A DNA stretch of 64,000 nt from Rhodopseudomonas pentothenatexigens (lineage in GTDB: Bacteria; Pseudomonadota; Alphaproteobacteria; Rhizobiales; Xanthobacteraceae). Position numbers and translations under genes: made by a program. The notes below the pieces were generated by a model that was given only the letters and a program-made list of their open reading frames with translations, was not told the DNA's origin and ran no database searches. Shown here piece by piece: positions 1 through 64,000 of the stretch; positions within the stretch are counted from its first letter, which is position 1, and the number at the start of each line of letters is the position of its first letter. The stretch is taken from NCBI RefSeq assembly GCF_900218015.1, contig NZ_UFQQ01000005.1, positions 62,001 to 126,000 of the forward strand, in the 5' to 3' direction.

Positions 1-250
1 CCTGTGCTTCTTGCGCCACGTACCAGGTGTAGCTGACCGGCCATGGAATCGAGCGCATGCTGGGCCCAAGGAACGGGTCCAGTTCGTGCGTGCTCTTCGT
101 CAGCCCGATCACCAAAACGGGGTCGTCCGGGCGCGTGTCCCGCAACGCCTCCAGCAGAGTGAACAGCGCAGTTTCCGTGCCGCCGGTGACCTTGGTCGAC
201 ACCTGCGCGTCGATCGCAACCAGAAACGGCCGAGGGCTGGGAACGTTCAA
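1..250 (-). CDS. Glycosyltransferase, N-terminal part (gene runs off the window)
   Basis: The reverse strand reads open from position 250 to the window edge (83 codons). The start is a TTG whose last two bases form the TGA stop of the upstream gene (TTGA overlap), with a GGAAG ribosome-binding site five bases before it. The product begins LNVPSPRPFLVAIDAQVST, then KVTGGTETALFTLLEALRD. That pattern, a short strand, a GG(T/I)E turn and a helix, is the usual N-terminal nucleotide-fold entry of GT-B glycosyltransferases. It is translationally coupled to the methyltransferase gene before it, so both probably act on the same surface glycan. The catalytic C-terminal half is outside the window, so donor and linkage cannot be judged. 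Confidence 0.72.
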   Translation of the reverse strand, partial: MNVPSPRPFLVAIDAQVSTKVTGGTETALFTLLEALRDTRPDDPVLVIGLTKSTHELDPFLGPSMRSIPWPVSYTWYVAQEAQ

Positions 251-1152
251 TGCGGCTTCCGAAGATCGAGGCACACGACGGCGCGCGCAGCCGCGGGCAT
301 ATCTGGGTCGCGTTCCGGCTGCTTGACGAAATTATAGTAGCGAAGCCCGGCGGCGGCCTCCGGGGTGGTGACCTGCCAGCCGTTCGGCGAGGTGCTGTAG
401 ATCGTTCGGTTGGCGACTTCGCCGCCGAAGCTCTGAACGACATCGTCGACCCCGGCGCTGTCGAAGATCTGCAGCCAGTCCTGATCTTCCTTGTATCCGT
501 AGGGCAGCGTCAGCAGCAACTGGCCACCGGGAATGAGAAGGTCGCGGAACGTCGCCAGAGCGGACCGATAGCCGAACAGATCCTTGGCCGGCTGAGGTTT
601 GGCCAGATTCTCCGCGAACGGCGGAGACGGAATTGGCCACATCCCGACGTGCTCGAGAGTCGAAATGCACACGATCGAGTCGAACGTGCCGGATCGCAGC
701 AGCGGCTTGCGGAAGTCGCCGTGGACGAAGGACAGATTGCGTCGCATCGGAAACTGATCGATGATCAGCGACCAGATCACCAGCTCGCGCTTGGTGAGCT
801 TGTCGTGAGCGAGGATCCACGGCTCGTTCAGCACCGAGCCGGCGTCGATCATCGGTCTATCGGACGCTTTGAGATTGGCCAGCGACCACGGAATTTCCAC
901 GCATCGCTCGTCGATATGCGGGCCGTAGCCGTCCGGCAAAGGCGCCTGTTCGGCGAACCGCCGCATCATGTCGGCGCTGGCGATCGTGTCGATCATCAGC
1001 TGATTCTTGAACTTGGCGTATCCCGGGGACCACGGAATCCGGCCGCCCCGGATGTACTGGTCGAGAAAGCTCAATTTGCCCGACGTGGCCGCGGCGATGG
1101 TCGCCGGCGGTGCGACCTTCGAGGCGAGGCGGCGGAGAATTCGATTGAACAT
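247..1152 (-). CDS. SAM-dependent methyltransferase, class I-like
   Basis: This 301-residue protein carries class I methyltransferase features in its C-terminal half: an acidic strand (NLSFVHGDF), the post-motif TFDSIVCISTLEHVGM, and the LLIPGGQLLLTLPYG strand-turn-strand typical of Methyltransf_11-like folds. The glycine-rich SAM loop is not canonical, so the assignment rests on the later motifs. It heads a leftward unit with the glycosyltransferase that overlaps its stop codon, and is divergent from the polysaccharide exporter genes. The likely role is methylation of a sugar during O-antigen or capsule synthesis in the cytoplasm. The substrate is unknown. Confidence 0.7.
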   Translation of the reverse strand: MFNRILRRLASKVAPPATIAAATSGKLSFLDQYIRGGRIPWSPGYAKFKNQLMIDTIASADMMRRFAEQAPLPDGYGPHIDERCVEIPWSLANLKASDRPMIDAGSVLNEPWILAHDKLTKRELVIWSLIIDQFPMRRNLSFVHGDFRKPLLRSGTFDSIVCISTLEHVGMWPIPSPPFAENLAKPQPAKDLFGYRSALATFRDLLIPGGQLLLTLPYGYKEDQDWLQIFDSAGVDDVVQSFGGEVANRTIYSTSPNGWQVTTPEAAAGLRYYNFVKQPERDPDMPAAARAVVCLDLRKPH

Positions 1153-1682
1153 TGTCTGGAGTCCGTCGCTGCCGGGATGGCACTATCGTGCCGTTCGGTC
1201 GTCTGGGCACGTCTGCGAAAGGCTTGATTTGTCGTCGAGAACCGCGTCGCACGGGAAATCGGGACCGGACCGCTGCGCTTGTCGCCGGTGCTGTTAGCAC
1301 ACTCCATTTTGCACCGACAACCCATATTATCCGGGCGGCCCGATCTGTGGATTGTGATTGCGTGCGGCGACGTCTCGGCGGTCCGGCCAACCGTGAAATC
1401 TGCGGGCGCGGACATCGTCGGGAAGAGACTCGCCCGGCCTTGAATCCGCGCCGTTGGTTGATCGGCGCACGGCGGCGGGAGCCGTGCCGACTCGCCCGAT
1501 TTCCCCGATTGTGGCCGCGGTTCCGCTCTCGCGGGAATTTGGGAGGGGGGCGTCTTTGGGGTAGATTTCCGGCCTGCAAATCCGTATCGGAGGGAGGGCG
1601 AAGCCGGGTCCGGGCGGGCGCGGCCGAGCCTGTTGGGCTGCCGTTTCGAACGGCGGCGCCGGCCTTCAAAGTGCCCGAACAG
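1153..1682. other. Divergent intergenic region without a convincing gene
   Basis: About 530 bases separate the leftward methyltransferase gene from the rightward exporter operon. The exporter frame stays open through this stretch, but the translation is arginine-rich and low-complexity, as expected of non-coding GC-rich DNA. Promoters for both directions should lie here. A TATTAT at 1325-1330 resembles a -10 box but has no -35 box at the right distance. I see no RNA gene or clear inverted repeat. Confidence 0.5.
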
Positions 1683-2561
1683 ATGGCTTTCATGACAGCA
1701 AATTCGAACAGGCAGGACGACGACGGCGGCATGCAGTCGGCCGGCGGCACGATCCTGATCCGGCCGCACAGCGGATTGACCCGGCTGGGCATCCCGCAGG
1801 TGTTCGAATACAGCTATCTGCTGAAGTTCTTCGTGCTGCGCAATCTACGTGCACGCTATCGTCCGACGCTTCTCGGCTACGGCTGGATCGTGCTGCGGCC
1901 CGCGCTGCTCTGCCTGGTCTACGCCCTCGTGTTCGGCCATCTACTCGGGGTGCAGAGCCCCGGCGTACCGATGGTGCTGTTCGTGTTCTTCGGCGTGGTC
2001 GTATATCTGTTCTTCGCTTCGGCGCTGACCGAGGTCGCTAACTCGCTGTCCGGCGCCGCCGGCATCATGAGCAAGGTGTACTACCCACGGCTGATCACGC
2101 CGCTTTCGGCGCTGACCACCAATCTGGTCGATCTGGCGTCGTCGATGCTGATCATCTTCGCGATGATGGCGTTCTACGGCGTGATCCCGCCGATCCACGT
2201 GTTCTACTTTCCGTTGTTTCTCGCCGGCTTCGTGCTGGTCACGTTCGGTTTCGGCCTGATCCTCGCGTCGTACTCGGTCGAGCGTCGCGACATCATGATC
2301 GCGCTTCCTGTGGCGATGCGGGTGCTGATCTACGCGATGCCGGCGGTGTATCCGATCAGCCTGGTCTCCGAGCGCCACCAGGTGTTCTACTATCTCAATC
2401 CGCTCGCGGTGTATCTGCAGGGCATGCGGTGGTCGTTGATGAACGATCAGGCGGTGCCGCTGTGGTCGATCGCGCTCGCCGTCGTGGTGACGGTCGCCAG
2501 CGTGCTGTACGGATTGGTCCTGTTCAACCGTGTCGAACGCACCATGGTCGACAGGCTTTAG
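1683..2561 (+). CDS. wzm: Polysaccharide ABC exporter, permease (Wzm-like, ABC-2 type)
   Basis: This inner-membrane protein of about 292 residues starts with a polar tail, then YSYLLKFFVLRNLRARYR and YGWIVLRPALL, the conserved entry of O-antigen/capsule ABC-2 permeases. About six hydrophobic segments follow, and the C-terminus reads FNRVERTMVDRL, the usual end of Wzm proteins. It is followed 16 bases later by its ATPase gene, so the pair exports a lipid-linked glycan across the inner membrane. The upstream reading frame is open but not protein-like. The start at 1683 was chosen as the first plausible ATG; 1692 is an equally good alternative and neither has a strong ribosome-binding site. Confidence 0.9.
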   Translation: MAFMTANSNRQDDDGGMQSAGGTILIRPHSGLTRLGIPQVFEYSYLLKFFVLRNLRARYRPTLLGYGWIVLRPALLCLVYALVFGHLLGVQSPGVPMVLFVFFGVVVYLFFASALTEVANSLSGAAGIMSKVYYPRLITPLSALTTNLVDLASSMLIIFAMMAFYGVIPPIHVFYFPLFLAGFVLVTFGFGLILASYSVERRDIMIALPVAMRVLIYAMPAVYPISLVSERHQVFYYLNPLAVYLQGMRWSLMNDQAVPLWSIALAVVVTVASVLYGLVLFNRVERTMVDRL

Positions 2562-2577
2562 GAAAACGGTTCCCGAG

Positions 2578-3798
2578 ATGTCGAAACCGGTCATCAGCAT
2601 TGAAAAGCTGGGCAAGCAGTACAAGGTCGGCGGCAAGCCGTTCTGGGCTCTGCGCGACATCACGCTGGACGTGAAGCGCGGCGAGGTGCTCGGCATCGTC
2701 GGTCGCAACGGCGCCGGCAAGACGACGCTGCTGCGGATCCTGTCCCGGATCACCGATCCGACCCACGGCAAGGCCGTCATCCGCGGCCGGGTCAGCACGC
2801 TGCTCGAAACCGGCACCGGCTTTCACCCCGACCTCAGCGGCCGCGAAAACATCTACCTCAACGGCGCGATCCTCGGCATGAGGCCGCAGGAGGTGAAGCG
2901 GCGGATGGAGGAGATCGTCGAGTTCTCGGGCGTCGGCAAGTTCATCGACGCGGCGCTGAAGTCGTATTCCTCCGGGATGCGGTCGCGACTGACCTTCGCG
3001 GTCGCGGCCCATCTGGAAACCGAAGTGCTGATGATCGACGAAGTGCTCGCCGTCGGCGACATCGCGTTTCAGGAGAAGTGTCTCGCCAAGATCAACGATC
3101 TGACGCGCGAGGATCATCGCACGGTTCTGTTCGTCAGCCACAGCATGGGCGCCATCCAGTCGCTGTGCTCCAGTGCAATCCTGATCGAGGACGGCACCAT
3201 CGTGGCAAAGGGCGAAACCGAGCACGTGGTGGCGAAGTACAACTCCCTGCTTCTCGGTCCGAAGGGCAGCACGGAGATGACCAATACGGCCGGCAGGCCC
3301 GGGTCCGGCACCGTCCGTCTGACCGGCATGCAACTCGAAGACCTCGACGGCAAACCGATCACCAGCGTCCCTGCCGGTTCGGGCGCGCGCCTGGTGTTCG
3401 ATTATGTGAGCGTGCTCGACCAGGAGGTACGCGACGTCATCGTCACCGTCGTGATCGTCGGCAGCAAGGGCTTTCGGCTGTTCGGCATGCCCAGCGACAT
3501 CATTCGCTCGAAACTGACGCTGAGCGCCAAGTCCGGCCAGTTCGTATGCACCTTGCCGCAGCTGCCGTTGCTGCCGGGGCACTACGACATCGTGGCCAGC
3601 GTGCTGGTGAATCGCGAGCTCGCCGACAAGATCCAGAACATGTGCCATCTGCCCGTTTCACATAATGATTATTACGGCACCGGTCGCATTCAGCAGGGCG
3701 CCATGGGCGACGGCCTGATCGATTTTTCCTGGGACGTGCGCAATGGTGGGCCGGAGCCGAGTTCATCGTCGGTGGCGTCGCGTGAATCCGCGGTCTGA
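2578..3798 (+). CDS. wzt: Polysaccharide ABC exporter, ATPase with Wzt-type C-terminal domain
   Basis: The 406-residue protein has a complete ABC domain: Walker A GRNGAGKTT at residues 42-50, signature YSSGM at about 130-134 and Walker B LMIDE at about 151-155, followed by VLAVGD. Residues from about 250 onward form an extra beta-rich domain like the carbohydrate-binding end of Wzt, which recognises the capped end of the glycan chain. It powers export with the permease encoded just upstream. The start at ATG 2578 is preferred over an earlier in-frame ATG at 2545 because the longer form overlaps the permease gene, and a TAGGAAAA ribosome-binding site precedes 2578. A chain-end-recognising ATPase fits the many methyltransferases nearby, since methyl caps often terminate such chains. 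Confidence 0.92.
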   Translation: MSKPVISIEKLGKQYKVGGKPFWALRDITLDVKRGEVLGIVGRNGAGKTTLLRILSRITDPTHGKAVIRGRVSTLLETGTGFHPDLSGRENIYLNGAILGMRPQEVKRRMEEIVEFSGVGKFIDAALKSYSSGMRSRLTFAVAAHLETEVLMIDEVLAVGDIAFQEKCLAKINDLTREDHRTVLFVSHSMGAIQSLCSSAILIEDGTIVAKGETEHVVAKYNSLLLGPKGSTEMTNTAGRPGSGTVRLTGMQLEDLDGKPITSVPAGSGARLVFDYVSVLDQEVRDVIVTVVIVGSKGFRLFGMPSDIIRSKLTLSAKSGQFVCTLPQLPLLPGHYDIVASVLVNRELADKIQNMCHLPVSHNDYYGTGRIQQGAMGDGLIDFSWDVRNGGPEPSSSSVASRESAV

Positions 3799-3825
3799 GA
3801 CCGCCTCGAAATTGCTGATCGAAGG

Positions 3826-5871
3826 ATGGCGATAGCCGTGAGCACCGATCCGATGCCCGTCGACTCCTGCCCCCGCATTACCGTCGGTTTGCCAGTCTAC
3901 AACGGAGCGCAATATCTGCGGCGGGCGATCGACTCGATCCTCGCTTCGCGATTTACGGACTTCGAACTGATCATCTCTGACAACGGGTCGACCGACGAGA
4001 CACCGCAAATTTGCCGCGAGTATGCGGCGCGGGACAACCGGATCAAGATCATCACACAGCCGAAGAACCGGGGTGCGGTGGCCAATTTCCAAGCAGTGGT
4101 CGCGCCCGCGCGCGGAAAGTATTTCATGTGGGCCGCCGACGACGACGTCTGGCTGCCGGATTTCATGTCCCTCACGTCGGCTGAACTCGATGCTCATCCG
4201 GACGCCGCCGTCGCCATGTGCGCCGTGAAGCGGCGGGAGGGGGCTGAAGGAGATGTGATCGACGTACTCCGGTTTCCGTACGTCAATAAGGAAATGGGCG
4301 GGACCCGGTTTGGAAATTTCCGCCTGATGACCTCGTCCAGCAAGATTTCGCTGTTCGTTTATGGCCTGTTTCGCACCGAACTCATGAAAAAGTCGATCTT
4401 GCTGTTTCCCCATACCCTCGGGGGCGATCGGCAATTCATGTGCCAGTTCACCTTGAGTGGGGATTTTCGTTTTGTCGATTCCGTGCAATATGTCCGATCG
4501 ATCCAGAGTTCCCACGAGTGGTCGTATCGTCGGAATTCGTCGCGACCGTCGGTGCTGCTGAAGCAGATGGCGTCATTCATCTCGCTGATGGTGAGATCGC
4601 CGATCGTCCCGGCTGCGCAGAAGGTCAAACTTCCGCTACTGGCCTATCGCTACGCGGTTTTCATAGGCCTGCACGCGGCCTCGAATCTGCGGAAGCTCAT
4701 TCAAGCCGAGCTCTCGGGAGACGCGGCCGGGCGGCGAAATGGAAAGGCTTTGATGGTGGTCCAGTTGTACGTGCGTCTGAGGCAACTCGTCGCGAAGAAT
4801 TTGAAGCTCGTGATGCTCGGCCTCGTCGGCGGCGGGGCGGCGCTGCTGGGCTGCGCAGTGATTCTGCTGCTGGCCGGAGAGGTCACCGTTGCTCTGCTGC
4901 TCCTGCTCGCAGGCGGCATAGCTGGCCTGGTTGCGGGCGAGATCCTGATCGCCCGGCTGGTGCGCGAGACCTTCAAGCTGGTGAAGTGGCGCGGGACGCA
5001 ACAGTCCGATGCGCGAAAGAGTCTGGACGACATCCGCAACGAGGTCCGGCGTCTCACCGATCTGCAACTGGTCCAGCGCGTGGCCGATGTGGGCGTTGAC
5101 GTCGCGGTCCCGACCAGCAGGTACGCGCAGAACAGGCTCGCGCTCATTCGGAAGGAAGTGACGTTCGCCCATCAGGTGGAGACGAGCCGAATCCGGGAGT
5201 TGTACCTCGGTGAGATCATGCCGGAGGCGCTGAAGGTGCCGGTGCCGCTGGGCGCGATGAACGAATTGACCGGCCATCCGAACAAGGCCGATATGATGAT
5301 GGTCTGCGCGATCGCGGGCGCGATCAAAGCCAAGCGGATCTTCGAGTTCGGCACCCATGTGGGCCGCACGACGTTCCACCTCACCGCCGTGAACGAAGAG
5401 GCCGAGGTCACCACCCTCGACATCGGCGATGCGGCGGTGAACGAATACGCCCCGTATATCGGAAACTTTTTCAAGAACACCGGCAAGGACGGTCGAATTC
5501 GCCAGATCTTCGCCAACTCGTTCGAATTCGACCCGACGCCGTATCGCCAGCAGTTCGACTTCGTCTTCGTCGACGCCGATCACAGCTACGAGGCGGTGAA
5601 GAACGATACGCTCAAGGCCTTCGAGTTGCTCCGACCGGGCGGCGTTGTGATGTGGCACGATTATGCGCCCAAGAGCGCCGGCCTCGTGCAATTCATCAAA
5701 GAATATACGCTCGCTGAGCGGCCACTGTTCCGAATTCGCAACACCTGCCTGCTCTTGCATATCGACGGGGTCGACCCGCTGACCTTCCGGCCTTACCCGA
5801 TGCTGTCGTCGCTCGATCTCGACGCGAAGCAGAAGGATCCTCACAAGATGGATGAGATCTACCACACCTGA
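3826..5871 (+). CDS. Fusion: family 2 glycosyltransferase, membrane hairpin, class I methyltransferase
   Basis: This 681-residue protein joins two enzymes. Residues 17-240 are a GT-A family 2 glycosyltransferase: ITVGLPVYNGAQYL, the SDNGSTDET nucleotide-binding motif, and a DDD metal site at about 105-107. Two strongly hydrophobic helices at about 326-375 follow. Residues 430-670 are a class I methyltransferase: FEFGTHVGRT at about 506-515, VFVDADHSYEAV at about 581-592, then LRPGGVVMWHDY, resembling Methyltransf_24. It follows the exporter genes and probably adds and methylates sugars at the inner membrane. GTG 3838 is a shorter alternative start. The hairpin-like stretch at 5929-5955 lies just downstream. 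Confidence 0.85.
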   Translation: MAIAVSTDPMPVDSCPRITVGLPVYNGAQYLRRAIDSILASRFTDFELIISDNGSTDETPQICREYAARDNRIKIITQPKNRGAVANFQAVVAPARGKYFMWAADDDVWLPDFMSLTSAELDAHPDAAVAMCAVKRREGAEGDVIDVLRFPYVNKEMGGTRFGNFRLMTSSSKISLFVYGLFRTELMKKSILLFPHTLGGDRQFMCQFTLSGDFRFVDSVQYVRSIQSSHEWSYRRNSSRPSVLLKQMASFISLMVRSPIVPAAQKVKLPLLAYRYAVFIGLHAASNLRKLIQAELSGDAAGRRNGKALMVVQLYVRLRQLVAKNLKLVMLGLVGGGAALLGCAVILLLAGEVTVALLLLLAGGIAGLVAGEILIARLVRETFKLVKWRGTQQSDARKSLDDIRNEVRRLTDLQLVQRVADVGVDVAVPTSRYAQNRLALIRKEVTFAHQVETSRIRELYLGEIMPEALKVPVPLGAMNELTGHPNKADMMMVCAIAGAIKAKRIFEFGTHVGRTTFHLTAVNEEAEVTTLDIGDAAVNEYAPYIGNFFKNTGKDGRIRQIFANSFEFDPTPYRQQFDFVFVDADHSYEAVKNDTLKAFELLRPGGVVMWHDYAPKSAGLVQFIKEYTLAERPLFRIRNTCLLLHIDGVDPLTFRPYPMLSSLDLDAKQKDPHKMDEIYHT

Positions 5872-5928
5872 TCGATGGTCCGGCGCGCTCTGAATCGCGC
5901 CGACGCGAACAGGAGCGTTCAGGCAAGA

Positions 5929-5955
5929 CGCCCCCCGTGTGCGACACGGAGGGCG
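5929..5955. terminator. Hairpin between convergent genes
   Basis: A 12-base arm (CGCCCCCCGTGT) pairs with ACACGGAGGGCG around a GCG loop with one mismatch. It lies between the rightward fusion gene and the leftward CmcI-like gene. There is no T-run on either side, so it may act as a bidirectional or Rho-assisted end rather than a textbook intrinsic terminator. Confidence 0.5.
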
Positions 5956-5990
5956 AGGTTCCTCGTCTGACGTTTCGAGAGTGAGCGGCT

Positions 5991-6773
5991 TTACACGCGG
6001 AGCAGAAAGCCGCTGGGAGCCACAGTGATCAGCAATTGATTCTCGATCTGCTTGTCGATCTCGAACTTCATCGGAGCGCCATCCAGCGATTTCGCCTCGC
6101 TCGTCTCGAGCTGTTTGATGAAATCGTGAACCGCAATCTTAGGATTGTTCGATTTGCCCCAGGGACGATCCGGATACAGGCTCTCCGGCAGGTCGTCGAT
6201 GATCGTGTCGAAAACCACGCAATAGCTGCCCTTGCTCACGAGCGGGGCGTACAGCCGCAGTTCTTCTTCGACGTGATCGCGGGTGTGATTGCTGTCGAGG
6301 CAAACCATCACCTTCTTGCGGCCCCGTGCCGCGTCCCGAGCGGCATCAGCGGTCGCCTGAGCGATGCTCGAGCCCTGGATCAGGTCGATTCGCTTCGACA
6401 TCGGATGTGCGACAATCGCCGCGCGATTGTGCTCGCGAATGTCGATATCGATGCCGAGGACACGCGCATCGGCGTTGCCGCCGCACGCGGCAATCAACTC
6501 GAGGATGCTGGCGTAAAAGATCAGCGAGCCACCGCGCGCAACGCCGGTCTCGATGATGAGATCAGGCTGCACGTTCCACAACAATTGCTGCATGCCGATG
6601 ACATCCTGAGGATGCTGGATGATCGGTCGACCGAGCCATTCGAAATGGTAGGAGTACTTGTGCTTAGCAGCCGTGGTCACCCATTCGAGCGTCAGCTCTT
6701 TGAGTTTCTCATCGTCCCCTTGCTGCTGAATCTCGCCGATGCACTCTCGCTTGAAGTTCGCGTGATCGTCCAT
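5991..6773 (-). CDS. CmcI-like (cephalosporin hydroxylase family) methyltransferase-fold protein
   Basis: The 260-residue protein matches the CmcI family, named for an antibiotic enzyme but common in polysaccharide clusters, where relatives such as rhamnosyl O-methyltransferases methylate sugars. Features include the N-terminal YHFEWLGRPIIQHPQDVI block, the SAM-site strand LIIETGVARGGS, VLGIDIDIREHN, the metal-type MVCLDSNHTRDHVEEEL segment with conserved D and H residues, and the late VFDTIIDDLP. It is transcribed leftward, 177 bases after the SGNH-like gene. The substrate is inferred only as a glycan. Confidence 0.82.
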   Translation of the reverse strand: MDDHANFKRECIGEIQQQGDDEKLKELTLEWVTTAAKHKYSYHFEWLGRPIIQHPQDVIGMQQLLWNVQPDLIIETGVARGGSLIFYASILELIAACGGNADARVLGIDIDIREHNRAAIVAHPMSKRIDLIQGSSIAQATADAARDAARGRKKVMVCLDSNHTRDHVEEELRLYAPLVSKGSYCVVFDTIIDDLPESLYPDRPWGKSNNPKIAVHDFIKQLETSEAKSLDGAPMKFEIDKQIENQLLITVAPSGFLLRV

Positions 6774-6889
6774 ATCCGTCCTTATCTGCTTCTTACGCGC
6801 TCGAAGCGGACGTGCTTTCGAGCTTCGCCCCAGCAGTGCGCGTCAAGGTGTTTGGGATGGTCGGGAAAGTGTGTCGGTCTCGCTCGTAC

Positions 6890-6907
6890 CCGTTTGAAAC
6901 TAAACGG
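6890..6907. promoter_or_regulatory. Inverted repeat upstream of the CmcI-like gene
   Basis: CCGTTT and AAACGG arms flank GAAACT. The site sits about 115 bases upstream of the leftward CmcI-like gene, in a small AT-rich patch (6890-6925) of otherwise GC-rich DNA. It could be an operator or part of a promoter. No matching second copy was seen in the window. Confidence 0.3.
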
Positions 6908-6950
6908 TTATCATAGATTGACTCATCTGCCCATGCCGGGCAACCGAAAA

Positions 6951-8036
6951 TCAGGGCTGTGCACGGCTGCGGGTCTCGATCAGCAGTGCTGTCGCCGCCG
7001 CAGCCAGCTTGTCGCGGCCGCGTGCGTTGAGGTGCTCGGTGGCGAGGTTGTTCTTGAAGAAGAACTCGCGGCCGAGTGCGGCGGAGAAGTCGACGAACCG
7101 ATGTCCGCCGGTGCCGAGCGCGGGCGCCAATGCACGCGCAATCTGGTCGGCGAGAGCGGCGGCGACGTCGGGAAAGCGTCGGCCGTGGACGTCGCGTCCG
7201 GCCTCGACGTTGATCGGTGTGAGGTAACACAGCGCGGTGGCGTTCATCCGGCCGATCAACGTGATCGCATCGCGTAGCGCCAGCAGCTTGGGGTGCGATT
7301 CGTCGAACGTGTAGGCGTAGTGCCACGCGAACAATTCGCGATAGCGCACCTTCTGCTCCGCGGGATTGTCCGTCGGCATCAGCGAGATTGCGCGCAGATC
7401 TCCGTTGCGGGTCAGCGACGACAGTTGCAATCGGACCCGTGTGCGGTCGAACTGATCGAAGAACCCTTCGCCGGCTTCGACGTCGGCGATCGCCGGGATC
7501 GGGCGGCCGGGATCAGCGAGCCAGGCGCGGATCGCGGCGTGTTCCTGCTCGAGTGCCCACAAGGGGCTGCCGTGCCATTGCGGTGAAAACGCGCGCGGGT
7601 TGATCGGGAGCATCACCACGCGGGGGGATGCCGGCAGCCGTGCGAGCACCTCCATCAGGTCGCGGTAGATCGCCGGCTGATACGCCGTGTGCGAGATCGC
7701 CAGGCAGCTTTGCGCAGACCCGACCCGGTCGATCATCATCTGGTGAAGCGTGCGCCGGTCGGTGTCCTCGTTGGCGATCCGCTCGGAGACCGAGTCCCCG
7801 AGCAGCAGCAGTTCGGGAGCCGCGCCGCCGCTGCCATATTGCGCGATCAGCGCCGCCAGCGCCGGAAACGGCTGTCCGGCCGAGCCGGGAAAGATCTGCC
7901 GCAGCGTCTTGGCCTTGCCGGCAGCGATCAGGCGTCGGCGGGTGAAGTAACTGGCGAACATTTTGGCTTCTGTGAAGGACCCGGACGAGGGGAAGAGCTG
8001 CGCCGGCTTTGTATCGGCATCGGGCAGGTTGCTCAA
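6951..8036 (-). CDS. SGNH-hydrolase-like protein of a polysaccharide cluster
   Basis: This protein of 361 residues has the SGNH/GDSL block-I motif LLLLGDSVSERI at about residues 76-87, and a late EHLNARGRDKLA segment whose HLN is in the right place for the C-terminal catalytic histidine region. SGNH proteins in such loci add or remove acetyl groups on sugars. No membrane segment or clear signal peptide is visible, so it may be cytoplasmic; this is unusual for a periplasmic acyl-transfer partner. It lies between the CmcI-like gene and the epimerase gene, all leftward, and ends 177 bases before the former. Confidence 0.6.
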   Translation of the reverse strand: MSNLPDADTKPAQLFPSSGSFTEAKMFASYFTRRRLIAAGKAKTLRQIFPGSAGQPFPALAALIAQYGSGGAAPELLLLGDSVSERIANEDTDRRTLHQMMIDRVGSAQSCLAISHTAYQPAIYRDLMEVLARLPASPRVVMLPINPRAFSPQWHGSPLWALEQEHAAIRAWLADPGRPIPAIADVEAGEGFFDQFDRTRVRLQLSSLTRNGDLRAISLMPTDNPAEQKVRYRELFAWHYAYTFDESHPKLLALRDAITLIGRMNATALCYLTPINVEAGRDVHGRRFPDVAAALADQIARALAPALGTGGHRFVDFSAALGREFFFKNNLATEHLNARGRDKLAAAATALLIETRSRAQP

Positions 8037-8049
8037 GGCAGGCGGGCCG

Positions 8050-8964
8050 TCAGCGGAGCGCGCGGATGGTTCGCGCGAGGCCGGCCTCGCTGTCCTCCGG
8101 CGGTCGCCAGCCGGTTTTCGCCAGGCGGCGGCAGGAAAGCTCGAGCCGGCCGGTCAAGGTCTCCCATCGGTCGCGCTGGCCGATCGCGCCGCTCAACAGC
8201 GACATCATCCGCGGCGCCCCGATCAGCATTGCCGGTCGGCCGATCGCCCGCCGGAAGATACCGATCATCTCGCTGACATTGAGCGGTCGCGGGTCCGCGA
8301 CCAGCGCGGTGAACATGTCGGTATTGCCCAACGTCAGGGCATGGCGCACCGCGGCGGCGACGTTGCGATCGCTGATGATCGAGCGGCGCGCGGTCAGCCC
8401 GTCGAGCGGTAACGGGACCGGCAGCGCCGCTAGTCGGGCGAGGGCCCGCATGTTGGCGCGTACGCCCGCGCCATGGACGACGGGCAGCCGCAGGATCACA
8501 CCGCTGAGCCCGGCCCCGAGAGTCGCCGCTTCGGCGGCGAGCTTGGAACGGCCATAGGCGTTGGTCGGCACCGGGGTGTGGTCTTCTTCGACCAGCCGGT
8601 CGCAACTGCTGCCGACGATGGCGCGCAGCGACGACACATGCACCACGCGAGCAGTGCCGGCCCGCGCGGCCGCCCGCATCAGCCGCTCGGTCGCCGTCGC
8701 ATTGACGGCGAACAGCCGCTGTTCCGAAACGTCCTTGCCCTGGTGGGCGAGACCGGCCACGTGAACCAGACCATCCACCCCCTCGAGCGGTTGCATCCAG
8801 TCGATCGGATCCTCCAGATCGCCGATCTGCACCCGTTCGACGCCCGGGATTGCCGTTTGATCGGGACGCCGCAGCGTCAGCCGAACCTGATGCCCCGCCG
8901 CGAGCAGCTCGTTCACCACCACCCGACCGACAAAACCCGAGCCGCCTGTGACCAGAACCTTCAT
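8050..8964 (-). CDS. NAD(P)-dependent nucleotide-sugar epimerase/reductase (extended SDR)
   Basis: The protein starts MKVLVTGGSGFVGRVVVNELL, the Rossmann GxxGxxG of extended short-chain dehydrogenases, followed by GLVHVAGLAHQGK and the catalytic YGRSK with an upstream VSSLRA serine. This pattern is close to WbpV/GalE-like 4-epimerases or 4-reductases acting on UDP-N-acetyl sugars. A longer form from 9000 exists, but the 12 extra residues (MHSRRPRAIFRA) precede the conserved start, so 8964 is preferred. It heads the leftward set with the SGNH-like gene 13 bases downstream. It probably makes a UDP-sugar donor for the glycan. Confidence 0.83.
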   Translation of the reverse strand: MKVLVTGGSGFVGRVVVNELLAAGHQVRLTLRRPDQTAIPGVERVQIGDLEDPIDWMQPLEGVDGLVHVAGLAHQGKDVSEQRLFAVNATATERLMRAAARAGTARVVHVSSLRAIVGSSCDRLVEEDHTPVPTNAYGRSKLAAEAATLGAGLSGVILRLPVVHGAGVRANMRALARLAALPVPLPLDGLTARRSIISDRNVAAAVRHALTLGNTDMFTALVADPRPLNVSEMIGIFRRAIGRPAMLIGAPRMMSLLSGAIGQRDRWETLTGRLELSCRRLAKTGWRPPEDSEAGLARTIRALR

Positions 8965-9169
8965 CGCGCGGAAAATGGCGCGGGGGCGCCGGGAATGCAA
9001 CCGAGCGTCGCGCCGTGATCAGCCCGGGCGACCGATTTCCGTATCGGGCGAAATAGCTTGTTCGGGATGGGAGTGGCGGTTAAGACCGCCCGACGCGCAA
9101 TCCGGACGGGTCTCCGGGTCGGAAGCCGGTGCGCACGATCCGATGGCGGGAGCAAACGGTGGTTCGGCG

Positions 9170-9823
9170 ATGACTGGCATCGACAAGCTCGCTGTGCGGC
9201 TTCGCCTGCGCCTACCTGCGAACATCCGCCATCTGGCCCGGGTCGCGCGATTCGCCGTGCAGTCCGGCCGGCAATCGCCGGCGCTGCCGCAAGCCCTGCT
9301 CGAGAATTGTCGGTTCTGCGCCGACCGGCTGGTGATGGTGGAACGGCTGCCGCACGGCGGGGTGGTCGCCGAGATCGGATGTCTGCGTGGTGAATTCTCG
9401 CGCGACATCCTCCGCCTCGCGTCGCCGAAACGGCTGCATCTGTTCGATATCGACTTCAGTCCGCTCGCCGCGGACGTGCGGGCCGATCATCGCGTCTCGA
9501 TTCAGGAAGGCCCTTCGCCCGAAAGTCTCGCGGTGCTTCCGGACGGCTCGCTCGATTGGGCCTATATCGACGCCGACCACAGCTACGCCGCGGTGGTGCG
9601 CGATGCCGCGGCCGCGGCGCGCAAGGTCAAGCCCGGCGGCTACCTGGTGTTCAACGATTTCGCCCATGTCGATCCGTTCCTGGGGCGTTACGGCGTGCAC
9701 CGGGCGGTGGTGGAGTTCGCGGTTCAGCATCGCTGGGAGGTCGCGTTCTTCGCCTACGAGACCAACGCGGTCTACGACATCGCATTGCGGCGTCCGGACG
9801 CCGCGGTGGATCCGCGGTCGTGA
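9170..9823 (+). CDS. Class I SAM-dependent methyltransferase
   Basis: The 217-residue protein has the complete class I set: VVAEIGCLRGEFS as the SAM loop, LHLFDIDFSPL ending in the acidic ribose-binding strand, and LDWAYIDADHSYAAVVRDAAAAA followed by VKPGGYLVFNDF. It resembles the Methyltransf_24 domain of the fusion protein at 3826-5871. The start could be ATG 9143 or 9170; neither has a strong ribosome-binding site, and 9170 begins nearest the conserved region. Its stop overlaps the next gene's GTG (GTGA), so the two methyltransferases are translated together. Confidence 0.83.
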   Translation: MTGIDKLAVRLRLRLPANIRHLARVARFAVQSGRQSPALPQALLENCRFCADRLVMVERLPHGGVVAEIGCLRGEFSRDILRLASPKRLHLFDIDFSPLAADVRADHRVSIQEGPSPESLAVLPDGSLDWAYIDADHSYAAVVRDAAAAARKVKPGGYLVFNDFAHVDPFLGRYGVHRAVVEFAVQHRWEVAFFAYETNAVYDIALRRPDAAVDPRS

Positions 9824-10614
9824 GCGGATCGGCGATCGGCCGCCTGCGCGGCTGGGCGGCCGCGCGTCTGCCGGCGCGCCTGATCCATCGTTACCGGATC
9901 GTCCGCCATGTCCAGTTGATGCCGTTCGAGCCGGAGCTGACGGTGCTGCCGCGGTTTCTGAACGTCGGCGAGGTCGCCATCGATGTCGGCGCTAATGTCG
10001 GCGTGTACTCCGATTGCCTCGCGCGCGGTGCCAAGCGGGTCGTCGCGCTGGAGCCGCATCCGGGCTGCGCCGCATTCCTGCGCCGGCTGGCGCTCGACCG
10101 TGTCGACCTGATCGAGGCCGCTGTGTCGGATCGCGAAGGTCGTGCCGATCTGCGCATTCCTATCGACGACAGCGGCGAAGCCTATGCGCTGTCCTCGCTG
10201 TCGGTCGCCAACGATTTCGGCGCCGCCGAACGCGCGGTGCGCATCGCTCCGGTCCGGACCGTCACGCTCGATGGTATCGCCGAGCAGCGGGTAGGGCCGC
10301 AGGAGCGGGTCGGCTTCGTCAAGATCGACGTTGAAGGCCACGAGCTGAAAGTGTTGCTCGGCGCCCGGGCGCTGCTCGCCGAGCACCGTCCGGTAATTTT
10401 GGTGGAAACCGAGTTCCGCCACGGCGGCGATCCCGAAGGCGTGCTCCGGTTCGCTGCCGAGGCGGGCTACCGCGCCAGCGCACTGGTCGACGGCGTCAAC
10501 CTCGCGCCGATCGACGCCGACACGCTGCGGATGCGGCAGTCAGATTCGTTGCAGCGGGCCGGCCGGCGGGGAGGCTACCTCAACAACGTGTTTCTCCTGC
10601 CGGTGACGCACTGA
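9820..10614 (+). CDS. FkbM-family methyltransferase
   Basis: FkbM-type features are clear: EVAIDVGANVGVYS, VVALEPHPGCAAFL, RTVTLDGIA and the strongly conserved VGFVKIDVEGHELKVLLGARALL. Proteins of this family O-methylate sugars or glycolipids. The open frame extends back to 9556, but that part is another frame of the preceding gene. The GTG at 9820 overlaps its neighbour's stop by four bases and gives a 264-residue protein of usual family length. The gene ends 27 bases before the convergent glycosyltransferase. Confidence 0.87.
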   Translation: MSGSAIGRLRGWAAARLPARLIHRYRIVRHVQLMPFEPELTVLPRFLNVGEVAIDVGANVGVYSDCLARGAKRVVALEPHPGCAAFLRRLALDRVDLIEAAVSDREGRADLRIPIDDSGEAYALSSLSVANDFGAAERAVRIAPVRTVTLDGIAEQRVGPQERVGFVKIDVEGHELKVLLGARALLAEHRPVILVETEFRHGGDPEGVLRFAAEAGYRASALVDGVNLAPIDADTLRMRQSDSLQRAGRRGGYLNNVFLLPVTH

Positions 10615-10641
10615 ACGGCGTCGGGTCTGTCGTCGGCACGC

Positions 10642-11778
10642 TCAGTACGCGAACCGGTCCCACAGCCGCGTCGCCCGCCGCTCTTCGAGCAGCGCCGAGC
10701 AGCCCCGCGACAGCGCCTGCAACTGCTCCGGCTGCTCCAGCACGCGCAGGATGACGGCGCGAAAGGCCGCCGCCGTCGCGGCCTTTGCCACCAGTCCGGC
10801 GCGGCCGTCGCCGACCTGATCGGGCAGCGCGCCGTTCGGCATCACCAGGCTGGGCAGGCCGAAGGTCAGGGCTTCCGCGACCACGCCCGACTGGCTCGCC
10901 TCGACGTAAGGGCAGAGCAGCGCATCGTTCGCAGTCAGCGCCTCGTCGAAGTCGGATGCGGTCAGCCAGCCGATCCTGAGCGTCACCTGCGGCCAGCCGG
11001 CGAACAGCCGGCGCACCTCCGCGGCGAGCGGCCCGTCGCCGGCGATGGTCAGCGACCAGTCGGAGCGGTCGCGCAACGGCGCCAGCGCCTCTGCCAGCGT
11101 ATCGAGGCCCTTGTATTGAATCAGGCGGCCGATGAACAACAAACGCACCGGGCCAGCGCCGCGCGCGCCGCCGCCGGCGCGGCGCTGCGGCAGGAAGCTC
11201 TCCAGCGGAATCCGCCGCAACCGCGCGGCACGGCGCGGCCAGCGCCTGGCGAGCACGTCGTGGACCGCGCCCGACAGCGTCACGATCCGGTCGGCGAAGC
11301 CCAGCAGCAGCGTCTGGGTGGCGCGCTGCCAGCTCCTGGCATAGTCGCCGGGATGCGGGTCGGCGTCGTGGGCGACGAACACCACCGCGATCCCGCGCCG
11401 CTGCAGCAGGTGGATGAACGGCCAGGCCAGCGGGAAATTCATAGTGAAGACCGCGAAGTCCGGGCGGGTCTGCGCCAACTCCTCGGCGTGGCGGTCGAGG
11501 TCGCGCAGAACGCCGATCGGATTGGTCAGCAGCCTGCGGTAACTCGGGATGTCCACCAGCCGGAGCGGCAATCCGGATCGTTCGAAGTCGTCGAGCTCGG
11601 CGTTGCTGCGGCGCAACGACAGCGTGACCCGGTCGTCGCCGATCTCCTCGGCGAGCTTTGTGGCAAGCCGCAGCGTGACCAGCGAGCCGCCGCCGCGGGA
11701 GCCCCAATACACCAGCACGGTCCGGCGAATGGTAGACAGATCGGGCCGTTCTGACTCGGAAGCGGGCTGCACGATCAC
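10642..11778 (-). CDS. Glycosyltransferase, GT4-like
   Basis: This 378-residue GT-B protein has [19 protein letters not shown] at the N-terminus, [14 protein letters not shown] in the first domain, and the donor-side [38 protein letters not shown] and [23 protein letters not shown], where the E-x7-E-like pattern of GT4 enzymes sits. It is leftward, converging with the FkbM gene and lying 32 bases downstream of the KdsC-like phosphatase gene. It probably transfers a nucleotide-activated sugar onto the growing chain in the cytoplasm. Confidence 0.85.
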
Positions 11779-11810
11779 TCCTGCGGCGTCCGGCCGTTGC
11801 TAAGGCAGGA

Positions 11811-12353
11811 CTACTCGTCCTCGTAGGCCGGCGGCGTGCCCCGGATGTCGCCGATCAGATCACAGATCTCGCGCACCGCGCCTTTGCCGCCCGGGCGGGT
11901 CGTGATGTAGCAGGCGAGGTCGCGGACGTGATCGTGCGCGTCGGCGACCACGATCGGCAGGCCGGCGTGCTTCAGGCAGGGCTTGTCGTTGATATCGTTG
12001 CCGACATAGCCGGTCTCGGCCAGCGACACGCCGAACCGTGCGGCCACACGGCGCAGCGCCTCGAGCTTTCGTTCGACGCCGTGCAGGCATTCCATCTGCA
12101 GCTTCTTGGCCCGCGCCGCGACGACGCCGTTGACCTCGGTCGAAATGATGAACGGCGTGATGCCGGCGCGCTCCAACCGTCTTATTCCGATACCATCAAA
12201 CCGGCTGCAGCATACCGCCTCCCGGCCGTCCTCGAACACGTAGACCGAGTTGTCGGTGAAAACCCCGTCGAAATCGAACACCATCAGGCGAAGCTTGCGA
12301 ATGCGGTCGGCCAGATCGTCGTCGCTCAGCAGCATCCAGTCCCTCGTCCGCAA
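11811..12353 (-). CDS. KdsC-like HAD phosphatase (ulosonic-acid 8/9-phosphate phosphatase type)
   Basis: The 180-residue protein is a C0-type HAD phosphatase: DFDGVFTDN with the nucleophile and general acid Asp pair at residues 27 and 29, FIISTEVNGVVAARAKKL as the second loop with the KdsC-like lysine region, and GYVGNDINDKPCL for metal binding. KdsC and sialate-9-phosphate phosphatases share this pattern and have no cap domain, matching the short length. It lies back to back with the cytidylyltransferase gene 155 bases away. This suggests it removes phosphate from the ulosonic acid before CMP activation. Confidence 0.85.
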   Translation of the reverse strand: MRTRDWMLLSDDDLADRIRKLRLMVFDFDGVFTDNSVYVFEDGREAVCCSRFDGIGIRRLERAGITPFIISTEVNGVVAARAKKLQMECLHGVERKLEALRRVAARFGVSLAETGYVGNDINDKPCLKHAGLPIVVADAHDHVRDLACYITTRPGGKGAVREICDLIGDIRGTPPAYEDE

Positions 12354-12508
12354 GCCCGCCCCTTCGGTCGGATCGACCTCTCGTATCGCCCGGCCCCAGC
12401 CGCCGCAAGCGCGCCGTGCCGCGGGTCGCGAACTGGCTTGACCACCCGGCCCAAGTTGGGTAGCCCCAGCCGTCCCGCTGGCAGGGATGCGGCAAGGGTT
12501 CCACTTCG

Positions 12509-13288
12509 ATGTCCAGGGCTCCCTCCATAGTTGCGCTGATTCCTGCGCGCTCGGGATCGAAGCGGCTCGCTCACAAGAACGTCCGGCTGCTCGGCGGCCA
12601 TCCGGCGCTGGCCTATACGATCTGCGCGGCGCGCGCCTCCCAGGTGTTCGACGCCGTCGTCGTCTCCACCGATTCCGAGGTCTATGCGGACATCGCCCGT
12701 CACTACGGCGCCGAGGTCCCTTTCCTGCGTCCCGACGAAGCGTCGGGTGATCGATCGCCCGACATCGACTGGGTCGACCTCACCCTGCAGCGGCTGGACG
12801 CGGCGGGCCGCCGTTACGACGCCTTCTCGTTGCTGCGGCCGACCTCGCCGTTCCGCAAGCCCGAGACCATCGCGCGGGCATGGAAGCAATTCGTTGCGGC
12901 GGATGGGGTGGACTCGCTGCGGGCCGTCGAGCCGGTGGAGCAGCATCCCGGCAAGATGTGGGTCGTGCGCGGTCAGCGCATGACGCCGCTGCTGCCGCTG
13001 TCGCCCGCGGAAGCGCCGTGGCACAGCCAGCAGATGGCGGCACTGCCGCTGGTGCACGTTCAGAACGCCAGCCTTGAAATCGCCTGGACCCGCGTGGTCC
13101 GCGACAGCCGCACCATCGCCGGCACCGTGCTGATGCCTTTCCTGACCGAGGGCGACGAAGGCATCGACATCAATCGTCACAAGGACTGGCTCTGGGCCGA
13201 GCATCTGATCGCGTCCGGCGAGGCCAGACTTCCGGAGATCGACCGTCCGGCCTATCCGCGCGAGCGGCTGCCGGCCGGGGTGTTCTGA
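12509..13288 (+). CDS. CMP-ulosonic-acid synthetase (acylneuraminate cytidylyltransferase family)
   Basis: The start VALIPARSGSKRLAHKNVRLLG matches the CTP-binding loop IPARxGSK-x-KN of NeuA, LegF and PseF enzymes. It is followed by VVVSTDSEVYADIAR and LLRPTSPFRKPETI. Its length, 259 residues, is close to bacterial CMP-sialate synthetases (about 225-235) with a slight C-terminal extension. The reaction would be CTP plus a free ulosonic acid giving the CMP-sugar donor and pyrophosphate. It is the first rightward gene of the cassette, with the transketolase-like gene 37 bases after. Confidence 0.85.
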   Translation: MSRAPSIVALIPARSGSKRLAHKNVRLLGGHPALAYTICAARASQVFDAVVVSTDSEVYADIARHYGAEVPFLRPDEASGDRSPDIDWVDLTLQRLDAAGRRYDAFSLLRPTSPFRKPETIARAWKQFVAADGVDSLRAVEPVEQHPGKMWVVRGQRMTPLLPLSPAEAPWHSQQMAALPLVHVQNASLEIAWTRVVRDSRTIAGTVLMPFLTEGDEGIDINRHKDWLWAEHLIASGEARLPEIDRPAYPRERLPAGVF

Positions 13289-13325
13289 ACCTTGGATTTC
13301 ATTCTTTCATTTGCAGGAGCGCGTC

Positions 13326-15263
13326 TTGGGTGACCTGATCGGCGACGTTGTCGAATCCGAATTGTACTACGTGCCGGCCAGAGAGTTCGACCGGGTCCGC
13401 CAGCTCAACGCGCCGCGTCCGAAGCTGGTGTCGCTCTACGCCGACATGGCCCGGCTGAACGCGCTGTACATGATCGCGCGCGCCGGGTCGGGACATATCG
13501 GTTCGTCATTCTCGTCGCTCGATATCCTGTCGCATCTGTATCTGACCGAAATGAATCGCGACGCCGGCGACATCTTCTTTTCCTCCAAGGGCCACGACGC
13601 GCCCGCGCTGTACGCGGTGCTGATCGCCCAGGGTGTGCTGCCGGAGCAGAAGCTGCACGGGCTGCGCCGGCTCGGCGGACTGCCCGGCCATCCCGATATC
13701 GGCACGCCGGGCCTCGTCACCAACACCGGCTCGCTCGGCATGGGGATTTCGAAGGCGAAGGGGATGCTGTTCGCCAACCGCGTCACCGGAAAGGGCGGGC
13801 GGGTGTTCGTGCTCACCGGCGACGGTGAATTGCAGGAAGGCCAGATCTGGGAATCGCTGGTGTCGGCCGCCAACCACCGCGTCGGCAACCTCACGGTGAT
13901 CGTCGACCACAACAAGTTCCAGTCGGACTTCTCGGTCGAGCGGACCTCGAGCCTGGGCGACCTCGACGCCAAGTTTCGCGCGTTCGGCTGGCACGTCGCG
14001 CGGATCGACGGCCACGACACCGAGCTGCTGGCCGAGACCTTCAAGGCGCTGGAGAAGATCACCGACCAGCCCAAGGTGGTGATCGCCGACACCGTCAAGG
14101 GCAAGGGCGTGTCCTTCATGGAAGGCACCTCGATCGACTCCGACGTCGAGATGTTCCGGTTTCACTCGGGTGCGCCGAAGGCCGACGAATATCTGCGCGC
14201 GGTCGAAGAGATCGAAGCGCGGATTTCCAGTCAGCTCGCCGGGCTGCACGCGACCGCGGTCGAAGTCGTTCGCGTCGACAAGCCGGTGGTGGCGCCGGCG
14301 CCGGCCGGACAGGTCAAGCTGTTCCCGGCCTATACCGAGGCGCTGCTCGTCGAAGCCGAGAAGCGCCCCGAGCTGGTCGCGCTCGATGCCGACCTCGCGC
14401 TCGACATGGGGCTGCTGCCGTTCGGCGAGAAATTCCCCGACCGCTATCTCGAATGCGGCATCGCCGAGCAGGACATGGTGAGTCAAGCCGGCGGCATGGC
14501 GCTGCGCGGCCTGCTGCCGGTGGTGCATTCGTTCTCGTGCTTCCTGTCGACGCGTCCGAACGAGCAGATCTACAACAACGCCACCGAAGACAGCCGCATC
14601 GTCTATGTCGGCGGCCTGTCCGGCGTGCTGCCGGCGGGGCCGGGGCATTCGCACCAGAGCGTGCGCGAGATTTCCGCGCTCGGCGGCATTCCAAATCTGG
14701 TGATGGTCGAACCGTGCTGTCCCGAGGAAGTGGCGCCGCTGCTGCGCTGGTGCCTCGACTATCAGGGGCCGAGCTTCCTGCGGATGATCTCGATCCCCTA
14801 CGTCACCAGCGCCAAGCTGCCGGCGGACTACGTGCCACAATCCGGCCGCGGCGTGACCCTGCGCAGCGGCGGCGATGCGACCATCGTCACGTCGGGACTG
14901 CTGATGACGGCGGAAGCGTTGCGGGCTGCCGAGCTGCTGGCGCAGCGCGGCATCGCGGCGGGCGTCGTCGCGCATCCGTGGCTCAACCGCGCCGATCCGG
15001 AATTCGTGCTGGATTTGGCAGCGCGTGCGCCGGTGCTGATCACGCTCGACAATCACTTCAGGATCGGCGGGCAGGGCCAGCATCTGATCGCCGCGCTGGC
15101 CGGCTCCAATCCGCCGCGGATGCCGCGATGCCTGTCGCTCGGCCTCGAACAATGTCCGCCGTCGGGCCGCAACGATGAGGTGCTCGACGTGGTCGGACTC
15201 GACGCCGACCGGATCGCCCAGCGCATCGCCGAGTTCCTGGGGTCCGGCACCCGCAAATTATGA
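13326..15263 (+). CDS. Transketolase-like thiamine-diphosphate enzyme
   Basis: One 645-residue chain holds both halves of a transketolase: the diphosphate-binding domain with GHIGSSFSSLDIL, SSKGHDAPALYAVL and the GDGELQEGQIWE...DHNKFQ ThDP motif (about 165-200), then the pyrimidine-binding domain with LECGIAEQDMVSQAGGMAL carrying the catalytic Glu, and a C-terminal domain. The frame is open from TTG 13311, but AGGAG at 13315-13319 places the start at TTG 13326, six bases beyond. Sequence style is nearer the split, sugar-cluster transketolases than the pentose-phosphate enzyme. It sits between CMP-transferase and NeuB genes, implying it builds or remodels the sugar substrate. Confidence 0.85.
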   Translation: MGDLIGDVVESELYYVPAREFDRVRQLNAPRPKLVSLYADMARLNALYMIARAGSGHIGSSFSSLDILSHLYLTEMNRDAGDIFFSSKGHDAPALYAVLIAQGVLPEQKLHGLRRLGGLPGHPDIGTPGLVTNTGSLGMGISKAKGMLFANRVTGKGGRVFVLTGDGELQEGQIWESLVSAANHRVGNLTVIVDHNKFQSDFSVERTSSLGDLDAKFRAFGWHVARIDGHDTELLAETFKALEKITDQPKVVIADTVKGKGVSFMEGTSIDSDVEMFRFHSGAPKADEYLRAVEEIEARISSQLAGLHATAVEVVRVDKPVVAPAPAGQVKLFPAYTEALLVEAEKRPELVALDADLALDMGLLPFGEKFPDRYLECGIAEQDMVSQAGGMALRGLLPVVHSFSCFLSTRPNEQIYNNATEDSRIVYVGGLSGVLPAGPGHSHQSVREISALGGIPNLVMVEPCCPEEVAPLLRWCLDYQGPSFLRMISIPYVTSAKLPADYVPQSGRGVTLRSGGDATIVTSGLLMTAEALRAAELLAQRGIAAGVVAHPWLNRADPEFVLDLAARAPVLITLDNHFRIGGQGQHLIAALAGSNPPRMPRCLSLGLEQCPPSGRNDEVLDVVGLDADRIAQRIAEFLGSGTRKL

Positions 15264-16942
15264 TCGCGCCGCTTCGGTCCCTGGTACGGCGCGCTCCGGC
15301 GCTCAGATGGCTCCGGCTTCTGCGCCTGAACCGGTTTGCGCGAAAACGCGCCCACCAGGACTGGACCGGGCTGATCGAGCCGGACGGCGAGCGCTGGCGC
15401 GCGGCGCTGGCAGCGGCCGATAACGGGCCGCGCGTCGTCATCGCCACCAACTCCGGCGGCCATTTCGGCCTCGCGGCGGTCGACCGGCTGATCGCGGTCG
15501 CGCTCACCTTGCGCGGCGCCCGGGCGTCGGTCGCGTTGTGCGACGGCGTGCTGCCGGCCTGCCTGATGTGCGAATACAACATCCAGCCGACCGCGGCGCT
15601 GATCGCGCGTGGCCCCGACCGGCGGATCTGCAGTTTCTGCTATCCGCCCGCCGCCAGCGCGGTGGAGCGGCTGTGCCTGCCGCTGGAGCGACTGGGCTCG
15701 GAGATCACGCCCGCCGACATCGAGGCGGCGGAGCAGTTCGCCGCCTCCGTGCCGTTCGAGCGGATCGGCAGCGCAGTCTGGCACGACGTCGCGGTCGGAC
15801 AACACGCGCTGGCCGGCGCGCTGCGCTATTTCGCCTGCGGCACGCTGGATCGCGAACCGCTCGGCGAGCCGGTGGCGCGGCGCTATCTGGCCGCGACGGT
15901 GGTGACGGCGATCGCCTATCAGCGGATGTTCGAGCGGCTGCGGCCCGAGGTCGTGGTGGTCCATCACGGCATCTACGCGCCGCAAGGCATCGTCGTCGAA
16001 GTCGCCCGCCAGCGCCGGATCAGGGTGGTGACGTGGAATCCGGCCTATCGCCGGCATTGCTTCATCTTCAGTCACGACGAGACTTATCATCATTCGCTGA
16101 TGACCGAGCCCATCGGCCGATGGGCCGATCGGCCGCTGACCGCGGCGGAGAGGGCGCAGATCAGCGACTACCTCGCCAGCCGACGCGAGGCGCGCAACGA
16201 CTGGATCAGCTTCCACAAGCCGCCCGACGTCGCCGTCGCCGAGCGGCTGGCGGCGGCCGGCTTCGATGCGTCGAAGCCGATCATCGTCGCTTACACCAAC
16301 GTGTTCTGGGACGCGCAGCTGCACTATCCGCAGAACGCGTTCCGCAGTCAGATCGATTGGCTGACGCAGACGATCGGATACTTCGCGACGCGGCCCGATC
16401 TGCAACTGGTGATCCGCGTGCATCCTGCGGAAGTCAGCGGCGTTCCGACCTCGCGCCAGTTCGCGATCGACGAAATCGCCAAGGTGTTTCCCGAACTGCC
16501 CGCCAACGTGCTGCTGATCGCGCCGTCCGACGCGCTGTCGTCCTACGGGCTCGCGGATGTCGCCGACACGGTGCTGATCTACGCCACCAAGATGGGGGTC
16601 GAACTGACCGCGACCGGCATTCCGGTGGTGGTGGCCGGCGAGGCCTGGGTGCGGAACAAGGGATTCACCGCGGACGTCCGGTCGCCTGAACACTATCGCG
16701 AACTGCTCGATGCGTTGCCGGCCCGCAACAGGATGGCGCCCGAAGCCCGCGAGCGGGCGCTGGCCTACGCGTATCACTTCTTCTTCCGGCGGATGATTCC
16801 GCTCACGATGGTGGATTCGGTCGCCAACAGCCGGCTGTTTTCGGTGTCCGCAGGCAGCGTCGAGGAATTGGCCGGCGGCCGGAATCACGGCCTCGATGTG
16901 GTCTGCCAGGGCATCCTCGCAGGAGCGCCATTCGAGGCTTGA
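15260..16942 (+). CDS. Capsule polysaccharide biosynthesis protein, KpsS-like
   Basis: This 560-residue protein begins at an ATGA overlap with the transketolase-like gene. VVIATNSGGHFGLAAVDRLIAVAL opens a GT-B-like fold, and the later VTWNPAYRRHCFIFSHDETYHH, LVIRVHPAEV and SSYGLADVADTVLIYATKMGVELTATGIPVVVAG resemble the Capsule_synth family that includes the Kdo-transferring KpsS/KpsC proteins. It may add the CMP-activated ulosonic acid made by the neighbouring enzymes. Many cysteines cluster early (CDGVLPACLMC and ICSFCYPP), which is unusual for this family and could be a metal site. Confidence 0.7.
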   Translation: MIAPLRSLVRRAPALRWLRLLRLNRFARKRAHQDWTGLIEPDGERWRAALAAADNGPRVVIATNSGGHFGLAAVDRLIAVALTLRGARASVALCDGVLPACLMCEYNIQPTAALIARGPDRRICSFCYPPAASAVERLCLPLERLGSEITPADIEAAEQFAASVPFERIGSAVWHDVAVGQHALAGALRYFACGTLDREPLGEPVARRYLAATVVTAIAYQRMFERLRPEVVVVHHGIYAPQGIVVEVARQRRIRVVTWNPAYRRHCFIFSHDETYHHSLMTEPIGRWADRPLTAAERAQISDYLASRREARNDWISFHKPPDVAVAERLAAAGFDASKPIIVAYTNVFWDAQLHYPQNAFRSQIDWLTQTIGYFATRPDLQLVIRVHPAEVSGVPTSRQFAIDEIAKVFPELPANVLLIAPSDALSSYGLADVADTVLIYATKMGVELTATGIPVVVAGEAWVRNKGFTADVRSPEHYRELLDALPARNRMAPEARERALAYAYHFFFRRMIPLTMVDSVANSRLFSVSAGSVEELAGGRNHGLDVVCQGILAGAPFEA

Positions 16943-17017
16943 TCGCGCCTATCCAACTTGTGTATCCACACCCCGAGCCATCCAGACCATCCCGTGTTCT
17001 CGCGGAAGGACCAGCAA

Positions 17018-18091
17018 ATGCCTCGTATGTTCACGTTTGGTACCAAGGTCGTCACAGACGATAGTCCATCATTCGTGATCGCGGAGGTCGGGCACAATCA
17101 TCAAGGCGACATGGAGAAGTGCAAGGCGATCTTCAAGGCTGCGAAGGAAGCCGGCGCCGATGCGGTCAAGATCCAGAAACGCGACAACCGCGCGCTGTTT
17201 ACCGCCGAGATGTACGACTCCCACTACGACAGTGAGAACGCCTACGCGCCGACCTACGGCACGCATCGCGAGCATCTGGAGTTCAACCGCGAGCAGTATC
17301 TGGAGCTGAAAGAGTACTGCAAGCAGCTCGACATCATCTTCTTCTCGACCGCCTTCGACGAGCCGTCGGCCGATCTACTCGAGAGCATCGACATGCCCGG
17401 CTACAAGATCGCCTCCGGAGATCTGGTCAACACGCCGTTGCTGAAGAAGGTGGCTTCGTTCGGCAAGCCGATCATCGTATCCACCGGCGGCGGCACGCTG
17501 GCCGACGCCCGGATCGCCTACGAGACGATCATGCCGATCAACCGCAATCTCTGCATCATGCAGTGCACCTCGGGCTATCCGCCGCCGCACGAAGAACTCA
17601 ACCTGCGGGTGATCGAGACCTTCCGGAAGGAGTTCCCCGACATCGTGATCGGGTTCTCGTCGCACGACTCGGGTGTGGCGATGCCGCTGATCGGCTATAT
17701 GCTCGGGGCGCGCGTGTTCGAAAAGCACTTCACGCTGAACCGGACCTGGAAGGGCACCGATCAGGCATTCTCCCTCGAACCCGCCGGCCTTCGCCGCGTC
17801 GTGCGCGATCTCGAACGCAGCCGCGTCGCCCTGGGAGACGGCGTCAAGACTCCGTACGCGTCCGAGACCTCGCCGCTCAACAAGATGGTCAAGCGCGTGG
17901 TCGCGTCGCGGGCGCTGCCGAAGGGCCACGTCCTGACGCTCGACGACGTCGCGTTCCGGATCCCGACCGGCGCGCGCATCACGCCGCAGACGCTGCGTCC
18001 GTTCGAGGCCGAGCAGCTCGTCGGCCACGCGCTGACGCGCGATCTCGCGTTCGAAGAACCGATCACCCGCGCGGACGTCGGAATCAACTGA
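17018..18091 (+). CDS. NeuB-type PEP-dependent ulosonic acid synthase with SAF domain
   Basis: A TIM-barrel NeuB domain spans residues 10-275, with FVIAEVGHNHQGDMEKCKAI, GADAVKIQ, KIASGDLVNTPLLKK, QCTSGYPPPHEELNL and GFSSHDSG plus EKHFTL, which hold the two metal-binding His residues of sialate synthase. A C-terminal SAF/antifreeze-like domain (VVASRALPKGHVLTLDDVAFR) follows. It condenses phosphoenolpyruvate with an aldose. The start ATG 17018 has GGAAGGA seven bases before it; the longer frame from 16958 is not conserved. The family motif GPDH reads GTDQ here. The sugar accepted is unknown, since no amino-sugar genes accompany it. Confidence 0.88.
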   Translation: MPRMFTFGTKVVTDDSPSFVIAEVGHNHQGDMEKCKAIFKAAKEAGADAVKIQKRDNRALFTAEMYDSHYDSENAYAPTYGTHREHLEFNREQYLELKEYCKQLDIIFFSTAFDEPSADLLESIDMPGYKIASGDLVNTPLLKKVASFGKPIIVSTGGGTLADARIAYETIMPINRNLCIMQCTSGYPPPHEELNLRVIETFRKEFPDIVIGFSSHDSGVAMPLIGYMLGARVFEKHFTLNRTWKGTDQAFSLEPAGLRRVVRDLERSRVALGDGVKTPYASETSPLNKMVKRVVASRALPKGHVLTLDDVAFRIPTGARITPQTLRPFEAEQLVGHALTRDLAFEEPITRADVGIN

Positions 18092-18093
18092 TC

Positions 18094-18909
18094 ATGGCCG
18101 ATGTATTCGATCTCTCCGGTCGCGTCGTCGTCGTCACCGGGGGATTGGGCCAGCTCGGTCGCCGCTTCAGCGCCGATCTGATCGGCCGCGGCGCGCGCGT
18201 GGCGATTGTCGATCAGTTTCCGTGCCGCGACCGGACGCTGGGCGGGCTGGTGCCGGCCGATCACGGCGACCGGCTGATGACGTTCGTTGCCGATATCACC
18301 AGCCGCAGCGATCTCGAGGCGGCGCTCCGTGCGATCGAGACGCAATGGGGCGCGCCGTACGGGCTCGTCAACAACGCCGCGCTGGACAGCCCGCCGGATG
18401 CGCCTGCATCCGAGAACGGCCCGTTCGAGGACTATCCCGAGGATTCTTTCGATCGCATCGTCGCGGTGAATCTCAAGGGCACCTTCCTGTGCTGCCAGGT
18501 GTTCGGCGGAGCGATGGCGCGTGCCGGCCGCGGATCGATCGTCAATGTCGGATCGATCTACGGCGTCGTCGCGCCCGATCAGAATCTGTACGAGTACCGC
18601 CGCCAGGACGGCGGGACTTTCTTCAAACCGGTCGCCTATTCGGCGGCGAAGTCTGGCGTCTACAATCTGACGCGCTACCTCGCCGCGTATTGGGGCAAGC
18701 AGCAGGTGCGGGTGAACACCGTCACCTTCGCGGGCGTCTTCAATAACCAGGATCCGCGCTTCCTCGAGAAGTATCTGCCGAAGGTGCCGCTCGGGCGGAT
18801 GGCGGAGCCCGCCGACTACAGCGGCGCGATGGTCTATCTGCTGTCGGATGCGTCGCGCTACATGACCGGGTCCAACATGGTGATCGACGGCGGCTTTACG
18901 TCGATCTAG
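18094..18909 (+). CDS. Short-chain dehydrogenase/reductase
   Basis: Residues 11-22 hold the Rossmann motif VVVVTGGLGQLG, followed by LVNNAAL, NVGSIYG with the catalytic serine, and YSAAK with the catalytic Tyr/Lys at about residue 182. DGGF at the end is typical of classical SDRs. The start is the ATG two bases after the NeuB stop, so the two are cotranslated. SDRs near neuB in legionaminic acid loci (PtmA type) are similar in style. It probably oxidises or reduces an intermediate of the acidic sugar pathway. The stop codon lies within the inverted repeat at 18906-18949. Confidence 0.85.
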   Translation: MADVFDLSGRVVVVTGGLGQLGRRFSADLIGRGARVAIVDQFPCRDRTLGGLVPADHGDRLMTFVADITSRSDLEAALRAIETQWGAPYGLVNNAALDSPPDAPASENGPFEDYPEDSFDRIVAVNLKGTFLCCQVFGGAMARAGRGSIVNVGSIYGVVAPDQNLYEYRRQDGGTFFKPVAYSAAKSGVYNLTRYLAAYWGKQQVRVNTVTFAGVFNNQDPRFLEKYLPKVPLGRMAEPADYSGAMVYLLSDASRYMTGSNMVIDGGFTSI

Positions 18910-18949
18910 AGCTCTTCCGGTTCTGATGGAATTAGAACCGGACCTCTAG
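18906..18949. repeat. Nested inverted repeat at the SDR gene end
   Basis: Outer arms CTAGAG (18906-18911) and CTCTAG (18944-18949) enclose inner arms CCGGTTCT (18917-18924) and AGAACCGG (18934-18941). The hairpin includes the SDR stop codon and precedes a T-rich tract, so it may end or attenuate transcription between the SDR and dehydrogenase genes. Confidence 0.6.
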
Positions 18950-18955
18950 TTTCTT

Positions 18956-19010
18956 TGTTTGACGCGTTTTCTAGACGCGATCCGGTTTCCACTTCGCTCG
19001 AAAACGTTCG
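18956..19010. repeat. Conserved-looking intergenic block
   Basis: The stretch GACGCGTTTTC...CCACTTCGCTCGAAAACG has 7-base inverted arms CGTTTTC (18965-18971) and GAAAACG (19000-19006). From memory, similar blocks recur between genes in Bradyrhizobium and Rhodopseudomonas genomes; this cannot be confirmed here. It lies just upstream of the aldehyde dehydrogenase start. Confidence 0.45.
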
Positions 19011-19028
19011 AGGGGCGACAGACCGATC

Positions 19029-20483
19029 ATGATCCTGCATCCAAGCCTCGTGCCGAACCAGATCGGCCACGACATTCCGGCTACCGCCGACACGATCGCC
19101 GTGTTCGATCCGCATACGGCGCGGGAGATCGCGAGGATTCCGCGATCCGGCAAGGCGGAGATCGATGCCGCTGTCGCCGCGGCGCGGGCGGCGCAGCCGG
19201 ACTGGGACGCGACGCCCGGGGTTCGGCGCGGCGAGATCCTGCATCACATCGCCAATCTGATCGAGGCGCGCTCGGACGAGTTGTCGCGGATCGTCGCCGC
19301 CGAAGCCGGCAAGCGGCTCGCGGATGCGCGCGGCGAAACCGCCGCGGCGGTGCAATGCGCCCGGTTCTTCGCCGGCGAGGGGCAGCGGATGTTCGGCCGG
19401 ACCATGCCGAGCGGCATGGCCGGACGCTGGGCGATGACGATCCGCCGGCCATGCGGAGTCGCGGGCCTGATCATCGCTGCCAATACCCCCGCGCCGAATT
19501 TCGCCTGGAAGGTGTTCCCGGCGCTGATCTGCGGCAACGGCGTCGTGCTGAAAACCGCGGAGGACACCCCAATCTCGTCGTGGCTGCTGGGCCGGCTGTG
19601 CGAAGAGGCCGGGTTGCCGAAGGGCGTCCTCAATATCGTCCACGGGCTCGGTGCCGAGGCCGGGCAGGCGTTGGTCGAGCATCCCGACGTCGATATGATC
19701 AGCTTCACCGGCTCCACCCGGGTCGGCCGTCTCATCGCCGAGACCGCCGGCCGCCAGCTCAAGAAGGTGTCGCTGGAACTCGGCGGCAAGAACGCGCTGG
19801 TGGTCTGCGACGACGCCGATCTCGATCTCGCGGTGAAGTGGACGCTGCTCGCGGCGTTCTCGAATGCCGGGCAGCGCTGCGCCGCGGGCAGCCGGATCGT
19901 GGTGTTCGACAAGGTGTATGACGCCTTCGTCGACAGGCTGCTGACCGCCACGCGGGCGCTGAAGCTCGGCACTGCGGATGATTGCGATCTCGGTCCGGTC
20001 ATCAACCAGCGCCAACTCGACAACATGGTCGGCGCGATCGAGCGCGCGGTGGCGGGCGGCGCGGCGCTGCTGTGCGGCGGCGCGCCCGCGACCAGCGCCG
20101 ATCTACCGGGATATTATCTGCAGCCCACCCTCATGACCGACCCCGACCCGGATTCGGAGCTCGCGCGCACCGAATTGTTCGGGCCGATCACGGCCCTGTA
20201 CAGGGTGCCGGATTTCGACCACGCGGTGTCGTTGGTCAACCGTTCGCCCTACGGATTGACCGCCTCCGTCCACACCCGCGACATCGACCGCGCGCTCACC
20301 TTCGCGCGCAAGGCGCATGTCGGCGTCGCCGTCGTCAATGGCGGCACGCACGGATCGGAAGCGCATATGCCGTTCGGCGGCCTCAACGCCTCGGGCAACG
20401 GCACGCGCGAACCGGGCACCGAAGCGCTCGACGTCTACAGTGAGCTGCGTGTGGTCTATCTCAACAGCCAGCCGCCGCACTGA
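19029..20483 (+). CDS. Aldehyde dehydrogenase (NAD(P)-dependent)
   Basis: This is a full-length ALDH of 484 residues, with ISFTGSTRVGR as the cofactor loop, LELGGKN with general-base Glu at about 250, and NAGQRCAAG with catalytic Cys at about 284. ELFGPI and MPFGGLNASGNGTREPG complete the family pattern. Most sugar-cluster pathways lack an ALDH. Here it follows the SDR gene by 119 bases, containing two repeats, and could oxidise an aldehyde carbon of the acidic sugar or of a side product. It may have its own expression because of the hairpin in between. Confidence 0.85.
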   Translation: MILHPSLVPNQIGHDIPATADTIAVFDPHTAREIARIPRSGKAEIDAAVAAARAAQPDWDATPGVRRGEILHHIANLIEARSDELSRIVAAEAGKRLADARGETAAAVQCARFFAGEGQRMFGRTMPSGMAGRWAMTIRRPCGVAGLIIAANTPAPNFAWKVFPALICGNGVVLKTAEDTPISSWLLGRLCEEAGLPKGVLNIVHGLGAEAGQALVEHPDVDMISFTGSTRVGRLIAETAGRQLKKVSLELGGKNALVVCDDADLDLAVKWTLLAAFSNAGQRCAAGSRIVVFDKVYDAFVDRLLTATRALKLGTADDCDLGPVINQRQLDNMVGAIERAVAGGAALLCGGAPATSADLPGYYLQPTLMTDPDPDSELARTELFGPITALYRVPDFDHAVSLVNRSPYGLTASVHTRDIDRALTFARKAHVGVAVVNGGTHGSEAHMPFGGLNASGNGTREPGTEALDVYSELRVVYLNSQPPH

Positions 20484-20490
20484 GTCCGGA

Positions 20491-21672
20491 TCAACCGGTC
20501 GCGGTCGTCGTCGGCGTAGCGCCGGCGGCCTCGTCGTACAGCCGCAGAAACCGCGCCGCGACGCTGCCGATGTCGTAGCCGCCCTGCGTGACTTTCCGAA
20601 ACGCGGCGTCGCCGAGTTGCCGGCGCAGGCCCGGATCGGTGATCAGCGATCCGATCGCGTCGGCGATGGTGTGAGCGTCGATGCGGGGCAGCAGCAGGCC
20701 CGTGACGCGGTCCGCAATGAAGGCGCGCACGCCGTCGACATCCCCCGCGATCAGCGCCGCCCGCGTCCCTGCGGCCTCCAGCAGGACCCTCGGCAGGCCT
20801 TCCGGATAGCGCGTCGGCAGCACGAAAATATCCGCCGACGCCATCAGTTCCGGCATCCGCTCCATCGGGACCGCGCCGAGATAGCTGACCGCGTCGCTTT
20901 GCTCCAGCATGCGTCTTTCGGTCTGGTCGAGTCCGTCCGGATCGCCATTGGTGTGCGGGCCGGCGACCAGCATGCGCACTTGCGTTCCGAACCGCTCCCG
21001 CAGCAGATCCGCTGCGGCGATGAACTCCAATACGCCTTTCGCGCGCAGCAGCCGGCCGGCGAACAGCACCGTGACCACGCTCGGATCGCGCGGGCGAGGG
21101 ACGAACAGGTCGAGGTCGATGCCGGCTCCGGGCAGGACGTGCGTCCTGGCGGTGTCGATGATGCCGCTTGCGACGAAGAAGTCGCGATCGCCGGGATTTT
21201 CGAAGGTCAGGGCGGAGGCGGTGCGCCCCAGTCCGAGCGCCAGTCCATGGCGGAGCGCGGCGGATTTCCAGCCGGCGACGTCAGCGGCGAAGCCGCGGCC
21301 GATGCCGGCGACGGTGCCGATCACGCCCGACCGGTGCGGCCCGTGGATCAGTCCGGCGATCCGCGCGGCGAGGCCGCCGATCAGCAGCGGCTTCATCGTG
21401 AACAGATGTGCGGCCGCGAAACGCCGCGCATTCAGCAGCGGCACCAGTGCGGCCAGCAATCGCAGATCGTCGCGTGGCCGGAGCTGGAAACGGTCGATCG
21501 GCAGTTCCAGATGATGCAGGCCCAACTGCGCCAATTCGCTCGCGGCTGGATGCGGCGCGGTCGCGATCGTGACCTCCCAGCCGGCATCGCGCGCATAGAG
21601 CGCCACGGCCCGGCGATGGGCATTCCAATAGGGCAGGTCGTTGCAGACGTGGAGCAGGGCGCGAGGCATCAC
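20491..21672 (-). CDS. Glycosyltransferase, GT4 family
   Basis: The 393-residue protein starts with MPRALLHVCNDLPYWNAHRR and has VTVLFAGRLLRAKGVLEFIAAA, MLVAGPHTNGD, and the donor-binding FVLPTRYPEGLPRVLLEAAG with the GT4 E-x7-E arrangement. It converges on the dehydrogenase gene with 7 bases between stops, and closes the polysaccharide cluster. Enzymes of this subgroup often transfer the first sugars to an undecaprenyl-linked acceptor. ATG 21669 is an equally possible start. Confidence 0.87.
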   Translation of the reverse strand: MMPRALLHVCNDLPYWNAHRRAVALYARDAGWEVTIATAPHPAASELAQLGLHHLELPIDRFQLRPRDDLRLLAALVPLLNARRFAAAHLFTMKPLLIGGLAARIAGLIHGPHRSGVIGTVAGIGRGFAADVAGWKSAALRHGLALGLGRTASALTFENPGDRDFFVASGIIDTARTHVLPGAGIDLDLFVPRPRDPSVVTVLFAGRLLRAKGVLEFIAAADLLRERFGTQVRMLVAGPHTNGDPDGLDQTERRMLEQSDAVSYLGAVPMERMPELMASADIFVLPTRYPEGLPRVLLEAAGTRAALIAGDVDGVRAFIADRVTGLLLPRIDAHTIADAIGSLITDPGLRRQLGDAAFRKVTQGGYDIGSVAARFLRLYDEAAGATPTTTATG

Positions 21673-21872
21673 ACGAGACTGATAGGTTGAGCCTGGTTCA
21701 GCCCGGCGGGCGAAGGCGTTCCGTCGCGAACAGTTGCGCGCCGCCGCTCGGCATCATAGTCGCGTGCCCTTCGCTTTGCATTATGAAAACGCCCGGCGGC
21801 GCTCCAGCCCGCCGCGGTCGGCAGGCGTCCGGTGGCTCATGCGAGCGCGACCCGTCCGCGCCACCAGAGCGG

Positions 21873-22715
21873 TCACAACCACCGCTTCCTCCTTTTGAAG
21901 CTCTTCAAATTCTTGAAGCTCTTCCGCTGATCCCCCGCGCCGCCGAGGTAGAATTCCTTGACGTCCTCGTTGTCGCGGAGCTCGTCGGCGGTGCCGTCGA
22001 GCACGACTTTGCCTTGCTCCATGATGTAGCCGTGGCTGGCGACCGAGAGGGCGGCGCGGGCGTTCTGTTCGACCAGCAGAATGGTAACGCCGAGGTCGCG
22101 GTTGATCTTCTGGATGATCGAGAACACCTCTTTGACCAGCAGCGGCGACAGGCCCATCGAGGGCTCGTCCATCAGGATCATCTTCGGCCGGGCCATCAGG
22201 GCTCGGCCGATCGCCAGCATCTGCTGTTCGCCGCCGGAGAGGTAACCGGCGAGGCCGGTGCGCTCCTTCAGCCGCGGGAAATAACTGTAGACCATCTCGA
22301 TGTCGCGGCCGACCTCGCGGTCGCTGCGAGTGAAGGCGCCGAGCCGCAGATTCTCCAGCGACGTCATATCGGAGACGATGCGGCGGCCTTCCATCACCTG
22401 GAAGATGCCGCGGCGGACGATGCGGTCGGGGTCGACGCCGTCGATCCGCTCCCCATCGAACACGATCTCGCCGCGGGTGACTTCGCCGTCCTCGGTCTTT
22501 AAGAGGCCGGAGATCGCCTTCAGCGTGGTCGACTTGCCGGCGCCGTTGGCCCCGAGCAGAGCCACGATCGCGCCCTGCGGCACCTCGAGGCTGAGGCCGC
22601 GCAGAACGAGGATGACGTCGTCATAGACCACCTCGATGTTGCGGACGCTGAGCAGCGGGGCGGGGGCTGACGAGGCGCCGGGCTGCGGACGATGGAGTTC
22701 GGCGGCTTCGGTCAT
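21873..22715 (-). CDS. HAAT-type ABC transporter ATPase (LivF-like), transporter 1
   Basis: The ABC domain is complete: Walker A GANGAGKST at 55-63, LSGGEQQ signature, MILMDEPSMGLSP Walker B and the LLVEQNARAAL switch region typical of LivF. An N-terminal tail of about 20 residues is rich in Pro/Ala, and a basic tail KSFKNLKSFKRRKRWL follows the usual end. Start 22715 was chosen over 22787 because the extra residues are unconserved. It is the last gene of a leftward operon (LivG, acyl-CoA ligase, LivH, LivM, LivK, LivF) and is separated from LivK by a repeat. Confidence 0.9.
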   Translation of the reverse strand: MTEAAELHRPQPGASSAPAPLLSVRNIEVVYDDVILVLRGLSLEVPQGAIVALLGANGAGKSTTLKAISGLLKTEDGEVTRGEIVFDGERIDGVDPDRIVRRGIFQVMEGRRIVSDMTSLENLRLGAFTRSDREVGRDIEMVYSYFPRLKERTGLAGYLSGGEQQMLAIGRALMARPKMILMDEPSMGLSPLLVKEVFSIIQKINRDLGVTILLVEQNARAALSVASHGYIMEQGKVVLDGTADELRDNEDVKEFYLGGAGDQRKSFKNLKSFKRRKRWL

Positions 22716-22777
22716 GGAGCATCCTGACGTTGTCGAACATGCTGCGTCCGGCGGGGGGACGACATCGCCCCGCACCG

Positions 22778-22874
22778 ACGTCATCACCCGCGTATGCGGG
22801 TGATCCAGTGTTCCAGTGCACCAGACCTCGATCCCGACGCCGCGGCGTACTGGATCCCCGCCTGCGCGGGGATG
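22778..22874. repeat. Dispersed palindromic repeat, GTCAT...ATGAC type
   Basis: The element opens GTCATCACCCGC and closes GCGGGGATGAC. Each end is itself a small hairpin (ACCCGCGTATGCGGGT; CCCCGCCTGCGCGGGG), and internal ATCCAGT/ACTGGAT arms pair. It fills the LivK-LivF gap of transporter 1. Confidence 0.75.
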
Positions 22875-22963
22875 ACGGCCTTTGGAGCGGAGGCGTCGCG
22901 GCTCAAAGCGGATGCGGCGCCTCCAATCGCTCGCGGCTGAGAGGAGCCGCGTGCGGTTTCAGT

Positions 22964-24244
22964 TCACCAGCCGAACCATTCCGGCTTGCGCGGCAGGTCG
23001 ACGGTCTTGACCTTTTCGAGCTTGATGGTGCCCTTGGCGATCAGGTCTTTGAGATCGCCGTCGGTCGGGCCCGACACTTTGGCGCGGTACAGGTCGATCT
23101 TCATCGTGCCGCGATGGTCCTTGGCGGTCCAGGTCGACGGGTTGCAGACGCCCTCCATCCCGGCCGGCACCCAGTCCTTCTTCTGGTAGAAGCCCTTGGC
23201 TACGTTCTCGCCGGTGGCGCCGCCGTTCTTGGCGGCCCAGTCGAGCGCCTCCTTCATGTACATCGCCGAGCACACCGCGGCGACGTAGTGCACCGGCCGA
23301 TATACGTTGCCCGACGGATCGGACATCTTGGAGATCTCCTCCACGGTCTTCATGCCGGGCGCGCTGCCGCCCCAGGCCACCGCGGTGCGCAGCGGGAAGA
23401 TCACGCCGTCGGCGGCGTCGCCGGCGGTCTTGGCGGCGTTCTCGTCCATGCCCCAGACGTTGCTCATGAACTGCACGTCGACGCTGGCCGCCTTGCAGGC
23501 CTTCATCACCGAGATGTTGGAGGCGGCGGTGTTGCCGAGATAGGCGTAATTGGCGCCCGAGCTCTTGAGTGACAGGCATTGCGCGCTGTAGTCACCCGGA
23601 GCCAGCGCGAACACCAAGGGTGGCAGCACCTCGAAGCCGAGGTCCTTGGCCATCGCCTCGCCGGCGGCCTTCGGTGCGTTGGGGTAGGGGTGGTTGGCGC
23701 CCATATGGACGAATTTCGGCTTGCCCGGCTTTCCCTTGGCCTTCCAGTCTTCCGCCGCCCACATCAATTCGGCGCGCACCGCGTCCGAATAGGATGGGCC
23801 GTAGAAGAAATTATAGGGCGCCGGCTTGGCTTTGCCGCTGCTGCCTTCGGGATCGGTCAGCGCCGCGGCGTAGGAGCCGGAGATGTCCGGGATCTTGTCG
23901 TTGGCGAGGAAGCCGGTCAGCGCCTCGGTGTCGGCGGTGCCCCAGCCCATGATCGCCGCGACCTTGTTGCCGCTCGACCATTTCTTGTACAGCGCGATCG
24001 CGCGCGGCACCTGGTAGCCGTAGTCGTTGGTGTCGACTTCGAGCTTCTTGCCGTCGATGCCGCCGTTCTTGTTGACCCAGGCGAAAGTGTCGGCGACCGC
24101 CTGGCCGTACGGGGTGCCGACGTCCGAGGTGCCGCCCGAATAGTCGGCGAGATGCCCGATCGCGATCTGCGCCTGTGCGCTCGCCGACGCTCCGGCGATC
24201 ATCAGCGCCAGCGAGGCGGTGCCGAGCAGTGTTTTGATAGTCAT
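22964..24244 (-). CDS. Periplasmic substrate-binding protein (LivK-like), transporter 1
   Basis: The 426-residue protein has an N-terminal signal peptide (MTIKTLLGTASLALMIAGASASAQA), then IAIGHLADYSGGTSDVGTPYGQAVADTFAWV, the start of a type I periplasmic binding fold (Peripla_BP_6). It is longer than classical LivK (about 370). Its carriage with an acyl-CoA ligase gene suggests an aromatic or fatty acid-type ligand rather than an amino acid, but the sequence alone cannot settle this. Confidence 0.88.
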   Translation of the reverse strand: MTIKTLLGTASLALMIAGASASAQAQIAIGHLADYSGGTSDVGTPYGQAVADTFAWVNKNGGIDGKKLEVDTNDYGYQVPRAIALYKKWSSGNKVAAIMGWGTADTEALTGFLANDKIPDISGSYAAALTDPEGSSGKAKPAPYNFFYGPSYSDAVRAELMWAAEDWKAKGKPGKPKFVHMGANHPYPNAPKAAGEAMAKDLGFEVLPPLVFALAPGDYSAQCLSLKSSGANYAYLGNTAASNISVMKACKAASVDVQFMSNVWGMDENAAKTAGDAADGVIFPLRTAVAWGGSAPGMKTVEEISKMSDPSGNVYRPVHYVAAVCSAMYMKEALDWAAKNGGATGENVAKGFYQKKDWVPAGMEGVCNPSTWTAKDHRGTMKIDLYRAKVSGPTDGDLKDLIAKGTIKLEKVKTVDLPRKPEWFGW

Positions 24245-24301
24245 CGTGTTGTCCTCCGATTCGTTTGGGCGAGGTCTTGTTGTTGCTCCCCTGCGCCAAC
24301 C

Positions 24302-25375
24302 TCAATGCGAGAAGGGGTAGAGTTTCCAGTACGCCTTGATCTGCCGCCAGCGATGCGCCAGCCCGTCCGGTTCGAACACCAGGAAGGCGATGATGATCAG
24401 GCCGATCGCGATCTCGCGCAGGAAGGTCAGGTTGTTATTGAGCGCCAGCGCGCGGTCGATCACGCCGCCCCGCAGCGCTTCGCTCAGCCACTCCATCACC
24501 TCCGGCAGTAGCACCACGAAGGCGGTCCCCATCAGCGTGCCCGAGATCGAGCCAATGCCGCCGATGATGATCATCGCCAGGAACAGGATCGAGCGCTCGA
24601 TGCCGAAGCCTTCGTTGGAGACGACGAGCTGGTAGTGGGCGTACAGCGCGCCGGCGATGCCGGCGAAGAACGCCGCCAGCGCGAACGACAGCGTGCGATA
24701 TTTGGTGAGATTGATGCCCATGATCTCGGCGGAGAGATAGTGGTCGCGCACCGCCACCAGCGCCCGGCCGTCGCGGGTCCGCATCAGGTTGGTGACCAGG
24801 ATGTAGCTGACCAGCACATAGGCCAGCACCACGTAGAAATATTGCTTGTCGCCCTGCAGCACCCAGCCGAACAGCGAGAACGGATTGGCCATCGCCGGCA
24901 CCGAACCGCCGGAGAACCACTCGGCGCGCGAGAAGAAGTCGATCAGGATGTACTGCGCCGCCAGCGTGGCGATCACGAGGTAAAGCCCCTTCAGCCGCGC
25001 CGCCGGCAGGCCGAACAATAACCCGACCAGCGCGGTGACCAGGCCGGCGAGCGGAATCGCGAAGAACACCGGGATCGGATAGTGGTTGTTGAGATAGGCC
25101 GAGGTGTAGGCGCCGAGCAGGAAGAACGCCGCATGGCCGATCGAGATCTGGCCGGTGAAGCCGACCAGGATGTTCAGCCCGAGCGCGGCGATGCCGAAGA
25201 TGCCGATCTGGATCAGGATGCTCAGCCAATAGCCCGACAGCAAATATGGCGCGAAGCAGACCGCGACGATGCCGAGGATCGCCGCATTGCGGCTGGTCCG
25301 GGTCGGAAAGATCGTGGTGTCGGCGGCGTAGGAAGTGCGGAAATCGCCGGCAGGGATCAGGGAGGTGTTGGCCAT
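24302..25375 (-). CDS. HAAT-type ABC permease (LivM-like), transporter 1
   Basis: The 357-residue membrane protein contains GLNILVGFTGQISIGHAAFFLLGAY, the hallmark LivM segment, about nine or ten hydrophobic helices, and the IIIGGIGSISGTLMGTAFV end motif. The open frame extends back to 26116, but that part overlaps LivH in another frame. Start ATG 25375 shares one base with the LivH stop (TGATG). It forms the channel with LivH. Confidence 0.9.
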   Translation of the reverse strand: MANTSLIPAGDFRTSYAADTTIFPTRTSRNAAILGIVAVCFAPYLLSGYWLSILIQIGIFGIAALGLNILVGFTGQISIGHAAFFLLGAYTSAYLNNHYPIPVFFAIPLAGLVTALVGLLFGLPAARLKGLYLVIATLAAQYILIDFFSRAEWFSGGSVPAMANPFSLFGWVLQGDKQYFYVVLAYVLVSYILVTNLMRTRDGRALVAVRDHYLSAEIMGINLTKYRTLSFALAAFFAGIAGALYAHYQLVVSNEGFGIERSILFLAMIIIGGIGSISGTLMGTAFVVLLPEVMEWLSEALRGGVIDRALALNNNLTFLREIAIGLIIIAFLVFEPDGLAHRWRQIKAYWKLYPFSH

Positions 25376-26268
25376 CAGATGCGCTCGATGTCCTTGGTGC
25401 CGAACAGGCCGTAGGGCTTGATCATCAGGATGATGATCAGCACGTAGAACGGCGCGATTTCGTAGAGATTGCCCCAGTGCAGATATTCGCTGTCGATGTA
25501 CTGGGCGATGTTCTCCAGCAGGCCGATGATGATGCCGCCGAGCACCGCGCCGCCGATCGAATCCAGCCCGCCGAGGATCGCGGCCGGAAACACCTTGATG
25601 CCGTAGGCGGACAGGCCCGACGATACGCCGTTGACCACGGCGACGACCACGCCGGCGACCGCCGACACCGTCGCCGAGATCGCCCAGGCCATCGCGAACA
25701 CGCTCTTTACCGAGATGCCGAGCGATTGCGCGACCTGCTGGTTGAACGCGGTGGCGCGCATCGCGAGGCCGTATTTCGACACTTTGAAGAACCACGCCAT
25801 CCCGACCATCATCGCGACCGAAACCACCAGGCTCATCACATAGACGGTCTGGATCTGCAGCCCGCCGATCGAGATCGACTGGGTGGCGAAGATCTGCGGG
25901 AACGGCTGCGGGCTGACGCCGAAGATCCATTTCAACGCTGCCTGGAACACCGTCGACAGCGCGATCGTCACCATGATCACCGAGATGATCGGCTCGCCGA
26001 TCATCGGCCGCAGCACCACGATCTGCACTGCGATGCCGAACACGAACATGAACACCAGCGTCAGCGGCATGCCGAGCCAGAACGGCACCTGATATTTCGC
26101 CAGCAGCGCCCAGCACACCCAGGCGCCGATCAGCAGCAATTCGCCCTGGGCGAAATTGACGACCTGGGTGGCCTTGTAGATCAGCACGAAACTCATCGCC
26201 ACCACGCCGTACAGCGTGCCGACCACGAGGCCGTTGACGAGAAGCTGGATCAGGAGGTGCGTGTTCAT
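25375..26268 (-). CDS. HAAT-type ABC permease (LivH-like), transporter 1
   Basis: LivH features are clear: LLVNGLVVGTLYGVVAMSFVLIYKATQVVNFAQGELLLIGA near the start and AILGGLDSIGGAVLGGIIIGLLE near the end, over 297 residues with about eight helices. The start at 26268 was chosen because upstream in-frame codons translate the dispersed repeat at 26284-26355. Between it and the upstream ligase gene there are two repeats, so transcription passes through them or restarts. Confidence 0.9.
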   Translation of the reverse strand: MNTHLLIQLLVNGLVVGTLYGVVAMSFVLIYKATQVVNFAQGELLLIGAWVCWALLAKYQVPFWLGMPLTLVFMFVFGIAVQIVVLRPMIGEPIISVIMVTIALSTVFQAALKWIFGVSPQPFPQIFATQSISIGGLQIQTVYVMSLVVSVAMMVGMAWFFKVSKYGLAMRATAFNQQVAQSLGISVKSVFAMAWAISATVSAVAGVVVAVVNGVSSGLSAYGIKVFPAAILGGLDSIGGAVLGGIIIGLLENIAQYIDSEYLHWGNLYEIAPFYVLIIILMIKPYGLFGTKDIERI

Positions 26269-26283
26269 GCTGATTCTCACCGC

Positions 26284-26355
26284 GTCATTGCCGGGCTCGA
26301 CCCGGCAATCCATCCTCTTCGAACGATGGATGCGCGGGTCAAGCCCGCGCATGAC
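26284..26355. repeat. Dispersed palindromic repeat
   Basis: GTCATTGCCGGG ... CCGCGCATGAC, with an inner ATCCATC/GATGGAT pair. It lies just upstream of LivH, first of two in the gap, and is preserved as an almost complete inverted repeat with hairpin ends. Confidence 0.75.
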
Positions 26356-26426
26356 GCCTTTACGAGTTGAGCTGGTGTGCGCCAGGCCGCGGCGCATGCG
26401 TTGGCTTCTCGGCTCCGCCTCTCCAC

Positions 26427-26519
26427 GTCATGCCCGGGCTCGTCCCGGGCATCCGCGTCTCGCTGTGCTGGCGGTCGGCCGAAGGCGTAGATGACCGGGA
26501 CGAGCCCGGCCATGATGAC
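26427..26519. repeat. Dispersed palindromic repeat
   Basis: GTCATGCCCGGGCTCGTCCCGGG at the left end is mirrored by CCGGGACGAGCCCGGCCATGATGAC at the right. It is the second copy in the gap between LivH and the ligase gene, close to that gene's stop codon. Confidence 0.75.
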
Positions 26520-26536
26520 GGCGGAGAGGGCGCGTC

Positions 26537-28468
26537 TCATTCCGCCGCCTCCGCGTGCGCCGGTGCGTGGCCCAGATCCACCACCTTCAGCGTCGTGCGG
26601 ATCCGCTGGGTGGTGCCGTCCTGGAACTGGATGGTGGTGTCGACCGGAATGTCGCGCTGGCCGTCATAGATGCCGTCGATAATCTCGGCATATTTGTCGT
26701 TGATCACGCTGCGGCGGACCTTGCGGGTGCGGGTGAGCTCGCCGTCGTCGGCGTCGAGCTCCTTGTAGAGCAGCAGGAAGCGGGCGATGCGCTGCGCCGG
26801 CGGCAGCGTGGCGTTGACGGTCTCGACCTCGCGGCGCAACAGCTCGTAGACTTCGGGGCGGGAGGCGAGGTCCGAATAGGTGGTGAAGGCGATCCGCTTC
26901 TTCTCCGCCCATTTGGAGATGATCGAGTAGCGGATGCAGATCATCGCCGCCAGCATGTCGCGGCCGGCGCCGAGAATCACCGCCTCGGCGACGTAGGGCG
27001 AGAATTTCAGCTTGTTCTCGATGTATTGCGGTGAGAACCGCTCGCCGTGCGACAGCTCGGCGAGATCCTTGATGCGGTCGATGATAACAAGCTGGCCGTT
27101 CGCGTTGAAATAGCCGGCGTCGCCGGAATGCATCCAGCCGTCCTTCATGTCGGCCTTGGACGCCTCTTCGTTCTTGTAGTAGCCGAGATACATGTTGGGG
27201 TGACGGACCACGATCTCGCCTATGCCCTGCACGTCGGGATTCAGGACCTTGATCTCGATCTCGGCGCCCATCGGCACGCCGGTGGTGTCGGGATCGACCG
27301 CATCGGCTTGGTGCAGCGTGTAGGCGCCGAGCAGTTCGGTCTGGCCGTACAGCGTACGCAGCGGCACGCCCATGGCGCGGAAGAACCGGAAGGTGTCCGG
27401 CCCGAGCGCGGCGCCGCCGGTCGCGGCCGAGCGCAGCCGGGTGAAGCCGAGCCGATCGCGCAGCGCGCGGAACAGCAGGACATCGGCGACAGCCGAATGC
27501 TGGCCGCGGTCGAGCGCCGCGAGGCCGGCTTTCATACCAAGATCGTACAGCCGCTGCTTCAGCGGCGAGGCGTCCATCACCCGCGCCCGGACGTCGGCGG
27601 CGATGCCTTCCCAGACCCGCGGCGCGAACAGCACGAAGGTCGGGGCGATCTCGCGGAAGTCGTTCATCATGGTGTCGGGCTCTTCGACGAAGTTGACCTT
27701 CATCCGGCACAGCAGCCCTTTGCCGAGCGCGTAGACCTGCTCCATGATCCACGGCAGCGGCAGCACGGAAACGTATTCGTCCTCCGGCCCTTTGGGGTCG
27801 AACGAAAGATAGGTCGCGCAGTGTTTCAGCACCCGGCCCGCCGCCAGCATCGCCAGCTTGGGATGCGCGGTGGTGCCCGAAGTGGTGCACAGGATCGCGA
27901 CGTCCTCGCCCTGGGTGGCGTCGACCAGCCGGTCATACAGCCCGGGTTCGCGCCTGGCCCGGTCGCGGCCCAGCTCGGCGAGCTTGTCGGCCGGCAGCAG
28001 CCGCGGGTCATCGTATTTCCGCATCCCGCGCGGATCGGAATAGACGATGTGCTGCAGATGCGGTGCGCGATCGGCGAGCGCCAGCAGCTTGTCGACCTGC
28101 TCCTCGTCCTCGGCGAACACCAGCTTGGCTTCACCATAGTTCAGCAGGTACTCGGCCTCTTCATCCAGCACGTCGCGATAAAGGCCCAGGCTCATCGCCC
28201 CGATCGCGTGGGCGGCGACCTCGGCGGCGACCCAGTCGGGGCGATTGTCGCCGATAATGCCGATCACGTCACCGCGGCCGAGGCCGAGTTCGACCATGCC
28301 GAGTGCGAAGTCGTGGACGCGGGCCTGATAATCCGACCAGGTGAACACGCGCCATAGCCCGAGATCCTTCTCGCGCAGCGCGATCTCATCGCCGAATTGT
28401 TGTGCGTTGAGCCGCAGCAGCTTCGGAAAGGTGTCGGCTGTCGCGACGCGGCCGGCATAGTCTATCAT
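26537..28468 (-). CDS. Long-chain acyl-CoA synthetase-like AMP-forming ligase
   Basis: The 643-residue protein is an AMP-binding enzyme: ILCTTSGTTAHPK phosphate loop (about 190-200), YGQTELLGAY, DGWMHSGDAGYF and IIDRIKDLAELSHGERFSPQYIENKL. A long insert and C-terminus resemble bacterial FadD15-like ligases of about 600-650 residues. It starts by ATGA overlap with the LivG gene. The role is to activate an imported carboxylic acid to its CoA thioester soon after uptake, coupling transport to metabolism. Substrate chain length or aromatic nature cannot be read from the sequence. Confidence 0.88.
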   Translation of the reverse strand: MIDYAGRVATADTFPKLLRLNAQQFGDEIALREKDLGLWRVFTWSDYQARVHDFALGMVELGLGRGDVIGIIGDNRPDWVAAEVAAHAIGAMSLGLYRDVLDEEAEYLLNYGEAKLVFAEDEEQVDKLLALADRAPHLQHIVYSDPRGMRKYDDPRLLPADKLAELGRDRARREPGLYDRLVDATQGEDVAILCTTSGTTAHPKLAMLAAGRVLKHCATYLSFDPKGPEDEYVSVLPLPWIMEQVYALGKGLLCRMKVNFVEEPDTMMNDFREIAPTFVLFAPRVWEGIAADVRARVMDASPLKQRLYDLGMKAGLAALDRGQHSAVADVLLFRALRDRLGFTRLRSAATGGAALGPDTFRFFRAMGVPLRTLYGQTELLGAYTLHQADAVDPDTTGVPMGAEIEIKVLNPDVQGIGEIVVRHPNMYLGYYKNEEASKADMKDGWMHSGDAGYFNANGQLVIIDRIKDLAELSHGERFSPQYIENKLKFSPYVAEAVILGAGRDMLAAMICIRYSIISKWAEKKRIAFTTYSDLASRPEVYELLRREVETVNATLPPAQRIARFLLLYKELDADDGELTRTRKVRRSVINDKYAEIIDGIYDGQRDIPVDTTIQFQDGTTQRIRTTLKVVDLGHAPAHAEAAE

Positions 28469-29283
28469 GCCACGCGCTCCGAAGCCGCCGGCGCGTCGTC
28501 GGGATCGACCAGCACCTCGTCCTCCTCGCCGAGATAAGCGCGCCGAACGTGCGGGTCGGCCAGCACCTCGGCCGGATCGCCCTCGGCGATCTTGCGGCCG
28601 AAATCCAGCACCACCACGCGGTTGGAGATGTCCATCACCACGCCCATGTCGTGCTCGATCATCACCACCGTCATGCCGAACTCTTCATTCAGATCGACGA
28701 TGTAGCGGGCCATGTCCTCCTTCTCTTCGAAGTTCATGCCGGCCATCGGCTCGTCGAGCAGGATCAGCTTGGGCTCCAGCGCCATCGCCCGCGCCAGTTC
28801 GACGCGCTTGCGCAGTCCGTAGGACAGCGTGCCGGCGGTCGCCTTGCGCACCGACTGCAGGTCGAGAAAATCGATGATCTCCTCGACCTTCTCGCGGTGG
28901 GCGAGCTCCTCGCGCCGGGCGCCGAACCAGTACAGCGCGCCGGTGAGGAAGTTGTTCTTCAACAGGTGGTGGCGGCCGACCATGATGTTGTCGAGCACGC
29001 TCATATGGTGAAACAGCGCGAGGTTCTGGAAAGTGCGTCCGATGCCCAGCGGGGCGCGGGCGTTCGGCTTCAGGCCGGTGATGTCGCGGCCGTGATAGAA
29101 CAGCTGACCTTCGCTCGGCTGATAGCGGCCGGAGATGCAATTGACCACGGAGGTCTTGCCGGCGCCGTTCGGTCCGATGATGGAGAACAGTTCGCCGTGA
29201 TTGACCGCAAAGCTCACCTCGCTCAGCGCGCGGACGCCGCCGAAGCGCAAGGAGACATTGCGCACTTCCAATGCGTGTTCCAA
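28465..29283 (-). CDS. HAAT-type ABC transporter ATPase (LivG-like), transporter 1
   Basis: The 272-residue ATPase has Walker A GPNGAGKTS at 37-45, LSYGLRKRVELARAM signature, LILLDEPMAGMN Walker B and VMIEHDMGVVMDISNRVVVLDFG, the LivG-type end. A C-terminal acidic tail (DEVLVDPDDAPAA) is unusual. It is the first gene of the leftward operon, and its last codon overlaps the ligase start. The promoter should lie in 29284-29569, where I find no convincing box. Confidence 0.9.
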   Translation of the reverse strand: MEHALEVRNVSLRFGGVRALSEVSFAVNHGELFSIIGPNGAGKTSVVNCISGRYQPSEGQLFYHGRDITGLKPNARAPLGIGRTFQNLALFHHMSVLDNIMVGRHHLLKNNFLTGALYWFGARREELAHREKVEEIIDFLDLQSVRKATAGTLSYGLRKRVELARAMALEPKLILLDEPMAGMNFEEKEDMARYIVDLNEEFGMTVVMIEHDMGVVMDISNRVVVLDFGRKIAEGDPAEVLADPHVRRAYLGEEDEVLVDPDDAPAASERVA

Positions 29284-29569
29284 ACCCGGTTTCCTCCCGA
29301 CACCGGCCGGCGCGTTGCTCGCGCCTGATTCCAGATGCCGTTGCGTTCTTTAGGCGCGCCTTGTTGTCAGGCGTTGCCGTCGCCGCCCGAGCCTAGCTCA
29401 GCCGGCACGCCGACGATATTCGACTATTTGAGTTTGGGAAGAGAGACTTGACGCAAGCCTGCGGACAAAACCGTCTATCGTTACCGTAGCGGTGGACGAC
29501 TGATCGGATGAGCGACCCGATGCCGCAGCGGCGCGATCTCTGTCGCACCGCAGCAATCCGTCCGATCAC

Positions 29570-31522
29570 TCAGCGGCGGCGCCAGATCGTCGCCGTGGCG
29601 TCGCCGATCGGCAGCGCGTAGCTGGCATCGCGGACGTAGCGGGTCTGGTCGGCCATCGTATCGACAATACCGACCATCTTGGCGTGAACCCAGCCGACCG
29701 AGGGGCTCTCCTCGCGACTGCGAGGTGCGTCGATGATCAGCACGACGTCGGCGGTCGACTGCGCGATCCGGGCCGCCATCGCGTCGCGAGCGGCGGCGCG
29801 CGAGGCGACGCCGGCAAGGAAAGGATCCGGCACCAGCACGTGGCAGCGGCAGCGCTCGCGCAGCACCCAGGCGAACAGCTTGCTCATTCCGAAGGTGGTG
29901 AAGACCGCCACTTCGTGCGCGCCGTCGAGTTCGGCAATATACGGCCGAATCAGCTCCAGATCGCTCGGGCCGGTGGCGGCCTGCAAGGCGTAGACCGACG
30001 CCGCCTTCGGCATCGGCGTCAGCAGATTGACGCTCAGCAGCCCGATGGCCAGCACGGTAGCGAGCGCACCGCGTTGCAGCGGCGTCAGCCAGCGGCCGGT
30101 CAGCGACTGCAGCACGCCGGCGCCGGTGCCGGCGCAGATCCACACCGCGAACACCCAGGTGGACATGAACCGTCCCTGGTGCTGTGGATGGATGATCACG
30201 CCGATCCAGGCCAGCAGCGCGAACAGAAACACCGCGCGGGCGCCGGGGGGCAGCTTCGGAATCGCGGTCGCACCGATCAGCGCCAGCACGACGACCAGAG
30301 CTGCCAACCACGGCGCCAGGTGAAAGCCGTCGGCGAAGGTCGCCCAATAGAACTGCAGCCCCTGCCAGGGTCCGGAATTGGGATCGGTGTTGTTGGCGGG
30401 GCCGACGAACCACAGAAATTTCGACAGCCGGTGCGGCAGCAGGAACGAGATCGCGACCGGCGTCAGGTGCCAATACAGCAGCGCCCGCCCTGCGACGCCG
30501 AGAGTCCGGTCGATCGCGGTGCGGTGCCTCCACCAGGTGAGCGACCACCACGCGAACGCCAGCGCGTAGGCTGCCGTGGTCAGATTTTCGGGTGGATACA
30601 GCGACACCGAGCGGCCGAACAGCTCCAGCTCGGTCGGCCCCTGGGCGTACAGGAAAGCGACCAGGCCGGCGACCGCCGCGGCGAGAATCAGCAGCGGCGA
30701 TCCGGCGGTCGCCCTCAGCACCGCCTGGCCGCGGATAGCCGCCCAGACCGGTCGCGCCGCCGCGACGATCCGCGACCAATGCTCGCTGGCATAGGCGATC
30801 GCCAGCGGTGCGATCAGCAGGCCCCAGTAATTGCCCTTGTGAAAGAACAGCAGCGTGAGGAGCAGCGCCAGCAGCCGCCAGCGCCCGCGCGAATCCGGCT
30901 TCGCCTCGGCATGCAGATAGGCCCAGAGCCCTGCCGCCGACAGGCCGGCGCCGAGCCCCTCCAACATGACGTCGGTACTGATCAGCCGGAAGGTCGGGCT
31001 GGCGGCGGTGAAGATCGTCGCGACCGCGGCGGCGAACAGGCCGCTATGCCGGTCGGTGAACAGCCGCCGCGCGATCAGCCAGACGAAGGCGATCGTCATC
31101 ACCCAGCCGATCAGGCTCGGCACGATGCCGAGGCGGTGGTCGATGCCGCCGATCAGCAATACGGCACTCAGCACCAGCCCGTGCAAAGGCGGCCACACCT
31201 TGGCTTTTTCGAGCTCGCCGAAAAACCATGTCGGATCGAAGGTTCGCACCGCCAGCGCCAGATCGAGCCCAAAGCTGTAGTGCGAATTGCGGTCGTGATG
31301 AAAACCCCGCCACAGCAAGTCGGGCGCGCCGTAGTAGTCCGCGAATATCAGGCCGGCGGTCCCGATCGCCGCAGCGAGCACGATGAGGAACGCGGCGACG
31401 TCCGGCCAGGCGCGAACGGTACGGGACGATTTGTCGAGAGCCGAAGGCGCTGAATGCTGTGGACGCGGCGCTGCTGCCGGACGAGGTGTCCTGCCGTCCT
31501 CCTGCCGCCCAATATCGACCAT
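29570..31522 (-). CDS. Membrane glycosyltransferase (PMT/ArnT-like, GT-C fold)
   Basis: The 650-residue protein has about ten to thirteen hydrophobic helices. After a Pro-rich tail, the first periplasmic loop reads FHHDRNSHYSFGL followed by TWFFGELEKAKVWPPLHGL, in the position where GT-C enzymes carry acidic catalytic residues. Later segments resemble the GT39/GT83 pattern with a soluble C-terminal domain. It would transfer sugar from a polyprenyl phosphate donor on the periplasmic side. It stands alone between operons; the acceptor is unknown. Confidence 0.65.
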   Translation of the reverse strand: MVDIGRQEDGRTPRPAAAPRPQHSAPSALDKSSRTVRAWPDVAAFLIVLAAAIGTAGLIFADYYGAPDLLWRGFHHDRNSHYSFGLDLALAVRTFDPTWFFGELEKAKVWPPLHGLVLSAVLLIGGIDHRLGIVPSLIGWVMTIAFVWLIARRLFTDRHSGLFAAAVATIFTAASPTFRLISTDVMLEGLGAGLSAAGLWAYLHAEAKPDSRGRWRLLALLLTLLFFHKGNYWGLLIAPLAIAYASEHWSRIVAAARPVWAAIRGQAVLRATAGSPLLILAAAVAGLVAFLYAQGPTELELFGRSVSLYPPENLTTAAYALAFAWWSLTWWRHRTAIDRTLGVAGRALLYWHLTPVAISFLLPHRLSKFLWFVGPANNTDPNSGPWQGLQFYWATFADGFHLAPWLAALVVVLALIGATAIPKLPPGARAVFLFALLAWIGVIIHPQHQGRFMSTWVFAVWICAGTGAGVLQSLTGRWLTPLQRGALATVLAIGLLSVNLLTPMPKAASVYALQAATGPSDLELIRPYIAELDGAHEVAVFTTFGMSKLFAWVLRERCRCHVLVPDPFLAGVASRAAARDAMAARIAQSTADVVLIIDAPRSREESPSVGWVHAKMVGIVDTMADQTRYVRDASYALPIGDATATIWRRR

Positions 31523-31648
31523 CGAGATCCCCAGCGATGGCGGTCATCCGTGATGCCCGGCCGCCCGGCCACCCGATAGCATGTCCGGTGTGCCCGCGAT
31601 AAGGCGGAGTGTTTCCCGATTTGACTGCCTGGCGTGTTCGGAAACGCT

Positions 31649-32260
31649 TTAATGCCGGAATGTCGGTGCGCTGGATGAGCGACTGGTCGGCTCTGTGAAC
31701 AGCCGCGAGAACACCATGCCGATGAAGATCGAGATCATCGCGGCGCTGAACGCGTTCATCGAGAACAGCCCGGCGTACTCGGTCGTCTGATAACCGTGCG
31801 GCGGAGGCGGATATCGGTCGTGCAGGAAGAGATAGACGACCACCGGCAGCCCGGCCAGCGGCAGCATCAGCAATCGCTCGCTGGGACGAAACAGCACGCT
31901 GGCCAGCATCGCGCAGGGCAGCAGAAACAGTTCGACACCTGACGGGACGCCAAGCAGCCAGGTGCAGAACGCGGTGTTTCCGGTCGCGATCAGTGACAGC
32001 GCGACCCGTCCGAGCCGGGAGTGAACGCGGGCGAGCGCCGGCACCGCCAGGAAGCACGGAAACGACAGCAGCGTCAGCAACAGCCACGGCATACCGTCCG
32101 TGCCGGCCACGATGGCGACGTAGAGCGGATAGAACGGCCCGTTGCCGGCCAGAACCAGCGCCACCAGATTGCCGGTGGCAGCGAGCGGGTCGGGATTGTC
32201 GGCATAGGCGCGAAGCCGGTCAGCGGCACGCGTCAGGGCAGGAGGCAGCATCGGACTCAC
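31649..32260 (-). CDS. Integral membrane protein of unknown function
   Basis: This 203-residue protein has about six hydrophobic helices: NLVALVLAGNGPFYPLYVAIV, WLLLTLLSFPCFLAVPALA, VALSLIATGNTAFCTWLLGV, VELFLLPCAMLASVLF, MLPLAGLPVVVYLFL and AAMISIFIGMVFSRLF. The helices form compact hairpins with few loops, which resembles membrane sensor domains without their output part, but no output domain is present. It lies downstream of the carboxymuconolactone gene in the same direction. I do not recognise the family. Confidence 0.6.
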   Translation of the reverse strand: MSPMLPPALTRAADRLRAYADNPDPLAATGNLVALVLAGNGPFYPLYVAIVAGTDGMPWLLLTLLSFPCFLAVPALARVHSRLGRVALSLIATGNTAFCTWLLGVPSGVELFLLPCAMLASVLFRPSERLLMLPLAGLPVVVYLFLHDRYPPPPHGYQTTEYAGLFSMNAFSAAMISIFIGMVFSRLFTEPTSRSSSAPTFRH

Positions 32261-32447
32261 GATCGATCAGCGAGTGGGCCGAAATGGTAGCCTGGAAATC
32301 ATCCCTCAGGAAGGTGACGCGCGAGAACATGGCACCCCGGCGTCACCGCCACCCGGCTGCTGGACCGCCTCGCGTCGTCCGCAACGGCAGGGACCGATGC
32401 TGCGGGCGGTGTCGTCCGTCGGGCGACCACGACATGATTGGGAACGA

Positions 32448-32864
32448 TCATGCCGGGTGGTCCTGGCTCGCCGCAGCGCGGGCGGCGAACACCTCCTTGG
32501 CGGCGAACAGACCGTTCAGCGCCGCCGGGAAGCCGGCATACACCGCCATCTGCATGATGATTTCGCTGATTTCGTCGCGGCTGAGCCCGACATTCAGTCC
32601 GGCCTCGATGTGCACCTTGAGTTGCGGCGCGGCGTTGCCCATCGCAGTGAGAGCGGCGATCGTCGCGATCTCGCGTGCGCGCAGGTCTAGTCCGGGACGG
32701 CTGTAGATGTCGCCGAATGGAAACTCGACCAGATAGCGGGCGAAATCCGGCGCGATGTCGGCCAGCGAGTCGACGACCTTGTGGCCGGCCTCGCCATCAA
32801 TCGCCGACAGCGCGCGCAGGCCGCGTGCGTATCTTTCTTGCTGGTCGGATAGCTGTTGCGTCAT
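32448..32864 (-). CDS. Carboxymuconolactone decarboxylase-family protein
   Basis: The protein of 138 residues has the CMD fold: LDLRAREIATIAALTAMGNAAPQLKVHIEAGLNVGLSRDEISEIIMQMAVYAGFPAALNGL. The AhpD-type CxxC is absent, so it is not a peroxidase-like thiol enzyme; a PcaC-like decarboxylase or a different lyase is more likely. Start 32864 lies inside the MerR coding region (68 bases of overlap), while a start at 32897 would overlap it further. It is probably the MerR regulator's target, in one transcript. Confidence 0.82.
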   Translation of the reverse strand: MTQQLSDQQERYARGLRALSAIDGEAGHKVVDSLADIAPDFARYLVEFPFGDIYSRPGLDLRAREIATIAALTAMGNAAPQLKVHIEAGLNVGLSRDEISEIIMQMAVYAGFPAALNGLFAAKEVFAARAAASQDHPA

Positions 32865-33231
32865 CGTCCGTCTCCACCTTGCTGGCGTCGGCCTCATAGC
32901 CGGCGATCTTGGTGTCGAGGACGGTCAGGCAGGCCTGAAGTTCGACGACATGCGCCCGCACCTTGTCGCGGTGTTGCTGCAGCAGGACGCGGCGAGCGTT
33001 CTCTGTGGCAGCTCCGCGTGCGCGCAATTCGGCGTAAGCCAGCATGTCCCGAATCGGCATCCCGGTGGTCTTGAGGCGACCGAGAAACGCGATCCAGGTC
33101 AGGATCGACGCATCGTAGTCACGCTTGCCGGATGAATCGCGAGAGGCGCGGGGCAACAGCCCGATCCGCTCGTAATAGCGCAACGTATGCGCCGTCAGCC
33201 CGGTTCGCCTGGCGAGGTCTCCGATCTTCAT
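32797..33231 (-). CDS. MerR-family transcriptional regulator
   Basis: MKIGDLARRTGLTAHTLRYYERIGLL is the winged helix-turn-helix of MerR regulators, followed by the coiled dimerisation helix (residues about 85-115). The C-terminal segment lacks the Cys ligands of metal sensors, so it belongs with small-molecule or redox-type MerR proteins. It shares its 3' end with the CMD-family gene, and the palindrome at 33270-33285 lies about 40 bases upstream, consistent with autoregulation and control of the following gene. Confidence 0.9.
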   Translation of the reverse strand: MKIGDLARRTGLTAHTLRYYERIGLLPRASRDSSGKRDYDASILTWIAFLGRLKTTGMPIRDMLAYAELRARGAATENARRVLLQQHRDKVRAHVVELQACLTVLDTKIAGYEADASKVETDDDATAIRPARKIRTRPARAVGD

Positions 33232-33259
33232 GGCCCGCTCTGTCCGTCACGACGCTCTG

Positions 33260-33290
33260 TTGCTACAAGTTAGAGCGCGCTCTAAGTCAA
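33260..33290 (-). promoter_or_regulatory. MerR-type promoter with palindromic operator
   Basis: The perfect palindrome TTAGAGCGCGCTCTAA (33270-33285) sits between TTGACT (33285-33290, reverse strand -35) and TAGCAA (33260-33265, -10) with a 19-base spacer. That long spacing and central dyad are the standard layout of MerR-activated promoters. It lies directly upstream of the merR-like gene. Confidence 0.8.
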
Positions 33291-33330
33291 GCGTAAATCG
33301 TGGCGAACGGCGGCCGTCACGGCCGGCGGT

Positions 33331-34032
33331 TCACACCTCGAGCCATTCCTTGCGCACCGCGGCGTTGGCCTTGAGGTCGTCGGGAGTGCCTTCGAACACG
33401 ATCTGGCCGTGGCCCATCACATACACCCGGTGCGAGATCCGCATCGCGATCGACAGCTTCTGCTCCACCAGCAGGATGGCGACGCCGCGGCGGGCGATTT
33501 CGGCGATCAGGTCGCCGACCTGCTGCACGATGATCGGCGCCAGCCCTTCGGTCGGCTCGTCGATCATCACCAGCTCGGGATCGCCCATCAGCGTGCGGCA
33601 GATCGTCAGCATCTGCTTCTCGCCGCCGGACAGCACGCCCGCCGGCGTGTCGGCGCGTTCCTTCAGGTTGGAGAACATGTCGAGCATGTCTTCCAGCCGC
33701 CATTTGCCCGGGTTGCGCGGGTTCTTGATGCCCAGCATCAGATTCTGCCGCACCGTCAGCCCGGGGAAGATGTCGCGATGCTCGGGCACATAGCCGAGGC
33801 CGAGATGCGCGATCTTGTAGCTCGGCAGCCCGGCGATGTCCTTGCCCTTGAACAGAATGGTGCCGTGCGGCGGCACCTCGCCCATGATCGCCTTGACGGT
33901 GGTGGAGCGGCCGACACCGTTGCGGCCGAGCAGACTGACCACCTCGCCGGCACCGATCTGCATCTCGACGCCCTGCAGGATGTGACTCTTGCCGTAGTAG
34001 GCGTGCAGGTTCCTGACCTCGAGCATGGGCAT
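33331..34032 (-). CDS. HAAT-type ABC transporter ATPase (LivF-like), transporter 2
   Basis: The 233-residue protein is a LivF by size and motifs: LSGGEKQM signature, MIDEPTEGLAPIIV Walker B and LLVEQKLSIAM. The Walker A reads GRNGVGRST, so Arg42 replaces the invariant phosphate-binding Lys. The codon is CGC, clearly Arg and not a possible reading slip within the window. The start shares a base with the LivG stop (TGATG). It is the last gene of the K-H-M-G-F operon. Whether it hydrolyses ATP normally is uncertain. Confidence 0.9.
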   Translation of the reverse strand: MPMLEVRNLHAYYGKSHILQGVEMQIGAGEVVSLLGRNGVGRSTTVKAIMGEVPPHGTILFKGKDIAGLPSYKIAHLGLGYVPEHRDIFPGLTVRQNLMLGIKNPRNPGKWRLEDMLDMFSNLKERADTPAGVLSGGEKQMLTICRTLMGDPELVMIDEPTEGLAPIIVQQVGDLIAEIARRGVAILLVEQKLSIAMRISHRVYVMGHGQIVFEGTPDDLKANAAVRKEWLEV

Positions 34033-34781
34033 CAGGCGGCCTCCTCGCCGAGATAGGCTTCCTTGACCTTGGGGTTGCCGCGGATCTCGTCCGGCGTGCC
34101 CGAGGCGATCACCTGGCCGTATACCAGCACCGAAATGCGGTCGGCGAGGCCGAACACCACGCTCATGTCGTGCTCGACGATCAGCAGGGTCCGGCCCTCG
34201 GTGAGGCGACGGATCAGCGTCACCGCGCGCTCGGTCTCGGCGTGGCTCATGCCCGCGGTCGGCTCGTCGAGCAGGATCACGTCGGCGCCGCCCGCGACGG
34301 TGATGCCGATCTCCAGCGCCCGCTGCTCGGCGTAGGTGAGCAGCCCGGCCGGCATGTCGCGACGCGACGTCAGATGGATGTCCTCGAGGATCTGCGCGGT
34401 GCGCTCGCGCACCTCCGGCAGATTGTCGACGTTCTTCCAGAACGCGTAGCGATGTCCGGTCGACCACAGCACCGCGCAGCGCAGGTTCTCCCACACCGTC
34501 ATGTTGGCGAACACGTTGGTGACCTGGAACGAGCGCGACAGCCCGCGGCGATTGATCTGGAACGGCTTCATGCCGGAGATCTCTTCGCCGCGCAGCATGA
34601 TGCTGCCGGTGGTCGGGCGCATGTAACCGCTGATCAGGTTGAAAGTGGTCGACTTGCCGGCGCCGTTGGGGCCGATCAGCGCGTGGCGTTCGCCCTGAGC
34701 GATCGACAGGTTGATGTTCTGGATCACTTTGGTGACGCCGAAGCTCTTCTCGACGCCACGGAGTTCGATCGCGGTGCTCAT
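34032..34781 (-). CDS. HAAT-type ABC transporter ATPase (LivG-like), transporter 2
   Basis: The 249-residue protein has Walker A GPNGAGKST at 37-45, LLTYAEQRALEIG where the signature normally reads LSYGQQR, and VILLDEPTAGMSHAETE plus LLIVEHDMSVVFGLADRISVL. The start 34781 overlaps the LivM stop by four bases (ATGA); the longer open frame is a shadow of LivM. If its partner LivF is catalytically weak, this subunit carries a canonical Walker site and could form the one active site of an asymmetric pair. Confidence 0.9.
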   Translation of the reverse strand: MSTAIELRGVEKSFGVTKVIQNINLSIAQGERHALIGPNGAGKSTTFNLISGYMRPTTGSIMLRGEEISGMKPFQINRRGLSRSFQVTNVFANMTVWENLRCAVLWSTGHRYAFWKNVDNLPEVRERTAQILEDIHLTSRRDMPAGLLTYAEQRALEIGITVAGGADVILLDEPTAGMSHAETERAVTLIRRLTEGRTLLIVEHDMSVVFGLADRISVLVYGQVIASGTPDEIRGNPKVKEAYLGEEAA

Positions 34782-36079
34782 TGGGCGTGAACCTTGGCGC
34801 GGGCGGCGGTCAGCGTGGTGTCCCAGGTCTGGGCGACCCGGTTCCAGGCCATCCGCGCCAGAATGAAGCCGACGACGATCAGCACCGCCGAAGCGGCCCA
34901 GGTCAGCGGGCTGGCGGCGTCGAACGGGATGCCGAACGCCCTGCGGAAGGAATCCTCGTGCGGATTGACGGTGTAGTGCACCGTTGTTTCGATCATCAGC
35001 ATCAGGCCGATGCACAGCGCCAGCGTCGGCAGCGCCGCCATTAGATAGCTCGGCAGCATTCGCGACAGCATGCCGGCGCGCAGCAACGGCCGATGCATCA
35101 TCAGAACGCCGGTGATGCCGCCCGGCGCGAACAGCACGACGATGATGAAGAACAGCCCGAAATAAAGCTGCCAGACCTGGGTCAAGTCGCTCAGCACAAG
35201 CGACAGGATGGTGACGAAAATCGCGCCGACGATCGGGCCGATGAAGAAGCCGATCCCGCCGATATAGGCCGCGAACAGCACCGTGCCCGACTGCACCGCG
35301 CCGAGATAGGCCGAGTTGGCGATCTCGAAGTTGATCGCCGCCAGCGCGCCGGCGACCCCGGCGAAGAACCCGGAGAAGCAGAACGCCAGGTAGCGCACCA
35401 CGTGCGGATCGTAGCCGACGAATTGCACCCGCTCCGGATTGTCGCGCACGGCGTTGCACATCCGGCCGAGCGGCGTCCGTGTCAGGGCGTACATCGCGAT
35501 GATCGCGATCAGCGTCCAGGCGGCGACCAGGTAATAGATCTGGATCTGCGGCCCGAACGACAGCCCGAACACCTTGAACAGCTTGGTGCGGTTGGCCGAG
35601 ATGCCGGCCTCGCCGCCGAAGAAGGTGCGCAGGATCAGCGCCGAGGAGGCGACCAGTTCGGCGAGGCCGAGCGAGATCATCGCGAACGCGGTGCCGGAAC
35701 GTTGGGTCATCACCCAGCCGATCAATGCGGCGAAGAACAGGCCGGCGAGCCCGCCGATCAGTGGCACCAGCGGCAGCGGGATCGGGAATTTGTTGCCGGC
35801 GAGGATGTTGATGACGTGGATCGCCAGGAAGCCGCCCAACCCGTAATACACCGCATGGCCGAACGACAGCATGCCGGTCTGGCCGAGCAGGATGTTGTAG
35901 GACAGCGCAAAGATGATCGAGATTCCGACCAGGCTGAACGTCGTCAGCGAGCCGCCGGAGGAAAACACCTGCGGCAACAGCAGCAACACCAGCGCGGTGA
36001 CGATCCAGGTGCCGTAGAATTTGGCGCGGTCGGACAGCGTCGGCCGTGGCGGCGCGGCGCTGGAGGCGAGATCGGTCAT
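34778..36079 (-). CDS. HAAT-type ABC permease (LivM-like), transporter 2
   Basis: This 433-residue permease has YNILLGQTGMLSFGHAVYYGLGGF as the LivM hallmark and AYIGGIGFFIGPIVGAIFVTILSLV as the end motif. It is longer than usual (about 320-420) because an additional periplasmic part and two C-terminal helices follow. The first residues (TDLASSAAPPRPTLSDRAKF) form a cytoplasmic tail. It shares the ATGA overlap with LivH. Confidence 0.9.
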   Translation of the reverse strand: MTDLASSAAPPRPTLSDRAKFYGTWIVTALVLLLLPQVFSSGGSLTTFSLVGISIIFALSYNILLGQTGMLSFGHAVYYGLGGFLAIHVINILAGNKFPIPLPLVPLIGGLAGLFFAALIGWVMTQRSGTAFAMISLGLAELVASSALILRTFFGGEAGISANRTKLFKVFGLSFGPQIQIYYLVAAWTLIAIIAMYALTRTPLGRMCNAVRDNPERVQFVGYDPHVVRYLAFCFSGFFAGVAGALAAINFEIANSAYLGAVQSGTVLFAAYIGGIGFFIGPIVGAIFVTILSLVLSDLTQVWQLYFGLFFIIVVLFAPGGITGVLMMHRPLLRAGMLSRMLPSYLMAALPTLALCIGLMLMIETTVHYTVNPHEDSFRRAFGIPFDAASPLTWAASAVLIVVGFILARMAWNRVAQTWDTTLTAARAKVHAQ

Positions 36080-37023
36080 GTTTCGCGGGTTCCCAACAGC
36101 CCCATCGGCCGGAAGATCAGGATGAGCACGAGCAGCAGATACGGCATGATCGGCGCGATCTGAGCGATGGTGACGTTCCAGATGTCGTTCAGCCACGACG
36201 TGGCGAGGTCGGGACCGAGCGGCCCGAACAGCGACGCGGGCGAGGCATTGATCGAGACTGCGAACGTCTGCAGCAGGCCGATCAGCAGCGATGCGATGAA
36301 AGCGCCGGGCAGCGAGCCGAGGCCGCCGACCACGACGACGACGAACAGGATCGGGCCGAGCATCGCGGCCATGTTCGATTGCGTCACCAGGGAAGGTCCG
36401 GCGATCACGCCGGCGACGGCGGCCAGCGCGGTGCCGACGCCGAAAACCAGCATGAAGATGCGTTCGACGTTGTGGCCGAGATGCGCCACCATATGCGGAT
36501 GGGTCAGCGCCGCCTGAACAATCAGGCCGATCCGGGTTCGCTTCAGTACCAGCAGCAGGCCGACGAAGATCACGATGGACACCGCCAGCATGAACATCTT
36601 GTAGGCAGGATAGTTGGTCGAGAAGATCGTGAAGGCCGGGAAGTCGAGCAGCTCCGGGACGCGGTAGTCGACCGGAACCTTGCCCCAGATGATCGAAACC
36701 ACCTCTTCGATCGCGAACGCGAGGCCGAAGGTGAACAGCAGCTCGGCGACGTGGCCGTTACGGTGGACGCGGCGAAGCCCGAAGCGCTCGACCGCGGCGC
36801 CGATGGCGCCGGCGAGCAGCGGCGCGACCACCAGCGCAGGCCAGAATCCAGTCCAGCGGCTGATCTGGAAGCCGAAGAATGCGCCGAGCATATAGAAGCT
36901 GGCATGGGCGAAGTTCAGGACGCCGAGCATGCTGAAGATGACGGTCAGACCGCTCGCCATCAGGAACAGCAGCATGCCGTACAGGACGCCGTTGAGGGTG
37001 GAGATGACGATCAGCTCGAGCAT
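36076..37023 (-). CDS. HAAT-type ABC permease (LivH-like), transporter 2
   Basis: The 315-residue protein shows LNGVLYGMLLFLMASGLTVIFSMLGVLNFAHASFYMLGA and VVVVGGLGSLPGAFIASLLIGLLQ, the LivH hallmarks, with about eight helices. It is 134 bases from the substrate-binding gene, with a dispersed repeat in between. Confidence 0.9.
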   Translation of the reverse strand: MLELIVISTLNGVLYGMLLFLMASGLTVIFSMLGVLNFAHASFYMLGAFFGFQISRWTGFWPALVVAPLLAGAIGAAVERFGLRRVHRNGHVAELLFTFGLAFAIEEVVSIIWGKVPVDYRVPELLDFPAFTIFSTNYPAYKMFMLAVSIVIFVGLLLVLKRTRIGLIVQAALTHPHMVAHLGHNVERIFMLVFGVGTALAAVAGVIAGPSLVTQSNMAAMLGPILFVVVVVGGLGSLPGAFIASLLIGLLQTFAVSINASPASLFGPLGPDLATSWLNDIWNVTIAQIAPIMPYLLLVLILIFRPMGLLGTRET

Positions 37024-37055
37024 GATGATTTTTAGCCGGGTGACGACATGAATTC

Positions 37056-37142
37056 GTCATGGCCGGGCTCGTCCCGGCCATCCACGTCTTTTGCGTTGCC
37101 ACGCCGGAAGGCGTGGATGCCCGGGACGAGCCCGGGCATGAC
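37056..37142. repeat. Dispersed palindromic repeat
   Basis: GTCATGGCCGGGCTCGTCCCGGCC on the left and GGGACGAGCCCGGGCATGAC on the right, with inner GCCACGCC/GGCGTGG arms. It lies in the LivK-LivH gap of transporter 2. Such structures often stabilise the upstream part of the message, here the binding protein. Confidence 0.78.
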
Positions 37143-37156
37143 GACGTTCGAGGCTA

Positions 37157-38386
37157 CTACGGCCGGTCCATCTTGCAGGTGGTCGGCAGCATGGTCTGGG
37201 GGGTGTCGATCTTGGCGACCTGCTTCCAACCCCAGCCGGTCTTTTCCTCGTCGAACTGGCCGGCGGGAATGTCGCCGAACGACGAGATGTAGATCGGCTG
37301 GAAGAACTGGTGATCGTCCTTCCGCATGATGCCTTCGCCGCCGTTGAACACTTCGAACTTCATGTCCTCGAGCGCCTGGGCGACCTTGACCGGATCGAGC
37401 GACTTGGCCTTCTCGGCCGCGGCGGCGAACATCCGCATCTCGTTCACCGCGCGCGGATACCACAGGCTCAGGCCGACCTTGTCGCGGAAGGTTTTCTCGA
37501 AGTCCTGCGACTGCTTGTGCTCGACGTTGGCGAAGCCCTCGGTGACCTGAAACACCTGGTGGTTGAGGCCGGTCTGCTTGATCGCGGTCGGGCCGCCGGC
37601 GCCGCCGGCGTAATAGGTGTACCAGCTCACCTTGAGGCCGGCATCGGCGGCGGCCTTCAGCAGCAGGGCGATGTCCTGGCCCCAGTTGCCGGTGACCACG
37701 GTGTCGGCGCCCGACGCCTTGATCTTGGCGACGTAGGGGGCGAAATCGCTGATCTTCAGCAGCGGATGCAGTTCGTCGCCGACGATCTGGATGTCGGGAC
37801 GCTTCTTGGACAGCATCGCGCGGGCGGTGGTGCGGACCGACTGGCCGAAGGAATAGTCCTGATTGATCAAATAGACCTTTTTGATCGACGGCTGGTCCTT
37901 CATGTAGTTGGTCAGCGCCTCCATCTTGATGTCGGAGTTCGCGTCCCAGCGGAAGTGCCAGAAGCTGCACTTCTCGTTGGTGAGCACCGGGTCGACCGCG
38001 GCATAGTTGAAGTACAGCACTTCCTTGCCGGGATTGCGCTCGTTGTATTTGGTGATGAAGTCCGACAGCGCGCCAGCGACCGAGGAGCCGTTGCCCTGGG
38101 TGACGTAGCGCACGCCGGCGTCGATCGCCTTCTGCGCCTGGATCAGGCTCTCTTGCGGATTGGTCTTGTTGTCGAGCGGAACGATCTCGACCTTCTTGCC
38201 GAGGATGCCGCCCTTGGCGTTCAGTTCGTCGGCCAGATACTGGAAGGTCTTGAGGCCGCCTTCGCCGACGCTGGCGCCACCGCCCGACAACGGATCGATG
38301 TAACCGAGCTTGACGGTGTCTTGGGCGATCGCGCCCGAACCGAGCATCGGCAGCGCGATTGCGGCCGCTAGAAGTGCTTTTCGCAT
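37157..38386 (-). CDS. Periplasmic substrate-binding protein (LivK-like), transporter 2
   Basis: This protein of 409 residues has a signal peptide (MRKALLAAAIALPMLGSGAIA, cleaved near AQ) and VKLGYIDPLSGGGASVGEGGL, the start of a Peripla_BP_6 domain. Two Cys (NEKCSF and TTCKM) may form a disulphide. It is the first gene of the operon; the two palindromes at 38542-38586 are about 160-200 bases upstream of the start. Confidence 0.9.
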   Translation of the reverse strand: MRKALLAAAIALPMLGSGAIAQDTVKLGYIDPLSGGGASVGEGGLKTFQYLADELNAKGGILGKKVEIVPLDNKTNPQESLIQAQKAIDAGVRYVTQGNGSSVAGALSDFITKYNERNPGKEVLYFNYAAVDPVLTNEKCSFWHFRWDANSDIKMEALTNYMKDQPSIKKVYLINQDYSFGQSVRTTARAMLSKKRPDIQIVGDELHPLLKISDFAPYVAKIKASGADTVVTGNWGQDIALLLKAAADAGLKVSWYTYYAGGAGGPTAIKQTGLNHQVFQVTEGFANVEHKQSQDFEKTFRDKVGLSLWYPRAVNEMRMFAAAAEKAKSLDPVKVAQALEDMKFEVFNGGEGIMRKDDHQFFQPIYISSFGDIPAGQFDEEKTGWGWKQVAKIDTPQTMLPTTCKMDRP

Positions 38387-38541
38387 GTCAGTCCTCCCTG
38401 AAATCCTTGATCGGATCGATTTTGTTGATGCGGTGTTAGCGCAGATCAGACCTGCGTTTCAACCGTCGTGTTCTGATCACTTCGAATGTGGTGAACTTCT
38501 CCGCTGCTTACTTCGCGTTGATGGCAGCGCTCACGGTGTCT

Positions 38542-38586
38542 GTCCGAAAGTTGGACGACGGAGGTTCCAATTTCCGCAAAACGGAA
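38542..38586. promoter_or_regulatory. Two similar 15-base inverted repeats, 30 bases apart
   Basis: GTCCGAAAGTTGGAC (38542-38556) and TTCCGCAAAACGGAA (38572-38586) each have 5-base or 4-base arms around an A-rich centre, with centres exactly 30 bases apart (three helical turns). TTCCG-x5-CGGAA is of the kind bound by IclR-family regulators. They lie upstream of the transporter 2 operon on its promoter side. The regulator gene is not in the window. Confidence 0.5.
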
Positions 38587-38642
38587 TGGCGCTTCGTCCA
38601 GCAGCCTGTTTCTTACGCAACTGTCTGGGTGTCGATCTCGGA

Positions 38643-39497
38643 TCACTTGCTCCCGCCGCTGCCGGCCGGCGCCTTCCGCCGATCATCGAATGCACTGATC
38701 ATCGCGCTGATCAGGGGCTTCATGAAGAACGCGCCGTTCGGAGGTGTGATCGTCGGGGAGAAGCCGTGCGCCGCAAGTTCCTCCGTCACCACCGGGCCGA
38801 CCGAGGCGATCGGCGTGTTGGATAGGCCGTCGCGCAGGCGTTGGTCGCAGCGATGCGCGCGAGCGACATCGAACAGCCTGCGCACCTGCCCGGAACTTGT
38901 CAGGGCCAGCGCATCGACGCGGCCCCCCGCCATCTGGTCGATCGCGTTGATCACGGTCTGCTCGGCGGCACCGGCGTCGTAAACGTAGGGCAGTACGGTG
39001 TCGACAGCGGCGCCCTGCGACGTGATGGCGTCGATCAGCGCCGCGTGATCGCGTTCGGGATAGAGCTGCAGGCCGACCCGGCGCCTTGTCAGGTCGCAAT
39101 TCTTCAATGTCGCGGCGACACCGTCGGAGGTCGGAGCTTCGGCGGTCATGCTCGGTTCGAGGCCGATCTCACGCAGCGCGCGGCCGGGCTTGGGACCGCG
39201 GATCAAGGTCCGTGTCCGGCCGACCGCCGCGACAAACGGCTGTTCGCGGCCGGTGGCGCGAGCGAGCTTGGTCAGTCGTCGCAGGCCTTCGCCGGTCAGC
39301 AGCACCAGATCGTCGAACGGTGCGGCGATCAGCCGGTCGATCCAGGCCGAGACCGGTGCAAGGTCGGGCGCGTCCCGGATCTCGAACATCGGGCATTGCA
39401 GGACATCCGCGCCCTGATCCCGCAGAAACCGGGCAAACTGCGCCTCCTCCCGCGTCTCCAGTATTAAAATACGGGTGCCCTGGAGCCGTCCGGCCAT
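38643..39497 (-). CDS. Uroporphyrinogen-III synthase family (HemD-like)
   Basis: The 284-residue protein has the two-lobed HemD arrangement: ILILETREEAQFARFLRDQGADVLQCPMFEI, DDLVLLTGEGLRRL, VAAVGRTRT, then LQLYPERD, PYVYDAGA and ALALTSSGQVRRLFDVA, ending SVGPVVTEELAAHGFSP. HemD proteins are poorly conserved, so the assignment is by fold style. It is not the usual hemC neighbour, which suggests a second copy or a relative with another role. Start ATG 39497 is preferred (GAGGA five bases before); a longer form from 39608 exists. Confidence 0.72.
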   Translation of the reverse strand: MAGRLQGTRILILETREEAQFARFLRDQGADVLQCPMFEIRDAPDLAPVSAWIDRLIAAPFDDLVLLTGEGLRRLTKLARATGREQPFVAAVGRTRTLIRGPKPGRALREIGLEPSMTAEAPTSDGVAATLKNCDLTRRRVGLQLYPERDHAALIDAITSQGAAVDTVLPYVYDAGAAEQTVINAIDQMAGGRVDALALTSSGQVRRLFDVARAHRCDQRLRDGLSNTPIASVGPVVTEELAAHGFSPTITPPNGAFFMKPLISAMISAFDDRRKAPAGSGGSK

Positions 39498-39577
39498 GGA
39501 GTTCCTCGCCATTCGCCCAATGTCGAGGCATCTTGCGCCGGTCGGCGGGATTGGCGCAAGCGATGCGGCGGTGCTAG

Positions 39578-40495
<918 letters not shown>

Positions 40496-40567
40496 CGGCG
40501 CTCACGGCGCGGGGACGATCTGGCGGGCCCTGCACGGTGGCGCCACGGGATCGCCTTCAGCCGCCGT

Positions 40568-40861
40568 CTACCGCGCCGGGGCGCCCGGTGCTGGCTGTCC
40601 GGATTCGGCGGCCTTGGCCGCTTCGAGCTTTTCCCGCTCGGCCGCCGGCATCTTCCGGAGCCGTTCCTGCTCCTGCATGTAGGCGTCGTACCTGGCGGTA
40701 CCGGGGCGCGGTGGGGCGTCCGGAGGCAGTCCGCCGGCCCATTGCGGGACATAGTCCGCCATGCCCGTGGTCAATGCGCTGTTGATGCTGCCGCAGCCCG
40801 TCAGCGCGCCCAACATCACCACGGCGCCGACAATCCGCACACCCCGCAACTCAAATCGCAT
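40568..40861 (-). CDS. Small predicted lipoprotein
   Basis: The 97-residue protein has a lipoprotein signal: basic MRFELRGVR, hydrophobic IVGAVVMLGA and lipobox LTGC, with lipidated Cys at about residue 23. The mature part is short, with a TTGMADYVPQWAGGLPPDAPPRPGTARYD segment followed by a charged EQERLRKMPAAEREKLEAAKAAE helix. The frame extends upstream to 41044 but is not lipoprotein-like there. It converges with purU. The function is unknown; related short lipoproteins are common in Bradyrhizobium-like genomes by recollection. Confidence 0.8.
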   Translation of the reverse strand: MRFELRGVRIVGAVVMLGALTGCGSINSALTTGMADYVPQWAGGLPPDAPPRPGTARYDAYMQEQERLRKMPAAEREKLEAAKAAESGQPAPGAPAR

Positions 40862-41232
40862 CGATACTCGGCCTCGTTGGTCGCCGGCTCTCGGCACCGG
40901 CGCGCTGCTGTCTACCGCGTTCCGGCGATCGCACCAAACCGGGCAGCCGCTATTGGATAGCGGCATACCTGATATTGCACCATCATTTCGGTTTCCATGG
41001 CAATGATAAGGTCGAGCCGCGGAACGGCGAGAACGGAGGGGCACATCTCCGTCTCGCTAGGCACGGGACCGGGGCGAGGGCGCCTCCGCGATTGCGGGCG
41101 AGCACGGTGCGTGACGGAGGTTGTTCTCGCTTCCGCCGGTCCGCGCATGGTGCGACAGTGCGGCGCCACCTCGGCTATGGTGGATCTGCAAAGCCTCGAC
41201 CAAGAGGCGCGGGATGGAAAAGGGGAACGCTC
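40862..41232. other. Divergent intergenic region with a perfect hairpin
   Basis: About 370 bases lie between the leftward lipoprotein and the rightward transporter 3 operon. GCCGCTAT TGG ATAGCGGC (40946-40964) is a perfect 8-base inverted repeat with a 3-base loop, near a TGATATTG AT-rich patch. It could be an operator serving the lipoprotein promoter or a 5' RNA structure. No gene is convincing here. Confidence 0.5.
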
Positions 41233-42411
41233 ATGCTGATTGGCAGAAGAACGCTGTTGCAGGTCGCCTGCATCGCTGTAGCCGGTGCAACGACGATGAC
41301 GGTGGCGCGCGCCGAGGACACCGTCAAGATCGGCCTGATCGTGCCGATGACCGGCGGACAGGCCTCGACCGGCAAGCAGATCGACAACGCCGTCAAGCTG
41401 TACATGAAGCAGAACGGCGCCACCGTCGCCGGCAAAAAGATCGAAGTGATCCTGAAGGACGACGCCGCGGTGCCGGACAACACCAAGCGGCTCGCGCAGG
41501 AGCTGATCGTCAACGACAAGGTGAGCGTCATCGCCGGCTTCGGCATCACCCCGGCCGCACTCGCGGCGGCGCCGCTGGCGACGCAGGCCAAGGTGCCCGA
41601 AGTGGTGATGGCAGCCGGCACCTCGATCATCACCGAGCGTTCGCCCTACATCGCGCGCACCTCGTTCACGCTGCCGCAGTCGTCGACCGTGATCGGCGAC
41701 TGGGCGGCGAAGAACGGCATCAAGAAGGTGGTGACGCTGACCTCCGACTACGCGCCCGGCAACGACGCACTGGCGGCGTTCAAGGAGCGCTTCACCGCAG
41801 GCGGCGGCCAGATCGTCGAAGAGGTCAAGGTGCCGCTCGCCAATCCGGACTTCGCGCCGTTCCTGCAGCGAGCCAAGGACTCCAAGCCGGACGCGATGTT
41901 CGTGTTCGTGCCGGCCGGGCAGGGCGGCAACTTCATGAAGCAGTTCGCCGAGCGCGGCCTCGACAAGTCTGGCATCAAGGTGATCGGCCCCGGCGACGTG
42001 ATGGACGACGACCTCTTGAACAGCATGGGTGACGCCGCGATCGGCGTGGTCACTGCGCACATCTATTCAGCGGCGCATCCGTCGGAGAAGAACAAGGCGT
42101 TCGTCGCCGCCTACAAGAAGGACTTCGGCCAGCGGCCGGGCTTCATGGCGGTCGGCGGCTACGACGGCATCCACCTGATCTATGAGGCGCTGAAGAAGAC
42201 CGGCGGCAAGGCCGACGGCGATTCGCTGATCGCCGCGATGAAGGGCATGGCCTGGGAAAGCCCGCGCGGCCCGATCTCGATCGACCCCGACACACGCGAC
42301 ATCGTCCAGAACGTCTACATCCGCAAGGTCGAGAAGGTCGACGGCGAGCTCTACAACGTCGAGTTCGACAAGGTCGACGCGGTGAAGGATCCGGGCAAGA
42401 CGAAGAAGTAA
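41233..42411 (+). CDS. Periplasmic substrate-binding protein (LivK-like), transporter 3
   Basis: The 392-residue protein starts with a Tat-like leader (MLIGRRTLLQVACIAVAGATTMTVARA), containing an RR pair, then VKIGLIVPMTGGQASTGKQIDNAVKLYM of the Peripla_BP_6 family. Start 41233 follows a purine-rich AAAAGGGGAA ribosome-binding site. It heads a rightward operon K-H-M-G-F with a MetE-like gene at the end. The ligand is unknown. Confidence 0.9.
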   Translation: MLIGRRTLLQVACIAVAGATTMTVARAEDTVKIGLIVPMTGGQASTGKQIDNAVKLYMKQNGATVAGKKIEVILKDDAAVPDNTKRLAQELIVNDKVSVIAGFGITPAALAAAPLATQAKVPEVVMAAGTSIITERSPYIARTSFTLPQSSTVIGDWAAKNGIKKVVTLTSDYAPGNDALAAFKERFTAGGGQIVEEVKVPLANPDFAPFLQRAKDSKPDAMFVFVPAGQGGNFMKQFAERGLDKSGIKVIGPGDVMDDDLLNSMGDAAIGVVTAHIYSAAHPSEKNKAFVAAYKKDFGQRPGFMAVGGYDGIHLIYEALKKTGGKADGDSLIAAMKGMAWESPRGPISIDPDTRDIVQNVYIRKVEKVDGELYNVEFDKVDAVKDPGKTKK

Positions 42412-42459
42412 GGCGGAGCTACGCGTGCTGAGGTCGATACTCCCCGCCACCCCATCGAC

Positions 42460-42540
42460 GTCGTGCCCGGGCTTGTCCCGGGCATCCACGGATTGCGGTG
42501 CAGGGGGCTCGTGGATGGCCAGGACGAGCCCGGCCATGAC
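42460..42540. repeat. Dispersed palindromic repeat
   Basis: GTCGTGCCCGGGCTTGTCCCGGG on the left and GGACGAGCCCGGCCATGAC on the right, with inner ATCCACG/CGTGGAT arms. It is the first of two elements in the LivK-LivH gap of transporter 3, just after the LivK stop. Confidence 0.75.
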
Positions 42541-42574
42541 GGGCGGTGAGTTGGTGGCTCCACAAATCGCGACC

Positions 42575-42685
42575 GTCATCCTGAGGTGCGAGGGCGAAGC
42601 CCGAGCTTCGAAGGATGACATGCTCCGGCAGAACATCGCCGCCGCCCTTCGAGGGCCGCGAAGACGCGGCCACCTCAGGGTGACG
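42575..42685. repeat. Second-type repeat, GTCATCCTGAGGTG...CACCTCAGGGTGAC
   Basis: The arms GTCATCCTGAGGTG and CACCTCAGGGTGAC lie at the ends of a 111-base element with internal GCCCGAGCTTCGAAGGATGA and CCCTTCGAGGGC. This is a different family from the GTCATGCCCGGG type, and the only copy noticed in the window. It fills the rest of the gap before LivH. Confidence 0.7.
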
Positions 42686-42711
42686 GCGCCCACCCGATCG
42701 GCGCGCCCGTC

Positions 42712-43578
42712 ATGACCTTCCTCACCATCCTGTTCGACGGCGTCGCCTATGGCATGCTGCTGTTCGTGCTGGCGTGCGGGCTGGCGGTGACGCTCGGGCT
42801 GATGAACTTCGTCAATCTCGCCCACGGCGCGTTCGCGATGGCGGGCGGATATGTCTGCGCCGTGCTGGTCAATCAGGCCGGCTGGCCGTTCCTCGCAGCG
42901 CTGCCGCTCGCCTTCCTCGCCAGCGCCGCGATCGGGGCCGTGCTGGAGCGGCTGCTGTACCGACATCTCTACGCCCGGTCGCATCTCGACCAGGTGCTGT
43001 TCAGCGTCGGTCTGGTGTTCATGTCGGTCGCCGCAGTCGACTACATCATGGGCTCGTCCCGGGTGTTCATGCAGCTGCCGGAGGCGCTGCAGGGCCAGAT
43101 CGACCTGTTCGGCGTCGGCATCGGCCGCTACCGACTGATGATCATCGTGATCTGCGGTCTTCTGACCGTCGGCCTGCAACTGACCCTGGCGAAGACGCGG
43201 TTCGGCAGCCGGCTGCGCGCCGCGGTCGACGATCCGCGCGTCGCATCCGGCCTCGGCATCAACGTGCCGCAGGTGTTCGCGCTGACCTTCGCGTTCGGCT
43301 GCGGGCTGGCCGGCTTCGGCGGCGCGCTGAGCGCCGAAATTCTCGGGCTCGATCCGTACTTTCCGCTGAAGTTCATGATCTACTTCCTGATCGTGGTCAC
43401 CGTCGGCGGTTCGTCGTCGATCACCGGCCCGTTCCTCGCATCCTTGCTGCTCGGCATCGGCGACGTCGCCGGCAAATACTATCTGCCCAAGCTCGGGCCG
43501 TTCGTGATCTACACCATCATGATCGTGATCCTGATCTGGCGTCCCAACGGCCTGTTCGGCCGCACCGCGGCGCGCTGA
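42712..43578 (+). CDS. HAAT-type ABC permease (LivH-like), transporter 3
   Basis: The 288-residue protein has GVAYGMLLFVLACGLAVTLGLMNFVNLAHGAFAMAGGY and ILIWRPNGLFGR, with VVTVGGSSSITGPFLASLLLG as the late hallmark. It begins right after the repeat at 42575-42685, with no clear ribosome-binding site visible in the preceding bases. Confidence 0.9.
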   Translation: MTFLTILFDGVAYGMLLFVLACGLAVTLGLMNFVNLAHGAFAMAGGYVCAVLVNQAGWPFLAALPLAFLASAAIGAVLERLLYRHLYARSHLDQVLFSVGLVFMSVAAVDYIMGSSRVFMQLPEALQGQIDLFGVGIGRYRLMIIVICGLLTVGLQLTLAKTRFGSRLRAAVDDPRVASGLGINVPQVFALTFAFGCGLAGFGGALSAEILGLDPYFPLKFMIYFLIVVTVGGSSSITGPFLASLLLGIGDVAGKYYLPKLGPFVIYTIMIVILIWRPNGLFGRTAAR

Positions 43579-44606
43579 TGACCATGTCGACCCCTCCCGA
43601 GCTCGTCGGTTTCCACGCCCGCCGCACCGCACGCTGGCACTGGGCCGAATTCGCCTTCTGGGCCGTGCTAATCGGCTGCGGGCTGCTGTTTCCGTCGCGC
43701 TATCTGATCATGACCGAGATCGTCCGGCTCGGCCTGTTCGCGCTGTCGCTCGATCTGATCCTCGGCTATGCCGGCATCGTCTCGCTCGGTCACGCGGCGT
43801 TCTTCGGCGTCGGCGCCTACAGCGCCGGCCTGCTCGCGCTGCACGGCATCGTCGGCGAGCCAGTGCTGGCGCTGCTGGTCGCCGGCCTCGTCGCTGCGGT
43901 GCTCGGCTTCGCGACCAGCTTCCTCGTCATCCGCGGCGTCGATCTCACCCGGCTGATGGTGACGCTCGGCATCGCGCTGCTGCTCGAAGCACTCGCCGAG
44001 CGGTTCTCCGACATCACCGGCGGCACCGACGGTCTGCAAGGCATCGTGATGCAACCGCTGCTCGGCATCTTCGAATTCGACCTCTTCGGCAAGGTCGGGT
44101 TCTGGTACACCGTCGCGGTGCTGTTCGTGCTGTTCCTGCTGGCGCGCCGGGTGGTGCATTCGCCGTTCGGCTTGTCCTTACGCGCGATCCGCAACAATCC
44201 GCTGCGCGCCTCGGCAGTGGGCATCCCGGTCAACACCCGACTGGTCGCGATCTACACCTTCGCGGCGTTCTACGCCGGCATCGCCGGTGCGTTGTTCACC
44301 CAGACCACCCAGCTCGCCTCGCTCGACGTGTTTTCGTTCGAACGCTCGGCCGATCTGATCCTGGTGCTGGTGCTCGGCGGCACCGGCTATCTGTATGGCG
44401 GGCTGATCGGCGCGGTGGTGTTCAAACTGCTTCAGGAGACGTTCTCGATTCTGACGCCGCAATATTGGCTGTTCTGGATCGGGCTGGTGCTGGTGGCGAT
44501 CGTGATGATCGGCCGCGAACGGCTGCATCGCTGGGTGCTGTTCGTGCCGCGTGCGGTGATGCGCGCGATGCGGGGGCGCAACACCAATGCGGGGGCAGCC
44601 GAATGA
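43578..44606 (+). CDS. HAAT-type ABC permease (LivM-like), transporter 3
   Basis: The frame is open from 42774, but the protein starts at ATG 43578, which overlaps the LivH stop (TGATG). SLDLILGYAGIVSLGHAAFFGVGAYSAGLL and VLVLGGTGYLYGGLIGAVVF mark a LivM of 342 residues. Its C-terminus overlaps LivG by ATGA. Confidence 0.9.
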   Translation: MTMSTPPELVGFHARRTARWHWAEFAFWAVLIGCGLLFPSRYLIMTEIVRLGLFALSLDLILGYAGIVSLGHAAFFGVGAYSAGLLALHGIVGEPVLALLVAGLVAAVLGFATSFLVIRGVDLTRLMVTLGIALLLEALAERFSDITGGTDGLQGIVMQPLLGIFEFDLFGKVGFWYTVAVLFVLFLLARRVVHSPFGLSLRAIRNNPLRASAVGIPVNTRLVAIYTFAAFYAGIAGALFTQTTQLASLDVFSFERSADLILVLVLGGTGYLYGGLIGAVVFKLLQETFSILTPQYWLFWIGLVLVAIVMIGRERLHRWVLFVPRAVMRAMRGRNTNAGAAE

Positions 44607-45355
44607 CGTTGGCGCTGCAGACCATCGGCCTGGAAAAGCACTTCGGCGGGCTCAATGTCACCCGCAATCTGTCGCTGAACGTCGAAGCCGGCGCGCGCCA
44701 CGCGCTGATCGGCCCGAACGGCGCGGGCAAGACCACGGTGATCAACCAGCTCACCGGTGTGCTCAAGCCGAACGGCGGCCGCATCCTGCTCGAAGGCCAC
44801 GACATCACCCACATGCCGGTGCACAGCCGCGTGCTGCGCGGATTGTCGCGCACCTTCCAGATCAACCAGCTCTACGCTGATCTGACGCCGCTCGAGACCA
44901 TCGGTCTCGCCGTGTCGGAGCGCTCCGGCCATGGCGGCGACTGGTGGCGGCGGATGGGCACGCGCGCCGACATCAACGGCGAGATCGCCGACAATCTCGA
45001 ACGCTTCAAGCTGCTCGACGTGATGAACGAGCCCACCGGTACGCTGCCCTACGGCAAGCAGCGCCTGTTGGAGATCGCGGTGGTGATCGCCACCCGGCCG
45101 CGGGTGCTGCTGCTCGACGAGCCGGCGGCCGGCGTGCCGGAGAGCGAGCGCCACGACATTCTCGCCGCGGTCGCCGGCCTGCCGCGGGAGGTGACCGTGC
45201 TGTTGATCGAACACGACATGGACCTGGTGTTTTCGTTCGCCGACCGGATCTCGGTGCTGGTGTCCGGCGCGCTGCTGACCGAAGGCACGCCGGACGAGGT
45301 GGCGCGCGACCCGCAGGTCAAGGCGGTGTATCTCGGCGAGGATGCCCATGTTTGA
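44603..45355 (+). CDS. HAAT-type ABC transporter ATPase (LivG-like), transporter 3
   Basis: The 250-residue ATPase has Walker A GPNGAGKTT at 37-45, LPYGKQRLLEIA as signature, VLLLDEPAAGVPESE as Walker B and VLLIEHDMDLVFSFADRISVL. The H-region and the D-loop are intact. Eight bases separate it from LivF. Confidence 0.92.
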   Translation: MTLALQTIGLEKHFGGLNVTRNLSLNVEAGARHALIGPNGAGKTTVINQLTGVLKPNGGRILLEGHDITHMPVHSRVLRGLSRTFQINQLYADLTPLETIGLAVSERSGHGGDWWRRMGTRADINGEIADNLERFKLLDVMNEPTGTLPYGKQRLLEIAVVIATRPRVLLLDEPAAGVPESERHDILAAVAGLPREVTVLLIEHDMDLVFSFADRISVLVSGALLTEGTPDEVARDPQVKAVYLGEDAHV

Positions 45356-45363
45356 GTGCGTCG

Positions 45364-46080
45364 ATGTCTGACTTGCTGGCGATCGACAAGCTCCGCGCCG
45401 GCTACGGTGAGGCGGTGGTGTTGCCGGAGATGTCGCTGCGTCTCGCCGAGGGCGAGGTGCTGGCGCTGCTCGGCCGCAATGGCACCGGCAAGACCACACT
45501 GATCAACTCGATCGTCGGCGTCACCCGCCGCTTCTCCGGCACGATTGCGGTCGGCGGCACCGACGTCACCGCGCTGCGCCCCGATCAACGGGCACGCGCC
45601 GGAATCGGTTGGGTGCCGCAGGAGCGCAACATATTCAAATCGCTGACCGTCGAGGAAAACCTGACGGCGGTGGCGCAGCCCGGGCCGTGGACGGTGGCGC
45701 GGGTCTACGAGATGTTTCCGCGGCTCGAAGAGCGCCGCGGCAATTTCGGCAACCAGCTCTCCGGCGGCGAACAGCAGATGCTGGCGATCGGGCGTGCGCT
45801 GACGCTCAATCCGAAGGTGCTGCTGCTCGACGAACCGACCGAGGGGTTGGCGCCGATCATCGTTGACGAATTGCTAACCGCGCTCGGCACCATCACCCGC
45901 TCCGGCGGCATCTGCTCGATCATGGTCGAGCAGAACGCGCGAAAAATCCTCGGGCTCGCCGATCGGGTTGTGATATTGGAACGCGGCGCGATCGTGCATG
46001 ATGCGGCGAGCGCGGTGCTGAAGGACGATGCCGCGACGCTGGAGCGCTATCTGGGCGTATCCGGCGGGGCCAAGAGCTGA
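45364..46080 (+). CDS. HAAT-type ABC transporter ATPase (LivF-like), transporter 3
   Basis: The 238-residue protein has Walker A GRNGTGKTT at 37-45 with the normal Lys, LSGGEQQMLAIGRAL signature and VLLLDEPTEGLAP Walker B. It completes the transporter. The MetE-like gene starts 15 bases after its stop. Confidence 0.92.
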   Translation: MSDLLAIDKLRAGYGEAVVLPEMSLRLAEGEVLALLGRNGTGKTTLINSIVGVTRRFSGTIAVGGTDVTALRPDQRARAGIGWVPQERNIFKSLTVEENLTAVAQPGPWTVARVYEMFPRLEERRGNFGNQLSGGEQQMLAIGRALTLNPKVLLLDEPTEGLAPIIVDELLTALGTITRSGGICSIMVEQNARKILGLADRVVILERGAIVHDAASAVLKDDAATLERYLGVSGGAKS

Positions 46081-46095
46081 CCTTGGGGAGTTGAA

Positions 46096-47217
46096 ATGAC
46101 GCAAAGAACCAAGCCACCGTTCCGCGCCGACGAGGTCGGCAGCCTGTTGCGGCCTGAAAAGATCAAGGAAGCCCGCGCCAAGCTGGAGAAGGGCGAGATC
46201 ACTGCCGACGACCTGAGGAAGGTCGAGGACATGGAGATCGAGAAGGTCGTCCATAAGCAGTCGGCGATCGGCCTCAAGCTCGCCACCGACGGCGAATTCC
46301 GCCGCTCGTGGTGGCACTTCGATTTTCTCGCCAAGCTCACCGGCTGCGAACTCTACCATCCCGACACCGGCATCCAGTTCGCCGGCGTCCAGACCCGCAA
46401 CGATTCGATCCGCGTGGTCGGCAAGCTCGACTTCCCCGACGACCATCCGATGCTCGACCACTTCCGCTTCCTCAAGAAGCACGCCGAGATCGCGCATGTC
46501 ACGCCGAAGATGACGATCCCGTCACCGGCGGTGCTGCACTTCCGCGGCGGCCGCAAGGCGATCTCCACCGAGGTCTATCCCGATCTCGACGGCTTCTTCG
46601 AGGATCTCGCCAAGACCTATCGCAAGGCGGTGAAGGCATTCTACGACGCCGGCTGCCGCTATCTGCAGTTCGACGACACGGTGTGGGCGTATCTGTGCTC
46701 GCAGGACGAATTGCAGAAGGCGCGCGCCCGCGGCGACAATCCGGACAATCTGCAGCAGATCTATGCGCGGGTGATCAACTACGCGATCGCCGACCGGCCG
46801 TCCGACATGGTGATCACCACCCACGTCTGCCGCGGCAATTTCCGCTCGACCTGGATTTCGTCGGGCGGCTACGAGCCGGTCGCCGAAACGCTGCTCGCCG
46901 GCATCAACTACGACGGCTATTTCCTCGAATATGATTCCGAGCGCGCCGGCGGCTTCGAGCCGCTGCGGTTCCTGCCCAAGGGCAACAAGGTCGTGGTGGT
47001 CGGGGTCATCACCTCGAAGTTCGGCGAATTGGAGAGCAAGGACGCGATCAAGCGCCGGCTCGAAGAGGCGTCGAAATTCGCCCCGCTCGAACAGCTCGCG
47101 CTGTCGCCGCAATGCGGCTTTGCCTCGACCGAAGAGGGCAACATCCTGTCCGAGCAGGAACAGTGGGACAAGCTGCGCCTCGCGGTGGAAGTGGCGCAGG
47201 AAGTCTGGGGCAAGTAA
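46096..47217 (+). CDS. Cobalamin-independent methionine synthase family protein (MetE C-terminal-like)
   Basis: The 373-residue protein matches only the catalytic C-terminal half of MetE, like the short YxjG/YxjH-type relatives. FRADEVGSLLRP opens it; THVCRGN (about 241-247) and SPQCGF (about 336-341) hold the His/Cys zinc ligands, with an additional conserved Glu in FLEYDSERAG. It would transfer a methyl group to homocysteine or a related thiol. As the last gene of a transporter operon, it may use an imported methyl donor rather than methyl-folate; this is inference from position. Confidence 0.85.
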   Translation: MTQRTKPPFRADEVGSLLRPEKIKEARAKLEKGEITADDLRKVEDMEIEKVVHKQSAIGLKLATDGEFRRSWWHFDFLAKLTGCELYHPDTGIQFAGVQTRNDSIRVVGKLDFPDDHPMLDHFRFLKKHAEIAHVTPKMTIPSPAVLHFRGGRKAISTEVYPDLDGFFEDLAKTYRKAVKAFYDAGCRYLQFDDTVWAYLCSQDELQKARARGDNPDNLQQIYARVINYAIADRPSDMVITTHVCRGNFRSTWISSGGYEPVAETLLAGINYDGYFLEYDSERAGGFEPLRFLPKGNKVVVVGVITSKFGELESKDAIKRRLEEASKFAPLEQLALSPQCGFASTEEGNILSEQEQWDKLRLAVEVAQEVWGK

Positions 47218-47247
47218 CAGCTTGGTTTGATCGATCTGGGATCTTGC

Positions 47248-47277
47248 GTGATGGCCGGGCTTGTCCCGGCCATTTGC
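47248..47277. repeat. Partial dispersed repeat
   Basis: ATGGCCGGGCTTGTCCCGGCCAT, a single hairpin arm of the GTCATGGCCGGG repeat family, lies after the MetE-like gene. The other half is missing, so it is a decayed or minimal copy. Confidence 0.7.
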
Positions 47278-47293
47278 GTTATCCTGGTCCACC

Positions 47294-47412
47294 GTCATTC
47301 CGGGGCGCTCGCGTAGCGAGCGAACCCGGAATCTAGAAGTTGCTGCAATGCCGGGTGCGCCACAACCGCGGGAGTCCGGGTTCGCGAGCTGGCGCTCGCG
47401 CTCCGGAATGAC
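47294..47412. repeat. Dispersed repeat, GTCATTCCGGGGCG...CCGGAATGAC type
   Basis: GTCATTCCGGGGCGCTCGCG opens the element and GCGCTCCGGAATGAC closes it; inner AACCCGGAATC and GAGTCCGGGTT arms pair. It sits between the MetE-like gene and the convergent LivF of transporter 4. Confidence 0.75.
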
Positions 47413-47451
47413 GGTGTGGGGTGGAATGAGGGCGTCCCTGATGGATCGCCT

Positions 47452-48148
47452 TCAGTCGATCCCGAGATACGCCGCCTTCACCTTCGGGTCGGTGAGCAGT
47501 TCCGACGCCGGCCCTGCATGCACGATGCGGCCGGTTTCGATCACGTAGCCACGGTCGGCGATTTCGAGCGCGGCGACGGCGTTCTGTTCGACCAGCAGGA
47601 TGGTGATGCCGCTCTTGCGCATTGCGGTCACGGCGTCGAGGATCTGGTCGACCAGGATCGGCGACAGTCCGAGCGACGGTTCGTCGAGCAGCAGCAGCTT
47701 GGGCTTGCCCATCAGCGCGCGGCCGATCGCCAGCATCTGCTGCTGGCCGCCGGACAGGCCGCTGGCCTGCTGGTCGCGCTTGTCCTTCAGGATCGGGAAC
47801 ATCGCATAGACGCGCTCGCGGTCGGCCTCGATGCCGTCGTCCTTGCGCAAATAGGCGCCGAGCCGCAGATTGTCGGCGACGCTGAGCGGGCCGAAAATCT
47901 GCCGGCCCTCCGGCGACTGGGTGATGCCGAGGGCGACGCGTTTGTGCGGCGGCAGCTTGTCGATGCGCTGGCCGAGGAAGCGGATTTCGCCGCCGGAGAC
48001 CGGCTGCACACCGGACAGCGCCCGCAGCAGCGTGGTCTTGCCGGCACCGTTGGAGCCGATCAGCGCCACCACCTCGCCTTCGCGCACTTCGAGCGCGATG
48101 CCCTTCAGCACGTCGATCCGGCCGTAGCCGCTTTGCAGATCCTTCACC

Positions 48149-48156
<8 letters not shown>
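47452..48156 (-). CDS. HAAT-type ABC transporter ATPase (LivF-like), transporter 4
   Basis: The 234-residue protein has Walker A GSNGAGKTT at 34-42, LSGGQQQMLAIGRALM signature, LLLLDEPSLGLSPILV Walker B and ILLVEQNAVAAL. It is the last gene of a leftward K-H-M-G-F operon and overlaps the LivG stop by 8 bases. Confidence 0.92.
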
Positions 48157-48927
<771 letters not shown>

Positions 48928-48931
<4 letters not shown>

Positions 48932-49875
48932 CGCCGCGCCCTCATGGTCAGCTTTGCCAGCATCGGCACCATGCCGTCGCGCATGAAGATCATCGACACG
49001 ATGATGAGCAGGCCGAGCAGGAAATGCTCGTAGTCCTGAAACACCGTGAGCAACTGCGGCAGCACCACCAGCACTGCGGCGCCGACGATGCTGCCGACGA
49101 TCGAGCCGAGCCCGCCGAGCACCACCATCGTCACCAGTTCGACCGAATGCAGGAAGCCGGCTTGATCCGGATTGACGAAGCCGTTCATCATCGCCAGCGC
49201 CGAGCCGGCGATCGAGGCGTACACCGCGGCGATGACGAACGCCTGCAGCTTGAACCGCTCGACATGCACGCCCGCGGTGCGCGCGGCGATCTCGCTGTCG
49301 TGCAGCGCGCGAAAGGCGCGCCCGGTCGGCGTGTCGTCGAGGTTGAGCGCGAACCAGGTGCCGATCAGCAACAGTCCCGCCGTGATCCAGTACCAGGTGG
49401 TCGAGCCGGAGACGCGCCAGCCGAACAGGCTGAGCTTTGGCACCGGCATGCCGTCCGGGCCGCCGGTCCAGCCGCTCTCTGTGGTGATCACCATCGCCAC
49501 CAGCACGCCGAGCCCGAGCGTGGCGATGGCGAGATAGTGCCCCTTCAGCCGCAGGATCGGCCGGCCGACCAGAAATGCGAGCAGGGCGGAGATCAGCGCA
49601 CCGACCAGCACCGCGAGCAGGGCATGCAGCCCGAAATGCGCCGGCGCGATCGCGACTGCATAAGCGCCGATGCCGAAGAAGCCGGCATGGCCGAGGCTGA
49701 CCTGGCCGGCCTTGCCCATCAGAATGTTGAGGCCGATCGCCGCCAGCGCCGAGACCCACACCAGGGCCGCGACGCGGAAGTAGTAGCTCGATGGAAACAG
49801 CAGCGGCAGCACCGCCATCACCACGGCGAGCGCGATCAGAATGGCGGACCGGCGGCCGAGCAGGTTCAGCATCAC
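48928..49875 (-). CDS. HAAT-type ABC permease (LivM-like), transporter 4
   Basis: The 315-residue permease contains AAIGLNILMGKAGQVSLGHAGFFGIGAYAV and TMVVLGGLGSIVGSIVGAAVLVVLPQLL, LivM hallmarks. It is one base from the LivH stop. Confidence 0.92.
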
Positions 49876-50748
49876 TCAGACCCGCTCGACGGTGCGACGG
49901 CCGACCAGCCCCTGCGGCGCGACGAACAGCACAGCGAGGATGACGATGAAGGCGATGGCGTCCTTGTAGGTCGACGACACATAGCCGGCGCCGAACGACT
50001 CCAGCAGGCCGAGCAGCAGCCCGCCGATCACCGCGCCGAGCGGATTGCCCATGCCGCCGAGCATCGCGGCCGCAAAGCCTTTCAGCGCCAGCAGCGTGCC
50101 GACGTCGTAGCTGGTCAGGGTGATCGGGGTGATCAGAATGCCGGCGATCGCGCCGATCGCCGCCGAGCCGCCGAATGCCAGCGCCATCACGGTGGCGACG
50201 TTGACGCCGACCAGGCGCGCCGCCAGGCGATTGGCGGCGGTCGCGACCACCGCCTTGCCGATCAGGGTGCGCTCCATCACATAGTACAGCGTCAGCACCA
50301 CCAGTGCCGCGCCGCCCAGCACCCACAGGCTCTGCGGCTGGATCACCGCGCCGAGCAGGTGGATCGGCGCATCGCCGGAGAACGCCGGCAGCTTGTGGAA
50401 TTGCTTGTCGAACACGATCTGCGCCGCGCCGCGCAGCAAGATCGAAGCGCCGATGGTGATGATGATCAGCGACACTGCCGAGGCGCCGCGCGCCGGCGCG
50501 ATCGCCAGCCAATACAGCAACAATCCGACCACGACCGCGACGATCACAGCCAGCAACGCCGCCAGCGGCAGCGGCACGCCGGCCGCATAGGCGAATACCG
50601 TGACCATGCCGCCGAGCATGACGAATTCGCCCTGCGCGAAATTGACGACGTCGGCAGCGTGATAGACCAGCGTGAAGCCGAGCGCGACCAGCGCATACAC
50701 CGCGCCGACGGTCAGCCCCGAGATCAGGAATTGCAGCAGTTCGGACAT
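49876..50748 (-). CDS. HAAT-type ABC permease (LivH-like), transporter 4
   Basis: The 290-residue protein has LISGLTVGAVYALVALGFTLVYHAADVVNFAQGEFVMLGG and AMLGGMGNPLGAVIGGLLLGLLESF. The start at ATG 50748 is favoured over 50802, whose extra 18 residues are not conserved. A repeat and 166 bases separate it from the binding protein. Confidence 0.92.
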   Translation of the reverse strand: MSELLQFLISGLTVGAVYALVALGFTLVYHAADVVNFAQGEFVMLGGMVTVFAYAAGVPLPLAALLAVIVAVVVGLLLYWLAIAPARGASAVSLIIITIGASILLRGAAQIVFDKQFHKLPAFSGDAPIHLLGAVIQPQSLWVLGGAALVVLTLYYVMERTLIGKAVVATAANRLAARLVGVNVATVMALAFGGSAAIGAIAGILITPITLTSYDVGTLLALKGFAAAMLGGMGNPLGAVIGGLLLGLLESFGAGYVSSTYKDAIAFIVILAVLFVAPQGLVGRRTVERV

Positions 50749-50804
50749 GGCGCCGGAGTGACTTTCGGGTCGATTGAACGCGTGGCAGATCGCCAATAAC
50801 ACTC

Positions 50805-50901
50805 GTCATTCCGGGGCGCGCGTGAAACGCGCAAACCCGGAATCGAGAAGTTGTCAGGTCGAGATTCCGGTTTCGCGGGCCGGTGCCCGCGCCCCGGAAA
50901 C
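50805..50901. repeat. Dispersed repeat, GTCATTCCGGGGCG type
   Basis: GTCATTCCGGGGCGCGCGTG opens it, and GCGCCCCGGAAACG closes it; inner AACCCGGAATCGAGAAG and GAGATTCCGGTTT arms pair. It matches the element at 47294-47412 and lies in the LivK-LivH gap of transporter 4. Confidence 0.75.
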
Positions 50902-50914
50902 GCTCCCGACTTGC

Positions 50915-52096
50915 TCAGCTTGCCGGCTGCACCAGCGTCCAATCGCCGTTCTTGACTTCCAGCATCTTGAACGCCGACAGGTCGAGGCCGAGGTGATCGG
51001 TCGGTGACATCGTGACGATGCCGCCGGTGCCGACGAAGCCCTTGGTCTTTTCGATCTCGTCGCGGACCTTCTTCGGATCGGTCGAATTCGCCCGCTGCAT
51101 CGCCTCGACCAGGATGGTGAGGCCGTCATAGGCGTGGCCGCCGAAGGTCGAGACCGGCTGCTTGGTGGTGTCCTCGTAGGTCTTCTTGTACTCGGTCACG
51201 ACCTTCTTCTGCGGATCGTTGTCGGGCAGCTTGTCGGCGACCAGCAATGCCGCGGCCGGCAGCCGCACGCCTTCCGCCGCCGGGCCGGCGAGCTCGATGA
51301 AGCTCTTCGAGGCGACGCCGTGGCTCTGGTACAGCGGCGTCGACGACATGCCGAGCTGGGCGTAGTTGCGGGTGACGATCGCCGGGCCCTGGCCGAAGCC
51401 GGGATTGACCACCGCTTCGACGCCGGGGGCGGCCTTGATCTTGGTGAGCTGGGCCGTCATGTCGCTGTCGCGCGGCCCGTAGGTTTCCTCGGCCACGATG
51501 CTGACGCCGTAGGCCGGGGCGACCTTCAGGCACTGCGCCCGCATCGACGAGCCGAAGCCGTCGGTGCCGGAGATCATCGCCACCTTGGTGAATTTCCGCG
51601 CCTTGATGTTCTCGAAGATCTTCTCGCACGCCATCTTGTCGGTGTGAGGGGTCTTGAATACGTATTTGCGCACCGGATCGATGATCTCGACTGCGCCGGC
51701 GAACGAAATGAACGGGATCTGCGCTTCCTCGAACACCGGGATCATCGCCATCGTGGTGCCGGTGGTGGAGCCGCCGATCATCGCCACCACCTTGTCGTCC
51801 TCGACTAGGCGGGTGGCGAAGGTGCGCGCCTTGTTGGCGTCGCCGCCGTCGTCATAGACGACGAGCTCGATCTTCTTGCCGTCGACGCCGCCCGCGGCGT
51901 TGAGCTTGTCGACGTACATTTTCAGCGTCTTGTCCTCGGGATCGCCGAGAAACGACGCCGGGCCGGTGATCGACAGCACCGAGCCGAGCTTTATGGTCGA
52001 GGCCGCCAAAGCGGTGTGCATCAGCGAAAAGCTGGACAGCGCCAGAGCCGTCGCGCCGACGGCGACGCTGCGCAGGACATGCGTATAGTGAGCCAT
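50915..52096 (-). CDS. Periplasmic substrate-binding protein (LivK-like), transporter 4
   Basis: The 393-residue protein has a signal peptide (YTHVLRSVAVGATALALSSF through LMHTALAA) and IKLGSVLSITGPASFLGDPEDKTLKMYVDKLN, a Peripla_BP_6 domain. The start at 52096 is supported by GGAGG eight bases upstream. It heads the K-H-M-G-F operon and lies about 110 bases downstream of the TetR-type operator. Confidence 0.92.
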   Translation of the reverse strand: MAHYTHVLRSVAVGATALALSSFSLMHTALAASTIKLGSVLSITGPASFLGDPEDKTLKMYVDKLNAAGGVDGKKIELVVYDDGGDANKARTFATRLVEDDKVVAMIGGSTTGTTMAMIPVFEEAQIPFISFAGAVEIIDPVRKYVFKTPHTDKMACEKIFENIKARKFTKVAMISGTDGFGSSMRAQCLKVAPAYGVSIVAEETYGPRDSDMTAQLTKIKAAPGVEAVVNPGFGQGPAIVTRNYAQLGMSSTPLYQSHGVASKSFIELAGPAAEGVRLPAAALLVADKLPDNDPQKKVVTEYKKTYEDTTKQPVSTFGGHAYDGLTILVEAMQRANSTDPKKVRDEIEKTKGFVGTGGIVTMSPTDHLGLDLSAFKMLEVKNGDWTLVQPAS

Positions 52097-52212
52097 GAAT
52101 CCGTTTCCTCCGTTGCAGGCCGCGCGCTTCTTCCGAGCGTCTTCGGCCTGATCCAATCCCGGTGCCTTATACGACGCCGACCGCGCCGATCGCACCTTAT
52201 GCTTTCTGCTGA

Positions 52213-52241
52213 TCGTAAAGCTTAACCGAACGGTCGGTCAA
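52213..52241 (-). promoter_or_regulatory. Predicted promoter with TetR-type operator upstream of transporter 4
   Basis: The core ACCGAACGGTCGGT (52225-52238) extends to TTAACCGAACGGTCGGTCAA, a near-perfect palindrome of the kind bound by TetR-family repressors. On the reverse strand, TTGACC (52236-52241) and TTACGA (52213-52218) are separated by 17 bases, so the palindrome covers the -35 and spacer. Repressor binding would block polymerase. No TetR gene is nearby. Confidence 0.6.
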
Positions 52242-52366
52242 TAGTGTTGCTCAGGCGCGCGCGACCGCGGCCGCTGGTGCGGCGCGATCGGCAAGCAGGA
52301 TGGAGATCGAAAGAGAGGGGGGCGTGTGGCTGCGACCGGCCTCGAAATCGGCAGCGCCGACGGCAA

Positions 52367-53677
52367 CTACGCGTCGCCGCGGCCGACGCTGTGATAGCTG
52401 AAGCCGTGCTCGGCCATTTCGGCGGGGCGGTAGATGTTGCGCAGGTCGACGACGATCGGCTGGGCCATCGCGGCTTTCAGCCGCGACAGGTCGAGCGCGC
52501 GGAATTGTACCCATTCGGTGACGATCACCAGCGCGTCGGCGCCCTTGGCGCAGTCGTAAGCATCTTCGCAATAGGTGATGTCGGGGAGTTCGGACTTGGC
52601 GTGGTCCATGCCGGCGGGATCGAATGCTTTCACCTTGGCGCCCATGTCGGTGAGGCTGGTCACCAGTGGGATCGACGGCGCCTCGCGCATGTCGTCGGTA
52701 TCCGGCTTGAAGGTGAGGCCGAGCACAGCGACGGTCTTGCCGCGCATGTTGCCGCCGAGCGCCGCCGATACCTTGCGGGCCATCGCGCGCTTGCGGTTGT
52801 CGTTGACCGCCATCACCGCCTCGACGATGCGCAGCGGCGCTTCGTAATCGAGGCCGATCTTCACCAGCGCGCGGGTGTCCTTGGGGAAGCACGAGCCGCC
52901 GAAGCCGGGGCCGGCGTGCAGGAATTTGGGGCCGATCCGGTTGTCCATGCCGATGCCGCGGGCGACGTCCTGGACGTCGGCACCGACCTTTTCGGCCAGA
53001 TCCGCGATCTCGTTGATGAAGGTGATCTTGGTCGCCAGGAAAGCGTTGGCGGCGTATTTGATCAGCTCGGCGGTGCGCCGCGCGGTGTACATCAGCGGGC
53101 CCTGGTTCAGCGACAGCGGGCGGTAGATCTCGCCCAGCACCTTGCGGGCGCGCTCGTCGGCCGTGCCGATCACGATCCGGTCGGGGAACTTGAAGTCGCG
53201 GATCGCGGCGCCCTCACGCAGAAACTCGGGATTCGAGGCCACTGCCACATCGGCCGCCGGGTTGGTCTCGCGGATCAGCCGCTCGACCTCGTCGCCAGTG
53301 CCGACCGGCACCGTCGATTTCGTCACCACGACCGTGAAGCCCTGCAGGGCCGCGGCGATTTCCTTGGCGGCCGCATACACATAGGACAGGTCCGCATGGC
53401 CGTCGCCGCGCCGCGACGGGGTCCCGACGGCGATGAACACCGCATCCGCTTCGCCCACCGGGGCGGTCAGGTCGGTGGTGAAATCGAGCCGGCCAGCCTT
53501 GACGTTGGCCGCGACCAGCTCGTCAAGCCCCGGTTCGAAAATCGGAATTTCGCCCCGATGCAGGGCCGCGATCTTGCCGGCATCCTTGTCGACGCAGGTC
53601 ACCCGGTGGCCGAAATCCGCAAAGCACGCCCCGGACACCAGCCCCACATACCCGGTCCCAATCATCGTGATGCGCAT
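52367..53677 (-). CDS. ugd: UDP-glucose 6-dehydrogenase
   Basis: The enzyme oxidises UDP-glucose to UDP-glucuronate with two NAD. MRITMIGTGYVGLVSGACFADFGH is the NAD-binding start; STVPVGTGDEV and the catalytic GFGGSCFPKDTRAL (Cys at about 261) follow, with GLTFKPDTDDMREAPSIPLV near the end. The length, 436 residues, is usual. It is alone, and leftward, between the transporter 4 operon and the S-adenosylmethionine genes. It supplies an acidic sugar precursor for surface polysaccharide, fitting the cluster at the window's start. Confidence 0.95.
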   Translation of the reverse strand: MRITMIGTGYVGLVSGACFADFGHRVTCVDKDAGKIAALHRGEIPIFEPGLDELVAANVKAGRLDFTTDLTAPVGEADAVFIAVGTPSRRGDGHADLSYVYAAAKEIAAALQGFTVVVTKSTVPVGTGDEVERLIRETNPAADVAVASNPEFLREGAAIRDFKFPDRIVIGTADERARKVLGEIYRPLSLNQGPLMYTARRTAELIKYAANAFLATKITFINEIADLAEKVGADVQDVARGIGMDNRIGPKFLHAGPGFGGSCFPKDTRALVKIGLDYEAPLRIVEAVMAVNDNRKRAMARKVSAALGGNMRGKTVAVLGLTFKPDTDDMREAPSIPLVTSLTDMGAKVKAFDPAGMDHAKSELPDITYCEDAYDCAKGADALVIVTEWVQFRALDLSRLKAAMAQPIVVDLRNIYRPAEMAEHGFSYHSVGRGDA

Positions 53678-53886
53678 AGCTCGATTCCGTCCTGCGAGGC
53701 GCCCGGACCTGCCGGACTCGCGCGCGTCTTAGCAGATCGATTGTTGTTTCCCAATGACAGTTTGGCGGGTTCAAACCGAAGTTCGCAGCGAAATATCGAT
53801 GGTATCGGTCTGATCGTTGCCCTTCCGGCGGTGGGAAATGCGTGCTATGAGAGCGAGCCGATCTGGAATTGCCCACCCGCCGCGAC

Positions 53887-55239
53887 ATGAACAACGACCA
53901 GCTCCTCAGCCGGATATCCGACTACTGCCGTCAGGCCGGAATGGCCGAGACGACGTTTGGGCGGCGGGCGGTGAACGACGGCAAGCTGGTGTACCGGCTG
54001 CGCGAAGGAAAACGGATTACGCTGGATACGTTGGAGCGGATCGAGGCGTTTGTTGCTGCTGGGCTGGGCGTTGCGCCGCCGCCCAGGGGGCTGGTGGTGC
54101 CGCTGGAGCGGCGCGACCCGCGCAGCAACTTCCGGTTCTTCGAGAACCGCCAGAAATATCTATTGTTCGTACACACTTGCGGGGAAAAGCGGGTGGTGGC
54201 GGACCGCGTCGCGCTGGAGCTCGCCAACATCCACCCGCGCCCGCCCGCCCTGCGCGTGTTCGATGCGGGCTGCGGCGACGGCACGGTGCTGGCGCGCGTG
54301 CTGCGCGCGATGCATGGGCGGTTTCCGCAAGTCCCGTTCTACGTCTCCGGCAAGGAGCTCAGCGTCGAGGACTTGCGGCTGACGCTCGACAAGGTCCCGG
54401 ACCGATTGTTCGAGCATCCGGCCTCGGTGTTCGTGTTCACCAACATGAACTACGCCGAGGCGCCGTGGCTGACGCCGGCCTCCTCGGCCGCCGCCGCCGG
54501 GATGATCTGGCACGAGGTGGCGCTGCGCGGCGGCTCCTCGGGCGAATTCGAAACCCAGATCGCCGAGCTGGCGCCGTTCCTGCAGGACAATTGGCGCGCC
54601 AATGTCAGCCCGCGCACCGGGATGCCGGTGTACGAGCGCCCGGTCGCGATCGTGCTGTACCGCGAGGACCACCGCTTCCTGCTCGACGCGGTGATCCCGC
54701 GCGCCGGCCGCACCGAGGCCAATTTCGACCTGATCGTCGCCTCGCAGCCGTACCGGGCGAAATCATCCGTCAACTTCCGCGCCAAGCGGATCATCGCGCC
54801 GCTGGCCCGCGCGCTGCGCCCCGGCGGCCGGCTGATCGGCATTCACTCCCACGGCCACGATCCCGGATTGGAAATCGTCCAATCGATCTGGCCGGACGAG
54901 AACCCGTTCTCGGTCAGCCGCCACGAATTGTTGCGCGCGGTCAAATACGAGCTCGGCTCGGCTGGTAGAGACCTGAACTTCAACGCCTATGCCGATAACC
55001 GCTCGATCTTTCGCTACGACATGGAGGCTTTGCCCAATGAGGTCACCGGACCGATCGGCAATTCGACGGCCTTTGCAGCATGGAATGCCGCGGTGTATGT
55101 CGCGCAGATCGAGGACGACCGGATCACCGAGGTGACCCGGGACGGCCAGTACCTGGAAGCCACCAGAGAGGTTTTGCGCAAGCACAGCGGTCTCTGGTTC
55201 AACGACGAATCCTACGTCATCTCGCGCAGGCGCGACTGA
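53887..55239 (+). CDS. Fusion: XRE-like N-terminal domain and class I methyltransferase
   Basis: Residues 1-60 (LLSRISDYCRQAGMAETTFGRRAVNDGKLVYRLREGKRITLDTLERIEAF) resemble the small helix-turn-helix proteins found near metK in rhizobia. Residues 80-440 are a methyltransferase: LRVFDAGCGDGTVLARVLRA is the SAM loop, and LRPGGRLIGIHSHG is the late motif. The gene precedes metK by 63 bases, in the same direction. It may be a SAM-responsive regulator or a methyltransferase tied to the cycle. An alternative start, TTG 53869, adds six residues and is not preferred. Confidence 0.7.
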   Translation: MNNDQLLSRISDYCRQAGMAETTFGRRAVNDGKLVYRLREGKRITLDTLERIEAFVAAGLGVAPPPRGLVVPLERRDPRSNFRFFENRQKYLLFVHTCGEKRVVADRVALELANIHPRPPALRVFDAGCGDGTVLARVLRAMHGRFPQVPFYVSGKELSVEDLRLTLDKVPDRLFEHPASVFVFTNMNYAEAPWLTPASSAAAAGMIWHEVALRGGSSGEFETQIAELAPFLQDNWRANVSPRTGMPVYERPVAIVLYREDHRFLLDAVIPRAGRTEANFDLIVASQPYRAKSSVNFRAKRIIAPLARALRPGGRLIGIHSHGHDPGLEIVQSIWPDENPFSVSRHELLRAVKYELGSAGRDLNFNAYADNRSIFRYDMEALPNEVTGPIGNSTAFAAWNAAVYVAQIEDDRITEVTRDGQYLEATREVLRKHSGLWFNDESYVISRRRD

Positions 55240-55248
55240 CATCTTCTG

Positions 55249-55288
55249 GATAGCTATCTTTCACGAAAACACCGCCGGGGTCCGGCGG
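55249..55288 (+). promoter_or_regulatory. Palindrome and hairpin in the metK leader
   Basis: GATAGCTATC (55249-55258) is a perfect 10-base palindrome. CCGCCG and CGGCGG (55272-55288) form a 6-base hairpin ending three bases before the AAGGGG ribosome-binding site (55291-55296) and the metK ATG at 55303. The first could be an operator, the second could affect translation. No known SAM riboswitch pattern was recognised. Confidence 0.35.
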
Positions 55289-55302
55289 ACAAGGGGTTGG
55301 TG

Positions 55303-56499
55303 ATGCGCGCGTCTTATATGTTCACGAGTGAGTCCGTGTCCGAAGGTCATCCGGACAAGGTCTGCGACCGGATCTCGGACGAGATCGTCGATCTGTTCTA
55401 CCGCGAGGGGCCGAAGGCCGGCATCGATCCGTGGGCGATCCGTGCCGCCTGCGAAACGCTCGCCACCACCAACAAGGTGGTGATCGCCGGCGAGACCCGC
55501 GGCCCGGCCTCGGTCACCAACGAGCAGATCGAGCAGGTGGTGCGCGACGCCATCAAGGACATCGGCTACGAGCAGGACGGCTTCCACTGGAAGACCTGCG
55601 ACATCGAGATCCTGCTGCATCCGCAGTCGGCCGACATCGCCCAGGGCGTCGACGCGCTGCAGCCCGGCACCAACAAGGAAGAGGGCGCCGGCGACCAGGG
55701 CATCATGTTCGGCTACGCCACCAACGAGACCCCCGATCTGATGCCGGCGCCGATCTTCTACGCCCACAAGATCCTGCGGCTGATCTCCGAAGCCCGCCAC
55801 TCCGGCAAGGAGAAGGTGCTCGGCCCGGACTCCAAGAGCCAGGTGACGATCCAGTACGAAAACGGCAAGCCGCAATACGTCCGCGAGATCGTGGTGTCGC
55901 ATCAGCATCTGGTCGAGGACATGAGCTCGAGCCAGGTCCGCGACTGCGTCGAGCCCTATGTGCGCCAGGCGCTGCCCGACGGCTGGATCACCGACAAGAC
56001 GATCTGGCACATCAACCCGACCGGCAAGTTCTTCATCGGCGGCCCGGACGGCGACTCCGGCCTGACCGGGCGCAAGATCATCGTCGACACCTACGGCGGC
56101 GCAGCCCCGCATGGCGGCGGTGCGTTCTCCGGCAAGGACCCGACCAAGGTCGACCGCTCGGCGGCCTACGCGGCGCGCTACCTCGCCAAGAACGTGGTCG
56201 CCGCGGGCCTCGCCGACAAGTGCACCCTGCAGCTCGCCTACGCGATCGGCGTGGCGCGGCCGCTGTCGATCTACATCGACACCCACGGCACCGGGAAGGT
56301 GTCCGAGGACAAGCTCGAGACCATCGTGGCCGAGGTGATGGACCTGACCCCGCGCGGCATCCGCTCCCATCTCGACCTCAACAAGCCGATCTACGCCCGG
56401 ACCTCGTCCTACGGTCATTTCGGCCGCACCCCGGACGCCGACGGCGGCTTCTCCTGGGAGAAGACCGATCTTGCCGACGCCATGAAGCGTGCGGTGTAA
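55303..56499 (+). CDS. metK: S-adenosylmethionine synthetase
   Basis: MetK makes S-adenosylmethionine from ATP and methionine. [22 protein letters not shown] holds the ATP-binding His (GHPDK at 15-19), and [23 protein letters not shown] is the phosphate loop; [12 protein letters not shown] is also intact. The length, 398 residues, is standard. The ATG at 55303 is preferred over the in-frame TTG at 55297 and GTG at 55300. It lies in one direction with the HTH-methyltransferase and ahcY genes, consistent with a SAM-cycle operon. Confidence 0.97.
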
Positions 56500-56531
56500 G
56501 TGAGAAAGTAAGCCCAAAGTCGGCGTCTTCA

Positions 56532-56555
56532 CCTCTCCCCGCGAGCGGGGAGAGG
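56532..56555. repeat. Perfect hairpin repeat between metK and ahcY
   Basis: CCTCTCCCCG and CGGGGAGAGG form a perfect 10-base stem with a CGAG loop. Similar CCTCTCCCCGC elements are common in Bradyrhizobium-like genomes by recollection. There is no T-run, so it is more likely a repeat or message-stability element than a terminator. Confidence 0.7.
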
Positions 56556-56639
56556 GAGCGCAAATGCACTGCCTCAAACTGCCCGATTCAGTTCGTAGTG
56601 CTCATTTCGACTGACACAGACATCAGGAAACCCATCCGC

Positions 56640-58049
56640 ATGACCGCCAAGTTCACCGACTACATCGTCAAGGACATCGGCCTCGCCGATTTCGGCCGCA
56701 AGGAGATCTCGCTGGCCGAGACCGAAATGCCCGGCCTGATGGCGACCCGCGAGGAATACGGCCCCAAGCAACCCTTGAAGGGCGCCCGCATCGCCGGCTC
56801 GCTGCACATGACGATCCAGACCGCGGTGCTGATCGAGACGCTGACCGCGCTCGGTGCCGAGGTGCGCTGGGTGTCGTGCAACATCTACTCGACCCAGGAC
56901 CACGCCGCCGCCGCGATCGCCGCCGCCGGCATTCCGGTGTTCGCCGTCAAGGGCGAGAGCCTGACCGAGTACTGGGACTACACCGCCAGGCTGTTCGACT
57001 GGTCGGACGGCGGCACGCCGAACATGATCCTCGACGACGGCGGCGACGCCACGATGTTCGTGCATCAGGGCCTGCGCGCCGAGCAGGGCGACGCGATGTT
57101 CCTCGATCAGCACAACAGCGAGGAGGAGCAGGTGTTCTACGCGCTGATCAAGCGCATCCTCAAGGAGAAGCCGAAGGGCTACTTCGCCAAGCTCGCCGAG
57201 AACATCAAGGGCGTGTCGGAAGAGACCACCACCGGCGTGCACCGGCTGTACGACATGGAGAAGGCCGGCAAGCTGCTGTGGCCGGCGATCAACGTCAACG
57301 ATTCGGTGACCAAGTCGAAGTTCGACAATCTCTATGGCTGCCGTGAATCGCTGGTCGACGGCATCCGCCGCGGCACCGACGTGATGCTGTCCGGCAAGGT
57401 CGCGATGGTCGCCGGCTTCGGCGACGTCGGCAAGGGCTCGGCCGCGAGCCTCCGCCAGGCCGGCTGCCGCGTGATGGTGTCGGAAGTCGATCCGATCTGC
57501 GCCCTGCAGGCGGCGATGGAAGGCTATCAGGTGGTGACCATGGAAGACGCGGCGCCGATCGCCGACATCTTCGTCACCGCCACCGGCAACAAGGACATCA
57601 TCACCATCGACCACATGCGCGCGATGAAGGATCGCGCCATCGTCTGCAACATCGGCCACTTCGACAACGAGATCCAGGTCGCGCACCTGAAGAACCTGAA
57701 GTGGGACAACATCAAGCCGCAGGTCGACGAGATCACCTTCCCGGACGGCAAGCGGATGATCCTGCTGTCGGAAGGGCGCCTCGTGAACCTCGGCAACGCG
57801 ATGGGACACCCGAGCTTCGTGATGTCGGCGTCGTTCACCAACCAGACGCTGGCGCAGATCGAGCTGTTCCAGAACCAGGGCAAGTACGACAAGAAGGTCT
57901 ACGTGCTGCCCAAGACGCTGGACGAAAAGGTCGCCCGCCTGCACCTCGCCAAGATCGGCGTCAAGCTCACCGAGCTGCGCAAGGACCAGGCCGACTACAT
58001 CGGCGTCAAGGTCGAAGGCCCGTTCAAGGCGGATCATTACCGGTACTGA
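56640..58049 (+). CDS. ahcY: S-adenosylhomocysteine hydrolase
   Basis: AhcY converts S-adenosylhomocysteine to adenosine and homocysteine, removing the product inhibitor of methyltransferases. The NAD-binding GFGDVGKG lies at about 259-266, with [30 protein letters not shown] before it; the adenosine site ETGLHMT-like segment reads [11 protein letters not shown]. The protein is 469 residues, ending KADHYRY, the invariant C-terminus. It is downstream of metK by 140 bases and ends at a strong terminator. A large methyltransferase load in the glycan cluster raises the demand for this enzyme. Confidence 0.97.
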
Positions 58050-58060
58050 TAGTTCAAGGC

Positions 58061-58088
58061 GTCATGGCCGGGCTTGACCCGACCATCC
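58061..58088. repeat. Partial dispersed repeat
   Basis: GTCATGGCCGGGCTTGACCC followed by GACCATCC is a truncated copy of the GTCATGGCCGGG family, located between the ahcY stop and its terminator. Confidence 0.65.
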
Positions 58089-58102
58089 ATCGAGACGACG
58101 AA

Positions 58103-58131
58103 GCCCCGGAGCGATGCTCCGGGGCGTTTTT
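58103..58131 (+). terminator. Intrinsic terminator of ahcY
   Basis: GCCCCGGAGC and GCTCCGGGGC form a perfect 10-base stem with a GAT loop, followed by GTTTTT. This is a textbook Rho-independent terminator and marks the boundary to the accessory region. Confidence 0.92.
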
Positions 58132-58234
58132 GCCCCTTCTTGTTTGTGCCACGATTGGGCTACTGCTGAGTGCTTGTTTGAGTAGTGTCGCGCTCGTGTG
58201 GAAGAAAGTGGCGAAATTTATCTCGTTGCATCAG

Positions 58235-59383
58235 TCAAAGAATTATCTTGCCGTCCGAAGGGTTGGCTGCGGCTGATTGTAAGTCCGAGATGATCTGTGC
58301 CTTAAGTGCCTTAAGCGGTCTGTGGTACCGCCCAGCTAATCGAAGCATGAAGCTCTCACTGAATGCGATGAGGCCGGATGACACCAATTCAATCCGTCTT
58401 CTAATCCGCCTTAGATCGTCTTCGGTTGCCATGGCTTCGAAGATTGTGTATTCGGGAACAATGTGGTCTCTCCATAATTCCGGTGAATTCTCGTAACGCA
58501 ATTTTTGACTCGGAGGACATAGAAAAATCAACTTAACGCGTTGATGTGTGGTCTTTCTAATGCTCTGGTACATGCGCTTTGAAATGGGTGGAAATCCTGA
58601 AAAGAGAGCTATCCCGGTCTTTTTGCTATCCTGCATTTCGCGGCCAAGTACTTGCGCGAACGTGGTTTGCATTGCTCTTTTGTCTTGAAGGCACTCCTGG
58701 ACTTTTTGTTGGATGCGACTGACTGTCTCGCGGTTCGATAGATAGGGGTAAACTCCGATCTCCTCGGATGAGTTATTCTGAAGAAGTGTTTCGAAGAAAT
58801 GCTCTTCAATTGTTGTTGAGTTTTCTGGTCTGACATTCGATCGAGGCTTATCGAAGCCGGAGTAGAACCATACGAATCGTTGTCGTGGTACAACTGATAG
58901 TGGCCCAGAAAGATCATTATAGCGGGAGCAAAGGGCTTTAGTTATAAATCTTTGCTCGGCCGAGCTTTCATAGAAAGCCATGATTGGCGCTGTGTTATCA
59001 GTTGTGCTTCGAACGAGTTCGCTAATTGTCCAGTCGTTGTTTGCGTAATTCACAACGGCCTGCACTGCGGCGGCGCGGGCATTCGATTTTTGTACTTTAA
59101 TGGTCCGTCGAGTCGACGGTTCTAGTCCTTGGTGAGTCATCACCTCTGAATGTAGGGCGCCGATAATCTTCTTGCATCGAATCTTCGACAGATCGGCGCC
59201 GCTAATTGTCGCCCCAGTCAAATCCAAAACGTCCGCTTCCAGCGTTCCAAAATCGACGTTTGTAAGATCGCAATTCCGTAGATCTTTCGCAGGATCAAGT
59301 TCGAAGTATTTCAGCAGCTTTGCAAAATTATCCTCTTCCATCGCCAACAAGGAGAATAGAGCGTTTATCGATTCATTTGTCAC
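58235..59383 (-). CDS. Unknown protein with pentapeptide-repeat segment
   Basis: The 382-residue product starts with GTG at 59383, eight bases after GGGAG. Residues 34-70 show a five-residue period (LRNCD LTNVD FGTLE ADVLD LTGAT ISGAD LSKIR), a short right-handed pentapeptide coil. The rest, about 310 residues, is a soluble mixed fold without motifs I recognise; RFVWFYSGFD, GIALFSGFPPISKRMYQSI and VKLIFLCPPSQKLRY are distinctive segments. The gene overlaps its upstream partner by 11 bases and is relatively AT-rich, indicating transfer. No function can be assigned. Confidence 0.7.
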   Translation of the reverse strand: MTNESINALFSLLAMEEDNFAKLLKYFELDPAKDLRNCDLTNVDFGTLEADVLDLTGATISGADLSKIRCKKIIGALHSEVMTHQGLEPSTRRTIKVQKSNARAAAVQAVVNYANNDWTISELVRSTTDNTAPIMAFYESSAEQRFITKALCSRYNDLSGPLSVVPRQRFVWFYSGFDKPRSNVRPENSTTIEEHFFETLLQNNSSEEIGVYPYLSNRETVSRIQQKVQECLQDKRAMQTTFAQVLGREMQDSKKTGIALFSGFPPISKRMYQSIRKTTHQRVKLIFLCPPSQKLRYENSPELWRDHIVPEYTIFEAMATEDDLRRIRRRIELVSSGLIAFSESFMLRLAGRYHRPLKALKAQIISDLQSAAANPSDGKIIL

Positions 59384-60194
59384 TGGACAATCTCCCTGTC
59401 AGTGTCGAGATCCAGCCTATGATCGAAGATGAGGCGGTCTTTTCAGGTATTTGATTTATCTCCCTGAGATGTCTCGCAAGAAGTAGCCTCGCAATAGCAA
59501 TCTTGTTGGGAGACCTCTTCAGTCGATCGAAAATTGTTTGGGGGGCCTCAAGATCGACAATGACAATATCTTTTGGCTGGAAAGCAAGAGTGCCTGTTAT
59601 GGTTATAGTCGGAGCAGTGACGGTCATTTTGCAAAGTGATTCATCGCCGCAATATCGTGATTGCATGTAGTTGTCGGAAGTTGCGGAGAATTGCCATCTG
59701 TTCCCCGGCATCGCTAGAACGGGTTCCTGCTGGGAATCGGATGTAAGAGTCTCTGTAGATGCCATCTTGGTATTTCGATCTATCTTTCCATCGATGCCAA
59801 TTGTCGTATCTGCGGATGCAGACATGTTATTTGTGCTGGCCTTCGCGCCGAAGGCAGACTGAGCGCCTGCATGCAGTTCGCTCATTCTCTCGAGTGTCCG
59901 CTGCAATTGAGTCCTTACGGCGTGGGGCTTCTTGTCTCCGAATCTAGACGAAGATGGATCAATTTCGCATCCCTTCGTCGCAAGACCGAGGGTTGCCCTC
60001 GATAAGCCTATCTCGACCGACTGCGACCAATCTTCTGAAGACAATACCATTGTGCCGAAGCGGACGTCTGCGCCAAGGTGAAAGTCGTATTCGTGTGCTC
60101 CCTGGGGTGCGAAGAGTACTACTTCTAGTAGCTCTTCACATCCCGGTTGAGGTATTTGTTCGAGCGTAATTGCTTTGGGGGTCTTAGTCTTCAA
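59373..60194 (-). CDS. Unknown protein, partner of the pentapeptide-segment gene
   Basis: The 273-residue protein starts with TTG 60194, eight bases after GGGAG. The N-terminal half is beta-rich (LLEVVLFAPQGAHEYDFHLGADVRFGTMVLS), the middle Ser/Thr-rich (STNNMSASADTTIGI), and the C-terminal part contains a helix RSPNKIAIARLLLARHLREI and WISTLTGRL. No signal peptide or membrane helix is evident. It is the first gene of the two-gene unit, and both are lower in GC than the surrounding DNA. I recognise no domain. Confidence 0.65.
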   Translation of the reverse strand: MKTKTPKAITLEQIPQPGCEELLEVVLFAPQGAHEYDFHLGADVRFGTMVLSSEDWSQSVEIGLSRATLGLATKGCEIDPSSSRFGDKKPHAVRTQLQRTLERMSELHAGAQSAFGAKASTNNMSASADTTIGIDGKIDRNTKMASTETLTSDSQQEPVLAMPGNRWQFSATSDNYMQSRYCGDESLCKMTVTAPTITITGTLAFQPKDIVIVDLEAPQTIFDRLKRSPNKIAIARLLLARHLREINQIPEKTASSSIIGWISTLTGRLSSDK

Positions 60195-60253
60195 GTCCTT
60201 AGCTCCCTTGAGAGGAACAACAAAATGGGGCCTTAGGGCGGGTAGGCCCTTAG

Positions 60254-60287
60254 CTCGTAGGGCGGATTAGCTCGTAGGGCGGATTAG
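60254..60287. repeat. Tandem duplication of 17 bases
   Basis: CTCGTAGGGCGGATTAG occurs twice back to back (60254-60270, 60271-60287). The second copy opens the dispersed repeat at 60274-60365. It looks like slippage or a partial insertion of the same element. Confidence 0.85.
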
Positions 60288-60365
60288 CGAAGCGTAATCC
60301 GCCGTCGCGCCGAGACAAGCGCTGCGGCGGTTCGGCGGGTTACGTCTTAGGCTAACCTGCCCTAT
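60274..60365. repeat. Dispersed repeat, GTAGGGCGGATTAGC type
   Basis: Left half GTAGGGCGGATTAGCGAAGC then GTAATCCGCC forms a hairpin (GGCGGATTA/TAATCCGCC). The right half GGCGGGTTACGTCTTAG then GCTAACCTGCCCTA forms a second one. It lies upstream of the unknown two-gene unit and just after the HNH gene stop. Confidence 0.8.
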
Positions 60366-60375
60366 GAAAAATACA

Positions 60376-60957
60376 CTATTTCAAAGTAGAGTTGCCGTAG
60401 AGAGCCCACCATCGTGGTTTTTGACTATCGTTCAGGCGTCGCTTCCATTCTGTTTGTTGCTTTTGCAGCGCTGCTTCCTCTTCGCTCGTCCAAGCGATCC
60501 AGTCCTGCTCAAGCGCAGCCTCGCAAAACATCTTCAACTCCATAGGCGTGAAATTGCTCTTCAATCGATTGGCCTTATGCGAGATGACCCAGACATTCCC
60601 CTTGATATAGCCGAGGTGAGGATCTTTGCGATCGAGCGTCGGAGAATTGTCGATGGATTGGCCTATGCCGACCTTGAATGGAACGCGACGCAGGGGGCAG
60701 ACCTTCGGGATCTCGATATCCCTAACATCAATATCGAAATTTATGGAGAGCCGCCTCGCTCGCCGACGCGCGCTGTTGAGAAGCCGAGTGACCACTTCAG
60801 AGTAGTCATCGATATATTCACTGACCCAGTAATCGGATGCACTTAGCGTTTTGACCTTGTCTTCGACATTCCACCCTTTCGCCTCCCAGGACGTGGCTAG
60901 ATCATGGTGCAGCTTGTGCAGGGGGCGCCATCCGCGGGTTGTGTTGATATGGTGCAT
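60376..60957 (-). CDS. HNH-type endonuclease-like protein
   Basis: The 193-residue protein has SARRRARRLSINFDI followed by the zinc-like CPLRRVPF and then SPTLDRKDPHLGYIKGNVWVISHKANRLKSNFTP. The pattern CPLLGIPF...PSLDRIDPxxGYxxGNVxxISxxANxLK is typical of phage-encoded and free-standing HNH nucleases. Homing or phage defence are both possible. It is transcribed leftward and lies exactly between two same-type repeats (60274-60365 and 60981-61073), suggesting that it moved with them. Whether the active-site His is intact is unclear, as the first His of HNH is not obvious. Confidence 0.75.
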   Translation of the reverse strand: MHHINTTRGWRPLHKLHHDLATSWEAKGWNVEDKVKTLSASDYWVSEYIDDYSEVVTRLLNSARRRARRLSINFDIDVRDIEIPKVCPLRRVPFKVGIGQSIDNSPTLDRKDPHLGYIKGNVWVISHKANRLKSNFTPMELKMFCEAALEQDWIAWTSEEEAALQKQQTEWKRRLNDSQKPRWWALYGNSTLK

Positions 60958-60980
60958 TGATGACCTCGTCTCGCGCAGTC

Positions 60981-61073
60981 CGTATGGCGGATTAGCGCAG
61001 CGTATCCGCCGCTACGTCGACACAAGCACTGCTGATGTTTGGCGGGTTGGGCCTTCGGTGAACCTGCCCTACG
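60981..61073. repeat. Dispersed repeat, GTATGGCGGATTAGC type
   Basis: GTATGGCGGATTAGCGCAGC with GTATCCGCC, then GGCGGGTTGGGCCTTCGGTG and AACCTGCCCTAC. It is the second copy of the family, with a one-base difference in the left hairpin, and lies upstream of the HNH gene start. Confidence 0.78.
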
Positions 61074-61262
61074 ATGGCACCTCTTCAAATCGAAGCGGTC
61101 AAGGCTCGCTCGTCTGCTGCTGGCGGCGGAGCCTTAAAGATGTGCCCGAATGACGCGGGGAGCCGCCCAAGTCGTTGATTCTGGATCGTGCTGCTCCAAT
61201 TACGGCAATCTAGATTATTGCCACGGCGAGAGTTATCCTGATCGCAATGGAGTGAAACAGCC

Positions 61263-61724
61263 ATGACCGACGATCTGGGCGTCGTGGACGGTGACCTGGA
61301 AACGCCGGTCACCAAGGAAGACGTTGAAAAGCGTGTCCAAGATTGGAAGAATCGCCTGAGTGACTTGTTTCGACGAGTGAGCGATTGGGCGCGAGAGAAC
61401 GGATGGCAGGTTAACGATAGCGGTGAGGTCTCGATGCATGAAGAACTCATGCAGCGGTTCAATCTCCCTGCGACGGGCCAGCCGACACTCCGTTTGGACG
61501 GAGAGCGCGGTTACGCGCTGTTCAAGCCGAAGGGATTGTGGGTGATCGGTGCCAACGGTCGGATCGATCTCTACACGTCGAAGGGCATATTCATCATCGT
61601 CGATTTGGCAGAAAGCGGGACCGCTCCGCGTTGGACGATTTTTCGAACGAATTCAAAGCGTGAAGGTGAACCCTTTTCACCGGAATTATTAACGAACCTC
61701 GTTTGCGATGGACAAGCTTCCTGA
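61263..61724 (+). CDS. Unknown protein, first of a HEPN-like pair
   Basis: The 153-residue protein is acidic at its start (MTDDLGVVDGDLETPVTKED), then a helical segment VEKRVQDWKNRLSDLFRRVSDWAREN, then beta strands GYALFKPKGLWVIGANGRIDLYTSKGIFIIVDL. A GGAGTG ribosome-binding site precedes the ATG by 8 bases. Its 3' end overlaps the next gene by 17 bases. Small proteins in this position commonly act as antitoxins, but I see no MNT or other known antitoxin motif. Confidence 0.65.
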   Translation: MTDDLGVVDGDLETPVTKEDVEKRVQDWKNRLSDLFRRVSDWARENGWQVNDSGEVSMHEELMQRFNLPATGQPTLRLDGERGYALFKPKGLWVIGANGRIDLYTSKGIFIIVDLAESGTAPRWTIFRTNSKREGEPFSPELLTNLVCDGQAS

Positions 61725-62163
61725 AATCAAAGCCAGCTACGATTGGTTCTTCGCTTGTTACCAGGCCGAAACCGCAGAGCGAGCGAGAAGCAGTGATATT
61801 GCCGCCATCGATCGAATGGAAGTGAGGCGCGACATGTTGGAGCGCGCCGCGTTTGTGCTGATGTTCGGTCAGTTCGAGAAGGCGGTGAATTCGAAATTCG
61901 AAGAAGCGGTCGACGCGAGGATCGGCAACCCCGACTGGAATGGTCGCCGCGGTTGGGACACTCCCTCGTTGAAAGGCAATAAGGTGCCGTTCGACACAAA
62001 GCTCGCGATGGTGTTGGACAGCCGGTCCCCGTCGTTCAGGCGTATCTTGCAAACTTACGCGATACGCAATCATTGCGCTCATGGCGGAACCACCAACGCC
62101 GTCGGCTCCATCGATGCGCTCGAAGCAGAGCTCTATCGCTGGTATTCCGAGCTGCGGAGTTGA
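61708..62163 (+). CDS. HEPN-like protein (possible RNase toxin)
   Basis: The 151-residue helical protein contains LERAAFVLMFGQFEKAVNSKFEEAV and, near the end, TYAIRNHCAHGGTTNAVG. R-x4-H in RNHCAH is the catalytic signature of HEPN RNases (Rx4-6H), found in toxin-antitoxin pairs, abortive infection proteins and CRISPR effectors. No second domain is present. It is cotranslated with the upstream unknown gene. The fold assignment is inferred from the motif and helical pattern only. Confidence 0.6.
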   Translation: MDKLPEIKASYDWFFACYQAETAERARSSDIAAIDRMEVRRDMLERAAFVLMFGQFEKAVNSKFEEAVDARIGNPDWNGRRGWDTPSLKGNKVPFDTKLAMVLDSRSPSFRRILQTYAIRNHCAHGGTTNAVGSIDALEAELYRWYSELRS

Positions 62164-62625
62164 GGCCAGCAAGTGTGGGTCGGGTGAGTGAGGCGACGCC
62201 GGGGAGTCGATTGAGCGAGCTTCAGCCGTCTCGGATATCGCGCTCATCTGGGCGATTGCTTGCTCAAAATCGCGTCGCGGAATGTCATTAGTGACACCGA
62301 GATACAGCGTAACATGCTTGCCGCTCGCCATCAGATAGGCGTATTACGCCAACGCCGCACAAGGAGTATGGAGTCCGGCTCACTCGCCGCTAGTGCGGGG
62401 CGCGTCCCGGAATGGCGAACGATTGGGTCGTAAGCCGGGTTCTACAAGTCCAATATCGAGGAGCGGCCTGTGGGTAGATTCGCGGAGCGCAGTCCGGGCG
62501 CCGTGCTCAGGCCCATCTAAGCGGGCGGATTCATTTTATAGCTGATTATCTTCGAGATCGCATGTCGAAATGCTGTCGGCTTATTGATAGTATATCCCTT
62601 TTCAACCGTTCAGCGGGAGGTAACA
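62164..62625. other. Gap with nuclease remnant and no other gene
   Basis: About 460 bases between the HEPN-like gene and the next rightward gene. It includes the GIY-YIG remnant at 62260-62343. A 21-codon ORF at 62368-62433 is probably chance. The remainder holds nothing that I recognise. Confidence 0.5.
62260..62343 (-). pseudogene. GIY-YIG nuclease fragment
   Basis: The reverse strand reads YAYLMASGKHVTLYLGVTND then IPRRDFEQ, matching the N-terminal GIY-YIG motif of the UvrC-like small nucleases (YVYxLAS...GTLYIGVTxDLxRRxxEH). A TAA precedes the first Tyr, and after DFEQ the reading becomes unrelated. It is a broken copy with only about 28 residues left. A nearby ATG (62331) exists but is inside the motif. 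Confidence 0.7.
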
Positions 62626-63216
62626 TTGGGCGGTCTCGAGGACGCAGCCAGTATCTTGTTTAGTCATCCGACCGGAATTAGCGCATTGGTCGCTGCCTTG
62701 ATCGGGGCGATGACGTCCTCGATAATTGCAATTTTGCACCAGAGAGCCGTATTGCGTCGCGTGACCATGCAGGAAATCATTGATGACTTTCTCAGGCCGG
62801 AATTCCTCGTGCATAGGGCTGTCGTCAGTTCATTGAGTCGGAAAGTACGTAGACGAGACGTGGAGATCAGTGAGATAGCGCGGGGCTATTGGTACCCAGG
62901 GCCAAAGGACGGCAAGAGGTCTTATCAGGGCGACAAGATCGACAGTCTGAACGAGCATCAACATCTGGAGATATTCATCGGCTACATCAGTCGGCTCGCG
63001 CACCGCATTCGGACCGAGAAAGTTGATCGGCTTCAGCTCCGTCAGCGACTAAGGAGCGCGTATCGCTATCACGGGCCATTCATGAACAGCCTAGCAAAGG
63101 AAGTGCGAAGGCAGATGATGCTCGATGGAGAGACGGAGATTCCCAGTTGGGTTTGCGATGTGGAGCAGGTGAGGGGAGTCCTGGGCGTCGAGGACTTTAT
63201 CGAGGCACACATTTGA
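62626..63216 (+). CDS. Membrane-anchored unknown protein
   Basis: The 196-residue protein starts with TTG 62626 (GGGAGG five bases before). Residues about 10-35 (SHPTGISALVAALIGAMTSSIIAIL) form one hydrophobic helix, followed by a soluble, basic region with DFLRPEFLVHRAVVSSLSRKVRRRDVEI and HQHLEIFIGYISRLAHRIR. It resembles the broad DUF4760-like group by layout, but this is not certain. The start at 62584 is rejected because the ribosome-binding site fits 62626. The next gene begins 18 bases after. Confidence 0.65.
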   Translation: MGGLEDAASILFSHPTGISALVAALIGAMTSSIIAILHQRAVLRRVTMQEIIDDFLRPEFLVHRAVVSSLSRKVRRRDVEISEIARGYWYPGPKDGKRSYQGDKIDSLNEHQHLEIFIGYISRLAHRIRTEKVDRLQLRQRLRSAYRYHGPFMNSLAKEVRRQMMLDGETEIPSWVCDVEQVRGVLGVEDFIEAHI

Positions 63217-63234
63217 GGTCGAAAGAGAAGCTTC

Positions 63235-63885
63235 ATGCCGTTGCTTGTCGATGAGGCCGCGAGGCAGATCGCCATAACCCGCTGGGGGTTACCCGAGTGT
63301 ATTCATGTTCCCATTGCGGCTGCTGACGAAACAGCGATCCGGGCGTATATCGGGGAGGCTCAACCGATTGGCGGGCCGCCCTATAGGGCGTTCCTCGTGA
63401 TCATTCCGCACTCCACCGTGATCGATCCTCTGCTCCCGATCAGCTGTCATCCAAACGTAGGCGTTCTATTCGCGCGACGACAGCTATGGGTAAACATCTC
63501 TTACGATGGATACCGATCGGCGTATCGAAAGGCGTTCTCGGGCGAAAATATCGACGGGCGGATCTTGAGTCACGCAATGAATCGTCGGACGGCAGCGCTC
63601 AAGGGATTCGATTTCGTGCGAGTCACGCTGGCGTCGAGGGCCAACAATTCAAGTAGCAGTTTCTCCGAAAAATGGGGCGTAGAACTTCATTCGTCGGAGC
63701 GGGCCAAGGCAATCCGGGGTGTTCGCCCACCATACATCCAATACGCCGACTTGTCGGACCTGATGCTGATGCTGGACATGAGAATCGGCGGAGGAATCAT
63801 GGATGCAGTGAACGAAGGACAGAAGCTGGTAGAGCCAAGGACCAACGCCGTAGGGTGCAACAACGCAGTCCGTAGTGCGGATTAG
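63235..63885 (+). CDS. Unknown protein ending inside a dispersed repeat
   Basis: The 216-residue protein starts MPLLVDEAARQIAITRWGL; the middle section LPISCHPNVGVLFARRQLWVNISYDGYRSAYRKAF is the most distinctive. No family is recognised. Its last 5-6 codons (AVRSAD and the stop TAG) are in the repeat at 63871-63965, so the original C-terminus has probably been replaced. It is a probable pair with the upstream membrane-anchored protein. Confidence 0.65.
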   Translation: MPLLVDEAARQIAITRWGLPECIHVPIAAADETAIRAYIGEAQPIGGPPYRAFLVIIPHSTVIDPLLPISCHPNVGVLFARRQLWVNISYDGYRSAYRKAFSGENIDGRILSHAMNRRTAALKGFDFVRVTLASRANNSSSSFSEKWGVELHSSERAKAIRGVRPPYIQYADLSDLMLMLDMRIGGGIMDAVNEGQKLVEPRTNAVGCNNAVRSAD

Positions 63886-63965
63886 CGCAGCGTAATCCGC
63901 CATTGCGTCGAGGCAAGCCCTCCGGCTACTCGGCGGGTTACGCCTTCGGCTAACCCGCCCTACGG
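63871..63965. repeat. Dispersed repeat, GTAGTGCGGATTAGC type
   Basis: GTAGTGCGGATTAGCGCAGC with GTAATCCGCC, then GGCGGGTTACGCCTTCGG and CTAACCCGCCCTAC. It is the third copy in the window and provides the stop codon of the preceding gene. Confidence 0.82.
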
Positions 63966-64000
63966 GCTACGGGCTGTCGTCTTCAATGTCTCGTCACCGC

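Follow-up and report, generated by a model that had tools for sequence, protein, structure and literature searches.

A conserved cassette of a NeuB-type synthase, an altered transketolase and an aldehyde dehydrogenase: a possible route to a CMP-activated, amino-free ulosonic acid derivative

Gene content of the locus

The locus comprises seven genes between positions 11811 and 20483 of the window, i.e. of the whole 64,000-nucleotide stretch analysed here, and these seven genes include a conserved six-enzyme cassette (Table 1). The original prediction had listed a KdsC-like phosphatase, a CMP-transferase, a transketolase (TKT) with both halves, a NeuB-like enzyme, an SDR, an ALDH and an overlapping KpsS-like protein. 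All of them were found in a combined ORF and profile check, with every frame open and the predicted coordinates. The assumption that they lie almost in one run applies to a part of the locus: The KpsS-like ORF overlaps the TKT stop codon, but the phosphatase gene is divergently oriented on the opposite strand and, therefore, not in one run with the other genes, and about 120 bases separate the SDR from the ALDH gene.

Table 1. Genes of the locus, with profile scores and the cut-offs of the respective models
Gene product	Position	Strand	Remarks
KdsC-type HAD phosphatase	11811..12353	-	divergent from the other six; TIGR01670 108.4 bits (cut-off 106.95)
CMP-ulosonate synthetase (NeuA/PseF-like)	12509..13288	+	PF02348; under all equivalog cut-offs, PseF 122 of 205.7 bits
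cassette-specific transketolase	13311..15263	+	one polypeptide carrying N, pyrimidine and C domains; catalytic residues retained, but not the sugar-phosphate site
KpsS-like protein, candidate ulosonyl transferase	15260..16942	+	PF05159 28.6 bits (cut-off 20)
NeuB-type condensing enzyme, separate clade	ORF 16958..18091, listed 17027..18091	+	PF03102 256 bits; SAF domain
PtmA/PRK09186-type SDR, proposed tail alcohol oxidase	18094..18909	+	NF006619 167 bits, PtmA 103 bits, both under cut-off
ALDH	19029..20483	+	PF00171 527 bits; NF042993 409 of 770 bits

The nearest solved chain to the KdsC-type phosphatase is 3mmz. With the Kdn-9-P phosphatase model, this enzyme reaches 91 of 180 bits and remains under the cut-off. 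For the KpsS-like protein, a profile search against solved structures yielded no credible match. The neuB gene is present in a single copy in the whole genome. Its start is uncertain, as the longest ORF begins at 16958 and codon usage favours 17027 or 17075, and its product scores under both the NeuB and the PseI equivalog cut-offs. The top-scoring models for the ALDH are alpha-ketoglutaric semialdehyde dehydrogenases, with a score far under the cut-off.

Conservation of the cassette

Orthologous clusters were sought, as the original prediction had proposed. In a table of 39 genomes, 37 picked for the NeuB clade and two for the TKT, the gene set is conserved together across phyla. This means that a chance neighbourhood can be ruled out. 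The best conserved gene order is NeuB-KdsC-SDR-ALDH-NeuA-TKT. Cultured carriers of the cassette include Ciceribacter sichuanensis (L082) and Geminicoccus flavidas (L053). An SDR is encoded in 36 of the 39 genomes, a TKT in 33, a CMP-transferase in 28 (in three of them with a homologue of only 36 to 43%), an ALDH in 26 and a KpsS-like homologue in 13. A KdsC-type or, in some other clusters, another HAD phosphatase was recognised in 21/39 genomes, two of which are the queries themselves; hence, the ulosonic route probably includes a phosphorylated intermediate.

The gene content is near-nested, with ALDH inside TKT inside SDR inside NeuB. All 33 TKT genomes have the SDR in the fetched DNA, in G068 at a separate locus. 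The TKT is present in 24 of the 26 ALDH genomes, and in the remaining two the cassette reaches a contig end. One of the ALDH carriers, G145, yielded no TKT at E 1e-60; its assembly is 83% complete. Conversely, nine of the 33 TKT genomes (G068, G018, SI074, G464, four actinobacteria and a member of the Parcubacteria) lack an ALDH gene within the fetched sequence. A wider search of five of these nine at E 1e-120 detected none either, and the Parcubacterium encodes a 43% ALDH elsewhere.

Co-occurrence was also found in broader samples. In a single sample of 385 genomes from the class, five contained NeuB and four TKT, all four within the five (p 5.5e-9). Sampling from the TKT side revealed TKT in 5/398 genomes of the phylum, and NeuB and SDR in the same genome in four, the NeuB match in G1214 amounting to just 39%. 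Clade NeuB and NeuA without the cassette TKT were found in L052/G371 and, less surely, in the small assemblies L060, L073 and L074. In wider plasmid searches, for which NeuB and TKT served as queries, a Streptomyces plasmid (L009) was the single in-clade record. A phage origin was rejected: The three NeuB matches in phage records are all below 37% identity.

L052 carries NeuB-SDR-NeuA with neither TKT nor ALDH. Together with the TKT genomes devoid of ALDH, this arrangement would suit a plain or otherwise modified neutral ulosonic acid, e.g. Kdn altered by a keto function or by epimerisation of one centre, whose by-product is cleared or recycled by TKT and ALDH. However, the frequencies of TKT and ALDH in the 39 genomes are high for accessory enzymes, and we consider this explanation improbable.

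The NeuB substrate site and the lack of amino-sugar genes

An ulosonic acid route that does not employ the standard amino-sugar genes had been predicted, and both the genome and NeuB support it. A PF02350 epimerase (NeuC/LegG type) has no match in the whole genome, while the same search was positive in 11 of 14 control genomes. None of the ten window proteins scanned scores over the cut-off of the PseB, PseC, PseG or LegB equivalogs, so the predicted absence of such genes from the visible cluster holds for these proteins. Attention had also been drawn to the DNA just outside the window. Among the seven proteins scanned from the 10 kb directly upstream (L018), there is no NeuC, PseB, PseC, PseG or LegB equivalog. 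This region does encode an aminotransferase of the DegT family and an acetyltransferase of the NeuD type, along with a GDP-mannose 4,6-dehydratase and CDP-glucose genes. The aminotransferase reaches 252 bits versus a PseC cut-off of 423.5.

In a quick tree, the cassette NeuB proteins form a separate clade. Arg314 of NmeNANAS holds the N-acetyl group of ManNAc. An equivalent arginine is missing from all 38 distinct cassette NeuBs. Among the outgroup NeuBs, 58 have a residue at this position, which is the arginine in 46 of them, and 19 more are gapped. The exchange R314A is reported to abolish NmeNANAS activity (PMC6795526). Since the Arg314 equivalent is lost and the genome lacks a NeuC-type epimerase, the usual amino-sugar routes appear unlikely for this NeuB. 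If the product were an ordinary sialic, legionaminic or pseudaminic acid, the amino-sugar genes would lie elsewhere, TKT and ALDH would be neighbours without a shared function, and the route could draw on the upstream aminotransferase and acetyltransferase. However, these two genes adjoin the GDP-mannose and CDP-glucose dehydratases, and TKT, SDR and ALDH are kept with NeuB across phyla. Combined with the missing epimerase and the lost arginine, this makes the ordinary route highly improbable.

The transketolase and its place in the pathway

A housekeeping role of the cassette TKT was rejected, because the genome carries two canonical transketolases elsewhere. The ThDP and donor-head residues (H26, H66, H100, D155, E160, N185, H261, E411 and H473; E. 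coli TktA numbering) are kept in 32/32 aligned rows representing 31 distinct sequences, with H261 out of register in a second alignment. By contrast, S385 is replaced by D, H461 by L or Y, D469 by P and R520 by S, I or T in all 31 distinct cassette TKTs, whereas the two canonical TKTs encoded elsewhere in the genome retain all four residues. This means that three of the four sugar-phosphate site residues considered (R358, S385, H461, R520) are changed throughout; the R358 stretch aligns poorly and is hydrophobic by eye. The altered positions have also been targets of engineering in the E. coli enzyme. Without its phosphate site, the enzyme should bind phosphorylated acceptors poorly.

The original prediction assigned to TKT the synthesis of the aldose used by NeuB and to ALDH the oxidation of an aldehyde to an acid. 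The second part is possible, the first one doubtful. If TKT acted before NeuB, it would cut an SDR-prepared ketose to an unusual aldose, NeuB would condense this aldose with PEP, and ALDH would make the end acid. The AHBA route, where a transketolase feeds aminoDAHP synthase, provides an analogue; the NeuB clade and TKT co-occur tightly, and a NeuB site unlike that of ManNAc enzymes might accommodate an odd aldose. However, the phosphate site is replaced in every distinct TKT although a phosphatase is often part of the set, and NeuB and NeuA occur without TKT in L052/G371 and perhaps in the three small assemblies. Both observations are easier to reconcile with a TKT that follows NeuB and the phosphatase than with one that precedes them, and we regard the early position of TKT as unlikely.

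A late-acting TKT might also work in the opposite direction, as transketolase reactions are reversible. It could add two carbons to an ulosonate aldehyde, and reduction of the new ketone by the SDR would yield a higher-carbon ulosonic acid. A non-phosphorylated donor such as hydroxypyruvate would suit the lost phosphate site. Yet, an elongating TKT uses up the aldehyde that the accompanying ALDH needs, and the two enzymes occur together in all ALDH genomes but the two with the cassette at a contig end. Furthermore, no gene provides the starting aldehyde. This reading appears even less probable than the by-product explanation above.

A proposed pathway

We propose that the cassette directs the synthesis of a CMP-activated, amino-free ulosonic derivative, presumably destined for the cell surface, built by NeuB, trimmed by TKT and oxidised by ALDH, and assign to this reading, which is deduced from sequences, a probability of about 0.45. 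NeuB would join PEP to a neutral aldose phosphate supplied by central metabolism, Man-6-P or Glc-6-P being the simplest candidates. The KdsC-type phosphatase would then remove the tail phosphate, and the SDR would convert the alcohol beside the terminal CH2OH into a ketone. The resulting tail HOCH2-CO-CHOH- would be a transketolase donor, so that TKT could take off the last two carbons and leave a C7 aldehyde. Oxidation of this aldehyde by ALDH to a second carboxylate would yield a 3-deoxy-hept-2-ulosaric acid, according to hand reasoning the L-arabino isomer if mannose-6-P is the start. Finally, NeuA would activate this acid to the CMP-sugar, a possible substrate for transfer by the KpsS-like protein. 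The gene set with its conservation, the altered residues of NeuB and TKT and the near-nested gene content are observed; every reaction and substrate, the direction of TKT and the carbon number, perhaps C7, are what we infer. That the pathway is widespread, with TKT trimming a nitrogen-free nonulosonic acid after the SDR and ALDH oxidising the stump to a CMP-activated 3-deoxy-hept-2-ulosaric acid, we hold slightly less probable than the general reading.

The top-scoring ALDH models describe enzymes whose substrate is a 2-keto acid with an aldehyde group, which would weakly favour the proposed ALDH step. The trimming step has a counterpart in the Sulfo-TK pathway for sulfoquinovose, where the transketolase SqwGH cleaves a two-carbon unit from a sulfoketose that has no terminal phosphate and transfers it to glyceraldehyde 3-phosphate; one variant includes a CoA-acylating oxidation of the final aldehyde (PMC11659671). 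Sulfo-TK is catabolic and involves neither NeuB nor a CMP-sugar, but C2 removal without terminal phosphate is known there and proposed here. Several points speak against our proposal. ALDH is missing in 9/33 TKT genomes, a phosphatase was recognised in only 21/39, and NeuB cases without TKT are few, three being small assemblies. In addition, a phosphorylated two-carbon acceptor like that of SqwGH is hardly to be expected for the cassette TKT, which lacks the phosphate site.

Comparison with known systems

Kdn is made from mannose-6-P and PEP, followed by Kdn-9-P phosphatase and formation of CMP-Kdn. The cassette resembles this route in its NeuB-type synthase, KdsC-type phosphatase and CMP-transferase and in requiring no amino sugar, but adds SDR, TKT and ALDH, and its phosphatase scores under the Kdn-9-P phosphatase cut-off. 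With the Neu5Ac, legionaminic and pseudaminic acid pathways it shares a NeuB-family synthase and a CMP-transferase; unlike them, it combines a host without PF02350, a NeuB without the Arg314 equivalent and scanned proteins without a PseB or LegB equivalog. The Kdo pathway also employs a KdsC-type phosphatase, and 8-oxidation of Kdo (Kdo8N) offers the idea of ulosonate tail oxidation. Here, however, NeuB takes the place of KdsA, and TKT and ALDH are added. The KpsS-like protein, a candidate transferase, shares the PF05159 domain with the KpsC/KpsS Kdo transferases.

3-deoxy-lyxo-heptulosaric acid (Dha) is known from Rhizobiaceae LPS. The predicted cassette product would belong to the same class, 3-deoxy-hept-2-ulosaric acids, but by hand reasoning a start from Man-6-P would give another stereoisomer. 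A direct link was tested: At E 1e-110, with three candidates scored per genome, the cassette TKT is present in 2/346 Rhizobiaceae genomes, one being the query's own. Thus, an explanation of the known Rhizobiaceae Dha by the cassette is not supported. In another species, a neuAB pair is reported to be behind both Kdn and Neu5Ac (PMC9000132).

Significance

Searches of an open-access library revealed no description of the cassette. Ulosonic sugars with two carboxyl groups occur as residues in RG-II, algal scales and some LPS. To our knowledge, no biosynthetic genes have been assigned to them. The cassette joins annotations that now read merely sialic acid synthase and transketolase. If our proposal is correct, the cassette would be the first set of genes for making a heptulosaric sugar, and its TKT would be the first transketolase with an ulosonic acid as substrate, i.e. 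a natural transketolase fitted to non-phosphorylated substrates. A multi-phylum cassette would then supply genes for such sugars and a marker for finding them in surface glycans.

The cassette and its surroundings

The window is part of contig C42 in a host genome of 5.38 Mb and 69 contigs. All genes named in the original prediction were recovered by codon-usage gene calling together with family scans: a divergent gene for the KdsC-type phosphatase and six genes in one direction encoding the CMP-transferase NeuA, a single-chain transketolase (TKT), a KpsS-like protein, NeuB with a SAF domain, an SDR and an ALDH. Outside the cassette, the region resembles a locus for a surface polysaccharide, with genes for an ABC exporter and, by family scans, for glycosyltransferases and methyltransferases. 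Locus L018, the 10 kb just upstream of the window, encodes a GDP-mannose 4,6-dehydratase, CDP-glucose enzymes, RmlC, a DegT aminotransferase and a NeuD-type acetyltransferase, which suggest other sugars; one gene group among them suggests that this locus also specifies another unusual sugar, a CDP-linked deoxy sugar. The whole host genome contains one NeuB, no PF02350 epimerase and, apart from the cassette TKT, two canonical transketolases.

Coordinates of features in the window and in fetched loci (L numbers)
Feature	Location	Strand	Remark
TagH/Wzt-like ATPase of ABC exporter	window 2578-3798		scores below cut-offs
GT2 glycosyltransferase with fused C-terminal methyltransferase domain	window 3826-5871		
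KdsC-type phosphatase	window 11811-12353	minus	gene calling by codon usage, family scans
Several operons resembling branched-chain amino acid type ABC transporters	window 21873-52195		adjoin polysaccharide locus; translations, by eye
CDP-glucose cytidylyltransferase and dehydratase, RmlC, one more gene	L018 1393-5558		last gene without NCBIfam match
NeuB and KdsC-type phosphatase as single protein	L057 9983-11731		583 residues
NeuB-SDR-TKT with RraA-like aldolase gene	L009 11575-22336		actinobacterial; without NeuA and ALDH
Protein with cytidylyltransferase-like and methyltransferase domains	L056 7775-8887		domains scanned in L056 only
Proteins of 443 to 674 residues within or adjoining cassette	L062 12388-13716; L168 3209-5230; L194 13020		L062 and L168 proteins: no Pfam match

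Conservation and joint inheritance

With at least 57% identity, the NeuB query hit six places among 150 relatives; these lie in five genomes, one of them the window's own. The next-best match by score had 36% identity, and shorter, lower-scoring matches reached 43%. Within the best 80 of 566 candidate loci from named genomes, 29 carried a NeuB with at least 48% identity. Most of them are metagenome assemblies, and their titles name Alpha- and Gammaproteobacteria, Acidobacteria, Chloroflexota, Planctomycetia, Gemmatimonadales, Myxococcota, Desulfobacterales, a Gloeocapsa, actinobacteria and others. On the locus maps the same neighbours recur, in the best cases (L057, L082 and L062) in the order NeuB-KdsC-SDR-ALDH-NeuA-TKT (first two genes fused in L057, one gene extra in L062). 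The fusion speaks for a phosphorylated NeuB product.

A table of 39 genomes was compiled. Clade NeuB served to pick 37 (all 29 loci from the best 80 of 566 and eight genomes found otherwise); Ciceribacter (L082) and Parcubacteria (L113), whose NeuB is more distant, were taken because TKT is present. Orthologous clusters, proposed earlier as a check on the cassette, keep the same neighbours across many bacterial groups: SDR is found in 36, TKT in 33, NeuA in 28, ALDH in 26, a recognised phosphatase in 21 and a KpsS-like protein in 13 of the 39 genomes, counting contig-end fragments of one TKT (L075) and one ALDH (L171). Without L082 and L113, the numbers are 34, 31, 27 and 25 of 37 for SDR, TKT, NeuA and ALDH. 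Where TKT was missing from the fetched locus, 18 genomes were searched, 14 of them clade members. Nine of these 14 have a TKT with at least 46% identity (one in two pieces) and one has only a 42% half; none was detected at E 1e-40 in L052, L060, L073 and L074. Genome G145 yielded no TKT at E 1e-60. Assembly gaps make such absences weaker.

Co-occurrence was also evident without selection by hand. Of 385 genomes drawn from the class (the same number for both queries), NeuB occurs in five and TKT in four, all four being among the NeuB genomes (hypergeometric p 5.5e-9). At E 1e-170, TKT was found in 5/398 genomes of the phylum, and four of the five encode NeuB and SDR in the same genome: the window's own, G195, G1182 and G1214 (NeuB 39% like the window's). 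G1170, from the genus of G1182, carries TKT, NeuA, ALDH and a KpsS-like gene within 18 kb; NeuB and SDR are absent from the 18 kb read. Rhizobiaceae have TKT in 2/346 genomes including that of the query, both with NeuB and SDR adjoining. At this frequency, the cassette does not explain the heptulosaric acid reportedly known from Rhizobiaceae LPS. Pairwise distances of five enzymes in 16 to 29 genomes correlate with r 0.17 to 0.67. For nine of the ten enzyme pairs, no more than 2 of 2000 permutations reached the observed correlation; for TKT-NeuA, 75 did. This means that the module was inherited as a unit with some mixing.

Active sites of NeuB and transketolase

A quick tree placed the cassette NeuBs in one group (38 rows, SH-aLRT 91); the Ciceribacter NeuB attaches at 86 on a long branch, and the Parcubacterial one falls outside. 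Arg314 of N. meningitidis NeuB holds the N-acetyl group of ManNAc. R314A abolished and R314K retained activity (PMC6795526). Among 38 distinct cassette rows, 31 have Ser at this position and the others Ile, Val, Cys or Thr; none has Arg (L060, whose NeuB was missed by the gene caller, was left out). The divergent cassette-associated NeuBs (L082, L202, L113) likewise lack Arg314, which one NeuB adjoining a neuC and one PseI retain. Among 77 outgroup NeuBs, 19 have a gap here; Arg is present in 46 of the remaining 58.

Cofactor and donor-head residues are intact in all 32 cassette TKT rows (31 distinct). At the phosphate site and at D469 (E. coli TktA numbering), all 31 distinct sequences replace S385 by Asp, D469 by Pro, H461 by Leu or Tyr and R520 by Ser, Ile or Thr. 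Both canonical TKTs of the host genome keep all four residues; S385, H461 and R520 are also conserved in two split TKTs. The R358 stretch aligns poorly and is hydrophobic by eye. Since catalytic residues are kept and phosphate-site residues replaced, the cassette TKT should be active without the usual sugar-phosphate binding.

Variants of the cassette

Three further actinobacterial loci (L076, L078, L172) have the gene set of L009. Near the latter lie a glyoxalase-family gene, an FMN dehydrogenase, two aminotransferases and a P450, and L076 and L078 have a class IV aminotransferase. Very large proteins, peptide-synthetase-like by eye, are encoded in L009 and L078. These sets may make an unusual component for a peptide natural product. 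Homologues of the two-domain L056 protein are located close to the cassette in L051, L063, L067, L083 and L192. Eleven Chloroflexi loci (L087, L089, L090, L091, L094, L097, L099, L101, L102, L104, L108) combine SDR, NeuA, KdsC and NeuB, with no TKT in the fetched DNA; their NeuB and SDR are about 42% like the window's, the NeuB match stopping short of the SAF domain.

A proposed route

A linear order NeuB, SDR, TKT, ALDH predicts nearly nested gene presence. In the 39-genome table, all 33 TKT genomes have SDR, and TKT accompanies ALDH in 24 of 26 genomes; in the remaining two (G145 and the Desulfobacterales locus L061) the sequence breaks off where the contig ends. The best-supported case of SDR without TKT is L052/G371 (91% complete), and three small assemblies have NeuB and NeuA but no SDR. 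TKT without ALDH is found in 9/33 genomes and in L192, so the route must have other ends.

The chemistry fits this order. The phosphatase would act first, ahead of TKT, which would explain the lost TKT phosphate site. Oxidation at C8 of a hexose-derived nonulosonate by the SDR would create HOCH2-CO-, the transketolase donor head; by hand reasoning, manno or gluco precursors would place D-threo configuration at the next two centres, as in fructose. TKT cleavage would leave the C7 aldehyde of a 2-keto acid. The best-scoring ALDH models are 2-keto-acid semialdehyde dehydrogenases, far below cut-off. A search of an open-access library, with subscription papers mostly outside it, yielded no paper linking a transketolase to a NeuB-type pathway. 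A precedent for the TKT and ALDH steps is the sulfo-TK pathway, where C2 is taken from a ketose without terminal phosphate and an aldehyde is oxidised later (PMC11659671). By its family, the KpsS-like protein is a plausible candidate for the ulosonyl transferase.
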